Of a DNA stretch of 42,500 nucleotides, positions 1 to 42,500 are shown piece after piece; position 1 is the first letter of the stretch; the number at the start of each line of letters is the position of its first letter. Origin of the DNA: Bacillota bacterium (GTDB lineage: Bacteria; Actinomycetota; Aquicultoria; Aquicultorales; Aquicultoraceae). Under the pieces are notes generated by a model. It saw only the letters and a program-made list of their open reading frames with translations, searched no databases and was not told the origin of the DNA. Where the stretch lies: assembly GCA_023511485.1 (NCBI GenBank), contig JAIMBH010000018.1, forward strand, positions 1 to 42,500. The letters run 5' to 3'. The translations under genes and the position numbers were made by a program.

Positions 1-1
1 T

Positions 2-103
2 GAAAGAGAGAAGCAGATCAAACGATGGTCAAGGGCAAAGAAAGTAAATCTTATAGAATCATTTAATCCCAGCTGGAAGGATTTAAGTGAAGGGTGGCTC
101 TAG
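2..103 (+). CDS. GIY-YIG endonuclease, C-terminal end (partial, runs off the left edge)
   Basis: Reading frame 2 is open from the window edge to a TAG at 101-103 and gives 33 residues. They match the usual C-terminus of stand-alone GIY-YIG nucleases (UvrC/URI-like, YhbQ type): a basic stretch containing REKQIKRW, then KKVNLIES, then NPSWKDLSEGW just before the stop. The catalytic GIY and YIG strands lie outside the window, so activity cannot be judged. These small proteins usually have 80-100 residues, so about two thirds is missing here. A tandem repeat with the core GGTCGGGATGACAG follows 85 bases downstream. The identification rests on the recognised C-terminal pattern only. Confidence 0.75.
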   Translation, partial: EREKQIKRWSRAKKVNLIESFNPSWKDLSEGWL

Positions 104-188
104 AGATTGCCCCTTCAGCTTTACTCAGGGCAGGTTCCATCGAATGGGCTTAGAAAGTTAGAAATATAATTGAGATCCCTCCACTGCG

Positions 189-249
189 GGCTATCGCCCT
201 CCGGTCGGGATGACAGAGCATGGCTATCGCCCTCCGGTCGGGATGACAG
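189..249. repeat. 28-bp direct repeat, two perfect copies
   Basis: GGCTATCGCCCTCCGGTCGG plus GATGACAG occurs at 189-216 and again, identical, at 222-249, with five bases between (33-base period). The preceding sequence (about 170-188) looks like the usual leader of such a repeat. I saw no further copy in this window. Two copies separated by 5 bases is too little for CRISPR. It resembles the short interspersed repeats ending in GGGATGACAG found between genes in many environmental genomes. The rest of 104-399 shows no credible gene. Confidence 0.85.
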
Positions 250-399
250 CGAAAGATGCATGCTTTATTAGCAACGGGACACCCATTTCGGCATCCCTAT
301 TTTCTTTTATCCCAGCTAGATCGAGGTATGGTTTTACTGCTATCTATGTCGTGCGGAAGTCGGGAAAAATATCAGCTATCTGCCAATATCAATTATTTA

Positions 400-1311
400 T
401 CAACTATCTTTTTGCGAGCGGCGTCTTACGATTTTGGCTGTGCCGTAACCGATAAAGATTGTCATCAAAACGCCAACAAGGCCGGCAAGTCCGGTTGCTA
501 GCTTGCTATCCCCAAATCCAGGCATAGAATAATCAGGAATAAGGGCTTTAAATAAGCTAGTTTCATGTTTAATAAATCCGAGAGTTTGAGCAACTTTCTC
601 CAAGCCATCTGGGAAAGAAGATGCAAAGGGTGAAAGAATCAAGGCAAGAAATGCTGCTACTCCACTAAAGACCAGAATGCTTTGCCAATCAAGACCAGCA
701 TGGTTTTTAATAAGGTCTGGTCTTATCCTGGCAAGATAACTTAACGTGGTCATAGTAATAAGTCCCTCACCGGTGCCTATAAGCAGGTGCCATCCTGTCA
801 TTAGGGGTATGACAATGGAAAATGGTGCGGTCCCTGAGATTGCTAGCTCAACCGAGCAAGAAAGCGCTGCTACAACTGTTGAAACAAGGCCGGCTGTAAA
901 AGCCCCTACTGTCAGGCTGTGATGCTTAAACAATCTATAGGTACCAAAAGCGGCTAGCGGTGATATGATTGCCATATTTAAAATATTTGCGCCAAGCGCG
1001 GTTATACCGCCATCGCCGAACAAAAGTGCCTGTATGCTTACGACTGAAAACATAACCAGTATTGCTTTCCAGGGGCCGAGAAGGATTGCTGCAAGTGCCC
1101 CTCCGACAAAGTGACCAGATGTCCCGCCTGCCACCGGGAAGTTGAGCATCTGGGCCGCAAAGATAAAAGCAGCTAAAACACCCATTAAGGGCGGGTCTTT
1201 TTCCTCTAATTCTTCGTTTACTTTTTTTATTGCATAGGTTATCGCCACGCTTGAAGCTGCAGCGGTGGTGACCCATGTCTTAGTGTCTAAGAAACCGTCC
1301 GGGATATGCAT
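400..1311 (-). CDS. cbiM: CbiM-type cobalt/nickel ECF transporter S component with C-terminal PDGLE (CbiN-like) region
   Basis: The protein has 303 residues and several membrane helices. It starts MHIPDGFLD, the N-terminus that co-ordinates the metal in CbiM/NikM. It continues with the CbiM core, including PVAGGTSGHFVGGALAAILL, LFGDGG and ALGANILNMA. After about residue 225 comes FPDGLEKVAQ and a last helix, as in the CbiN/PDGLE extension, so this is a CbiM-PDGLE fusion of usual length. It should bind Co2+ or Ni2+ and work with CbiQ/CbiO. No cbiQ or cbiO lies on either side: the space downstream on this strand holds the tandem repeat and the nuclease tail. AGAGGAG stands 6 bases before the ATG. 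Cobalt cannot be told from nickel by reading. Confidence 0.92.
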   Translation of the reverse strand: MHIPDGFLDTKTWVTTAAASSVAITYAIKKVNEELEEKDPPLMGVLAAFIFAAQMLNFPVAGGTSGHFVGGALAAILLGPWKAILVMFSVVSIQALLFGDGGITALGANILNMAIISPLAAFGTYRLFKHHSLTVGAFTAGLVSTVVAALSCSVELAISGTAPFSIVIPLMTGWHLLIGTGEGLITMTTLSYLARIRPDLIKNHAGLDWQSILVFSGVAAFLALILSPFASSFPDGLEKVAQTLGFIKHETSLFKALIPDYSMPGFGDSKLATGLAGLVGVLMTIFIGYGTAKIVRRRSQKDS

Positions 1312-1349
1312 AATTTACTCCTCTTTCCATTCGAGTTTTTGAGTTCTTA

Positions 1350-1363
1350 GACACTTCGGTGTC
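1350..1363. promoter_or_regulatory. Short perfect hairpin in the cbiM leader
   Basis: GACAC-TTCG-GTGTC makes a 5-bp stem with a 4-base loop, 39 bases upstream of the cbiM start codon. No T run follows on the minus strand. It could be a leader structure. I found no cobalamin or NiCo riboswitch consensus around it. Confidence 0.35.
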
Positions 1364-1465
1364 CAGCTAGAATTAACGATTGGTAGCTAATCCAATTGCC
1401 ATTAAATAAAAGCTGATAAATTACTGGCATCTAGCGCATCTTTACTTCACCTCCAAAAAAGAAAA

Positions 1466-1507
1466 CCACGAACATTGCGTGGAGTTCGCTCCACGTGACC
1501 TTCGTGG
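1466..1507. repeat. Nested palindromic element in the 1312-1787 intergenic space
   Basis: An outer stem CCACGAA (1466-1472) / TTCGTGG (1501-1507) encloses a second perfect stem GTGGAG-TTCG-CTCCAC (1479-1494). The arrangement looks like a mobile or interspersed hairpin unit rather than a terminator, because no T run follows. The remainder of the 476-base gap holds AT-rich sequence and one more small inverted repeat, TTAACC/GGTTAA near 1694-1713. I see no gene in it. Confidence 0.55.
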
Positions 1508-1736
1508 CCTTATCTTATACATTCGATAAGTCTTCAATTAGCTGGGATTGTAACAAATCTAGCCCTTGGCGTCAAACGAATAATTTCGAATGGGTTTTAT
1601 ACAAGACAATCAGAGATTAGTTCAAGCAAATTTTTAAATGAGGCAGCAGGATGTAATCTAACAAACATAATTCTAGCAAATATACGATACTAGGTTAACC
1701 ACATGTTGGTTAAGGACTACTTTTTAGAAGCAGGCT

Positions 1737-1765
1737 AAAGAGGTGAGCATTACGCCCACCTCTTT
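1737..1765. terminator. Stem-loop downstream of the DUF1540 gene
   Basis: AAAGAGGTG (1737-1745) pairs perfectly with CACCTCTTT (1757-1765) over a 9-bp stem. It begins 23 bases past the stop of the minus-strand DUF1540 gene. The weak U-tract makes intrinsic termination likely but not certain. Confidence 0.6.
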
Positions 1766-1787
1766 CAGAACGCCTTGCGCATAAGTT

Positions 1788-2090
1788 TTACTTAGGTCCC
1801 GGTCGGAACGTGAGGCAATCTGCATGGCCGCTATGGTGCGCTACAGTAATTCCCGCAGCCATGCAATCATTACTTTGGTTAAACTGACAGTCCACGATGT
1901 CGCATACTGCTATATCTGGCAGTCCCTGTGGGGCCATCTGGACATTTTGCATGGTAAAGGTGTCACAGGTAGGATGCAGCGACCCAACGTTTATGCTTGG
2001 CGCATAGCACACCTCACCTTTATTATAGTTACATTCGGTCACGACACATGTTAAGACGCGTCCCTGCTGTCCTTGCTGTGTTTGCGCCAT
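1788..2090 (-). CDS. DUF1540 protein with two cysteine-rich repeats
   Basis: This small protein of 100 residues carries two tandem copies of the DUF1540 pattern. The first has CVVTEC and NKGEVC followed by a Cys in PTCDTF; the second has CDIVDC and QSNDC followed by a Cys in ADCLTF. Four conserved cysteines per copy suggest metal binding. The family is common in anaerobic Firmicutes and Actinobacteria, and its function is unknown. It is soluble: no signal peptide or membrane helix is visible. A very strong ribosome site, AAGGAGGTGAG, precedes the ATG. It stands alone, with a hairpin terminator after it. Confidence 0.9.
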   Translation of the reverse strand: MAQTQQGQQGRVLTCVVTECNYNKGEVCYAPSINVGSLHPTCDTFTMQNVQMAPQGLPDIAVCDIVDCQFNQSNDCMAAGITVAHHSGHADCLTFRPGPK

Positions 2091-2169
2091 CTGAAACTCA
2101 CCTCCTTAAAAATTACGGTTCTTTGGAAGTGTTTACCCGGATTTTCCGATGCCATGCAAACTTTATTAA

Positions 2170-2186
2170 GTTAATCTGGGATTAAC
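2170..2186. terminator. Small perfect stem-loop after the NPCBM-like gene
   Basis: GTTAATC-TGG-GATTAAC lies 10 bases beyond the minus-strand stop at 2196. The stem is AT-rich with only a loose T-rich tail, so it is a weak terminator candidate. Confidence 0.35.
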
Positions 2187-2195
2187 AACGTGTTG

Positions 2196-2876
2196 CTACT
2201 TCCAGCCCTGCTCGTCAGTGATTAAGACAGGCTCGTAGAATGTCACATACCCGCCTCTTGGGTCTGGAACAAATCTGTTGTAGATACTTAACTGATTTAT
2301 ACCTGCCGTATCAATACTAAAGGTCTTAAGTAGATCGCTTTTTGAAATTTCAAGTATGGCCAGCTGCTCGCCATCGCCGTAGACAAGAAGCTTTCTAGTA
2401 TATCCTTTATTGCCATCTGGGATACCGGCTGATAAGGTTACTGTTTCATATTTTCCTTCCAGGTTATACATCGCGGCTTCATGTGTATATTCTAGGCAGA
2501 TTCCCTCGTCATACTCCTGGCCACCGATTTTAACTGGATTGTTTATGGATAGTTTTTGACCCCCTTCATATGCTTTTAACTTAACCCATTTATTAGATAA
2601 CTCTGTATCTGTTGACCCTTCATGTTCTGCAAGCCAGTCGTCGTAATCTTTTTTGTTTAACGTGCTTTTTTCAGTTTCAGTAGTTGTTGTGGCCTGAGTC
2701 GTCGGGGTAGTTGCGGATGTACTGCTGGCCAATGATGTAGTGGTAGATCGGTCATCTGTGACTTCTAGAACAGGCCGCTTAAGTATAACCGATGACATAA
2801 TAAGCGTGCAGGCTACTACAAATAAGGCTAGGGCTCCAATTGTTAATTTTGCCGATCTTGGCCATTTTTGCTTCAT
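2196..2876 (-). CDS. Membrane-anchored protein with NPCBM-like carbohydrate-binding domain
   Basis: The protein has 226 residues. A basic N-terminus and one hydrophobic helix (about residues 10-32) anchor it, followed by a Ser/Thr-rich linker (about 42-70) typical of surface proteins. The C-terminal region (about 90-222) resembles the NPCBM/NEW2 beta-sandwich: LSINNPVKIGGQEYDEGI, then a strand region with ETVTLSAGIPDG, LLVYGDGE and INQLSIYNRF. NPCBM domains are presumed sugar binders attached to glycosidases; no enzyme domain is present here. It lies divergently from the Ser/Thr kinase, with 165 bases between them. The fold assignment is moderately sure and the ligand is unknown. Confidence 0.65.
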   Translation of the reverse strand: MKQKWPRSAKLTIGALALFVVACTLIMSSVILKRPVLEVTDDRSTTTSLASSTSATTPTTQATTTTETEKSTLNKKDYDDWLAEHEGSTDTELSNKWVKLKAYEGGQKLSINNPVKIGGQEYDEGICLEYTHEAAMYNLEGKYETVTLSAGIPDGNKGYTRKLLVYGDGEQLAILEISKSDLLKTFSIDTAGINQLSIYNRFVPDPRGGYVTFYEPVLITDEQGWK

Positions 2877-3041
2877 AAGGGCGATCTTTTTATACCAGCA
2901 GCTGCTTCACAAATTTAGTAATTAGATACCCTTATCAACGTGGATTATGCGAGGTACGTGCGAACCTTTACACTATTAAATTAATTAAGCAACCTTTTAA
3001 CCGGGTATAAAAAATAAGCCTAGTTTTTATTAGAAACGGGA

Positions 3042-4475
3042 GTGTGTTTTTTATTGCTTTTTCAAGAAGTGCTTCCTGCCAATACCATGCTCCATAACGG
3101 TCGCTACAGAATAGAAAGCGTACATGGTCACGGCGGCTTTGGTGTTACCTACCGGGCAGTTCACGTTCACCTTAAGATGCCCGTTGCCATCAAAGAGTTT
3201 TATCCGCAGGATTATTTAAAAAGGGATAGAGTATCCGGGAAGGTCCTTTTGGCCGATCATGATAAACGATCCTACGAAAGAGGTATCGAGCGTTTCCTTA
3301 CCGAAGGGAGAATATTGGCAAGGCTGAACCATCCTAATATAGTCAAGGTGTTTGATTACTTTTCTGAGAACGGGACTGCTTATCTAGTGATGGAATTTAT
3401 AGATGGTATAACGCTAAAGGATGAGATGCAAGAGCATGGTGGTTCCCTGGATGAAAAGAGGGTTCGGGTGGTTTTTGAAAAGCTGGCAGATGCGCTTGAA
3501 GCAGTCCATGAAGTGGGTATCTTTCATCTCGATCTTAAACCCTCAAATGTTCTTATTTCTCGCGACGGGCGGGTTATACTAATAGATTTTGGCTCGGCGA
3601 GGTACCGGCTAAGAAGCAGTACGACGAGGATGTTTTCCCCCGAGTATGCCGCTCCAGAGGTTATAGCCGGTGGTAACGTTGGGCCTGAGAGCGATATATT
3701 CGAACTAGGCATGATGCTGTATGAGATGTTAACGGGCGAGCTTCCGCCGGGTGCGTCTACCCGCATGCAAGAAGATAAATGGAAGCCGGAAGGTTTGGAA
3801 GAGCCCTGGAAAAGCTTGCTGGCTGCATCACTGCAAATTGATCAGAGCAAGCGCCCGAAAGACGTTCGGATGCTTCTAAACATCTGGAAGGCCCAAACGG
3901 CCAAAGAATCAGCGGCAACTATTAAAGTTAATTCACCACCAACCAGAGTTCTTAGGTCGGCTATCCAAAAAGAGCAAACAACTGCAAAGAAAACGCCTAA
4001 ACTGTTTCCAGCACTTAAGAAGCCTAGGGTGAGCGACAATCTGTCTCACCAATTATCGCGGGTGATGCGTTTTATGCTGGGTCTTCTTGTAGGCATGTTT
4101 ATTCTTACTATGGTACTTCAAACTCTGGGCAGGATTGCATCGGTGGTAATGAGCACAGTAGGGTCTAAGGTGAACGAAGGAATCAGCACGGTAGAATCTG
4201 GGATAAGGGAAGCAGAGTCTGAGCTATACGAATCCATCGGTGTTTTTTGGCTTAATATAGGCCAATATGACAGGGCACCTGACATGTTGCTAAAGGCTAT
4301 CGAGCTTGACCCCGGCGACGCTGATGCATACGCTAAGCTTGGATGGGTTAGGTTAAACCAAGGAAGATTCAATGATGCCGCCATAGATTTTAATAAGGCT
4401 CTTGCCCTGGATCCGAATTGCAAGGATGCCGAATTGGGTAGCCAGTATCTATCGCATGCAAGACAGCACAACTAA
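3042..4475 (+). CDS. Membrane Ser/Thr protein kinase with extracytoplasmic TPRs
   Basis: A Hanks-type kinase domain spans about residues 20-275: glycine loop GHGGFG (29-34), lysine in VAIKEF (Lys51), catalytic loop HLDLKPSN (162-169), DFG (182-184) and the PEYAAPE segment. The usual HRD is HLD, so it is a non-RD kinase; Asp164, Lys166 and Asn169 are kept. A basic linker leads to one membrane helix (about 346-366) and then two TPRs (about 398-470). The kinase is cytoplasmic and the TPRs are on the other side, where they may sense or bind a partner. Start choice is uncertain: GTG 3042 gives 477 residues, while GTG 3069 would give the compact N-terminus this family often has. Neither has a strong ribosome site. 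No phosphatase gene is nearby. Confidence 0.9.
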   Translation: MCFLLLFQEVLPANTMLHNGRYRIESVHGHGGFGVTYRAVHVHLKMPVAIKEFYPQDYLKRDRVSGKVLLADHDKRSYERGIERFLTEGRILARLNHPNIVKVFDYFSENGTAYLVMEFIDGITLKDEMQEHGGSLDEKRVRVVFEKLADALEAVHEVGIFHLDLKPSNVLISRDGRVILIDFGSARYRLRSSTTRMFSPEYAAPEVIAGGNVGPESDIFELGMMLYEMLTGELPPGASTRMQEDKWKPEGLEEPWKSLLAASLQIDQSKRPKDVRMLLNIWKAQTAKESAATIKVNSPPTRVLRSAIQKEQTTAKKTPKLFPALKKPRVSDNLSHQLSRVMRFMLGLLVGMFILTMVLQTLGRIASVVMSTVGSKVNEGISTVESGIREAESELYESIGVFWLNIGQYDRAPDMLLKAIELDPGDADAYAKLGWVRLNQGRFNDAAIDFNKALALDPNCKDAELGSQYLSHARQHN

Positions 4476-4564
4476 AACTACATAGCACTTTTCGTAGAAT
4501 CTAATTGGATATCATATACCGCTGCCTTGATATAATTGGTAGAATAGTCTCAGGGGGATTACTT

Positions 4565-4921
4565 ATGCGCGAGATTAAGTTTAGGGTACTTGACGGTTTT
4601 AGCAATTGGCATTTTTCTAACGACATTGGGATCGGTATATTTTTCGATCGCCTAGATTACGACTTCCAGGAAGAAACCCTGGGCCAGTATACAGGCCTTA
4701 AAGATCAAAAAGGGATAGAGATATGGGAAGGCGATATACTTAAAGCTACCCGTGAAACGCCGACGTTTGATAGCAGAATTAAAGGCTATGTCGAGTATTC
4801 AGATGCCCATGCATGTTGGGTTCTGGTTATTAAGAAAGGCATAGAGTTTCTTCCACTTCATCAGCTCTTCGACCTGGAAAAAGTAGGCAATATTCACGAT
4901 AATCCCGAGATGATATCTTGA
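4565..4921 (+). CDS. YopX-like protein (phage-type)
   Basis: The protein has 118 residues and begins MREIKFRVLDG, the normal start of YopX family proteins. LGQYTGLKDQKGIEIWEGDI follows, then a strand with GYVEYSDAHACWV and the end motif VGNIHDNPEM. YopX proteins occur mostly in phages and prophages of Gram-positive bacteria, and their role is unknown. The ATG at 4565 is preferred over an upstream TTG because AGGGGGATT lies just before it and the protein then starts where its family does. It stands alone, with no other phage gene beside it, so it may be a leftover of a lost prophage or a domesticated gene. Confidence 0.85.
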   Translation: MREIKFRVLDGFSNWHFSNDIGIGIFFDRLDYDFQEETLGQYTGLKDQKGIEIWEGDILKATRETPTFDSRIKGYVEYSDAHACWVLVIKKGIEFLPLHQLFDLEKVGNIHDNPEMIS

Positions 4922-5037
4922 TAAGTTGAAAGTACGGTTTGTCTTTGCTTTTTATAGTTGTCCTCTCAGGCGGCTCCTTCTGGGTACAAAACGCTTTTAA
5001 GAAGCTCTACCAGTGTATTGGCTTAAAAATGTTTGCC

Positions 5038-5295
5038 TTACTTTACTTCAAAAGTACCCTTTCCGCCTTGCTCGAACCACTGCCCTATAGAGTTTAAGGC
5101 ATCAAGGGCTTCATCTTCTGATGCATATTCCGCCAACGCTATGCGATCAGCATAGCGTGACATAATTGCCCGGATGGTAAAACCGGCTGTGGGTCTGGTT
5201 TCACCTGATGGATATACCGTGTCTCTACTGATTTCAAATCCTGCAATGTCTGCAATACTCAGTATGGTTTTTTTATCCTGCGATTTGATTAGCAC
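5038..5295 (-). CDS. Small conserved-looking protein, function unknown
   Basis: The protein has 85 residues, is soluble and has mixed charge. The pattern MLIKSQDKKTILSIADIAGF, then a strand rich in aliphatic residues, then YASEDEALDALNSIGQWFEQ, resembles a loosely defined family of small Gram-positive and phage-borne proteins that begin with SQD and end in an amphipathic helix. I assign no function. The start is GTG at 5293-5295, supported by AAAGGAG seven bases upstream. It is on the opposite strand to its neighbours. The proximity to the YopX gene suggests a small accessory cluster, but this is inference. Confidence 0.6.
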   Translation of the reverse strand: MLIKSQDKKTILSIADIAGFEISRDTVYPSGETRPTAGFTIRAIMSRYADRIALAEYASEDEALDALNSIGQWFEQGGKGTFEVK

Positions 5296-5371
5296 TTCTC
5301 CGCTCCTTTACTTTAGAACTTATAATTCTCTTTTACCCAGGAGTGTAAGCGGTTAAAATTAGCCATTGATT

Positions 5372-5400
5372 TTGCCGCAATTTAATGTTTTGGTTAAAAT
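5372..5400 (+). promoter_or_regulatory. Candidate sigma-70-type promoter for the lipoprotein gene
   Basis: TTGCCG (5372-5377), 17 bases, TAAAAT (5395-5400). The start codon of the lipoprotein gene is 118 bases downstream, leaving a leader of about 110 bases. GTTTTGGTTAAAAT here recurs exactly at 38172-38185. Confidence 0.45.
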
Positions 5401-5518
5401 ATGAAGCCAACGATATGTTAGGATGCTTTTTATCTTTGTCTGCTAAAGCTATAATTTTTAGTTCTTGTTTTAATACAGCGCACGGTAAATTTGTTGTCAA
5501 GATTTGCAGGAGGACTTT

Positions 5519-6454
5519 ATGCGCAAAAAGATTTTACTTATTCTGTTGCCGATTCTTGTTCTGGCTGGCATCGTCCTTAGCTCATGTGCAAGACATGATG
5601 CAAAGCAGGCGGTAAAGCCTGCGGAATCTAGTAAGCAGAAGACGGAGAAGGCTATAAACTTGCAATCGACGTATAAAGAAGTGCCGCTTATACCTAGCCT
5701 TAGATTAGCCAAGCCAGATGGGGTTATCGTAAAGGGAGCTTGGGGTAAGGAGGATGGAGAGTTTGGCGTCTTGCTTCCTGGGCGCGACAAGGTAAGTGAG
5801 CCACAATATCCATACTCCTTTGATGTTGATAGTGAAGGCAAAATCTACATACTTGATGAGTTTAATAAGAGGGTGCAGATTTTTGATAAGTCAGGCAATT
5901 TCTTAAGCGCGTTTCCGGTGCAAAGTGGCGATTCTATAAAGGTCGATGGCGACAGCATTTATATAACGGATGATAGGGGCGAGGCGGTGGTATACCAAGA
6001 CGGTAAATTAATAAAGAAAGGGCAAGCCAGCTCTATAGTGCCAAAAAATTTATGTGATTTAAGTTCAAATATTCCGCTTGGCACATCGCAGACATCCGTT
6101 AAATTATCTAAGACAGAGAAGGGAATCACCCTTGATATATTAAATAAGGATGGCAGCAGCAAATCCCAAGTATTTCTTAAGAGGCAGGAGGCATCATCGC
6201 TTGATGACAAGTGGGGGGTTGACAAAGACGGTAACGTCTATGTCATAGCCGGAATCGTAAACAACGGCGAAGGCAACGCAAAAGAACCCCGGTACGCAGT
6301 CGTTAAATATATCTCTAAAAAGGGAGATATCCACAAAATCGATATACCTGGTGGCAATTCGCATACATCTTTTATCATTCATGAAAGCGGTGTGATTTAT
6401 GAGCTAGAGATTTTAAAAGATGGTTTACAAATCATAAAATGGCGAGTACCGTAG
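5519..6454 (+). CDS. Lipoprotein with NHL/beta-propeller-like repeats
   Basis: The protein has 311 residues. It starts MRKK with a hydrophobic core ending in the lipobox LSSC, so it should be lipid-anchored on the outer face of the membrane. The following region is charged and Lys-rich. Residues of about 90-150 include SFDVDSEGKIYILDEFNKRV and IFDKSGNFL, the classic NHL-repeat pattern; later blades are weaker (GVDKDGNVYVIAG). Such propellers bind partners or polysaccharide; no catalytic motif is visible. The ATG at 5519 is chosen over 5504 because AGGAGGAC precedes it and the signal peptide then starts with basic residues. Two hairpins follow the stop. Confidence 0.8.
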   Translation: MRKKILLILLPILVLAGIVLSSCARHDAKQAVKPAESSKQKTEKAINLQSTYKEVPLIPSLRLAKPDGVIVKGAWGKEDGEFGVLLPGRDKVSEPQYPYSFDVDSEGKIYILDEFNKRVQIFDKSGNFLSAFPVQSGDSIKVDGDSIYITDDRGEAVVYQDGKLIKKGQASSIVPKNLCDLSSNIPLGTSQTSVKLSKTEKGITLDILNKDGSSKSQVFLKRQEASSLDDKWGVDKDGNVYVIAGIVNNGEGNAKEPRYAVVKYISKKGDIHKIDIPGGNSHTSFIIHESGVIYELEILKDGLQIIKWRVP

Positions 6455-6455
6455 G

Positions 6456-6480
6456 ACTTATAAAGTATTGCTTTATAAGT
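6456..6480. terminator. Perfect AT-rich stem-loop directly after the lipoprotein stop
   Basis: ACTTATAAAG (6456-6465) pairs perfectly with CTTTATAAGT (6471-6480) around the loop TATTG. It begins two bases after the stop codon and precedes a stronger GC-rich hairpin. It may protect the message end or help termination. Confidence 0.5.
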
Positions 6481-6487
6481 CAATTTA

Positions 6488-6518
6488 AAGGCCCCGGCTT
6501 TGCCCTAGCTGGGGCCTT
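6488..6518 (+). terminator. GC-rich terminator of the lipoprotein gene
   Basis: AAGGCCCCGGC (6488-6498) pairs with GCTGGGGCCTT (6508-6518) with one G-T pair. This is the second hairpin in tandem after the stop at 6454. No clear T run follows. Confidence 0.7.
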
Positions 6519-6622
6519 AGCTATTTACTCGCCATTTTTTGATGATAAGCGGGAAGAAATTTCGTTCTTCCCTGCTGAACACCAAAAATGCGGGTAAATA
6601 AAATGTGTAGGAGGTGAAGACG

Positions 6623-6808
6623 ATGGCAATGAGAACGACCAGCACGCTTTGGAATATTCTTTACGTGATATTGGTCATCGTGGTCGTCTTAGCTCTGTTG
6701 CAGCTGTTAGGCGTATTTACTCTAGCTCCTGCTATTGCTAGCTTGCTTTATATATTAGCTGTTATATTTATCATCTTAGTAGTCTTGCACTTGCTAGGCG
6801 TGTTCTAA
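6623..6808 (+). CDS. Tiny membrane protein made of two similar hydrophobic helices
   Basis: The protein has 61 residues and is almost entirely hydrophobic. Two segments of about 23 residues, one ending LLQLLGVF and one ending VLHLLGVF, look like an internal duplication: each has a Leu-Tyr-Ile/Val start and the same LLGVF end. The short polar N-terminus MAMRTTSTLW has one Arg. It resembles small stress-type membrane proteins in general architecture, but I cannot name a family. The ATG at 6623 is chosen because GGAGGTG sits 7 bases upstream; an in-frame GTG at 6614 lies inside that ribosome site. The gene stands alone with a strong terminator behind it. Confidence 0.75.
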   Translation: MAMRTTSTLWNILYVILVIVVVLALLQLLGVFTLAPAIASLLYILAVIFIILVVLHLLGVF

Positions 6809-6824
6809 CCTGATGCAGATGGCC

Positions 6825-6854
6825 AAGAAGGGGGTTTAACCCCCTTCTTTTTTT
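6825..6854 (+). terminator. Strong rho-independent terminator
   Basis: AAGAAGGGGG pairs with CCCCCTTCTT around a short loop and is followed by a run of T residues to 6854. It ends the small membrane protein transcript. Confidence 0.93.
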
Positions 6855-7090
6855 GCAAAAAACCAACTGCCTCAAGAAAAATAGCACCTGTAACAAACTG
6901 CCCGACTGTTTATACGGCATCGTCTTGCTCCGGGAGGCTAAACCTACTACTGTTTTCTTCCCTTAATTATGCCTTGGGTAGTTAGTAAGGTTGTGGTAAT
7001 ATTGGGTCTAAGTCTAAGTCTAAGCCCAAATTTATTACAATAAATTAAGTGCATTTAAGTGCAGTCGTTGTAGAAAGAAAGGAAGCAAAG

Positions 7091-10000
7091 ATGGAATCTC
7101 GCAATCAAGCACACCCCAGCTACTGTCTTTCTGTATCTATGACCGGATTTGGCAAAGACGATTCCCAATTACCATTCTCGCGACGTGATCGTTTTAACGT
7201 ACTCCTGGCAGAACTAATCAACTCCCACCTTGAAAAACTTGAACTGACCGATGTTTTTCTAAAATCGATATCCGATGGGTGGCTGCTTCTTACAAACCAG
7301 ACCGGCAAGGTTTCTAGCCTGTGCTGTCTTGCAACCATTATAGCGAGCAGTTTTAAAGACGAGATCAGCAAGAGCATAGGAATCACCAAAGATCATGTGC
7401 CACAGCTTAATCTGGGCATCGCATCTGGTAGGGATAGGCTGGTTGAGTTTGCCGATAGACAAAGAGATTGGATAGGCGATAGCGCAAGGAAGGCCAAGCG
7501 CCTGGCTTTGTTTGGCAACTTGGGCGAGATAATTATAGATGAAGAAGTAAATCGTGAGGCGATGGCAGTATTCAGCACTGAAGCCATCGGATTGAATGGG
7601 CAGCCATCAGGTCGATACAAGTTAGGTCATGTCAAAACCGATTTGGCCGCAGAGTCCTTATATCCCGATCGCTTTATCTATACTTTGAATGTTATCGGTG
7701 AAAGCGAGAAAGCATCTGCTGTTGTTCAAAAGGTAGAGGAGAGACTATTAAATGCGATTAGCCGGCAGGACGAGGCTAAGTATGCCAATATTGATAGTTG
7801 GAATCGGCTCATCGCAAATATCTCCGACTACTCAATTGTTCTTAAAGTGCTTACGAACATTAGGGCCGCCGGGTTATCTCCCGATGTTGTCACTTATAAC
7901 AATTTAATCTCTAAAGCCTCAGATTATAATGTGGCTGTGGGCTGGCTCGATACAATGCAAAAAGAGAGCATTAGACCTACTGATGCAACTTTCAAGATTA
8001 TCTCCGCTAAGGCGACTGATTACAGTATGGCAATATCGCTGCTTGAGCTTATGAAACGAAATAGCATAAAGCCAGATGCCCTTATCTACTGCAACATAAT
8101 CTCCAAGTCGCCTGATTATATAACAGCAAAGCGCTGGATGGATATGATGCAAAAAGATGGAGTCAAGCCTACTGCTTCAATATATAACGCGCTTATTGCA
8201 AAATCCCCTGATTACGAGACAGCAGATTTATGGCTGGGCCATATGTTAAGGGAAGGTATACAGCTAAATAGGTCAACCTATAGTGCGATGATCTCTAAAA
8301 CGCACGTTTACTCTGCTGCAAAGTACTGGTTTGAAGAGATGTTAAGGGATGGTATCCAGCCAAATCTGGCTATGTATAATAAGCTTTTATCTAAGACTAT
8401 AGAATATGCAGTGGCCAGGTCAGTCTTAGATGATATGAAGAAAGAAGGCATCCAGCCAAATATAGTTACATATAATGCTCTTATAACGAAAGCACACAGT
8501 TTTGAAGAAGCAAAGTCTGTACTGGAAGAGATGCAGAATGAGGGTATTCAGCCTAATACCGATAGCTATGCAAGGCTGTTTAGTAAAAATCTTGTTGGCA
8601 GATCTGCTGAGGAGATACTCCTCTGGTATAGGGCCCAAGGTGTTGGCTCTGATGAACCTATTCAGGCTGCCATGGCTTCATACCGCAAGATCGGCCGCAT
8701 TGACGAGGCCCTGCGTCTGGCTGTCGAGTACCCTGGGCTTCAAACTTCCCGCAAGATGATCAGAGAGATAATGGCCGATGTGCTATCTTATCTAGAGACC
8801 ATGCAGGAGGAAGGCATTGAAGCTAGTGTTGCAAGTTATAATGCCCTGATATCAAAAGCCCCCTATTACGACACGGCAAGGGCGTGGTTTGAAGCTATGC
8901 GCAAGAAGGGTATCAGGCCAAATATCGTTACTTACAATGCGCTTATAGAAAAGTCTCCCGACTTTGACACTGCCAGAGCTTGGCTTGAGCTAATGAGGGC
9001 GGAGGGTATCCAACCGAACACTGATAACTATAAGGCTTTATTTAGTAAAGACCTCTCCAGCAAGCCGGTTGATAAGATTTTAAAGTGGTATGTATCTCAA
9101 GGGCACCAATCTGATGAGCCCATGCAGACCGCTATGGAGACATATAAAAGAAGCGGCCTGACCGATCGGGCTCTTTGTATCGCACTTGAGTATCCAAATA
9201 TGCAAGCCTCTCAGAGGCTAATAAGGGAGCATCTTGAGAGTATACTTTCTTACCTAGAGGTAATCAGAGAAGAGGGAGTCAAGCCAAACATCGCGACTTA
9301 TAGCGCCCTTATGTCAAGAGCACCTTACTATAACATAGCCGAGTCGTGGTTGGAGACTATGCGCAAGAAAGGCGTAAGACCCAACGCAGTTGCATATAAT
9401 ACCCTCATCTCTAAAGCACCTGATTACGATTCGGCTAAAGTGTGGCTGGATGTTATGCTTAGCGAAAATATTAAACCTACTGTTGTCACATATAGCGTCC
9501 TTATCTCTAAAGCACCTGACTTTAAAACTGCCAAGTCTTTACTGAATGCGATGCGCAAGAAGGGTTTGAAGCCAAATATTGTTACTTACAATGCGCTTAT
9601 ACTTAAAGCGCCCGACTTTGAGACGATAAAATCAATCCTTGAGATAATGGTGCAGGATGGTATTCGTCCTGATATTAATAGTTACAATGCTTTGATATTG
9701 AAAGCCCCTAATTACGAGACAGCAAAATCTTTACTTGAAGCCATGCAAAGGGATGGCATCCAACCCAATATTGTTAGCTACAATAGGCTGTTTAGTAAAA
9801 ACCTTGCTAATGTCTCGGCAGATGAGTTGCTTAGCTGGTACCTGTCTAAGAGATATCATCCCGAAGAGCCGGTTCAGGCTGCGATAGCCGCCTACAGGGA
9901 TGCTGGACTCATAGAGCAGGCTCTTCGCATGGCTCTAGAGTACCCCCATCTTCAGGTGGCTAGAAAATTAATACGGGATTGCAGGGACGATGCGCTCTCC

Positions 10001-10204
10001 TACTTTAAAGCAGCATCAGATAAGCATCCAAGGCATGCCAATGTCGACTATGCTTTAGGCATAGCTTATGTGGAATGTGGGAGGGACAAAGAAGCCGAGC
10101 CACACTTAAAACTGGCTCTTAGCTCGGCAAAACCCGGCCCGACAAGGGTCGTCATCGAGGAGTATATGCGCAAAATAGAGCGCGAGATGTCGCAGATGGT
10201 ATAG
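7091..10204 (+). CDS. PPR-array protein with degenerate nucleotidyl-cyclase-like N-terminal domain
   Basis: The protein has 1037 residues. Residues about 14-150 resemble a class III cyclase fold: SVSMTGFG (14-21), SDGW (61-64), GIASG (109-113) and GDSARKAKRL (129-138). The first metal Asp is replaced by Ser and the transition-state Asn by Arg, so it is probably inactive. From residue 264 come PPR units of the form PNIVTYNALISKAPDYETAK with an exact 32-residue period: seven (264-487), two (578-641) and five (732-891). Each array ends in a 90-residue module with a conserved FSK, EE/DEP, ALEYP and LIR pattern. A TPR-like tail closes the protein. There is no signal peptide, so it is cytoplasmic. 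PPRs bind single-stranded RNA. ATG 7091 is preferred (AAGGAAG upstream) over GTG 7049. It ends 85 bases before rnpB. Target and role are unknown. Confidence 0.9.
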   Translation: MESRNQAHPSYCLSVSMTGFGKDDSQLPFSRRDRFNVLLAELINSHLEKLELTDVFLKSISDGWLLLTNQTGKVSSLCCLATIIASSFKDEISKSIGITKDHVPQLNLGIASGRDRLVEFADRQRDWIGDSARKAKRLALFGNLGEIIIDEEVNREAMAVFSTEAIGLNGQPSGRYKLGHVKTDLAAESLYPDRFIYTLNVIGESEKASAVVQKVEERLLNAISRQDEAKYANIDSWNRLIANISDYSIVLKVLTNIRAAGLSPDVVTYNNLISKASDYNVAVGWLDTMQKESIRPTDATFKIISAKATDYSMAISLLELMKRNSIKPDALIYCNIISKSPDYITAKRWMDMMQKDGVKPTASIYNALIAKSPDYETADLWLGHMLREGIQLNRSTYSAMISKTHVYSAAKYWFEEMLRDGIQPNLAMYNKLLSKTIEYAVARSVLDDMKKEGIQPNIVTYNALITKAHSFEEAKSVLEEMQNEGIQPNTDSYARLFSKNLVGRSAEEILLWYRAQGVGSDEPIQAAMASYRKIGRIDEALRLAVEYPGLQTSRKMIREIMADVLSYLETMQEEGIEASVASYNALISKAPYYDTARAWFEAMRKKGIRPNIVTYNALIEKSPDFDTARAWLELMRAEGIQPNTDNYKALFSKDLSSKPVDKILKWYVSQGHQSDEPMQTAMETYKRSGLTDRALCIALEYPNMQASQRLIREHLESILSYLEVIREEGVKPNIATYSALMSRAPYYNIAESWLETMRKKGVRPNAVAYNTLISKAPDYDSAKVWLDVMLSENIKPTVVTYSVLISKAPDFKTAKSLLNAMRKKGLKPNIVTYNALILKAPDFETIKSILEIMVQDGIRPDINSYNALILKAPNYETAKSLLEAMQRDGIQPNIVSYNRLFSKNLANVSADELLSWYLSKRYHPEEPVQAAIAAYRDAGLIEQALRMALEYPHLQVARKLIRDCRDDALSYFKAASDKHPRHANVDYALGIAYVECGRDKEAEPHLKLALSSAKPGPTRVVIEEYMRKIEREMSQMV
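7880..10033 (+). repeat. 96-base PPR-coding repeats in three blocks, each closed by a 270-base module
   Basis: Units of 96 bases start at 7880, 7976, 8072, 8168, 8264, 8360 and 8456; at 8822 and 8918; and at 9284, 9380, 9476, 9572 and 9668. The closing modules occupy 8552-8821, 9014-9283 and about 9764-10033. Modules 1 and 2 have exactly the same length and the third fits to the point where the TPR-like tail begins. The pattern is visible at protein level; at DNA level the copies have diverged, which argues for an old array with varying copy number. Confidence 0.9.
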
Positions 10205-10256
10205 GGATAAAACTGCAGTTTGAGAGCCTAGTAATGCCGAAAAAATATTTCTATGG

Positions 10257-10262
10257 TAAAAT
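10257..10262 (+). promoter_or_regulatory. Candidate -10 box for rnpB
   Basis: TAAAAT stands 28 bases before the P1 helix of the RNase P RNA. A poor -35 (TGCCGA or ATGCCG) lies 16-17 bases upstream. It would give rnpB its own transcript separate from the PPR gene. The same TAAAAT form is seen at 5395 and 20628. Confidence 0.4.
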
Positions 10263-10289
10263 ATCTTAGACGATATAGAGCGTTTATAG

Positions 10290-10617
10290 GTGGGGAAACG
10301 ACCCGTCGCTGGCCCTTAAGGCTAGAGGAAACATCCCACACCCCGTTTGGTGCCTAAGCACCAGGCGAAGCAGGCCGCCTCCCGCAAGGGAGGGCAGCTT
10401 CTTTTTGGAGCTGACGACTAGTGCCACAGAGACGAGCTGCGCAAGAATTATCTTGCGCGGGTGAAACGAGGTAAACTTCCGGCCGGGTGCAACTCAAATA
10501 GGGGGCGCGTAACGCCGCGCTGTCCCGGGTAGAGGCAGCCGCTTTAAGCGGCACCGATTATTAGAGTCGGTAGATAGATGACGGGATAAAACAGAATGGG
10601 AGTTACGGTTTCCCCAC
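10290..10617 (+). ncRNA. rnpB: RNase P RNA
   Basis: This is the catalytic RNA that matures tRNA 5' ends. The ends pair as the P1 helix: GTGGGGAAAC (10290-10299) with GTTTCCCCAC (10608-10617). Conserved blocks occur in the right order: GAGGAAACATC near 10326, CACAGAGACGAGC near 10425, GGGTGAAACGAGGTAAAC near 10458, GGTGCAACTCAAATAGG near 10486, TAGATAGATGA near 10571 and AAACAGAATGGG near 10589. The length of about 328 bases is slightly short but normal for bacterial types. Open frames crossing this stretch are chance. The PPR gene ends 85 bases upstream and a relic integrase lies downstream. Confidence 0.95.
10602..10615. other. Possible attachment-site half inside the rnpB 3' end
   Basis: GTTACGGTTTCCCC here matches GTTACTGTTTCCCC at 12650-12663 in 13 of 14 positions. 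The two copies flank the region holding the decayed integrase. Integration at the 3' end of a structured RNA gene, with re-creation of that end, is usual for tyrosine integrases. The length is short, so chance remains possible. Confidence 0.4.
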
Positions 10618-10666
10618 TACTTTTATGTCTTTTCAAACGAGCAACGCTGTAAGCAGGAACAACAAA

Positions 10667-10698
10667 AAGCACCAGAAGCAAAATTCTGGTGCTTTTCT
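10667..10698 (+). terminator. Terminator downstream of rnpB
   Basis: AAAAGCACCAGAA pairs perfectly with TTCTGGTGCTTTT around the loop GCAAAA, with a T-rich end. It is placed about 50 bases after the mature RNA. It can act in both directions and so also serves the minus-strand integrase remnant. Confidence 0.9.
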
Positions 10699-10728
10699 CA
10701 TTTGTCTAACAAATAGCTAACAAGAGTT

Positions 10729-11265
10729 CTAAATATGCTGTAGGGAAGGTGCTTTAGGGGCTTTAAAAATGGCTTGGTGTCTCTCGTGGGCGTCTACCTC
10801 AGTCTCGGGTAGAACGTGGCTGTATACTCTTAACGTAATCGATGCATCGGCATGACCCAAAAGCCTTGAAGCATATCGTAAAGGTTTTCGGCTTAATAAC
10901 AATGCCGTAGCATAGGAGTGTATTAGATCGTGCCAGCGAACGTGTCTGAGGCCGGCCAGAGCCAAAGCAGGACGGAACACCCGGACCTCGATATTCCAGG
11001 GGCTCATTGGCTTGCCCTTATTGTTGCAAAATACCAGGTTCTCTGGGTTCTTCTCTATCTCAAAGGATTGCCTTAATCTGTGCTGCTCAAGTGCCTCTTT
11101 AAGCGCGGGAATCATCGGTATCTTTCTTTTGCTTGATGCCGATTTGAGCTTACGGAGCTTGTTAGGCCGTACATGGGTGTAGTCATTTGCAAAGTCGATA
11201 TCATCCTACGTTAGATAAAGCTGCTCAGCTTGCCGCATACCGGTATAGCACGCAGCCATAATAAT
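10729..11265 (-). pseudogene. Tyrosine recombinase/integrase, C-terminal remnant
   Basis: The longest intact frame (10729-11115) holds the integrase C-terminal catalytic part: RHVRWHDLIHSYATALLL, RLLGHADASITLRVYSHVLP. In the box II motif HxLRH the Arg is Ile (HDLIH), which removes a catalytic residue. Upstream in the same frame AACYTGMRQAEQLYLT and DDIDFANDYTHVRPNKLRKL continue the domain but are split by an amber stop at 11206-11208, where the family normally has Trp. No N-terminal arm-binding domain follows beyond about 11265. With two inactivating changes and a missing N-terminus it is a pseudogene. The original enzyme probably used the rnpB end as target; this is inference from position. 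Confidence 0.88.
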
Positions 11266-11272
11266 AAAATAC

Positions 11273-11357
11273 TAGCAAATCCTAGCATTTAAAGTGATTT
11301 AGATTTTGGTAAAGGTTAGTATCCGGAGCAAAAATGTTAGTAAATGTTAGCATTTAA
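11273..11357. repeat. Two near-identical 20-bp direct repeats upstream of the integrase remnant
   Basis: TAGCAAATCCTAGCATTTAA (11273-11292) and TAGTAAATGTTAGCATTTAA (11338-11357) share 17 of 20 bases, 65 bases apart. A more distant relative may lie at 12174-12200 (GGAGCAAAATTG and on). Repeats of this size beside an integrase could be arm-type binding sites or old integration scars. Confidence 0.5.
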
Positions 11358-11500
11358 GAGAAGTTTTCTGATCTGATTACGCGCGAAACAGCGATCGAAA
11401 GCAAAAAGACCGCGAAGAGTGTTAATGTTTAGGGCTTCTGGCCAAGCAAACAAGACAAAACACTACACCTAAAAAAGAAGCAAAGCGTTATGTCTGAATG

Positions 11501-12046
11501 CTAACTATAGTAACTTTTCGCATCTACCAACGTCTCACCGCATCCTGAGCAGTGGCTAACATTGGATGGGAACTCTGCTTCACAGTTAGGGCAGACCTTA
11601 AAAGCCTCAGTGGCCGTAGGTTTTGTGTCTTCAATGAAGTTGCCGGCCTCTTGCATGAGAAGTCCGACCCTTTTTACAGCCCAGCCATGCCCTAAGAATA
11701 TAGATAAGAGTAAGACCAGTATAAACAAGCCCGCCCATATCATATCCGGCAATCCGAGAGCAACCGTTATGTAGGACATAGCTATTGCTATAACTAGTGC
11801 CAAGAGAAAAAAGATAAGATACCTAAAGTACACCTTTATACCGACGCGAAAGCACTCCATGCTAAAGAACTTAACCGGTTGCTTATAATAAGTATTGGTG
11901 ATGTAGCCCATTATGTTGAAGGTAAGAATGAAACCAAGGGGAATGATTGAAAGAACAATATTAATAGGAGCCGTTTTTATCCAAATCATAAACCCCACAA
12001 CAAGCGTATTCCATGAGAAGACTTCTACCTCTTTTATTTTAAGCAT
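11501..12046 (-). CDS. Membrane protein with C-terminal zinc ribbon, function unknown
   Basis: The protein has 181 residues. Hydrophobic segments lie at about residues 14-48 and 74-118 (three to four helices), followed by a short charged stretch and a C-terminal zinc ribbon with two CxxC knuckles: CPNCEAEF and CSGCGETL, 13 residues apart. Zinc ribbons at the end of membrane proteins are common and often mediate protein contacts. I recognise no family. TGGAGAG lies before the ATG. It sits inside the putative relic element between the integrase remnant and 12.66 kb and points the same way as the integrase, so it may be cargo. Confidence 0.7.
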   Translation of the reverse strand: MLKIKEVEVFSWNTLVVGFMIWIKTAPINIVLSIIPLGFILTFNIMGYITNTYYKQPVKFFSMECFRVGIKVYFRYLIFFLLALVIAIAMSYITVALGLPDMIWAGLFILVLLLSIFLGHGWAVKRVGLLMQEAGNFIEDTKPTATEAFKVCPNCEAEFPSNVSHCSGCGETLVDAKSYYS

Positions 12047-12250
12047 GGCTATCTCTCCATTAACTAACTTAGCTGATAATTAAGTAGTTTTTGCAACACT
12101 ACATTATGATTATCCATTAATTTAATAAGTACATCAATCGCTTAGAGGGAGAGGGGTTGTTAAAAGCTAAGGTTAGGAGCAAAATTGTTGAAGAATGTTG
12201 AGGTTCGTCGCTGTGTGGTTGTAGCAGGAGGAGTAGCTAGAAGGTACCAG

Positions 12251-12562
12251 ATGTCGAAACTAGACGTAGATGAGCTTGCGCTAAGAAAAGCCGAAAAGCT
12301 TATAGCAGTTTTGATTAAATTGCAAAGCTGCGCCCCTGAAATAATCAGATCCGCTTCCATAAATTCAAGCATTGTTACTCCTCCAAGGCAAAAAGGATAC
12401 GTTGCTGGCGGTGTGCAAATCTACATTCCTGCCAAAGTCAGGGAGCGATATACTAAAGTGTGTGAGGGCCTGGACGAGCTTATTAAAGATGTAGAAGCTA
12501 CGATTAAGAGAATCAGGGAGAAGGAGAAAAGAGCTTGGAAGCGGTTGAGTGAGAAATTTTAA
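12251..12562 (+). CDS. Small charged helical protein, function unknown
   Basis: The protein has 103 residues. The N-terminal part MSKLDVDELALRKAEKLIAVLIK is helical, the middle contains QKGYVAGGVQIYIPAKVRERY, and the end is a highly charged helix with EATIKRIREKEKRAWKRLSE, probably a coiled coil. No family recognised. The ATG at 12251 is favoured because AGAAGG stands 6 bases upstream; an upstream in-frame TTG at 12185 would add 22 unconvincing residues. It lies within the putative relic element, and a strong terminator follows at 12668. Confidence 0.55.
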   Translation: MSKLDVDELALRKAEKLIAVLIKLQSCAPEIIRSASINSSIVTPPRQKGYVAGGVQIYIPAKVRERYTKVCEGLDELIKDVEATIKRIREKEKRAWKRLSEKF

Positions 12563-12649
12563 TCGCTATCTCGTTAGAAATCCATTAGAACGCTACATAT
12601 AAAAGCAGGTAACAAGGTATAAAATAGTACACTACCGAACACATATTCG

Positions 12650-12663
12650 GTTACTGTTTCCCC
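12650..12663. other. Possible distal attachment-site half (rnpB 3'-end-like)
   Basis: GTTACTGTTTCCCC resembles the rnpB 3' end (10602-10615) with one mismatch. A small hairpin ACCGAA...TTCGGT (12634-12651) abuts it and TATAAAAT lies 18-25 bases upstream. It may mark the right border of a decayed element of about 2 kb. Confidence 0.35.
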
Positions 12664-12667
12664 GCGC

Positions 12668-12706
12668 AAATTAAAAAATCAGGCTGCTAGCCTGATTTTT
12701 TAATTT
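12668..12706. terminator. Very strong bidirectional terminator
   Basis: AAATTAAAAAATCAGG pairs perfectly with CCTGATTTTTTAATTT over 16 bp around CTGCTAG. It serves the small gene ending at 12562, or a short RNA that would start just after the TATAAAAT at 12617-12625. The rest of the 12563-12882 gap holds a second hairpin, ATTGTGC-TTTA-GCACAAT (12764-12781), and TATAAT/TATACT promoter-like boxes near 12835-12852. Confidence 0.92.
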
Positions 12707-12882
12707 GCAGAGAGTAGATAGTAGACTGAATTTTCTTGTCTTTCCCTCTCAAGGTAAGACACTATTGTGCTTTAGCACAATTAGTCGACAACATGCTATG
12801 CGACCACTAATTTAATAATTGAGTCGCTGATTTATTATAATATCGGGTATACTATTTTTACTTAACTGCTATGGGGGCAGCA

Positions 12883-13140
12883 ATGGATGAGGGTATTCTA
12901 AAACATATAGCCACAAAACATGATTTAGAAGATTTGAGAATTGAGTTTAGGCAGTCTCAGGATGCGGTACTATCACGACTTGACGAAATCATTACAACGG
13001 TACGACGAATCGATCAAGAGCGAGTATTTACGTTTGAATATATAAAAAGACTTGAGACAAGACTTGGAGAAACCGAGGCAGAAGTCGAGCAAAACCGCAA
13101 AGACATCAACCGTATTAAAGATATTCTTAAGATTGGTTGA
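12883..13140 (+). CDS. Coiled-coil protein, function unknown
   Basis: The protein has 85 residues from ATG 12883, or 89 from ATG 12871; the later start has GGGGG before it. It begins MDEGILKHIATKHDLEDLRIE and then forms a nearly continuous heptad-rich helix: EFRQSQDAVLSRLDEI, RRIDQERVFTFEYIKRLETRL, EVEQNRKDINRIKDIL. Similar short coiled-coil proteins with RxDQERxFTFEYxKR are frequent in environmental genomes, with no known role. It has no signal peptide. Convergent with the P-type ATPase gene. Confidence 0.65.
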   Translation: MDEGILKHIATKHDLEDLRIEFRQSQDAVLSRLDEIITTVRRIDQERVFTFEYIKRLETRLGETEAEVEQNRKDINRIKDILKIG

Positions 13141-13208
13141 TTCGTTAACCCGCTTATAGTTCTAGCGTAATGGATCTATTCAGGTTCTCCAGGAACGATC
13201 CCTTAGTC

Positions 13209-15908
13209 CTAGGTCTTCGTGCTTCTCCTTAATCGCCACTTGTCGATTTCGCTTCCGAACAACACGACTGAGGCTACACCAACAGCTATTAAGAACTCTC
13301 TTATACTGAGTGGAGTGCTTCGAAATACGGTTTGCATAGCTGGGATATAGATTAAGGCCATCTGCGCTAAAAAAGCGGCAATGATGCTTACAAATAAGAA
13401 TCGATTACTTAAGGGGTTCTGCCGGAAAACAGAGATTCTCTCAGACCTGGAGTTAAAGACATGGAAGAACTGTGTAAAGACAACGGTTGTAAGCGCCATA
13501 GTCCTTGCATGCTCGAGCGGGTACCCACCCGCAAGTTCCCATAGATACACGCCAAGAGTTGCCATTGAAACCAACGCTCCAAGGACCAGCATTCGAATTA
13601 TAAGGGTACGATTTAGCACACCTTCTTTTGGATCCCGTGGCGGACGTCGTTCTATGCCTTCTTCCTTTGGATCAAATGCCAGTGCCACGTCTTGCAGGCC
13701 GTTTGTTACAAGGTTTACCCACAAAATCTGTGCTGGAAGCAGTATTAAAGGTATAGTGGTTACTATGGCAACAAATATTGCGGCAAGCATTCCTAAGCCG
13801 GTTGTCAGCAAGAAATATGTAACTTTTCTAATGTTGTCAAATGCGACTCTTCCTTCGATGATCGCTCTGTAGATGCTGGCAAAGTTGTCATCGACGACTA
13901 CCATATCGCTTGCTTCCTTAGCGACGTCTGTGCCAGTGATACCCATGGCAACCCCGATGTGGGCGGCTTTTAGCGCCGCAGCATCATTTACACCATCGCC
14001 GGTAACGGCGACGATTTCACCGTTTTCTTTAAGCGCATTTACAATTCGAAGCTTGTGTTGTGGTGAGACCCTTGCAAATACCGGGACGGTTTTGACTATT
14101 TGCCGCAACTCGTCATCGCTTATATTATCTAGCTCGCGCCCAGACATGGCTCGGTCGCTCTCTCGCGCAATCTCCATTATCTTTCCAATGGATAGGGCAG
14201 TGCGCTGGTTATCTCCTGTGATCATAATAACTTTTATGCCGGAGAGCTTTGCGTTTCTTACGGCCTCGATGGCCTCGGGACGAGGCGGGTCCATCATTCC
14301 CTGTAGGCCCACAAAGGTAAGTTCGGCTACATCATCGTGGGTTATTTCTATTTTGCCGGGCGGCATCTTTTTATATGCCATACCCAGTACCCTTAGACCT
14401 TTGTCTGCAAATTTGTTGGCCTGCTCTATTACGGCTGCCTTATATATTTCTATGTCTCCACGAGATCCTGCAACAGCTTTTGAAAGCGCAAGCAGCTTTT
14501 CAGGGGCTCCTTTGACCAGAAGATATGTTGCTTCATTATGCTTATTAAGCGTAGCCATATATTGAAACTCGGATTCAAAGGGCAATAAATCAAGTTGCGG
14601 GTAGTCAAGCATTTCTCTTTCTTTATCCAATCCTCCACGATATGCTGACACAATAAGCGCAACTTCGGTCGGATCTCCGTGCGCACGCCACAGATCGTCT
14701 TCTTTAATCAGGTTCGACTCGTTCGCCAAAAGTCCTATTCTAAGCAGCCATGACAGCAACTCGTTATCTTTGGCTTTAACCGGTTGACCGTTTTTCAGCA
14801 CGACCCCGACAGGGTCATACCCTGATCCTTCAACACGGTATGTAATATCGCCAACCCACAATTCTTGCACTGTCATCTGGTTTCTTGTAAGGGTGCCAGT
14901 TTTGTCAGAACCTATTACGGTGCTGCTTCCCAATGTTTCAATTGCCGGCAGATTTCTAATGATCGCGTTCTTTTTTGCCATGCGATTTACTGTAACAGCG
15001 AGCGCGATGGTTAATGCAACCGGCAGTCCTTCAGGAATAACTGCTACAGCCATGGCGATGATGGCTAAGATGAGCTGCAAAAGGTTTTCGCCTTGAGCGG
15101 TACCAATAGCTAATCCTGCAGCACTGAAGCCGGCCGTAGCAAATATTATGTAGCGGCTTAATACTTCAATCCTTCCTTGAAGGGGTGTTTTTACCGGCTC
15201 AACGGAGCGCACTTCTTCTGATATTTGACCGAGTTGTGTTTGGCTTCCTGTTGCGACTACAACTCCGGTTGCACGCCCGGATGCTACTGTGCTTCCCATA
15301 AATGCGATATTTTTCTGCTCAAACGGCTGCAAATCCACCCCAGGTATAGCCTCCGATGTTTTAAACACAGGTTCTGACTCGCCCGTAAACGCAGACTCTT
15401 CAACTTTAAATTCCTTAACCTGGATTAGCCTAATGTCGGCCGGTACTCTCTGGCCTGATTGGAGAAGTACGATGTCGCCGGGCACGAGCATCTCAGCATC
15501 GATGTCTCTCTCAAACTCATCCCGTATCACCGTAGCATGAAGGGCAAGCAGTTTCTTCAATGACCGTATTGATTCTTCAGCTTTGTATTCCTGAGTAAAG
15601 CCGATTACAGCATTTAGAAGCACTACCGCAAAGATTACTGCAGCATCGATAAAATCGCGAAGCAGCACTGTAACAGCGGCTCCTATTAAAAGAATATAAA
15701 TAAGCGGATCTGCAAACTGATGAAGCAACACTAAAGCTATTGGTGTTCGTTTCTCTTCGGCGAGCTTGTTTGGACCGTATTTCGCCAGACGCAAGCTTGC
15801 CTCGTCATTGGAGAGTCCGTTAACACTGGTTTTAAGCTCCCTAAGGACTTCGTCCACAGAGAGTGAATACCAGTTTTGCTTAAAAGACGTTTCTTTTCTG
15901 AATTCCAT
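13209..15908 (-). CDS. P-type cation-transporting ATPase, P2 (Ca2+-ATPase-like)
   Basis: The protein has 899 residues from ATG 15906-15908; a TTG two codons upstream is less likely. Domains in order: N-terminal cation ATPase domain (LSVDEVLRELKT), actuator with FTGES, membrane pair, PEGLP in helix M4, phosphorylation motif SDKTGTLTRNQ, nucleotide domain with VKGAPE, hinge MITGD and VTGDGVNDAAALKAAHIGVA, then six C-terminal helices. The P2A calcium-pump residues are only partly kept: helix M6 has NLVTNGLQD, where SERCA has an Asp after the Thr, and the M5 Glu is not seen in TTGLGMLAAI. The ion could therefore be Ca2+ with one site or another cation. No ribosome site is strong. It stands alone. 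Confidence 0.9.
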   Translation of the reverse strand: MEFRKETSFKQNWYSLSVDEVLRELKTSVNGLSNDEASLRLAKYGPNKLAEEKRTPIALVLLHQFADPLIYILLIGAAVTVLLRDFIDAAVIFAVVLLNAVIGFTQEYKAEESIRSLKKLLALHATVIRDEFERDIDAEMLVPGDIVLLQSGQRVPADIRLIQVKEFKVEESAFTGESEPVFKTSEAIPGVDLQPFEQKNIAFMGSTVASGRATGVVVATGSQTQLGQISEEVRSVEPVKTPLQGRIEVLSRYIIFATAGFSAAGLAIGTAQGENLLQLILAIIAMAVAVIPEGLPVALTIALAVTVNRMAKKNAIIRNLPAIETLGSSTVIGSDKTGTLTRNQMTVQELWVGDITYRVEGSGYDPVGVVLKNGQPVKAKDNELLSWLLRIGLLANESNLIKEDDLWRAHGDPTEVALIVSAYRGGLDKEREMLDYPQLDLLPFESEFQYMATLNKHNEATYLLVKGAPEKLLALSKAVAGSRGDIEIYKAAVIEQANKFADKGLRVLGMAYKKMPPGKIEITHDDVAELTFVGLQGMMDPPRPEAIEAVRNAKLSGIKVIMITGDNQRTALSIGKIMEIARESDRAMSGRELDNISDDELRQIVKTVPVFARVSPQHKLRIVNALKENGEIVAVTGDGVNDAAALKAAHIGVAMGITGTDVAKEASDMVVVDDNFASIYRAIIEGRVAFDNIRKVTYFLLTTGLGMLAAIFVAIVTTIPLILLPAQILWVNLVTNGLQDVALAFDPKEEGIERRPPRDPKEGVLNRTLIIRMLVLGALVSMATLGVYLWELAGGYPLEHARTMALTTVVFTQFFHVFNSRSERISVFRQNPLSNRFLFVSIIAAFLAQMALIYIPAMQTVFRSTPLSIREFLIAVGVASVVLFGSEIDKWRLRRSTKT

Positions 15909-16376
15909 TGTCAAACTAATCCAACAGTCCAGCTTCTACGAGCGTATTTTAAGCTTAAAATTGCAAGCATCTAATTTGCTGCCTCGTTATTTATGCATAC
16001 TTTGGCGGGGCAGCAGAGTTTAGCTGGCAACATCACGGCTTAACATGCCGAATTTACATGCAGATGGAAACAATATCATTGACCCGTATACCTTGATTCT
16101 TAGATAAAGCCTTGATCTTTTACTGGCCATTACTGCTTTGAAATTTATTTCCGTAAATGAGATATATAAAACAGTGCGGTTAATAAATTAGCCGATCTTG
16201 CGCAAGGGTTTTTCAAATCCTTCAACCGCAGAGCCGTTAATATTGATTGGTAAAAAAATATTCTAGAAGATTGCTTTATCTGCAATGTTTTTGGGTATCC
16301 AATTACCAAGCAGTAATATTTAAATTTAGGGCAGGGACTGCTTACTCAAAGAATCAGAAGATGGTGATGGGCTACT
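15909..16376. other. Intergenic region without recognisable gene
   Basis: These 468 bases separate the divergent P-type ATPase and STAS genes. They are AT-rich with many short ORFs and no convincing start site or family. I saw no riboswitch consensus and no clear hairpin with a T run. The promoters of both genes should lie here but none is distinct. Confidence 0.5.
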
Positions 16377-16706
16377 ATGAGCGATTTTTCGTTTACGGTT
16401 GAGGTTTTGAATGATCACAAATTGCTAGTAAAACCAAAAGGCTCACTAGATTTTCATACAGTTGGCATACTAAAGCAAGCCATATACCCACTGGCAGTGA
16501 ACGAAGATATAACAGATATCACGTTTGATTATTCAGACGTTGATTATTCGGATAGCTCGGCCTTCGGTCTTCTGCTTAAACTTAGCAGAACACTGGATGG
16601 AGAAGTCACTGTAATTAACGCGCGCCCATCGCTAAAAAGGTTATTTCAAATGGCTGGATTTGATACCCTGTTTTTTAAAGGCGAAAATCACGATCACATA
16701 GCGTAA
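16377..16706 (+). CDS. STAS-domain protein (anti-sigma factor antagonist type)
   Basis: The protein has 109 residues and is one STAS domain. It follows the SpoIIAA/RsbV fold: strand HKLLVKPKGSLDFHTVG, a helix, the central strand ITDITFDYSDVDYSDSSAFG with the phosphorylatable Ser/Thr position in DSSAF, then LLKLSRTL and a last strand with VTVINARP. Antagonists of this kind bind an anti-sigma kinase when dephosphorylated and free the sigma factor. No kinase of the SpoIIAB/RsbW type is adjacent, so partner and sigma factor are unknown. It may instead serve another partner-switching module. Confidence 0.85.
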   Translation: MSDFSFTVEVLNDHKLLVKPKGSLDFHTVGILKQAIYPLAVNEDITDITFDYSDVDYSDSSAFGLLLKLSRTLDGEVTVINARPSLKRLFQMAGFDTLFFKGENHDHIA

Positions 16707-16850
16707 GCCGGTGTTATTTAGATCTTCGATTTCTCTATCGCTACGTCTCAGGATGGCATCTAGCGATAACTATGTGCTAAAGGATGACAACTCCTCTTCT
16801 AACACTGGCATTTTGCACCTCAAAGACATTTCATCGACCATTGCTTATTC

Positions 16851-17738
16851 TTAGTTCGTAAAATCCTGTGTGATCATATATCCGTACGGACCGGCATCAA
16901 CTATGCCTATACCTACCTTACCAAAAGCGGGGTGCAGAATATTCTGCCGGTGCCCCTCGCTCTGCATTAAGTTTTGGTGCGCAATATCGATGCTTTGCGC
17001 ATATGCCAAGTTCTCGCCGGCAAATAGAAAAAGTATGCCTGCGCTCCGAAGCCTGTCAAATGGGCTTCCCTGGGTCGGTGAATTATGGTCGAAGTAATTA
17101 TTCTTAACCATGTCGAGACTGTGCGCACGGGCTACATCTCTTATTCTGGGGTCAAATTGAAGCGCTTTCAGATGTAGCATCCGACGTTCATTATTAATAA
17201 GGCTTAGCATATATAGTTCTGCGCTGGCATTGAAAGATACCATTACATCGCGGGGGATATTTGCGCGAAATTCTCTTTCGCTGGGTGCCTTAAGCCATCC
17301 CGTATCTTCTATTGCTCTACCTACGATTCTCTCAACCTGTGGCTCAATAATCGTTGCTGCTTTCACAATGCGGGCTCCAATTATTGACCTGTTGATTGAG
17401 TCCTTGATATAGGTGCTTACAGGGAACCAGACGAGTGTTCCTAGTATTATCGATAACCATATGAATCCCCCTACCAGTGCTGGCAGCATCCCAAGCAGGC
17501 TATCGGTTTTTCTTAACTGAAAGCGCAATACAAATTTGGTAATGCGCTGATATAAGTAACGGGAGGCTAGCGCGGTTACTGTCGTGTATGTGAGTGCGAA
17601 TAGCGCGGCAAAGGACATAAGGTTAGTATAGCTTTGTGGTAGGCGAGATGCGCTATATAGAAGGTTGCTTATTGGGGGATATGCCATAATTGCTAAGGAT
17701 ACAGATGCCATAAAGATAAACAAATCGACAGATGTCAA
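16851..17738 (-). CDS. CvpA-like membrane protein fused to a CAP/SCP domain
   Basis: The protein has 295 residues from TTG 17736-17738; the TTG at 17777 would add 13 residues. GAAAGGGG stands before the chosen start and CvpA proteins begin this way (TSVDLFIFM). Four helices fill residues 1-120, followed by an extracytoplasmic helix-rich linker (120-165) and a CAP domain (about 170-295) with HNSPTQGSPFDRL, GENLAYA and HRQNILHPAFGKVGIG. The end YGYMITQDFT is the typical final CAP strand. CvpA-CAP fusions occur in Firmicutes and Actinobacteria and are probably cell-surface proteins of unknown function. A terminator lies upstream, between it and htrA. Confidence 0.88.
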   Translation of the reverse strand: MTSVDLFIFMASVSLAIMAYPPISNLLYSASRLPQSYTNLMSFAALFALTYTTVTALASRYLYQRITKFVLRFQLRKTDSLLGMLPALVGGFIWLSIILGTLVWFPVSTYIKDSINRSIIGARIVKAATIIEPQVERIVGRAIEDTGWLKAPSEREFRANIPRDVMVSFNASAELYMLSLINNERRMLHLKALQFDPRIRDVARAHSLDMVKNNYFDHNSPTQGSPFDRLRSAGILFLFAGENLAYAQSIDIAHQNLMQSEGHRQNILHPAFGKVGIGIVDAGPYGYMITQDFTN

Positions 17739-17893
17739 AAAAAAACCCCTTTCTATAGCCGTGTACGACCCAGGCAAGTAGGAAAACTATAATGGATAAG
17801 TCTACTAAGTTAAAGGATTCCAATGGTTGCTCACCTTGGCAAAGTTCTTACTGGTGTATTCCCTTTTTGGACTAAATATTTATAGGCAATAGA

Positions 17894-17919
17894 AAAACCC
17901 GCCCGTATGGGCGGGTTTT
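17894..17919 (-). terminator. Terminator of the arsR-htrA unit
   Basis: AAAACCCGCCC (17894-17904) pairs perfectly with GGGCGGGTTTT (17909-17919) around GTAT. On the minus strand the T run lies after the stem, matching the htrA stop at 18003. Confidence 0.9.
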
Positions 17920-18002
17920 CCAACAGACCCTTTTTCACCATGCTCATGGTGTGGAGGTATATTTTGGCCAAACTCGACCGAAGACACTTTTTTCAGTTCT
18001 TT

Positions 18003-19001
18003 TTAGGCTGTATCGTTAACTGTTGTTTTTACGATAATCTCATGGATATCGCTGTCTCTTACAATTGTTAAACTAAGCTGTTCCGCCAGCGCAGAATAAC
18101 CGGCTTCCAAATCCTTTGTATCCTCGATTCTTTGTCCGTCAAGGGCGATAATAATGTCGCCTTTCATTATCCCTAGCTTGTCTGCAAGGCTGCCCGACTC
18201 GACATTTGTAACAAGTACACCGGTACTCTCTCGTCTGGTTGGTTGCTCGCTGTCAAACTTGACAGCTTCTTTCCTGCCATGTATGCCAAGCGGAGTTTTT
18301 TCTTCCTCGGGTGCTAGAAAGTCTTTCAGAGCTTTTCTAATTGGGTCGATCTCAATTGCAAACCCGATGGCTTGCGCTCTCATGACCATCGCGGTGTTGA
18401 TGCCGATAACTTCACCTCGCGAGTTAATTAAAGGCCCGCCACTGTTACCGGGATTAATTGGAACATCAACCTGAATGAGGTTCTTTAATTTCTGCTGTCT
18501 GCTGAACCAAAGCTCTCTATGTGTTGCACTAATGACACCAGCAGTCACGGTCCACGTAAATCCTAGCGGGTTACCGATTGCAATAGCCAACTGCCCGGGT
18601 AGTAAGTTCTTGGATGTGCCAAGCTTAACTGTTGGCAAGTTTTTCCCATCGATTCTAATAAGCGCGACGTCGTGCGTTGGGTCTTTACCGATGAGTTCTC
18701 CTTTAAAGCTTCGGCCGTCGGGCAGGTGAACCATGATTGACGAACTATCTTTTACCACATGAAAATTAGTGAGGACAAGCCCATTTTTGTTAATGATCAT
18801 GCCTGAGCCGGTCCCCTGGACATAATTCTGTCCAAAAGGCCAGGCCTCTATCCTCTTGCCGAGGCTTATATGCACCGTAGCAGGGCCTGCTTTAGCCGCG
18901 GCAGAAGTTACTGCTGCAGAGTAAGCATCAAGCAGACCGTTGTCGCTCGGTTTTAGCTTTTTATCTATCTCAATAACATGCGTAAATTTTTTCATGATCA
19001 T
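18003..19001 (-). CDS. HtrA/DegP-type serine protease with one PDZ, no visible export signal
   Basis: The protein has 332 residues. A trypsin-like domain (about 40-230) carries the triad His81 in TNFHVV, Asp111 in THDVALI and Ser187 in NPGNSGGPL, with the usual QGTGSG strand. A PDZ domain follows (about 245-325) with GSLADKLGIMKGDIIIALDG. Unlike most HtrA proteins it begins MIMKKFTHVIEIDKKLKPSD, with no signal peptide and no membrane helix, so it is predicted to be cytoplasmic. It starts 55 bases after the arsR stop on the same strand, so the two are probably one transcript. What it degrades is unknown. Confidence 0.9.
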   Translation of the reverse strand: MIMKKFTHVIEIDKKLKPSDNGLLDAYSAAVTSAAAKAGPATVHISLGKRIEAWPFGQNYVQGTGSGMIINKNGLVLTNFHVVKDSSSIMVHLPDGRSFKGELIGKDPTHDVALIRIDGKNLPTVKLGTSKNLLPGQLAIAIGNPLGFTWTVTAGVISATHRELWFSRQQKLKNLIQVDVPINPGNSGGPLINSRGEVIGINTAMVMRAQAIGFAIEIDPIRKALKDFLAPEEEKTPLGIHGRKEAVKFDSEQPTRRESTGVLVTNVESGSLADKLGIMKGDIIIALDGQRIEDTKDLEAGYSALAEQLSLTIVRDSDIHEIIVKTTVNDTA

Positions 19002-19055
19002 TACTTCTTTCTAAGCCGCTTTCTTGCGTGTGGCTAGAGGCAGGTGCAGGTAAAA

Positions 19056-19331
19056 CTAAACGTTTAAGTCGTTTATAAATTTTTGCAATTGACTTAGTCG
19101 CTCCCGATTCAGGGAGTAGTATACGTGTCTGCCAATTTTTTTAACTTTTATGACTCTGCTTTGTCTTAACACCTTAAAATGGTGCGACATTGCAGGCTGG
19201 CTGAGGTTAAATCGCTTTCTAAGTATTTGGCAACTTGTATCTGATTCTTGCCTGCTTAAAGCCACTACTATTTTTAACCTCGTATCATCGGATAACGCGT
19301 TAAATAACTGCACCAAAGTCTTACTAGCCAT
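19056..19331 (-). CDS. ArsR-family transcriptional regulator
   Basis: The protein has 91 residues from ATG 19329-19331, or 94 from ATG 19340; AAAGGTG fits the later start better. It is a winged helix of ArsR type: LVQLFNALSDDTRLKIVVAL, the recognition helix LSQPAMSHHFKVLRQ and the wing VKKIGRHVYYSLN. The only Cys is the one in SDTSCQI, so no obvious metal site of the ELCVCDL kind is present. It probably represses its own transcript, which continues into htrA. Two palindromic AT-rich boxes lie immediately upstream. The signal sensed is unknown. Confidence 0.9.
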   Translation of the reverse strand: MASKTLVQLFNALSDDTRLKIVVALSRQESDTSCQILRKRFNLSQPAMSHHFKVLRQSRVIKVKKIGRHVYYSLNRERLSQLQKFINDLNV

Positions 19332-19361
19332 TGCATTCACCTTTAAGATTTATACCCAAGA

Positions 19362-19391
19362 AATATTTAAATAGTTTTAAATATTTAAATA
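19362..19391. promoter_or_regulatory. Candidate ArsR operator: two copies of a palindromic 12-mer
   Basis: AATATTTAAATA occurs at 19362-19373 and 19380-19391, centres 18 bases apart; each contains the palindrome ATTTAAAT or ATATTTAAATAT-like symmetry. The pair sits 31-60 bases before the arsR start codon, a natural place for repressor sites. The match to a known operator was not made. Confidence 0.5.
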
Positions 19392-19626
19392 CATCATTGC
19401 TAAATCGTCAATATAATACCGCTGGCGGATTAGGAATATCTAGCCATTGTTGTGTAATTAATCATAATTGCGCACCATATGCTGTCCTTGCGTAACCTTA
19501 TACTTTACCGGCTATTTACGCTTCTAAGGTTTGTTTTAAGCTTATTGGCATAAATACGGAAATGTTTTTCTTGATTCTTGCATATAGCTTTGCCGCACTT
19601 AAAGCCAGTATCTGCAGGTACCGAGT

Positions 19627-20559
19627 TTATATGTCGAGGCTTCGTTGATCAATTAGCTCAACCCTTTTTTTACCGGGCAGTGCGTTAAGCAACCCGGCCA
19701 TGTCGCGGGCGTTTTGCACAGGGTATGTGTTCATGCAATTGTTGAACATGATGTGGACCTGGTCAGTATCTTTAGCAAGTCCCTCTATTCTAGAAACCCA
19801 TTCTTTGAGTTCGCCTAGGCTATACAGGTAATCAAAACGCTCAGCTACTGTTATGCCTTTTTTGAACCAGTTTTTTGTATTGCGCCCATGAAACCTCACG
19901 TAAGCGATTTTTGCCGTGGTCCGTGCTATAGGCGGGATAGTCAAGCCAGATGCGAATTGCGGCTCATCAACCGATACATAAACTAAATTATGGTCACGCA
20001 AGAACCTCATAGTGTCCTCGATTTCTTTATTGTCTACCCAACTCTTATGCCGAAACTCGATAGCAAGCAGGCTATCTTTCATCCACTCCTGACACTGAAG
20101 GATATAGTTTTTGTTCTCTTTGCTTTTAGTGAAATAGGGCGGGAATTGAAACAGGATAAGACCAAGCTTGCCGGCAATCCGCAGCGGGTTAAGAGCGCTA
20201 TAGAATATATTGAAAGCCTTTTCAAGCATATCACGAGGAGGTTCTTCGATATAGGGTGCCTTATAACCTGGAGGCAAATGAATAGCCAGAGCACGGCCCA
20301 GACTTTTTAGCATGACTTTATGTTTAGTCATCAAGCCAAATGCTTTGAAATGAAAGACAAAATCATCTGGTGTGCGTTGGGCAAAAAGAACTGAATTGCG
20401 CTCGGAGGGAAGCGAGTAATAGCTGCTATCGATTTCAACACAGTTAAAATGCTGGGCGTAGAAAGATATCCTCTCGGCCGGTTTTATCCCTTTCGGGTAG
20501 AACGTCCCGTCAAGGCCCTTATCGGTAAAACTGCAGGTTCCAATATAATAAGAAGCCAC
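19627..20559 (-). CDS. DUF72 (YecE-like) protein
   Basis: The protein has 310 residues and follows the DUF72 pattern: YYIGTCSFTDK at the start, ERISFYAQHFNCVEIDSSYY, then DFVFHFKAFG, LILFQFPP, LLAIEFRHKSW and a late AYVRFHGRN. This TIM-barrel family is widespread and related to xylose-isomerase-like folds; its biochemical role is not settled, with proposed links to DNA/RNA repair in some bacteria. The start is GTG 20557-20559, supported by AGGAGG six bases upstream. It is divergent from the RNase H-like gene. Length is normal. Confidence 0.9.
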   Translation of the reverse strand: MASYYIGTCSFTDKGLDGTFYPKGIKPAERISFYAQHFNCVEIDSSYYSLPSERNSVLFAQRTPDDFVFHFKAFGLMTKHKVMLKSLGRALAIHLPPGYKAPYIEEPPRDMLEKAFNIFYSALNPLRIAGKLGLILFQFPPYFTKSKENKNYILQCQEWMKDSLLAIEFRHKSWVDNKEIEDTMRFLRDHNLVYVSVDEPQFASGLTIPPIARTTAKIAYVRFHGRNTKNWFKKGITVAERFDYLYSLGELKEWVSRIEGLAKDTDQVHIMFNNCMNTYPVQNARDMAGLLNALPGKKRVELIDQRSLDI

Positions 20560-20603
20560 AATATCCTCCTGTGTTTATTATACCAGAGGGATTTGCCGGG
20601 TCG

Positions 20604-20633
20604 TTGCTTGATAGATGGCTTGTGCGCTAAAAT
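20604..20633 (+). promoter_or_regulatory. Candidate promoter for the RNase H-like/DUF3048 pair
   Basis: TTGCTT (20604-20609), 18 bases, TAAAAT (20628-20633). The ATG of the nuclease gene follows 30 bases later. Confidence 0.5.
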
Positions 20634-20662
20634 AGTTTTGTTTTCAATCCGATTGGAGCAAG

Positions 20663-21193
20663 ATGAAAGCGTACTTAGATATAGAAACCTCATTTTCAAA
20701 CAAGTTGACAGTCATTGGACTATATATTGCAGAAAGCCGCAGCTTCATCCATCTCGTAGGAGATGCAATAACGCCAGACAGACTCATGGGCTATCTTAAG
20801 GATGTAAGGACTATCTACACCTACAACGGCAATCGTTTTGATATCCCGGTGATTCACAGGCACTTAGGAGTAAACTTAAGAGAGAGCCATGAGTCATGCG
20901 ACCTTATGTATGATTGCCACAGGCATAATCTTAAGGGAGGACTTAAAGCAGTTGAGAGAACTTTGGGGATAGCCCGGAGTATTTTCGGGCGAGGTGAAGA
21001 CGACCCGAGGGTACTATGGCGAAGGTACCGTATACACAGGGATGAAGAATCGCTGGAAAGGCTGCTTGTGTACAATCGCGAAGACACTTTAAACCTTATA
21101 CTTCTAGAGGACCGCCTTAAAAATGGGTACAAAAAGAGACAGGATACAGGCTTAGATGAGGTGCCTGTAAAATCTTATATAAGGCTTGTTTAG
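20663..21193 (+). CDS. RNase H-like (YprB-type) exonuclease
   Basis: The protein has 176 residues and is of the RNase_H_2/YprB type, DEDD exonuclease fold. MKAYLDIETSF holds the first DxE pair; TYNGNRFDIPVIHRHL carries the Asp of the second motif; CDLMYDCHR adds a further Asp; LLVYNREDTLNLILLEDRL carries the last Asp. The whole domain is present and the catalytic acids are kept, so it is probably an active 3'-5' exonuclease on DNA or RNA. It has a promoter upstream. Next is a DUF3048 gene whose possible start lies within 11 bases of its stop, so the two are probably co-transcribed. Confidence 0.85.
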   Translation: MKAYLDIETSFSNKLTVIGLYIAESRSFIHLVGDAITPDRLMGYLKDVRTIYTYNGNRFDIPVIHRHLGVNLRESHESCDLMYDCHRHNLKGGLKAVERTLGIARSIFGRGEDDPRVLWRRYRIHRDEESLERLLVYNREDTLNLILLEDRLKNGYKKRQDTGLDEVPVKSYIRLV

Positions 21194-21203
21194 GCGACCT
21201 AAA

Positions 21204-22220
21204 ATGCGAAGGAAAGACTCCCTTATAATTGTTGCTATTACTATTGGCGTTCTGGTTACGATATTGCTACTTTACATTGCCCTGGCCGGCAGTTTACCTG
21301 GTATGCGCAAGCCAATTCCGACGACGACTATAGGCAGGACTGAGACTTGTCCGCTCACGGGTGAGAAGGTTAGCACCAGGGCAAACAGGGTGCCGTTTGC
21401 TGTCTGCATTGATAATATAGCGCAGGCTAGGCCGCAATCAGGACTGGATAAGGCCGATATTATCTATGAAGTGAGCACTGAAGCAGGCATCCCTAGATTT
21501 TTAGCGATCTACTATTGCGGGGGCGCAGATCGCATTGGCCCCGTAAGAAGCGCTAGGACTTATTTTATAAGCCTTGCCAAGCAGTTTAATGCGGTACTTG
21601 TCCACGCCGGCGGCAGCCCCCAATCGCTGAGACAAATAAGTGAAGGCGAGATAAGAAGCCTCAACGAGTTCAAATTTAGGGAAGCATACTTCCGCGATCG
21701 GTCGAGGCGGGCACCGCACAACCTGTTCACAACTACCGCAAGGCTTTCAGCCGCAGCGGCTGACGCCGGATTCAGCGGGCCGGTCAGGGTCAAAGGGCCG
21801 TCGTTTGATGGAGATAGGGCAGCCGGTATAGAGGCGAGAGCCATCACGATCCCATTTCCCACGACGACAGTTAGCTATAACTATGATCCTGTGTCCGGCG
21901 ATTACTTGCGCTCGATGAACGGTGTAGCCCACACCGATGCAGTTACCCGTGAACAGCTAAGAGCCAAAAATGTGGTAGTTCAATTTACTAAGCAAAGAGT
22001 AATAGATACAGCCGGCAGATTGGACATCGATCTTGTTGGCGATGGGAGAGCCATCTTTTTCATTGGTGGGAGGCGTATAGAAGGCCGCTGGATAAGGCCA
22101 TCCGAATCAGAGCCGTTTCTCTATAAGGATTCAGATGGTAACACAATCAAGCTAAACCGTGGACAAACATGGGTGGAGATTGTTGCTGAAAACATGAGGG
22201 TTACCGCGAATTTACCCTAG
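21204..22220 (+). CDS. DUF3048 (YerB-like) membrane-anchored protein
   Basis: The protein has 338 residues from ATG 21204. A TTG at 21186 in the same frame would add six residues, overlapping the previous gene. One N-terminal helix (about 7-30) anchors it outside the membrane, then a linker and the DUF3048 pattern: PFAVCIDNIAQARPQSGLDKA, YEVSTEAGIPRFLAIYY, RIGPVRSARTYF and a C-terminal ENMRVTANL. The family (YerB of Bacillus) is extracytoplasmic and functionally uncharacterised. There is no lipobox Cys after the helix, so it is membrane-spanning rather than a lipoprotein. A terminator follows the stop. Confidence 0.87.
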   Translation: MRRKDSLIIVAITIGVLVTILLLYIALAGSLPGMRKPIPTTTIGRTETCPLTGEKVSTRANRVPFAVCIDNIAQARPQSGLDKADIIYEVSTEAGIPRFLAIYYCGGADRIGPVRSARTYFISLAKQFNAVLVHAGGSPQSLRQISEGEIRSLNEFKFREAYFRDRSRRAPHNLFTTTARLSAAAADAGFSGPVRVKGPSFDGDRAAGIEARAITIPFPTTTVSYNYDPVSGDYLRSMNGVAHTDAVTREQLRAKNVVVQFTKQRVIDTAGRLDIDLVGDGRAIFFIGGRRIEGRWIRPSESEPFLYKDSDGNTIKLNRGQTWVEIVAENMRVTANLP

Positions 22221-22253
22221 ATTTTTAACGAAGCATAGAATATAGCCATTTGA

Positions 22254-22271
22254 AGTTTCGTATGCTATAAT
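22254..22271 (+). promoter_or_regulatory. Extended -10 promoter candidate before the tRNA genes
   Basis: TATGCTATAAT carries TGC directly before TATAAT (22266-22271). No good -35 is seen 17 bases upstream. A terminator-like hairpin and a second hairpin (22329-22345) lie between it and tRNA-Tyr. Confidence 0.4.
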
Positions 22272-22292
22272 TTTACTCGCTGTTGAGGGTGC

Positions 22293-22318
22293 AAAGCTGT
22301 GGCGTTTGGCACAGCTTT
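22293..22318 (+). terminator. Terminator-like hairpin after the DUF3048 gene
   Basis: AAAGCTGTG (22293-22301) pairs with CACAGCTTT (22310-22318), followed by TTCTTT. It ends the upstream transcript. A second stem, GGACTG-TTGGA-CAGTCC (22329-22345), lies in the leader of tRNA-Tyr. Confidence 0.75.
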
Positions 22319-22354
22319 TCTTTATGGGGGACTGTTGGACAGTCCTAAACTTAA

Positions 22355-22436
22355 GGAGGGATTCCCGAGCGGCCAAAGGGGACGGACTGTAAATCCGTTG
22401 GCGAAGCCTTCGAAGGTTCGAATCCTTCTCCCTCCA
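22355..22436 (+). tRNA. tRNA-Tyr (anticodon GTA)
   Basis: Class II tRNA of 82 bases with a long variable arm. Acceptor GGAGGGA pairs with TCCCTCC, discriminator A. The anticodon stem GGACT-GTA-AATCC gives GTA. The TTCGAAT T-loop is present. No CCA is encoded. It is followed 39 bases later by tRNA-Thr. Confidence 0.96.
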
Positions 22437-22475
22437 CAAAATTGCTCTTGAAGGCAATTTTAGATTTTTGCCCTC

Positions 22476-22549
22476 GCCTCCTTAGCTCAACCTGGCAGAG
22501 CACTCGACTTGTAATCGAGAGGTTACCGGTTCGATTCCGGTAGGAGGCT
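22476..22549 (+). tRNA. tRNA-Thr (anticodon TGT)
   Basis: 74 bases. Acceptor GCCTCCT pairs with AGGAGGC, discriminator T. The anticodon loop CGACT-TGT-AATCG gives TGT. The D-arm (TAGCTCAACCTGGCAGAG) and the T-arm (GGTTCGATTCC) are normal. No CCA is encoded. A terminator follows. Confidence 0.96.
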
Positions 22550-22557
22550 CCGCAGCA

Positions 22558-22575
22558 GGCCGCCTTTTGGCGGCC
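22558..22575 (+). terminator. Terminator of the tRNA unit
   Basis: GGCCGCC-TTTT-GGCGGCC is a perfect 7-bp GC stem, with TTTTT a few bases later. It lies nine bases after tRNA-Thr. Confidence 0.88.
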
Positions 22576-22918
22576 TTAACTTTTTCTAGAAGATACCAGC
22601 TCCACTACCTCAGAAATAGCATGAACATTAGCATGAATACCAATGCGAGCGCCTACTGGACAAGCTAGTAGATATCTGCTTCAATTAATGGGGCAATAAT
22701 TGAAGCATTGGTCACGGTAGTAAGAGTCGCAGCAGGTTTATGTCAGAGATTGAAGTCGGTTTGAAGCGTTTTGTAAAGTATATATGCTGTTTTTATCTCG
22801 CGATGCCTGATCCGGCAGCCAGCGGAAGAATCGCCGTTAGATATGCCAGAAAACTTCAGGCATCTGTAAAGGCAATTCACAGGTTCAGGCTGCAAAGCGA
22901 GACGGATAAAACAATCGC
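22576..22918. other. Intergenic region with one doubtful small ORF
   Basis: An open frame at 22740-22922 (+) would give 60 residues with a weak AGCAGG site. It has a Cys-Cys-Phe hydrophobic start and basic end, and no recognised family; it overlaps the convergent gene by four bases. I do not call it. The rest shows nothing clear. Confidence 0.4.
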
Positions 22919-23497
22919 TTAGTATAGCGCCTTACTGCTTGTTTGATTGCTGTACATCCCTAAGTAGCCACCCAGCACCGCGGCGCCTAAGGCGAGTACG
23001 GTCCAGAACGTAAACCATCCTATTTCTGATGCGGCAGATCTTGCAAATACACCTATGTTGATTCCAGCGGTTGTTATTGCCGCACCTGAAACGGCCGCTG
23101 CTATACCTAATCCAATCAGCAAGACCAACCCGACCAGGGCGAGCATAAGCGCCCAGACCATCAATCCATGCGCCATGCCTATTCCCCTTGTATCTACTGG
23201 CATTAACCTGCCGGCGGCGTATCCGCCGATAAATAGGGAGACGACTAGGCTTACTGCGGTCCAGATGCCTATAGCTGTGCTTGCTTGTCTTAAACCGGTT
23301 ATACTCGTAACCGGCATAGTTGCAAGAATTATAGCGACACCTACTGAGGTCAGCAGTATCTGCCCCGCAATTACAAGGATTACACCTGCCCAAATCGGGC
23401 CCCAGCGGACACGGTCGCGAAGCCTGGCTGCCTCAGGAATCGGTTCCCGTACCCCGGCTCTTTCCTCAAGATGTCTTTCCCTTCTTACTTCGGCCAT
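22919..23497 (-). CDS. Four-helix membrane protein, function unknown
   Basis: The protein has 192 residues from ATG 23495-23497. AAGAAGGG stands six bases before it, while the ATG at 23503 abuts the site with no spacing. A charged N-terminus with RRERHLEERA precedes RDRVRWGPIWAGVI, a phrase common to a broad family of four- to five-helix bacterial membrane proteins (TIGR04086/YrzE-like style). Four helices follow with Gly- and Ala-rich packing; the loop VDTRGIGMAHGLMVW is a typical conserved break. No enzymatic residues are evident. The function is unknown and the family name is tentative. Confidence 0.72.
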   Translation of the reverse strand: MAEVRRERHLEERAGVREPIPEAARLRDRVRWGPIWAGVILVIAGQILLTSVGVAIILATMPVTSITGLRQASTAIGIWTAVSLVVSLFIGGYAAGRLMPVDTRGIGMAHGLMVWALMLALVGLVLLIGLGIAAAVSGAAITTAGINIGVFARSAASEIGWFTFWTVLALGAAVLGGYLGMYSNQTSSKALY

Positions 23498-23753
23498 CTC
23501 CATCCCTTCTTCGCTGCAAAAACAAGGATATTTTTGTTGCTTTCTGAATACCCATGTACAGGATGCTTAATCGGGTATGAAAATAGCTTTTAGCATTGCC
23601 GTATCTTCTTGAAAAGACTACTTTTCATAACAGAGGGGGTAAACTGGGCTCTAAGTTATGTTATTATTATCTATGGTTTGCTACCTTTGCAAAAGGAATG
23701 TTCATTTCACGTTGTTGGCAGAATCAAGGGATTAAGGAATTGGTAAGAGGTAT

Positions 23754-25202
23754 ATGATCAATGCACCAATAAGAGCAGCACGGGACTTAGCCAAGGCAAT
23801 AATCATAGCTCTCCTACTTAGCTTATTGATTCCGGCTTGGGTTTTTGCATCCGACAGCTGGAGTCTTTATCAACACGATGCCAGGCATTCTGGTCAGAGT
23901 GATTTTAAGGGGCCGGGTAGTGCCAGCATTCTTTGGCTGGTAGCATTTGGCGCAACTGGGAAGCCGACGACACCCATTGCCGTCTCGGCAGACAGTAAGC
24001 TTTTCGTTGGCGTTGAGGTCAGCCCTCCAAAAGAATCCACCACAACGACTACTACTGAAAAGAAAGACGCCACAGGCCATTCAGGAGTATTTGCTTTTAG
24101 CAAGAATAAAAATGTTCTCTGGGTATCAAAAGCAAGCGGCAGGGTATCGGGCCCACTTGCTGTCGGCAAAGGGGTGGTCTATGCAGTTGTAAATACGGAC
24201 TTAGTCGCCCTTAATGAGAAGGATGGCTCAATTAAGTGGACGGTTCCTTTAGGCAACGAGTCATTGTGCGGAGTCATGCTGGATAAAGACGGCAACGTGT
24301 ACACCGCTACTCTTGAAGGCCGGACCTTATACGCAGTTACAGCCGGCGGCAGCGTTAAATGGAAGTACACTGCTGATGGGCAGATAGATAGCCCGCCCGC
24401 AGTCGGCGACGACGGGACAGTATATTTTACGGCGAAAGACCTAAGCCTTTATGCTGTTACACGGGAAGGCTCATTAAAATGGAAATTTAAAGTTACTGAG
24501 CCTGGTACCGATCAGCTAACCGCACCTGCTATTGGCGAGGATGGCACGGTGTATTTTGGAGGTAGCAGGGATGCAGGGTACTTGACCAAAGAAGATGCCG
24601 TAAAAGTTCAAAGGGAATACCTTTATGCCGTTGGATCTGATGGGAAGCTGAAATGGAGATACCAAACAAAAGGCAAGATGCTCACGATGCCCGCTATTGC
24701 GCGGGATGGGACCATTATATTTAGTACAACAAGCCTTAATTACACAGAGGAGCGGGATTTTATTCTTGGCAACTGTTATGTTCAGGCAATTAATCCGGAC
24801 GGCACAGAAAAGTGGGTTTTTGATACGGTTGACAATGCTATAACTATTCCTCCCATCATTGGAAGCGATGGCCGTGTTTACGTAAGTTCAACAGAAGGGG
24901 CAATGACTTGCATATCCAAACAGGGGATTATGATTTGGAGGGCGAAAGTTGGCGGAAGGGCCTCAATCGGCCCCAAAGGCATATTTTATATAACTGGCCC
25001 AACATCCATAGCTGCAGTTGCCGATAAGGAACTAACAAGGAGCCTGAACAAGGAAAAGAGTGCTGCTAGCACAAAGGGCAGCGGAACCTCTCCCGCCAAT
25101 TATTTATCCAATCTTGTCTATATTTTGCCTGTTGCTATAGCCCTTGGAATCGGATATCTGTTTAAGATCAGGCTTGGCACGCAAAAGGAAGACACAAAAT
25201 AG
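23754..25202 (+). CDS. Exported PQQ-type beta-propeller protein with C-terminal membrane anchor
   Basis: The protein has 482 residues. A signal sequence (about 1-32, ending VFASDSW) is followed by repeated blades of the PQQ-like pattern: GDDGTVYF, LYAVTREGSLKWKFKV, LYAVGSDGKLKWRY, AINPDGTEKWVF and others, about seven to eight blades. A Thr-rich insertion (STTTTTTEK) breaks the first blade. A membrane helix near the end (VYILPVAIALGIGYLF) anchors it. The typical enzyme PQQ-binding residues were not evident, so it is a structural or binding propeller like BamB rather than a dehydrogenase. The next gene, on the same strand after a 140-base gap, encodes a multihaem cytochrome, so it could be part of the same surface assembly. 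Confidence 0.82.
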   Translation: MINAPIRAARDLAKAIIIALLLSLLIPAWVFASDSWSLYQHDARHSGQSDFKGPGSASILWLVAFGATGKPTTPIAVSADSKLFVGVEVSPPKESTTTTTTEKKDATGHSGVFAFSKNKNVLWVSKASGRVSGPLAVGKGVVYAVVNTDLVALNEKDGSIKWTVPLGNESLCGVMLDKDGNVYTATLEGRTLYAVTAGGSVKWKYTADGQIDSPPAVGDDGTVYFTAKDLSLYAVTREGSLKWKFKVTEPGTDQLTAPAIGEDGTVYFGGSRDAGYLTKEDAVKVQREYLYAVGSDGKLKWRYQTKGKMLTMPAIARDGTIIFSTTSLNYTEERDFILGNCYVQAINPDGTEKWVFDTVDNAITIPPIIGSDGRVYVSSTEGAMTCISKQGIMIWRAKVGGRASIGPKGIFYITGPTSIAAVADKELTRSLNKEKSAASTKGSGTSPANYLSNLVYILPVAIALGIGYLFKIRLGTQKEDTK

Positions 25203-25342
25203 CCCACTTTTTATCCATAAATTACCATTTAACACCATTTACCTGCGTTTTGACCTAAATTATTGTCTTTTACCTGCCGATAAATAAAGGGATGAATCCT
25301 TGAAATTCGGATATCTATGGCTGGCGGCATATAGGGTATAGC

Positions 25343-26716
25343 ATGGTTAAGCGTATGCTTATAATAGCTGCCGTTATCAATTTATGCCTGACCACGATAT
25401 CATACGCAGCAAATATTGTTGCACAGAACACGCACAGCACGCAGACCGCCGATTTGATGACCTTCGGCAAATCTTCGCAGACAGAAAGTAAATCTTTAGA
25501 AAATGCTAAAGCAGACCTTAATGGAGTCTATGTTTCTGCACCTTCAAGGTGCAAGGAATGTCATAATATTGATAATATCGGCGGGTACAATACAATATCG
25601 GTAGTTGGAAACAGTGATGAAGCCTGCGACTGGTGTCACAGCGAAGGTGCGGCATCTATGTGTGCAGTCAGCCTGGACAACGACGACATGAGCATGGCCG
25701 AGCGCAGCGTAGGTCACAGCCGCGGGTTTGGTGTAGATACAGGTAAGTGGCAATCACCTGATGATACTTACCCAGCCTTTACACCCAAGTATTGGCGGGG
25801 TGGAATGTCCTGTCTGGATTGCCACCCTGCCCATAATTACAAGAACCAAACATTTAGTCATTCAGAAAAGATTACCCTGTTTTCCCGTGCACTTGATAGT
25901 AGCCCGAAGACGATTTTAAAGTTGAATCCAGACCGGGAGGTCGACAGGCGAACAGGGCTTGAGATTCCCGATAGCTACGAAGGAAATTACTCAAGTACGC
26001 TTCAGTATCCGACCAATACAATTTCGATAAATTGGGATAGCTATGAGTCGCTTCAGATAAGTTCCCCAGAGGAGCGGCTAAATGTGATAAATAGAATGTG
26101 CGTTGACTGCCATGATGGAAATGTTGGGCTGCATGATACTGTAAATCTTGTCTTTTCGGAGGATAGCGCGCTGCGCGGCAAATCCGGTCTTGACGCTTAT
26201 GTGAGGGCCAGCGCGCACGATGCACGGCCCGAGCGTTGCCAGAAAGAGACTATATTCGATCCGGAGGACGGGCTCAATCATGGACCGGATTGCAGGAGCT
26301 GCCATAGCGGAAGCAGTGACTGTGATATCTGCCATGCACTGTCAAAAATAAAGAAGGCAAGCGGTGTTGAAGGACTAATGGATGACTCTGATTCAGGCTC
26401 TGCTGGCTCGGGTAAGGCTGACTCAGGTAAGCAGAAGAATGCCATGGCTGACCTCAATGTTTCACCTGATTGTATAAGCCTAGGTATTTCCTGGCCCCAC
26501 CGCACGCTGGGATGGAAAATGCTAAAGGACGAGCTGTTTGGTATCGACTATGATGGTCGAGAAATCAGGGTCGGCCAACTCAGAAGGTTCTCAGTTGAGA
26601 AGGTATCGCTTACACCAAGTCCAGCGCAAGACCTCGACTCGGTTTGTCTTGATTGCCATAATTCAGCCGTATGGAATCCCGCCTCTAAAGAAACCTTCAT
26701 AAAAGGTCTCCCATAA
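25343..26716 (+). CDS. Exported seven-haem cytochrome c
   Basis: The protein has 457 residues. A signal peptide (about 1-22, ending SYA) leads to seven CxxCH haem-binding motifs: CKECH (70-74), CDWCH (95-99), CLDCH (157-161), CVDCH (253-257), CRSCH (317-321), CDICH (327-331) and CLDCH (435-439). A Ser/Gly/Asp-rich segment (347-366) separates the last haem region from the rest. No membrane helix or lipobox is seen after the signal, so it should be secreted or wall-bound. It probably carries electrons across the cell envelope. No cytochrome maturation genes are in the window. The haem count is read directly; the electron partner is unknown. Confidence 0.92.
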   Translation: MVKRMLIIAAVINLCLTTISYAANIVAQNTHSTQTADLMTFGKSSQTESKSLENAKADLNGVYVSAPSRCKECHNIDNIGGYNTISVVGNSDEACDWCHSEGAASMCAVSLDNDDMSMAERSVGHSRGFGVDTGKWQSPDDTYPAFTPKYWRGGMSCLDCHPAHNYKNQTFSHSEKITLFSRALDSSPKTILKLNPDREVDRRTGLEIPDSYEGNYSSTLQYPTNTISINWDSYESLQISSPEERLNVINRMCVDCHDGNVGLHDTVNLVFSEDSALRGKSGLDAYVRASAHDARPERCQKETIFDPEDGLNHGPDCRSCHSGSSDCDICHALSKIKKASGVEGLMDDSDSGSAGSGKADSGKQKNAMADLNVSPDCISLGISWPHRTLGWKMLKDELFGIDYDGREIRVGQLRRFSVEKVSLTPSPAQDLDSVCLDCHNSAVWNPASKETFIKGLP

Positions 26717-26858
26717 GGTTGTAAAAGATGCTCCTGCTAATTTTGCAAATAACTACCGGTTAAAACTCCGTTTACATCAAAATTAGTATGGGAACAAAAC
26801 CGAAAGCCATATCTGGCCGGTGGTCCTTCCTTTTATTAAATACATACAGGAGAGTGTC

Positions 26859-27806
26859 ATGCCTGAATTTGATATAGTTTCTATTGGAGAATGCATGGTG
26901 GAATTCTATAGCGATAAGTCTTTTGTAGAAGCCGACCTTTTCCATAAATCTTATGGAGGAGATACCTTGAATACCTTAGTGGCGGCATCGAGGTTGGGGT
27001 CTAGGACCGGCTACCTTACGAGAGTTGGGGAGGATGATTTTGCACCTTTCCTTCTTCAGGGATGGCTTAATGAAAGAATTGATTTATCCCTAGTAAAAAT
27101 TATCCCCGGATTAAAAAACGGTGTTTATTTTGTGTCGGCATTTGAGGGAGGCGGGTACGACTACGCATATTACAGCCAGGGCAGTGCTGCTTCGACCTTA
27201 TCGGTTGACGATATCGATACCGAGTATTTGGCTGCTGCAAGGTATCTTTTTATTACAGGGATAAGTCAGGGTATATCGAATAGCTGCAGGGATGCAGTTT
27301 TTGAAGCCTGCCGGCTGGTTAAAGAGAACAAAACCGGTGATGTATCATATGCACCTAATTTTAGAGCGCACCTTTGGTCAATAGAGGAGGCTAAAAAGGC
27401 TTTCCAGGAAGTCTTACCCTTTATTGACATTATATTTTTAGAACATCCTTTTGAGTCTGGTAAAATAGTGGGCATTGAAGACCCGGAAGAGCTCATAAGG
27501 GCACTCTGGCAGCAGGGTATCCGGGTTGTTGCATTAAACCTCGGCAGGGATGGACATATTATCGGCGAGAGGCACTCAGGAGTAATTGGCAAGGTCGAGG
27601 CGCTTAAGGTAGATAAGGTAGTAGATAAAACAGGTGCTGCTGATGCGTTTTGCGGAGCTTTTCTACACGGACTTGCCAGGGGCTTCGATATATTTCTGGC
27701 CGCACAGCTAGGGAGCATTATGGCGGGTTTAAAAATGACCGGTCGCGGATCGATTGCCTCAATGCCAGGCCATGATGATGTTTATCGGGTTTTTGAAGCT
27801 GCATAA
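26859..27806 (+). CDS. PfkB-family sugar kinase (2-keto-3-deoxygluconate kinase-like)
   Basis: The protein has 315 residues from ATG 26859, where AGGAGAG precedes it; a GTG upstream would add 13 residues. The N-terminal motif SIGECMVEF and YGGDTLNTLVAASRLG is typical of sugar kinases of this group. The second signature is DKTGAADAFCGAFLHGL, where the normal GAGDAF has Ala in place of Gly but keeps the catalytic Asp. It should phosphorylate a sugar acid or ribose-like sugar with ATP. No aldolase or sugar catabolic gene is adjacent, so the substrate cannot be named. Confidence 0.85.
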   Translation: MPEFDIVSIGECMVEFYSDKSFVEADLFHKSYGGDTLNTLVAASRLGSRTGYLTRVGEDDFAPFLLQGWLNERIDLSLVKIIPGLKNGVYFVSAFEGGGYDYAYYSQGSAASTLSVDDIDTEYLAAARYLFITGISQGISNSCRDAVFEACRLVKENKTGDVSYAPNFRAHLWSIEEAKKAFQEVLPFIDIIFLEHPFESGKIVGIEDPEELIRALWQQGIRVVALNLGRDGHIIGERHSGVIGKVEALKVDKVVDKTGAADAFCGAFLHGLARGFDIFLAAQLGSIMAGLKMTGRGSIASMPGHDDVYRVFEAA

Positions 27807-27896
27807 AAGATAATCCACCAGGGGCCATTCACCAAAGGCCAGGATTTTCTTGCCCGTGGGCGAAGCTCTGGGTTTTAGCTTCTGAACTTGTTCATC

Positions 27897-27925
27897 TTGA
27901 CAGGCAAGCCCTCGAAACGTATAAT
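27897..27925 (+). promoter_or_regulatory. Consensus sigma-70 promoter of the arsR-type gene
   Basis: TTGACA (27897-27902), exactly 17 bases, TATAAT (27920-27925). Both hexamers are perfect. Transcription would begin near 27932, just before the palindrome at 27938-27953. Confidence 0.9.
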
Positions 27926-27937
27926 ATTCCAATATAG

Positions 27938-27953
27938 GCATATGTACATATGC
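27938..27953. promoter_or_regulatory. Perfect 16-bp palindromic operator
   Basis: GCATATGTACATATGC is self-complementary. It starts about six bases after the expected transcription start and 15 bases before the arsR ATG at 27968. A bound repressor would block the promoter's initial transcript. ATATG...CATAT symmetry is common in operators of ArsR/SmtB metal sensors. Confidence 0.78.
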
Positions 27954-27967
27954 GTATAGGAGCAGGT

Positions 27968-28294
27968 ATGAGCACGAAAAATACAAGAACTCTATTCTTC
28001 CGGGCTATGTCCGATCCGACAAGACAAAAAATCTTGTCTTTGCTTGAAAAAAGAGAGAAGATGTGTGTTAGTGATCTTGTGCGCGGTTTGAGGGTTTCTC
28101 AGCCCACGGTGTCAAAACACCTGGCTATGCTGAGAAACGCGGACTTGGTGCTAGCGGAACGGGCAGGTCAGCAGGTGTATTATTCTATCAACGATCGTCA
28201 TATGAGAGAATGTTGTACGAGCTATTTCAGTATGTTTTCATGTTGCTCAGATCTTTTTAGTGGTTCAGATGTAGACGAACAATCTCTGGAGTAG
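27968..28294 (+). CDS. ArsR/SmtB-family regulator, cysteine-rich C-terminus
   Basis: The protein has 108 residues from ATG 27968; the longer frame from 27950 would start inside the operator. The winged helix runs FRAMSDPTRQKILSLLEKREKMCVSDLVRGLRVSQPTVSKHLAMLRNA (shown in part as MCVSDLV, RVSQPTVSKHLAML). The C-terminus carries CC at two places (RECCTSYFSMFSCCSDLF), and Cys in MCVSDLV, so it may sense a soft metal or thiol signal. A perfect promoter and palindrome precede it, indicating self-repression. No efflux gene follows; instead a possible 22-codon frame (28306-28374) stands behind a strong ribosome site. Confidence 0.9.
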   Translation: MSTKNTRTLFFRAMSDPTRQKILSLLEKREKMCVSDLVRGLRVSQPTVSKHLAMLRNADLVLAERAGQQVYYSINDRHMRECCTSYFSMFSCCSDLFSGSDVDEQSLE

Positions 28295-28305
28295 GAGGTG
28301 CCCCT

Positions 28306-28374
28306 TTGTTAAGAAAAAGATACATGCTGCGTGCTGTCGCGCATTGCTGCGAAGGTAAAAGAATGTGGTCCTGA
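28306..28374 (+). CDS. Possible 22-residue ORF after arsR
   Basis: AGGAGGTG (28294-28301) precedes TTG 28306, which opens 22 codons ending TGA 28372-28374. The peptide is basic and has a Cys-Cys pair. It may be a true small protein of the arsR transcript, or the remnant of a truncated efflux gene. The region after it up to 28438 is not coding. Confidence 0.3.
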   Translation: MLRKRYMLRAVAHCCEGKRMWS

Positions 28375-28438
28375 GCAAGACGTAAAAAGGCTCCAATTCC
28401 AATAGCTTTGCTTATAATTCAATAGATAGCAAACCGAT

Positions 28439-28479
28439 AAAGCGTTGGTTTAATGCCATGAGGTGTAAACCAACGCTTT
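28439..28479. terminator. Long perfect stem-loop before lemA
   Basis: AAAGCGTTGGTTTA (28439-28452) pairs perfectly over 14 bp with TAAACCAACGCTTT (28466-28479) around a 13-base loop. It is downstream of the arsR unit and 33 bases before the lemA ATG. It could end the former transcript or be a leader structure of the latter. Confidence 0.7.
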
Positions 28480-28512
28480 ATGTCGGCAAATATTATTAAG
28501 GGAGAGCGAAAG

Positions 28513-29085
28513 ATGAGAAAAGGCCTAATTGCCATTGGCGCAGTAGTATTAGTCTTAGTAGTCGTTGGCATTGTTATGGGTGGATATTATAACTCGTTTA
28601 TAAGTAAAAGCCGTGCGGTCGATAACCAATGGGCTCAGGTAGAGACCCAATACCAGCGAAGGTTTGATTTGATACCGAATCTTGTTGAGGCGACAAAAGG
28701 CACTCTAAAACAAGAACAAAAAGTGTTTGGTGAGATCGCCGACGCCCGGGCGCGCTATTCCGGGGCGTCGACACCTGCACAGAAGGTAGCCGCGGCGAAC
28801 CAGATGGAATCTGCACTATCTCGACTCCTGGTCATAGTAGAGAATTATCCACAGCTCAGGTCCAACGCGACAGTACAACAACTCATGGCTCAGATTGAGG
28901 GAACTGAAAATCGCATATCTGTTGAGCGCAGAAGATATAATGATGCTGCGACGGATTATAATACCAGCATCTCACGCTTTCCCGGTGTGGTGTTTGCCGG
29001 CATGTTTGGATTTAAGGAGAAACCTTTGTTTAAGAGCCAGACTGAAGCTGAGAAAGCCCCAAAGGTAGATCTGGGAAATAGTTAA
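28513..29085 (+). CDS. lemA: LemA family protein
   Basis: The protein has 190 residues. One N-terminal helix (about 3-25) is followed by the LemA pattern: YYNSFISKSRAVDNQWAQVE, the conserved QRRFDLIPNLVEATKG, then long helices with NQMESALSRLLVIVENYPQL, GTENRISVERRRYNDA and a final PGVVFAGMFGFK. It is anchored with its helical bundle outside the membrane. The ATG at 28513 has GGGAGAG before it; an in-frame start at 28480 lacks this. It ends directly before the TPM gene with no gap. LemA-TPM pairs are widespread, possibly in envelope stress or assembly. Confidence 0.92.
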   Translation: MRKGLIAIGAVVLVLVVVGIVMGGYYNSFISKSRAVDNQWAQVETQYQRRFDLIPNLVEATKGTLKQEQKVFGEIADARARYSGASTPAQKVAAANQMESALSRLLVIVENYPQLRSNATVQQLMAQIEGTENRISVERRRYNDAATDYNTSISRFPGVVFAGMFGFKEKPLFKSQTEAEKAPKVDLGNS

Positions 29086-30033
29086 ATGATTAGAAGTAAG
29101 AAACAGTTAATCATTATTGTCATAATTGCTCTTCTTTTCTTTATGGGTTGGTCAAGCGCTGCTAAAGCAGCGCTTGACCTGCCGCAGCCGTCCGGCTACG
29201 TCAATGACTTTGCCGGTATGCTTTCACAACAGACGAGAAGCAGTCTTGAGGATAAATTAAAGTCTTACGAGGCAAGGACGGGAAACGAAATAGCTGTAGT
29301 TACAGTACCTAATTTACAGGGAACGACTGTTGAGGATTTTGCAGTCCGGCTTTTTGAGAAGTGGGAGATTGGCAAGAAAGGGCAAGATAACGGTGTATTA
29401 TTTCTCGTAGCTAAGAATGAGCGCAAGATAAGGATTGAAGTTGGCTATGGCCTTGAGCCGGAGCTTACCGATGCCCAGGCCTATGATATTGTTACGAATA
29501 TAGTTTCACCCAGGTTTAAAGCTGGACAATTTGATGAGGGTTTTGTGTCTGGCGTTGATGCGATTATAGGGGTGCTGTCTGCAAATGGAGCAGTAACCGG
29601 GTCCGGGGGAACGGACGAAAACCCCGTTCATGTACCGGCACGTGACCTCGGTTGGCTCATGTACCTTGGAATCTTTTTGGTGCTTAGCGCTTTTCAATGG
29701 CTTGTTGCAGTTCTTGGGCGCACTAAAAGCTGGTGGCTTGGTGGCGTGCTGGGGGCAATCGTTGGCCTTCTGGTTATGGTCTTCTCAGTGGTGATAGGCG
29801 TGATATTAGTTGCCATCCTGACACCGCTTGGGCTTCTATTTGATTTTATTGTTTCTCGTGCTTATGAGGAGCATAAGAGACGGCAGCGCGAGGGGAGAGA
29901 AGATAGCCATATTCCCTGGTGGGCCGGCGGTGGATGGGGTCCCGGCGGCGGTTTTGGCGGCGGATCTAGCGGTGGTTTTGGCGGTTTCGGCGGCGGCAGA
30001 AGCGGCGGCGGCGGCGCCAGCGGTGGGTGGTAA
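29086..30033 (+). CDS. TPM-domain membrane protein with Gly-rich tail (YgcG-like)
   Basis: The protein has 315 residues. A signal-anchor (about 5-30) is followed by the TPM phosphatase-like domain: YVNDFAGMLSQQTRSSLEDKL, GNEIAVVTVPNLQGTTVEDFAVRLFEKWEIGKKGQDNGVLFL read in parts, and IRIEVGYGLEPELTDA. Two or three helices follow (about 190-265). The C-terminal 40 residues are almost only Gly, Phe and Ser, ending GGASGGW, a common end for this family. Start codon follows the lemA stop directly (TAA-ATG), so the genes are translationally coupled. A terminator stands after it, shared with the convergent EF-G gene. Confidence 0.9.
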   Translation: MIRSKKQLIIIVIIALLFFMGWSSAAKAALDLPQPSGYVNDFAGMLSQQTRSSLEDKLKSYEARTGNEIAVVTVPNLQGTTVEDFAVRLFEKWEIGKKGQDNGVLFLVAKNERKIRIEVGYGLEPELTDAQAYDIVTNIVSPRFKAGQFDEGFVSGVDAIIGVLSANGAVTGSGGTDENPVHVPARDLGWLMYLGIFLVLSAFQWLVAVLGRTKSWWLGGVLGAIVGLLVMVFSVVIGVILVAILTPLGLLFDFIVSRAYEEHKRRQREGREDSHIPWWAGGGWGPGGGFGGGSSGGFGGFGGGRSGGGGASGGW

Positions 30034-30079
30034 TAGATGGCAACATTAAGATATAGCTGTTAAAAAGTTAGCAGAAACA

Positions 30080-30110
30080 AAAAGAGTCGGTCACAGTGGC
30101 CGACTCTTTT
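30080..30110. terminator. Bidirectional terminator between the TPM and EF-G genes
   Basis: AAAAGAGTCGG (30080-30090) pairs with CCGACTCTTTT (30100-30110). T runs lie on both strands, which fits two convergent genes. Confidence 0.93.
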
Positions 30111-30134
30111 AGCATGTCTCTCCAGCTGCCAAAC

Positions 30135-32219
30135 TTATGAGCTTGCGGCTCTAGCTTTTTCGTATTCTTCGATGATCTTCTTTGCAGTATCTGTTGGGAC
30201 TTCCTCGTAGTGGTCAAACTCCATATGGTAAGCACCGCGACCCGAGGTTATCGAGCGAAGGGTGCTTGCATAGGTTGCCATTTCGGCGAGCGGAACAAGT
30301 GCGCTGATTGCCACATTTCGGCCGCGTGACTCTGAGCCAAGCGGCTTGCCTCTGCGGCTTGATAGGTCGCCGATAACATCTCCCATATATTGCTCGGGAA
30401 CTACAACCTCAACTTTCATAATCGGTTCTAGAAGAACCGGCTTGGCTTCCATGAAACCCTTCTTCATGGCAAGTGAACCCGCTATTTTAAACGCCATCTC
30501 GGATGAATCAACTGCATGATACGAGCCGTCATATAGTGTTACCTTAACATCGACGATGGGATAGCCCGCCAGGATACCCTGCTCCATGGTCTCTTTGATA
30601 CCTTTTTCAACCGCCGGGCGGTATTGCTGTGGAACGACGCCGCCAACGATCTGGTCGACGAACTCAAAGCCTCCGCCTCTGGGTAATGGCTCGATTTTAA
30701 TCCAAACATCGCCGAACTGGCCGCGCCCACCGGACTGTTTCTTGTGGCGTCCCTGAACAGACGCGCTTCCTTTAATTGTTTCTTTATATGGTATACGCGG
30801 TGCTGAGAGTTCTGCCTCTACACCGAACTTTCTTTTTAATCTCTCAGTTATGACATCAAGATGCATGTCGCCCATACCAGATATAACAGTTTGGCGGGTC
30901 TCGGTATCTCTTCTGACAGTTAGGGTCGGGTCCTCTTCAGCGATTCTGTTAAGCGATGTACCGAGTTTCTCCTCGTCTGCCTTGGTCTTTGCCGCCGCTG
31001 CTACTGATATAACCGGCTCGGGGAACTTGATGGCTGGGAACATAACCGGCGTTTTACCTTCTTCATTTAGGGTATCACCGGTCATTGTTTCGGCGAGTTT
31101 TGCAACAGCACCGATATCACCAGCAGGTATATCGGACACATCCTCCTGGGTTTTTCCCCGGACGACAAATACGTGGCCGACTCTTTCCTTCTTGCCCCTG
31201 CTTACGTTAACTACCGTCGAGTTGGCTTTGAGATTGCCCGAGAAGACTCTAAAGTAGCTTAGCTTTCCTACGTATGGGTCAGCTACGGTCTTAAATACAA
31301 ATGCTGCAAGCGGCTCGGAATCTGATGGTTTAACTTCAACATCCTGTTCGCTCTTCGGGTCAATTCCCTTGACCACACCTTTATCCACCGGCGAAGGCAG
31401 ATAATCGACTATTGCATTGAGAAGCCCCTCAACGCCAACAGCAGTGAAGGCTGCCGTGCATGTTACTGGAATAACCTGTCCTGATGCAATTGCGGCTTTT
31501 AATCCGGACATAATTTCTTTTTCGGAGAGCTCGCCTTCTTCAAGATACTTTTCCATCAGGGCGTCATCGCTTTCTGCAATGCGTTCGACCAATGCCTCGC
31601 GGGCCGATGCCACTTCGTCGGCCATGTCGGCGGGGATGTCCTCGACCGAGGTTTTTGCGCCCTCTGTTATATAGGCCTTTTGTTTTATTACATCTGCAAC
31701 GCCTTTAAAGCTTGATTCGCTTCCAATGGGAAGCTGAAGCGGGGTGACTTTGTCACTGTAAATTTCCTGCAATACGCGAAGCGTTTCGCTGAAGTTTGCG
31801 TGTTCTTTGTCCATTCTATTGACGATGACCAGCTTGGCAAGGTGATACTCGTCGGCAATTGCCCAGGTTCTCTCAGTTTGAACCTCGACGCCCGCTACAG
31901 CATCGACCACAACTGCTGCAATATCCACGGCACGCAGTGCCCCGTAGACTTCGCCGATAAAATCGGCATAACCTGGAGTATCAATAATGTTTATCTTGTG
32001 ATTGTTGAATTCAAAGGGTGCAAGGGAGGCGTTGATCGAGAATTTTCTTCTGATCTCTTCCGGGTCGTAATCGCTTACAGTATTGCCCTCATCAACCTTG
32101 CCAAATCGACTAACTGTTCCGGTGGTAAAAAGCATAGCCTCGGTAAGTGTAGTTTTGCCGCTTCCGCCGTGTCCAATTAAAGCTAAGTTTCGAATGTTTG
32201 CCGGCGCATATTTTTTCAA
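30135..32219 (-). CDS. Elongation factor G paralogue
   Basis: The protein has 694 residues. The GTPase domain has P-loop GHGGSGKT (16-23), DTPGYADF and NRMDK in place of the common NKxD. The EF-G domains II-V are complete (GEAD-type end with GRGAYHMEFDHYEEVP). It begins MKKYAPANIRNLALIGHGGSGKTT, the N-terminus typical of the second EF-G class rather than the str-operon protein, and it is not beside rpsG/rpsL or tuf. This class can have roles in ribosome recycling or be a translation back-up. GGGGAGGAG precedes the ATG. Function as a GTPase is sure; the exact role is not. Confidence 0.92.
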   Translation of the reverse strand: MKKYAPANIRNLALIGHGGSGKTTLTEAMLFTTGTVSRFGKVDEGNTVSDYDPEEIRRKFSINASLAPFEFNNHKINIIDTPGYADFIGEVYGALRAVDIAAVVVDAVAGVEVQTERTWAIADEYHLAKLVIVNRMDKEHANFSETLRVLQEIYSDKVTPLQLPIGSESSFKGVADVIKQKAYITEGAKTSVEDIPADMADEVASAREALVERIAESDDALMEKYLEEGELSEKEIMSGLKAAIASGQVIPVTCTAAFTAVGVEGLLNAIVDYLPSPVDKGVVKGIDPKSEQDVEVKPSDSEPLAAFVFKTVADPYVGKLSYFRVFSGNLKANSTVVNVSRGKKERVGHVFVVRGKTQEDVSDIPAGDIGAVAKLAETMTGDTLNEEGKTPVMFPAIKFPEPVISVAAAAKTKADEEKLGTSLNRIAEEDPTLTVRRDTETRQTVISGMGDMHLDVITERLKRKFGVEAELSAPRIPYKETIKGSASVQGRHKKQSGGRGQFGDVWIKIEPLPRGGGFEFVDQIVGGVVPQQYRPAVEKGIKETMEQGILAGYPIVDVKVTLYDGSYHAVDSSEMAFKIAGSLAMKKGFMEAKPVLLEPIMKVEVVVPEQYMGDVIGDLSSRRGKPLGSESRGRNVAISALVPLAEMATYASTLRSITSGRGAYHMEFDHYEEVPTDTAKKIIEEYEKARAASS

Positions 32220-32529
32220 TAAAATCTCCTCCCCTTAGCCTCTCGTTCTGAGAGCTTTAAAAGATTATTTAATTCTAAGCTATCAGCCGTCAGCTTTAGT
32301 TTTAGTAATCGTATTTAAATACGAAACAAATAGCTGAAGTTGGCTGCTGATAACTAACTGCTTCTTAAATCAAAGACTTGCAGGCTCGGGATTAAAGTAG
32401 AGCGAAGATCAACTAAGTTTTAAGGCTGCGAACCTTACAAGTTAATCCACGAGAACACAGAAAAACTTCGCTACTATTATACAGGAATAATCCTGCTGCA
32501 CAAATCAAGACTTTAAAACGAAATTAAGG
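32220..32529. other. Intergenic region upstream of the EF-G gene
   Basis: The 310 bases contain the hairpin repeat at 32277-32354 and otherwise AT-rich sequence. No gene is credible. The stretch from 32378 to 32530 lies behind the rhomboid gene and carries no clear terminator. Confidence 0.5.
32277..32354. repeat. Hairpin repeat copy 1
   Basis: The ends AGCTATCAGCCGTCAGCTTTA and (reverse complement) TAGTTATCAGCAGCCAACTT face each other, with the perfect palindrome CGTATTTAAATACG in the middle near 32310. The element is an imperfect long palindrome of about 78 bases. Related ends occur at 34393, 38194 and 38775. Confidence 0.7.
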
Positions 32530-33228
32530 TCAATAGTAAAATTGCCGGTTCCGACGCCTTCGTCCGGGCCAGAGAAGCGTTAGGAGAAATCCAACTATAA
32601 ACCCACCAATGTGAGCGAAATAAGCGACTCCGCCACCGCCCGGTGTACTTAAGAAGGCCGATAAGATCTGTAGTAAGAACCAAAATCCAATTACAATAAT
32701 TGCCGGAAGGCGAACAAGTTCAAAAAAGAAAATGATAGGGACGACCGTCAAAATCCGTGCGCTCGGAAAAAGTACAAGATAAGCGGCAAGTACTCCCGAT
32801 ATCGCGCCGCTTGCACCCAGGTTTGCTACTGACGAGTTAGGGTCGATAGCGATCTGGAGAAGAGACCCCCCAATTCCTGCCACGAGATAGAAGGCAAGGA
32901 ACTTGATCTTCCCGAAAGCGTCCTCAACATTGTTTCCAAAAATCCATAGAAACAGCATATTAAAGCCTATGTGCAGCGGTAATGGACTGTCATGCAAAAA
33001 CATCGAAGTAATCAACGACAGATAGACCGGCTGGATTTCGTTTGCTGTGACCGGGTGGCCGGTGACTATTGCTTTTGGAAAAAGCGCGTATCTATTGTAA
33101 AATTCGACGAGGGCTTCTTGGCTGGGTAAAAGAAGTGTGTAAACATAGATAGCTATATTTATTAAGATCAACGATACGGTTACGATTGGGAACCGCCGAG
33201 TAGGATTATCATCTCTAAGAGGCAGCAT
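32530..33228 (-). CDS. Rhomboid-family intramembrane serine protease
   Basis: The protein has 232 residues with six or seven helices. The catalytic Ser is in GASGAISG and the His in YFAHIGGFIVGFL; the HIGFNMLFLWIFG helix has the conserved His-x2-Asn. All key features of an active rhomboid are kept. It cleaves membrane proteins within the bilayer; no substrate is suggested by the neighbours. AATTTGGAGG precedes the ATG. A basic tail (RRRRNR) ends the protein. Confidence 0.93.
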   Translation of the reverse strand: MLPLRDDNPTRRFPIVTVSLILINIAIYVYTLLLPSQEALVEFYNRYALFPKAIVTGHPVTANEIQPVYLSLITSMFLHDSPLPLHIGFNMLFLWIFGNNVEDAFGKIKFLAFYLVAGIGGSLLQIAIDPNSSVANLGASGAISGVLAAYLVLFPSARILTVVPIIFFFELVRLPAIIVIGFWFLLQILSAFLSTPGGGGVAYFAHIGGFIVGFLLTLLWPGRRRRNRQFYY

Positions 33229-33562
33229 ATTTCCTCCAAATTATATGTTTTATACGATATTACCCTGAGGGCTACAGGATAACACGGGAGTCTCTCAATA
33301 CGCCTGTTGGCTTAAATTAGATACCAGTTTTGGACATATACTTTAGTATAGTTTAATCGAAAATTGAGAGTTGAAAATACTAGATTGAAAAGTAATCAGC
33401 CCTTTATAGGATAGCAAACAAAAACTAGTGCGCAAAAAGTAGTTCAGCCCTTTAGGGCTGCATGCGGGGCTAAAGAGCTGTGCTGCTTGCATAAGGGCTA
33501 AAGTCCTGCACTGCTTTTCAATTTGCGTTTTTAATTTTAACCCGTAAGGTGGGCGAGGTTTT
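33229..33562. other. Intergenic region with repeat-like sequence, upstream of mutM
   Basis: 334 bases between the divergent rhomboid and mutM genes. They include the palindrome-rich part at 33436-33515 described separately and AT-rich text near 33350-33410. No gene is credible. Confidence 0.5.
33436..33515. repeat. Repeat-like block of GGGCTAAAG/CAGCCCT motifs
   Basis: CAGCCCT-TT-AGGGCTG (33445-33460) is a perfect hairpin, followed by GGGGCTAAAGAGCTG (33466-33480) and AAGGGCTAAAGTCCTGCAC (about 33492-33511). The last two are degenerate relatives of one short motif. It looks like an interspersed element and no gene depends on it. Confidence 0.55.
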
Positions 33563-34390
33563 ATGCCGGAATTGCCAGAGACCGAAACCATAAAACGTGA
33601 ACTTGAGCAAACCGTAATCGGCCTGAGAATAACCGGTGTTGAGGTACCAGTGCCGATGGTATTAAGAGTGCCTGTTGACGAATTCAAAAAACAGATTACA
33701 GGCACAATTGTAACCGGTGCCGCAAGGAGGGCTAAAAACATCATACTGCACCTTTCAAACAACAAGGCTATTCTTTTTCACCTGATGATTTCCGGGACCC
33801 TCCTATACCTACCGGCTGATGCTCCATTAAAAGAGAAAACTCAAGTTATATTCAGACTCAATAACGGCTATGAGCTGAGATACCGCGACCCCCGTCTTTT
33901 TGGTTATGTGAAGCTGCTTTCTGAGAGCGATATTTCAAAAGCGCCAGAACTCAGCCATCTTGGTCCTGAGCCATTATCTGAAGATTTCACGTTTGAAAGG
34001 TTTAGAGAAATGTTAAAGCGAAGACCAAGATCAAGGATCAAGGCTTTGCTTTTGGACCAATCTTTTATCGCCGGAATAGGCAATATCTATGCGGACGAGA
34101 TACTCTTTTATGCGCGGGTTCTTCCGACAAGGCGGGCCGGAACTCTAACCGATGAGGAGCTCAAGCGCATGTATGAAGGTATGCGCAGTATATTAACCAA
34201 GGCCATTGAAGAGCGGGGAACCTCAATAATATCCTACGTTGATCTTTTTGGTAGAAAGGGCAATTATAAGAATTTCCTGAAGGTTCATGCGCGGGCCGGC
34301 AAGCCTTGCTTGAATGGCTGCACGGGGACGGTTGTAAAAACTGAAGTAGCAGGGAGAGGAACTTACTATTGCCCGAGTTGCCAAAAATAG
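33563..34390 (+). CDS. mutM: Formamidopyrimidine-DNA glycosylase
   Basis: The protein has 275 residues of usual length. It starts MPELPETET, so the catalytic Pro2 and Glu3 are present; the essential Lys is in RRAKNIILHL (about residue 57). The H2TH region has SFIAGIGNIYADEIL and the zinc finger CLNGCTGTVVK...CPSC closes it. It removes oxidised purines such as 8-oxoguanine and cuts the strand. GGTGGGCGAGG lies before the ATG. It is alone on its strand; next comes the B6 gene cluster. Confidence 0.96.
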   Translation: MPELPETETIKRELEQTVIGLRITGVEVPVPMVLRVPVDEFKKQITGTIVTGAARRAKNIILHLSNNKAILFHLMISGTLLYLPADAPLKEKTQVIFRLNNGYELRYRDPRLFGYVKLLSESDISKAPELSHLGPEPLSEDFTFERFREMLKRRPRSRIKALLLDQSFIAGIGNIYADEILFYARVLPTRRAGTLTDEELKRMYEGMRSILTKAIEERGTSIISYVDLFGRKGNYKNFLKVHARAGKPCLNGCTGTVVKTEVAGRGTYYCPSCQK

Positions 34391-34392
34391 TT

Positions 34393-34424
34393 GAGAGCTG
34401 AAAGCTGATGGCCGATAGCTTCTG
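34393..34424. repeat. Hairpin repeat copy 2
   Basis: AGAGCTGAAAGCTGATGGC and CGATAGCTTCTGC make one half of the element seen at 32277, 38194 and 38775. It follows the mutM stop after two bases. Confidence 0.55.
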
Positions 34425-34493
34425 CAGTTGCGACCTGCCCTTTTCTTTTGTAAGATTAAATAAATTAAATCAACGCGAAGGAGAAGTTCATAG

Positions 34494-35378
34494 ATGATCG
34501 AAACTGGAACACTTAGAGTAAAAACTGGCCTGGCTGAAATGCTAAAAGGTGGCGTCATTATGGACGTAACAAATAAAGAAGAGGCGAAGATTGCTGAGGA
34601 CGCTGGAGCTGTCGCCGTGATGGCGCTTGAACGTGTTCCTGCCGATATAAGGGCGGCCGGCGGAGTTGCCCGTATGGCTGACCCGACGAAGATAGAAGAG
34701 ATAATGAACTCTGTGACCATTCCTGTTATGGCAAAAGCCAGAATAGGGCATTTTGTAGAGGCACAGATACTCGAAGCTCTCGGAGTAGACTATATCGATG
34801 AGAGCGAAGTGCTTACTCCTGCCGACGAGGAACATCATATTAACAAATGGGATTTTAAAGTCCCATTTGTCTGCGGTTGTAGAAACCTAGGCGAGGCCCT
34901 GCGCCGTATATCTGAGGGTGCGGCGATGATCAGGACGAAGGGTGAGCCGGGCACCGGAAACATTGTTGAGGCGGTACGCCATATGCGCTCGGTAAATGAG
35001 GGCATCGCAGGGCTCAAAGGTCTGCGTGAAGATGAGCTATTTGCTGCTGCCAAAGATCTTCAGGCCCCATATGAATTAGTTAAGTGGGTGCATGATAACG
35101 GCAAACTGCCGGTAGTTAATTTCTCGGCCGGCGGCATAGCCACTCCAGCCGATGCGGCGTTGATGATGCAGCTTGGCGCAGATGGCGTATTTGTTGGCTC
35201 GGGTATATTTAAGAGTGCAGATCCAGCAAAACGAGCTAAAGCCATCGTTCAAGCGACGACTCATTATATGGACGCCGATCTTCTTGCAAAAGTATCGAAA
35301 GATCTGGGCGAGGCGATGGTGGGTATCGAGATAAGCCAAATTCCTGAAGCTGAGATGATGCAAGAGCGCGGGTGGTAA
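34494..35378 (+). CDS. pdxS: Pyridoxal 5'-phosphate synthase subunit PdxS
   Basis: The protein has 294 residues of usual length. It forms a TIM barrel that makes PLP from ribose 5-phosphate, glyceraldehyde 3-phosphate and ammonia. Motifs: [20 protein letters not shown] with the active Lys/Asp region, [46 protein letters not shown] and [30 protein letters not shown] precedes the ATG. The glutaminase pdxT follows after a structured gap of 104 bases, so they form the two-subunit synthase. The actinobacterial-type order pdxS-pdxT-yebC-ruvCAB begins here. Confidence 0.97.
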
Positions 35379-35396
35379 CACATCGCACGAGTCTTA

Positions 35397-35460
35397 TAAT
35401 GCTATTGTTGGCACCGTAGCACTTTGGCGCAACGTCAGGTGCTTTTTAATTGTAGCATTA
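35397..35460 (+). promoter_or_regulatory. Nested stem-loop between pdxS and pdxT
   Basis: Outer arms TAATGCTA (35397-35404) and TAGCATTA (35453-35460) enclose an inner stem with AGCAC, TGGCG, CGTCA and GTGCT (35418-35443) plus TTTT, which resembles a terminator. A rival pairing, GGCACC (35410-35415) with GGTGCT (35438-35443), is possible. A TATAAT (35395-35400) overlaps the left arm. It could be an attenuator or processing site that sets pdxT level. Confidence 0.5.
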
Positions 35461-35482
35461 AACCAATAAAGGTCTGATTCAT

Positions 35483-36064
35483 TTGAATAGCGTAAATATT
35501 AAGATTGGCGTGCTAGCGCTGCAAGGTGCGGTACGCGAGCACATAAAACATATTGAACGACTAGGCGTTACGGGTAAAATCATCAAGTGGCCACATGAGT
35601 TGGGCGAAGTTGCCGGATTGATAATTCCGGGTGGGGAGAGCACGGCTATTGGCAAGCTAATGGTCGAGTACGGGTTTATTGACGCCATCCGAGACTTCCA
35701 TGCGAAAGGCAAGCCTATCTATGGTACATGTGCTGGGATGATTCTTTTGGCAAAGAAGATTACCGAGGGCGACCAACCGCTTCTATCATTGATGGATATC
35801 GAGGCCAGACGGAATGCATTTGGCCGCCAGCGGGAGAGCTTCGAGGCAGATTTAGACATTAAAGGTATCGGTCCTTTTAAAGCAGTATTCATCCGAGCTC
35901 CCTGGATTGAATCTATCGGCGACGGTGTCGACGTTTTGGCCGAATTTGATAATATTAAGGTGATGGCCAGGCAGGGAAGCCTTCTTGCTTCGGCGTTTCA
36001 TCCTGAGTTGACCGGGGATTTGCGGGTACATAAATACTTTCTAGAGATGGTAAAGGAGGCCTGA
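35483..36064 (+). CDS. pdxT: Pyridoxal 5'-phosphate synthase glutaminase PdxT
   Basis: The protein has 193 residues of usual length. It supplies ammonia from glutamine to PdxS. Motifs: IGVLALQGAVREH, LIIPGGESTAIG, the nucleophile Cys in YGTCAGMI and the catalytic His-Glu pair in SAFHPELTGD. The start is TTG 35483, supported by AAAGGTC about nine bases upstream and by the family N-terminus. The stop overlaps the yebC start by one base (TGATG), so the genes are translationally coupled. Confidence 0.95.
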   Translation: MNSVNIKIGVLALQGAVREHIKHIERLGVTGKIIKWPHELGEVAGLIIPGGESTAIGKLMVEYGFIDAIRDFHAKGKPIYGTCAGMILLAKKITEGDQPLLSLMDIEARRNAFGRQRESFEADLDIKGIGPFKAVFIRAPWIESIGDGVDVLAEFDNIKVMARQGSLLASAFHPELTGDLRVHKYFLEMVKEA

Positions 36065-36816
36065 TGTCAGGGCATTCTAAGTGGGCAACAATCAAACGCA
36101 AAAAAGGCAAAGAGGATGCCAAGCGTGGCAAGCTCTTTGGAAAGTTAAGCCGTGCGATAATGGTTGCTGCTCGAAATGGCAGCAACCCGGATATGAATCC
36201 GGCACTTGCCAATGCTATCGAGAAAGCAAAAAGCTACAGCATGCCGGCAGAAAATATCGAGCGCGCAATTAAAAAAGGCGCAGGCGAGTTGGGCGCAGAA
36301 AAATACGAAGAACTTACATATGAGGGCTTTGGCCCCGCTGGAGTCGCCGTTATGGTAGATATTATGACGGATAATCGTAACCGCACAGCCGCCGATATCC
36401 GCCATATCTTTACTAAGTACGGAGGAAGCCTCGGCTCATCGGGTTCGGTCGCCTGGATGTTTGATCGCAAGGGAACGATTACTATCAGCAAGAGCCATCC
36501 TATTGGTGAAGAAGAGCTGTTTTCACTGGCGGTCGAAGCAGGAGCAGAAGATATGACAAGCGAAGATGACCAGTGGCAGATAACAACTGATCCGGCAGAA
36601 CTTAACTTTGTTAAGAATGTAATTGAGAAACATGGCATACCGATTGAGCTCGCTGAGATATCTTTGATACCGAAGAATCCGGTTCGGCTAAGCAAGGAAG
36701 ATGCCGAGAAAGTGCTAAGGTTTGTAGATGCTCTCGAAGATAACGACGACGTGCAGGATGTTTTTAGTAACTTCGATATACCGCCTGAAGTGATGGAGCA
36801 GATTGCCGGGTCTTAG
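36064..36816 (+). CDS. yebC: YebC/PmpR family regulator or translation factor
   Basis: The protein has 250 residues of usual length. It starts MSGHSKWATIKRKKGKEDAK, the family signature, followed by FGKLSRAIMVAAR and a long conserved middle with ENIERAIKKGAGE, YEGFGPAGVAVMVDIMTDNRNRT and SSGSVAWMFDRKG. YebC proteins are DNA-binding regulators in some bacteria and ribosome-linked factors that help proline-rich translation in others. GGAGGCCTG lies before the ATG, with a one-base overlap to pdxT. A terminator follows at 36852. Confidence 0.96.
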   Translation: MSGHSKWATIKRKKGKEDAKRGKLFGKLSRAIMVAARNGSNPDMNPALANAIEKAKSYSMPAENIERAIKKGAGELGAEKYEELTYEGFGPAGVAVMVDIMTDNRNRTAADIRHIFTKYGGSLGSSGSVAWMFDRKGTITISKSHPIGEEELFSLAVEAGAEDMTSEDDQWQITTDPAELNFVKNVIEKHGIPIELAEISLIPKNPVRLSKEDAEKVLRFVDALEDNDDVQDVFSNFDIPPEVMEQIAGS

Positions 36817-36851
36817 GTTTAAATTTATAGTTACCATGTGAAAGATTAGAG

Positions 36852-36880
36852 CAGTCGACCATTGGCGGTTGACTGTTTTT
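36852..36880 (+). terminator. Terminator after yebC
   Basis: CAGTCGACC (36852-36860) pairs with GGTTGACTG (36867-36875), followed by five T residues. It ends the pdxT-yebC transcript. Confidence 0.9.
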
Positions 36881-37060
36881 CTATTATAATCAAACAAGTG
36901 TTCGAATAACTCGCTCATGGCTCAGCGTTCAGCAGTATTAATTGTCAACCATAAGTTATTTAAGGTTTACAGTTTTTGATTTTGAATTTTTAATTGAGCG
37001 GTCTCTTTTTAAGTTAAAATATAGCTATTCGCTATAACGTTCATACACGAGAGGTTCTAA

Positions 37061-37573
37061 ATGGTCATCCTATCAGTCGATCCGGGTACCGCGACAACAG
37101 GATACGGCGTCGTAGAGTATCTAGGAAATCGTTTTAAGCTTAAGGACTTTGGGGTCATAACGACTGAGTCAAAAATAGCGACGGAGTTTCGTCTTCAGCA
37201 GATTTACGAACACTTAAGGAATCTTATGGTTAGGCACAGGCCCGATTGTTTTGCTGTTGAGCAACTCTTTTTCAACTCAAATACGCGAACGGCAATAGCC
37301 GTAGGTCAGGCCCGCGGTGTTTGCCTTTTAGCCGCGGCAGATGGTAAGCTGCCTGTTTACGAATATACGCCCCTTCAAGTAAAACAATCAGTGGTTGGTT
37401 ATGGAAGGGCGAGTAAGTCTCAGGTTCAACAGATGGTAAAAGCAATACTCAATCTGGATGAGATTCCTAAGCCGGATGATGCCGCTGATGCGCTGGCTAT
37501 TGCGATCTGCCACGCGCACTCGTATCGGGTAAACGATGTTACCAGGAGAATGTTAAATGATAGCATTCCTTAG
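37061..37573 (+). CDS. ruvC: Holliday junction resolvase RuvC
   Basis: The protein has 170 residues of usual length. RuvC cuts Holliday junctions. The four acidic residues are visible: Asp in LSVDPGTATTG, Glu in CFAVEQLFF, and the Asp pair in KPDDAADALAIA. GAGAGGT precedes the ATG. A weak promoter (TTGAGC at 36994, TAAAAT at 37015, 15 bases apart) lies upstream. Its end overlaps ruvA by 17 bases. Confidence 0.96.
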   Translation: MVILSVDPGTATTGYGVVEYLGNRFKLKDFGVITTESKIATEFRLQQIYEHLRNLMVRHRPDCFAVEQLFFNSNTRTAIAVGQARGVCLLAAADGKLPVYEYTPLQVKQSVVGYGRASKSQVQQMVKAILNLDEIPKPDDAADALAIAICHAHSYRVNDVTRRMLNDSIP

Positions 37574-38153
37574 GGGAAAACTTGAAGATAAAGATGTCGG
37601 GTACGCCGACATAGATGTAAACGGAGTTGGATACCGTGTATCTATGTCCAACAATTCCCTTGCCGCTATGCCAGCAAGGGGTGAGCCGGTTTTTGTCTAC
37701 ACATACACTTATGTGCGGGAAGATACACTCCAGCTATTTGGTTTTGCTTCAACCGGTGAGCGTGAGCTTTTTGAGAAGTTGATTACGGTGAGCGGCATAG
37801 GTCCTAAAGTTGCACTTGCCATACTCTCTGCATTTGATGTTGATTCATTAAAACAAGCTATCGTGGGTGAAGATATCGCGCTCATAACTTCTGTTCCAGG
37901 CATCGGGAAGAAAAACGCGCAGCGGCTTATCCTTGAGCTTAAAGAGAAGCTCACCTTGTCAGATACCGGACTTTTGCCGGCAAAACAGGTAAAAGACCTG
38001 TCCATCTATGAGGAGGCCAGAAGCGCGCTGCTGAGCCTTGGCTATTCGCCTGCTGAGGCAAAAAAGTCTCTTGAAGGTTTCAACGAAGATGTGGATGAAA
38101 TAAGCGTCGAGTCGCTTATAAAGCATGCCTTAAAGAACCTAGTGAAAAGTTAG
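37557..38153 (+). CDS. ruvA: Holliday junction branch migration protein RuvA
   Basis: The protein has 198 residues of usual length. It starts MIAFLRGKLEDK with the OB-fold, then two helix-hairpin-helix motifs with KLITVSGIGPKVALAILS and ITSVPGIGKKNAQRLILELKE, and the C-terminal domain III that contacts RuvB (EEARSALLSLGYSPAEAKKS). It tetramerises on four-way junctions and loads RuvB. It overlaps ruvC by 17 bases, so translation is coupled. ruvB is not directly next: a pyrophosphatase gene and two hairpin repeats lie between. Confidence 0.96.
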   Translation: MIAFLRGKLEDKDVGYADIDVNGVGYRVSMSNNSLAAMPARGEPVFVYTYTYVREDTLQLFGFASTGERELFEKLITVSGIGPKVALAILSAFDVDSLKQAIVGEDIALITSVPGIGKKNAQRLILELKEKLTLSDTGLLPAKQVKDLSIYEEARSALLSLGYSPAEAKKSLEGFNEDVDEISVESLIKHALKNLVKS

Positions 38154-38193
38154 GTCGTTACTAGCATGCAGGTTTTGGTTAAAATAATTATGA

Positions 38194-38232
38194 AGCCGTC
38201 AGTTAATAGCTGATAGTTGATAGCTGACGGCT
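38194..38232. repeat. Hairpin repeat copy 3
   Basis: AGCCGTCAG (38194-38202) and CTGACGGCT (38224-38232) are perfect inverted arms around TTAATAGCTGATAGTTGATAG, in which AGCTGATAG recurs. It lies just before the ppa ATG at 38257. The sequence just upstream (GTTTTGGTTAAAAT at 38172-38185) repeats 5387-5400. Confidence 0.75.
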
Positions 38233-38256
38233 AAATCCGAAAGGTCGTGTCAGAAA

Positions 38257-38775
38257 ATGATTGAGCGGGATTTTAAAACCATTATGGTAATAGTTGAGAT
38301 ACCAAAAGGAAGCCGTAATAAATATGAGTGGGATGAAAAGCTCGGGCTTTTTAAATTTGACAGGTTACTTTTCTCCTCGGTTCATTATCCCGTGGATTAC
38401 GGGTTTATTCCCGAAACGCTTGCCGAAGATGGTGATGCTTTGGACGCTCTTGTAATAGTAACAGAGCCAACATTTACCGGATGCGCTATTGAGGCAAAGC
38501 CGGTGGGTCTATTTAAGATGTTTGATGAAAAGGGTCCGGACGATAAGATTCTTTGTGTTCCGGTTGCCGATCCTATATGGAATTATATAGACGATTTGGT
38601 AGAAGTGCCGACCCACTTCTTAAGCGAGATAAGCAATTTTTTTGAGATATACAAAGAACTTGAGGCAAAAATAACTGGCATTGAGGGATGGGAGCCTAAA
38701 GAGTCGGCCATCAAAACGATTGAAGAAGCCAAAGCAAGATATAAAGCGAAAAAGGCCGGAAAGAAAATCTCTTAA
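38257..38775 (+). CDS. ppa: Inorganic pyrophosphatase, family I
   Basis: The protein has 172 residues of usual length. It breaks pyrophosphate to phosphate, drawing biosynthesis forward. Motifs: VIVEIPKGSRNKYEWDEK (the Lys/Arg substrate site), the metal-binding DYGFIPETLAEDGDALDALV, and VADPIWNYIDDL. The family signature D-x-D-P-x-D is DGDALD here (Ala in place of Pro), within the known range. AAAGG stands about 14 bases before the ATG. It interrupts the ruvA-ruvB pair; hairpin repeats flank it on both sides, so it may have been inserted together with them. Confidence 0.95.
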   Translation: MIERDFKTIMVIVEIPKGSRNKYEWDEKLGLFKFDRLLFSSVHYPVDYGFIPETLAEDGDALDALVIVTEPTFTGCAIEAKPVGLFKMFDEKGPDDKILCVPVADPIWNYIDDLVEVPTHFLSEISNFFEIYKELEAKITGIEGWEPKESAIKTIEEAKARYKAKKAGKKIS

Positions 38776-38862
38776 AAAGCTATCAGACATCAGCTTTTAA
38801 GACAACAGCATTAGGAATCTAGTTTTTAGCTGATAACTGATAGCTCAAGTGCTGATGGCTAT
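38775..38862. repeat. Hairpin repeat copy 4
   Basis: The ends AGCTATCAGACATCAGCTTTT and GTGCTGATGGCTATA face each other as inverted relatives, with TAGCTGATAACTGATAGCTC between. It spans about 88 bases between ppa and ruvB. Confidence 0.7.
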
Positions 38863-38891
38863 AAGAAAAGAATATTAGATAAGGATTAAAC

Positions 38892-39908
38892 ATGGAAGAC
38901 AGAGTTCTAACTACATCTTTTATCTCAGAAGACATAGATTACGAGCGGACTCTCAGGCCAAAGAGGCTTGGAGAGTTTATCGGCCAGCAGCGGGTCAAAG
39001 AATCTCTCGAATTATTTATTGCAGCTACAAAGAATCGTGGAGAGGCTCTGGACCATGTTCTATTGAGCGGACCGCCGGGATTAGGCAAGACCACGCTTGC
39101 AGGAATAATCGCAAATGAGTTGGGAGTCGGGATTAAAGTGACGTCTGGTCCTGCAATCGAACGTGCCGGGGACTTAGCTGCAATATTAACCAACCTGCAA
39201 CCAAATGATGTTTTATTTATCGACGAGATACACCGGCTTCACCGCCAGGTGGAAGAGATACTTTATCCGGCAATGGAGGATTTTGAGCTCGACATTATTA
39301 TCGGTAAGGGCCCATCAGCAAGGTCGCTCCGTCTCGAACTGCCTCGTTTTACCCTTGTTGGGGCAACGACAAGGCAGGGACTTATAACGTCTCCATTAAG
39401 AGATAGGTTTGGCGTCACGTGCCGGTTTGACTACTACGGCGACGACGAACTTAACAGTATTGTAAGGCGTTCGGCTGCAATACTTAATGTCGAGATAGAC
39501 GGGCACGGTTCGCTTGAAATAGCACGCCGCTCAAGGGGAACGCCTCGCGTTGCAAACAGGCTTCTTAAACGGGTTCGCGACTATGCGCAAGTCAAGGGTG
39601 ACGGCTGCATCACTAAAGAAATTGCAGATAAGGCGCTCGCATTTCTTGAGGTTGATTCGCTCGGGCTCGACAGACTTGATAGGCAGATACTTCAAACATT
39701 GGCCGATAAATTTGGCGGTACACCGGTTGGGCTAAATACGCTGGCTGTCTCAATTGGCGAGGAACCTGAAACGCTAGAGGATGTTTATGAGCCGTATCTC
39801 TTACAACTTGGCTTTATCCAACGTACCCCACGTGGCAGAGTGATCACTGAGCGCGCCTGCGCACATCTGGGAATAGCATATCCTAATCCGAGCACTACAT
39901 TGTTCTAA
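38892..39908 (+). CDS. ruvB: Holliday junction branch migration ATPase RuvB
   Basis: The protein has 338 residues of usual length. It is a hexameric AAA+ motor that drives branch migration with RuvA. Motifs: [16 protein letters not shown], Walker [12 protein letters not shown], Walker [10 protein letters not shown], sensor 1 [11 protein letters not shown], and the arginine-finger region SPLRDRFG. The C-terminal winged helix has RRTPRGR-like text ([14 protein letters not shown]). AAGGATT lies before the ATG. It is the last gene of the ruv cluster; a hairpin follows the stop near 39986. Confidence 0.97.
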
Positions 39909-39985
39909 GGTACATTGTTCTAATTTCTCTCACCATGGGGCGGACCTGGGGAGGTTGAGCCCTATCTGGGTCCTGGCTTCTGACT

Positions 39986-40003
39986 GTTGGTTTCTGAACC
40001 AAC
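39986..40003. terminator. Hairpin between convergent ruvB and the PBP gene
   Basis: GTTGGTT-TCTG-AACCAAC is a perfect 7-bp stem located in the 106-base space between the two stops. No T run adjoins it on either strand. Confidence 0.5.
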
Positions 40004-40014
40004 GTTGCATGCGG

Positions 40015-42468
40015 TTATTTTCTGTTAACGTATATTGTCACGACTTGGCCAGGCTGCAGCTCAGTCTTTTCATCAGGGTTTTGGTAGATTACCTTATTTT
40101 GCTTGCTTTTGCCCGGCAGATATGGAGTTGCCGTTATATCGACTACCTGGACTCCTAGGCTTTCTAGGAGCAGCCTTGCAGAGTTTCCGTCAAGACCGAT
40201 GACTTTAGGCATCCTTATAGTCTGGTTTGCGGATGCCCCATTTGGTCCTGCGCTAACTACCATCTGAACTACAGTATCCTGCCTCGCTTTTTCACCGGCG
40301 GATGGTGTTTGTGCAAGGACGGTCCCTCTAGGGGTCTTGCTGTCTGCCTTATAGGTTACGCTATGCCCGAAATGAAGCTTCTCCAACGTATTTACTGCCT
40401 CTTGCTCGGTTGAGCCTACGACATTTGGTATTTCCACGATCGATGGTTTGGCATGGAGCGGACACCGCTGTTTTGGAATCTCGTTATCAGCAAATGTGCG
40501 GTACTCTGTGTTCACGCAGTATTTATTGGCGAGCTGACCTGAGTCGGCGCAAACAAGCACGCTGATTACACCGGCGGCTGGTTTGATAAAGTCATGGTGG
40601 GGAACATCCTGGAGTGCTGCCGTCATAAATTTGTTCCAGATCTCTGCCGGGAATGTACCGCCCGCAACTCTTATGCCATGTACCCTGTACATAGAGGTTT
40701 TTTGATCCTTTGGATACCCAACCCAAACTGCCGCAGAAAGGTCTGGTGTAAAACCGCAGAACCAGGCATCCCGATACTCCGTTGCAGTTCCTGTTTTTCC
40801 GGCGCAAGGTCTGTTTAACCTGGCCCTTGTGCCTGTACCATAGCGGATAACATCCTGCAGGACGTCCGTGACAATATATGCAGTTATCTCACTCATCACC
40901 TGTTTAGGCTCAGGTCTGTATTCATATAGCACTTTGCCGGCCGAATCGGTTATTTTGGTTATGGCTGTCGGCTCCAGCCTTTTTCCGTTATTTGCAAGAG
41001 TTGAATATGCGCTTGCCATTTCAAGAACGCTGGGGCCGTTGCTGAACCCACCAAGAGCTATCGCCGGAACAGGATGTTTAATGTTAATCCCCACTCTCTT
41101 AGCAAGGTCGACGACTTTATCGAGCCCGACCTCCATAATGAGCCTTGCATAGACCGTGTTTACGGATTTCACCAAAGCCTCACGGATAGACATCGGCCCG
41201 TAGCCGCTTCCCTCAACATAGTTATTTACACGCCATGGTTTTTTACTTCCGGGTATTGGGATGCTTCCCGGTGACGAATCGATGTTGTGGTACGGAGATA
41301 TACCGTTTTCGATGGCTGCTGCGAAAACAAAAGTCTTGAAAGACGATCCGGGCTGGCGGTTATGTGATGTTGCAAGGTTATACTCGCTCTCTTCAAAGTT
41401 GCGTCCTCCGACCATCGCCTTTATATACCCGGTTGATGGCTCTATTGCAACTAACGCAGCCGATGGGTCATTTGGCAGATTAAGGGTAGACCAGGCGGCA
41501 GACTCGGCGTACTGCTGCATTTTTAAATCAATCGTTGTGTAGACTCTGAGTCCTCCTTTAAATACCACATTCTCACCGTATTTATCGATAAGCTGCTGCT
41601 TTACGTAATCGACGAAATACGGAGCAATTGTTACGGGTTTACTAAGCGGTCTTACAGCTACAGGTGATGCTATGGCCTGTGCTGCCTCTTGGGCGCTTAT
41701 AAAATTCAGCCTTCTCATCTGAGCTATGACGAGGTCTCTACGCTGTTTAGCCTCGTTGGGATGCTCGTAAGGCGAGAAATTATTCGGAGATTTTATGATA
41801 CCGGCAAGGAGCGCAGCCTCCGGCAGGGTAAGGTCTTTTGCTCTTTTACCAAAGAAGTTTTGCGAGGCGGTTTCCACACCGTACCAGCTGTGCCCAAAAT
41901 AAATTGTGTTGAGGTACATTTCAAGAATCTGGTCTTTTGTTTTTACTTTCTCCAGCTGATACGCAAGAGCAGCTTCTTTTAATTTGCGCTCGAAGGTCTT
42001 TTCGCGAGAATTTTCCATGTTTTTAATGTATTGCTGCGTTATGGTGCTTGCTCCTTCGACAATATGTCCGGTCTGAATATCTGTCAAAAAAGCTCGCGCT
42101 ATGGCCTCTGGGTCATAGCCTTTGTGTTTATAGAACCTTTCATCCTCAATAGCAATTACGGCATGTTGCATGTAAGGCGATATATCAGAGAGTTTAACGA
42201 CAATTCTGTCTTGCTCAAAGTAGAGGTCGGTAAGCAGGGTGCCATCGGCCGCATATATTTTAGTTGTTTGCCAGTTTTGCTTTTCGCCCTGGTTTTTAAG
42301 TTTAGGGAGGCTGCTAATAATGGCTGCTGCTGTAATCAGGCCGCCGAAGCTGGCTGCTAACAAAGAAAATATCACTACACCGCAGATTACCAGAATTATA
42401 TTGGTCCTGCGCTGGCGGTATTTTCTATATCTAGCCCTTCGAGTCCTTGATAGAAACATTAATGCCAC
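40015..42468 (-). CDS. Class A penicillin-binding protein with two PASTA domains
   Basis: The protein has 817 residues. A cytoplasmic basic N-terminus and one helix (about 24-50) precede the GT51 glycosyltransferase with EDERFYKHKGYDPEAIARA and GASTITQQYIKN. The transpeptidase has SSFK (catalytic Ser), SVN and KTGTA. Two PASTA domains close it (about 660-735 and 745-817) with VVGSTEQEAVNTLEKL and VIGLDGNSARLLLESLG. It polymerises and cross-links peptidoglycan. The usual class A length is reached. GTG 42466-42468 is one start; ATG three codons later has GGTGG before it and may be the real one. PASTA domains bind muropeptides and link to Ser/Thr kinase signalling. Confidence 0.95.
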   Translation of the reverse strand: MALMFLSRTRRARYRKYRQRRTNIILVICGVVIFSLLAASFGGLITAAAIISSLPKLKNQGEKQNWQTTKIYAADGTLLTDLYFEQDRIVVKLSDISPYMQHAVIAIEDERFYKHKGYDPEAIARAFLTDIQTGHIVEGASTITQQYIKNMENSREKTFERKLKEAALAYQLEKVKTKDQILEMYLNTIYFGHSWYGVETASQNFFGKRAKDLTLPEAALLAGIIKSPNNFSPYEHPNEAKQRRDLVIAQMRRLNFISAQEAAQAIASPVAVRPLSKPVTIAPYFVDYVKQQLIDKYGENVVFKGGLRVYTTIDLKMQQYAESAAWSTLNLPNDPSAALVAIEPSTGYIKAMVGGRNFEESEYNLATSHNRQPGSSFKTFVFAAAIENGISPYHNIDSSPGSIPIPGSKKPWRVNNYVEGSGYGPMSIREALVKSVNTVYARLIMEVGLDKVVDLAKRVGINIKHPVPAIALGGFSNGPSVLEMASAYSTLANNGKRLEPTAITKITDSAGKVLYEYRPEPKQVMSEITAYIVTDVLQDVIRYGTGTRARLNRPCAGKTGTATEYRDAWFCGFTPDLSAAVWVGYPKDQKTSMYRVHGIRVAGGTFPAEIWNKFMTAALQDVPHHDFIKPAAGVISVLVCADSGQLANKYCVNTEYRTFADNEIPKQRCPLHAKPSIVEIPNVVGSTEQEAVNTLEKLHFGHSVTYKADSKTPRGTVLAQTPSAGEKARQDTVVQMVVSAGPNGASANQTIRMPKVIGLDGNSARLLLESLGVQVVDITATPYLPGKSKQNKVIYQNPDEKTELQPGQVVTIYVNRK

Positions 42469-42500
42469 CGGTAAAGAAGTGAAGATGTGCTGAATGGATT

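Follow-up and report, generated by a model that had tools for sequence, protein, structure and literature searches.

The propeller-cytochrome pair and its relatives

The window (the whole 42,500-nucleotide stretch of DNA that was analysed) encodes a β-propeller protein and a multihaem c-type cytochrome in consecutive genes (Table 1). The original prediction described both products as exported, with the propeller anchored in the membrane, and placed the genes on one strand 140 bases apart; the open reading frame (ORF) coordinates bear out this arrangement, and a hydropathy scan agrees with the predicted localization, giving hydrophobic stretches at residues 15 and 451 of the propeller, as for a signal peptide and a C-terminal anchor, and a single stretch at residue 1 of the cytochrome. 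The seven CxxCH motifs claimed for the cytochrome were likewise recovered with a degenerate DNA pattern, which matched 11 times in the window (7 of these inside the cytochrome gene) versus a mean of 2.33 in shuffled windows, with 0 of 100 shuffles reaching 11. No terminator-like site was found on the forward strand between positions 23500 and 27000, where site counts were close to the shuffle level.

Table 1. Features of the propeller-cytochrome locus, in window coordinates.
Feature	Positions	Strand	Basis
Propeller gene, BamB/PQQ_2-type β-propeller, predicted exported, 482 aa	23754..25202	+	ORF, PF13360, hydropathy scan
Propeller C-terminal transmembrane anchor, predicted, residues 451-469	25104..25160	+	hydropathy scan
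Intergenic gap, propeller to cytochrome, 140 bases	25203..25342	+	ORF positions
Seven-haem c-type cytochrome gene, predicted exported, 457 aa; Cys form of the Sec/Cys family	25343..26716	+	
Cytochrome CxxCH 1	25550..25564	+	degenerate DNA pattern match
Cytochrome CxxCH 2	25625..25639	+	degenerate DNA pattern match
Cytochrome CxxCH 3	25811..25825	+	degenerate DNA pattern match
Cytochrome CxxCH 4	26099..26113	+	degenerate DNA pattern match
Cys299 codon TGC, site of TGA (selenocysteine) in 23 family genes	26237..26239	+	
Cytochrome CxxCH 5	26291..26305	+	degenerate DNA pattern match
Cytochrome CxxCH 6	26321..26335	+	degenerate DNA pattern match
Cys377 codon, invariant non-haem Cys	26471..26473	+	42/42 aligned members
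Cytochrome CxxCH 7	26645..26659	+	degenerate DNA pattern match

The propeller is similar in sequence to the BamB/PQQ_2 propellers and exceeds the gathering cut-off of PF13360 (PQQ_2; 81.3 bits, cut-off 27.6), but it differs from BamB in reaching only 66.5 bits with TIGR03300 (equivalog cut-off, 285.2), in its C-terminal membrane anchor, and in its actinobacterial host. The cytochrome falls below the cut-off of every Pfam family and has no NCBIfam match at an E value of ≤1. Sequence searches against solved structures gave nothing convincing for the window cytochrome (best E value, 0.38), for a six-haem relative (0.12), or for the relative in genome G204 (0.04), and a profile of the family matched no PDB chain at an E value of ≤0.01. 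AlphaFold2 run on the window cytochrome with 17 sequences gave no usable model (mean pLDDT, 32).

The host had been taken for a Gram-positive, which its phylum, Actinomycetota, bears out; its named relatives are Candidatus Aquicultor. The presence of the pair in relatives, proposed as a check of the original prediction, was found in all seven genomes that carry this cytochrome branch (the window genome included), where the cytochrome gene lies downstream of the same propeller gene on the same strand, and the branch forms one supported clade in a quick tree. Propeller relatives at an E value of <1e-130 occur in 9 of 60 genomes, all within the family of the window genome. As judged from sequence, these observations indicate a conserved unit of two exported proteins in an Aquicultor-type actinobacterium, and they argue against the genes being mere neighbours with no functional link. 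Such chance adjacency is unlikely, though it would fit the variable spacing of the four direct pairs (27 bases in G002, 140 in the window, 229 in G007, and 599 in G008), the small extra gene that separates the partners in the other three, and two genomes (G001 and G003) in which the propeller has no cytochrome downstream. Because of these last two, the suggestion of a respiratory or electron-transfer assembly is not supported as a strict two-part complex; in its broader form it is consistent with the conserved pairing and with the position of some cytochrome relatives near genes for NrfH-like 10- and 12-haem membrane cytochromes.

The selenocysteine/cysteine site of the cytochrome family

By sequence comparison, the window cytochrome is a member of an expanded, unnamed seven-haem family of Candidatus Aquicultor and its kin in the Actinomycetota, with several paralogues per genome and variable inserts separating the conserved haem blocks. 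At one codon, 23 family genes from 10 genomes have an in-frame TGA (21 in 8 genomes of the window's family and 2 in another actinobacterial class), and most other members have Cys. Among the 42 aligned members with at least five haems, the column holds 19 U, 19 C, 2 H, 1 T, and 1 masked residue; four of 46 rows, two of them carrying TGA, had been dropped for having fewer than five CxxCH motifs (L046, one of L047, one of L083, and L088). A BLASTP alignment of the window protein with a TGA-bearing relative, with U entered as C, paired the same residues at Cys299. In complete UGA genes, four CxxCH motifs precede the selenocysteine (Sec) and three follow it, and a second non-haem cysteine, Cys377 in the window protein, is present in 42 of 42 aligned members. 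The Sec branches have a conserved His immediately before Sec; in the propeller-linked branch this His is missing from all seven proteins, and the Cys itself from one (G007).

All 19 in-frame TGAs of the aligned set fall at the same codon, and one gene has a further TGA 148 codons on; these frames ended at TAA or TAG, and everything up to the last TGA ahead of the first haem had been removed, which makes other stops in those parts invisible. A read-through search with all stops found, among the matches listed, only TGA inside matches, except for two of contig C11 of G018. That locus has the look of a relic. Our phylum scan covered 396 Actinomycetota genomes, with at most three candidates scored per genome, and other phyla were covered by a two-peptide contig scan only; we therefore make no claim that the family is restricted to Actinomycetota.

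A quick tree of 44 rows gives at least 9 changes between U and C, with the starred branches requiring the U label to change no fewer than 6 times, although long branches were flagged in this tree. The signs by which a selenoprotein is recognised include an in-frame UGA where homologues have Cys, which the family shows (the window residue being the Cys), and the presence of selA, selB, and tRNA-Sec in the genome, which we also found. Both tRNA-Sec (72.6 to 76.6 bits) and selB score over their cut-offs in seven of the eight UGA-bearing genomes of the window's family, selA was recovered from four of the five UGA-bearing genomes searched (G000, G009, G185, and G204), and tRNA-Sec is present in both genomes of the other class, G185 and G204. 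On one contig of G000 (C47) the three lie in a row, at 76.2 bits for tRNA-Sec, 415.1 for selB, and 639.4 for selA. In G010, which is 77% complete and has two UGA genes, neither tRNA-Sec nor selB was found over its cut-off, and selA was not found.

The hairpin downstream of TGA and the reading of the codon

The four codons AAT CCG GAG GAT follow the TGA in 19 of 19 TGA genes (17 distinct sequences) and the corresponding position in 1 of 19 Cys genes, and about 1.0 in 19 would be expected from the codon use of these genes. The RNA after the TGA can form a hairpin with a bulged A and a GGA loop 23 nt past the UGA. Published criteria for bacterial SECIS elements ask for a loop of 3 to 9 nt with an early G, 16 to 37 nt from the UGA, and a minimum free energy (MFE) of ≤-7.5 (PMC13188914, in the part consulted), and all 19 TGA genes have a hairpin of this kind, with MFEs from -12.1 to -21.3 (mean, -16.4, versus -11.3 in Cys genes). 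Among 500 shuffles, 1 reached the covariation score of the hairpin. Cells with both sides changed number 7 in one slid control and 6 in the hairpin, and RNAalifold gives a covariation term of only -0.1. Single-hairpin z scores against shuffles are weak to modest (-0.22 to -3.05; n = 8), the two from the other class being -0.46 and -0.22. An RNA model scored 51.8 to 68.3 bits on its own training set of 19 TGA genes (17 distinct), 44.8 and 41.3 bits on two partial TGA genes left out of it, at most 40 bits on Cys genes, and 20.3 bits on G185; it had no match at an E value of ≤1 in the window gene or G204.

The TGA codon, its exchange with Cys, the frozen hairpin codons, the Sec machinery, and the repeated TGA/Cys changes together make it a well-supported reading, by sequence criteria, that this is a selenoprotein family with the window gene in a Cys branch. 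A true stop, yielding either pseudogenes or two proteins through re-initiation at an ATG that lies four codons on in 17 of 19 TGA genes, is very hard to credit, since the same ATG occurs in 12 of 19 Cys genes and is therefore a residue, the C-terminal fragments would have three CxxCH motifs and no signal-like segment, and the TGA replaces Cys at one codon in 23 genes, with the next four codons frozen in TGA genes alone. Decoding as Trp was rejected, as TGA terminates 3 of 29 long ORFs of the window and the 42 aligned frames, read from the first haem onwards, contain a single in-frame TGA outside the shared codon. Pseudogene status was rejected for the family.

Known multihaem cytochromes and possible functions

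The closest parallel is ExtKL of Geobacter, described as a c-type cytochrome that belongs to an electron-transfer cluster and has a single UGA-encoded Sec (PMC13188914, PMC5877670, in the parts consulted). Both are c-type multihaem cytochromes in families with UGA-encoded Sec, but ExtKL has five CxxCH motifs in its N-terminal part (PMC1914089, likewise in part), whereas there are seven here, with Sec between the fourth and fifth. The ExtKL model, NF040886, had no match at an E value of ≤1 among seven family proteins and was absent from the best 25 of 27 families for 28 members at an E value of ≤10. The doubled-CXXCH and cytochrome c7 type models PF09699 and PF14522 capture local haem-pair motifs common to the family: PF09699 exceeds its cut-off in five of seven members scanned, with best stretches of 13 to 34 residues, the window protein is under both cut-offs, and the Sec/Cys site lies outside every matched model. 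Similarity to NrfB/DmsE-type multihaem proteins is weak, local to the haem motifs, and far below model cut-offs. In the portions consulted of a 2026 review of prokaryotic selenoproteins (PMC13188914), the word cytochrome appears three times and ExtKL is the only multihaem cytochrome in the selenoprotein table; a CXXCH-containing MtrB/PioB-type barrel is also listed. No description of the seven-haem family was found in the parts consulted of the literature on Aquicultor-type and related bacteria, Gram-positive multihaem electron transfer, and selenocysteine cytochromes.

Gene context makes outward electron transfer likely. In G204, 12-haem, 10-haem, and NHL-type genes share a strand with the UGA cytochrome, the 12- and 10-haem genes preceding it; on contig C15 of G000, a UGA cytochrome has NHL, TPR, and PPIase genes on its strand. 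We propose that the family may form the outermost part of a respiratory chain, in which NrfH-like 10- and 12-haem membrane cytochromes would oxidise quinol and pass electrons to the seven-haem protein. In the reading we favour, the Sec/Cys and the invariant Cys377 would form a putative haem-wired selenol/thiol redox centre, whose substrate or partner would lie outside the membrane; in the Sec branches, the His directly before Sec may be a haem ligand. The propeller would be an anchored scaffold that keeps the cytochrome at the surface and would also have a role without it. Taken whole (a conserved exported pair in the Cys branch of a Sec family, a haem-wired Sec/Cys-Cys377 centre, and a scaffold propeller), we consider this the probable explanation, held with some reserve.

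A plain electron conduit, in which the protein is a wire or filament subunit and the Sec/Cys an axial haem ligand or structural cross-link with no catalytic part, is possible but rather doubtful. OmcS/OmcE filaments were considered because of the nearby NHL and PPIase genes, and the several paralogues per genome and the variable inserts between haem blocks would suit a conduit. In the propeller-linked branch, only six His columns outside the CxxCH motifs reach 80% conservation across rows, so that one of the seven haems may use another ligand; in the main group, which includes U and C forms, and in the two relatives from the other class, however, seven such columns are conserved, enough for seven haems without Sec, and a residue as costly as Sec would be hard to explain if wiring were its only use.

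We regard as improbable a selenium- or sulfur-oxyanion reductase like the Geobacter Ext system, with the Sec/Cys helping to reduce selenite, polysulfide, or a similar substrate. The ExtKL cluster does hold 12- and 10-haem cytochromes, as G204 does, and the authors who described it propose that it takes part in selenite reduction (PMC5877670, in the part consulted); of 13 genomes searched for dsrA, 8 have it over the cut-off, G000 among them. Yet the ExtKL model is not matched, the similar haem counts may be coincidental, the sequence names no substrate, and dsrA is present in G001, where no family member matches at an E value of ≤1e-20, and missing from G004, where the family does occur.

Returning to the redox-centre reading, we suggest, at slightly less than even confidence, that these proteins are a second class of Sec multihaem cytochromes, related to ExtKL by no match that we saw. 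The class would have several paralogues in each Aquicultor-type genome and members in another actinobacterial class, and its haem chain would drive a surface redox centre of Sec (or Cys) and Cys; the propeller-linked branch of the window would be a version without Sec. ORF prediction with TGA treated as a stop splits the UGA genes into four-haem and three-haem pieces, so genome haem counts would be wrong where this goes unnoticed. Repeated Sec/Cys exchange in a further family would, if true, point to recurring selection for selenium chemistry at multihaem proteins, and its naturally matched Sec and Cys versions would offer a way to ask what Sec does in such cytochromes. The family may point to a little-known kind of respiration chemistry in uncultured groundwater bacteria.

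Conservation of the propeller-cytochrome pair

The original prediction described a membrane-anchored propeller protein and an exported seven-haem cytochrome encoded on one strand 140 bases apart, and our analysis bears this out. The two ORFs are separated by 140 bases, the cytochrome carries seven CxxCH motifs, and a hydropathy scan predicts a signal-like segment in each protein, with a C-terminal anchor in the propeller and no further anchor in the cytochrome. The propeller meets the PF13360 cut-off and misses that of the BamB equivalog, and the cytochrome falls under every curated cut-off in Pfam and NCBIfam profile searches. No terminator-like sites were found on the + strand in 23500-27000, where site counts are about at shuffle level. 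A cysteine at residue 15 in the signal region (window 25385-25387), in a weakly lipobox-like setting, is kept in all seven propeller-linked cytochromes (those downstream of a PQQ_2-type propeller).

The pair is real and conserved. The propeller was found at E < 1e-130 in 9 of 60 genomes, all belonging to the window's family of 11 genomes, and in seven of the nine (the window's own 2.37-Mb genome, G000, in which the window is contig C18, and G002, G004, G006, G007, G008, and G009) a matching cytochrome lies downstream on the same strand. Propeller and cytochrome are directly adjacent, with no ORF of ≥90 aa called in the gap, in four of these genomes (gaps of 140, 27, 229, and 599 bases) and are separated by one single-span protein of 233 to 240 aa in three; the only one of these proteins scanned, that of locus L041, had no Pfam or NCBIfam matches. 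In G001 and G003 the propeller is also present, but the next gene is the pfkB kinase gene, with no intervening cytochrome; in this sample, then, the cytochrome comes with the propeller, whereas the propeller also occurs alone. A quick 44-row tree groups the seven propeller-linked cytochromes in one supported clade. Four genomes encode a second seven-haem paralogue after the first, with Cys absent from the site discussed below in two of the four; the window has no such paralogue. A two-peptide scan recovered 26 cytochrome relatives in 22 loci, the named ones being Candidatus Aquicultor primus, A. secundus, and Aquicultor sp., and the remainder other actinobacterial MAGs and one unidentified bacterium.

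Elsewhere, the window encodes a protein rich in pentatricopeptide repeats (PF13812, 275.9 bits), which also has a TPR match towards the end of its sequence; PPR proteins of this size are unusual in bacteria.

Coordinates of features in the window and in loci (L-numbers) cut from the compared genomes
Feature	Sequence	Coordinates	Strand	Size
Propeller ORF	window	23754-25202	+	482 aa
Cytochrome ORF	window	25343-26716	+	457 aa
Pentatricopeptide repeat protein	window	7049-10204	+	1051 aa
Single-span protein between propeller and cytochrome	L038	2187-2909		
Single-span protein between propeller and cytochrome	L039	6173-6895		
Single-span protein between propeller and cytochrome	L041	9842-10543		
Second seven-haem paralogue	L036	10760-12349		
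Second seven-haem paralogue	L038	5176-6999		
Second seven-haem paralogue	L039	2063-3886		
Second seven-haem paralogue	L041	12663-14384		
Six- to seven-span protein adjoining UGA cytochrome	L045	1024-2778		
Six- to seven-span protein adjoining UGA cytochrome	L048	6619-8328		
Six- to seven-span protein adjoining UGA cytochrome	L049	9204-10919		
Six- to seven-span protein adjoining UGA cytochrome	L050	13851-15599		
UGA cytochrome with second TGA	L083	1508-3376		
Cytochrome relic	G018:C11 (L097)	2849-4146		

A selenocysteine/cysteine site in the cytochrome family

The window cytochrome is the cysteine form of a new selenoprotein cytochrome family. With TGA read through in related loci, the codon of Cys299 (TGC, 26237-26239) is TGA in family members, within the motif AYGHDxxxRH[U/C]xRxMxFNPED. 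TGA occupies the site in 21 of 46 rows, from eight genomes (three genes each in G000, G002, G006, G008, and G009; two each in G004, G007, and G010), and in two further genes from G204 and G185, which share the phylum but belong to another class. Among the 42 members with ≥5 haems, the site column contains U in 19, C in 19, H in two, T in one, and one masked residue, in an alignment in which U was entered as C and pairing of U with C at the site is favored; the flanking motifs align gap-free in most rows. BLASTP places Cys299 opposite Sec of the G204 protein, U again having been passed as C. From the first haem onward, 19 of the 42 frames, whose cutting excluded TAA and TAG, contain TGA, always at the Sec/Cys codon, and one (L083) has a second TGA 148 codons on, beyond which its frame is unlike the family, reflecting a frame break or an assembly error. 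With all stops read through, TGA alone occurs inside the listed matches, bar two matches of the G018 relic, which contains several TGA, TAG, and TAA stops. We conclude from computational but strong evidence that the TGA residue is very probably selenocysteine.

The codons AAT CCG GAG GAT follow the site in all 19 TGA genes (17 distinct 63-mers) versus 1 of 19 Cys genes, with about 1.0 in 19 expected by chance from the same genes' codon use. Together these codons make up the upper part of a hairpin that has a bulged A and, 23 bases downstream of the TGA, a GGA loop; the hairpin's mean MFE is -16.4 kcal/mol in TGA genes versus -11.3 in Cys genes. Its cells are 88.2% paired, three pairs are changed on both sides, and only one shuffle in 500 reached its covariation score; in slid controls 34 to 60% of cells were paired, and one such control had seven cells changed on both sides versus the hairpin's six. 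In 9 of 17 sequences the outermost pair does not form, the RNAalifold covariation term is small (-0.1), and single-sequence shuffles of eight hairpins gave weak to moderate z values (-0.22 to -3.05). A covariance model scored 51.8 to 68.3 bits for the 19 TGA genes, which are its own training set, 44.8 and 41.3 bits for two partial TGA genes outside it, ≤40 bits for Cys genes, 20.3 for G185, and 16.2 for the G018 relic; at E ≤ 1, neither G204 nor the window gene was matched. The G204 gene has lost the FNPED residues and has a seven-pair stem with loop GUAC, and 54 of 200 shuffles fold equally well.

Contig C47 of the window's genome carries adjacent tRNA-Sec(tca), selB, and selA genes. Both tRNA-Sec (72.6 to 76.6 bits) and selB are over cut-off in seven of the eight UGA-bearing family genomes, with selB in pieces in G009; in G010 (77% complete), both are under cut-off and selA was not found. 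G185 and G204 have tRNA-Sec and selA. G001 has no family match at E ≤ 1e-20, no selA, and no selB over cut-off, and its best tRNA-Sec match, at 47.3 bits, barely passes the gathering score (47), is far under the ≥72 bits of the others, and lies near many weak matches. G003 and G005 probably use Sec elsewhere, since they have tRNA-Sec and selB and TGA in none of their listed cytochrome matches. The quick 44-row tree, in which several long branches are flagged, implies at least nine U/C exchanges, and its starred branches force at least six U-label changes.

Selenocysteine in a multihaem cytochrome is already known from Geobacter ExtKL (PMC1914089, PMC5877670, PMC13188914). The present family differs in that its Sec comes after the fourth haem and before the fifth, and in that profile searches saw no match to the ExtKL model (NF040886) in seven proteins at E ≤ 1 or, at E ≤ 10, among the best 25 of 27 families for 28 members. 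We found no description of the family in open-licence PMC papers; one of them (PMC9686372) reports 18 multihaem genes in one and 17 in the other of two cultured Anaerosomatales, an actinobacterial order, and contains no word beginning with "seleno."

Conserved residues and a potential electron route

A second non-haem cysteine (Cys377 in the window, preceding WPHRT) occurs in all 42 members and in both other-class relatives, and we tentatively propose that it might form a redox centre with the Sec/Cys residue. Seven His columns outside CxxCH are conserved both in the main group, whose 31 rows include U and C forms, and in the other-class relatives; one of them is the His directly preceding Sec/Cys, kept in 28 of 30 main-group rows and in both other-class rows. 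The main group has additional conserved His of its own, and the propeller-linked branch has six conserved His and has lost the one preceding the site (0 of 7); going by these counts, the conserved histidines would be candidate haem ligands.

In G204, one strand encodes, in order, 12-haem and 10-haem membrane cytochromes weakly similar to NrfH, then a single-span protein and an NHL-type propeller, and last the UGA cytochrome, and in G185 a 10-haem gene lies upstream of the UGA gene on the same strand. Contig C15 of the window's genome groups a UGA cytochrome with NHL-like and TPR-like genes (named by resemblance to G002 homologues) and a cyclophilin gene, with 10- and 12-haem membrane cytochromes ∼10 kb on. 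Similar clusters in G005 and G014 include a six-haem protein, whose N-terminal haem region in G014 is shared with the G204 protein (46% over 139 residues). Six- to seven-span proteins adjoin UGA cytochromes in four genomes; the only one scanned (L048) is over cut-off for NF037959, a fused MFS/spermidine synthase. The dsrA gene passes its cut-off in 8 of 13 genomes but does not track the cytochrome family, since it is present in G001 and absent from G004. The gene context supports a quinol-to-surface electron route, and it makes outward respiratory electron transfer a reasonably likely role for these cytochromes.
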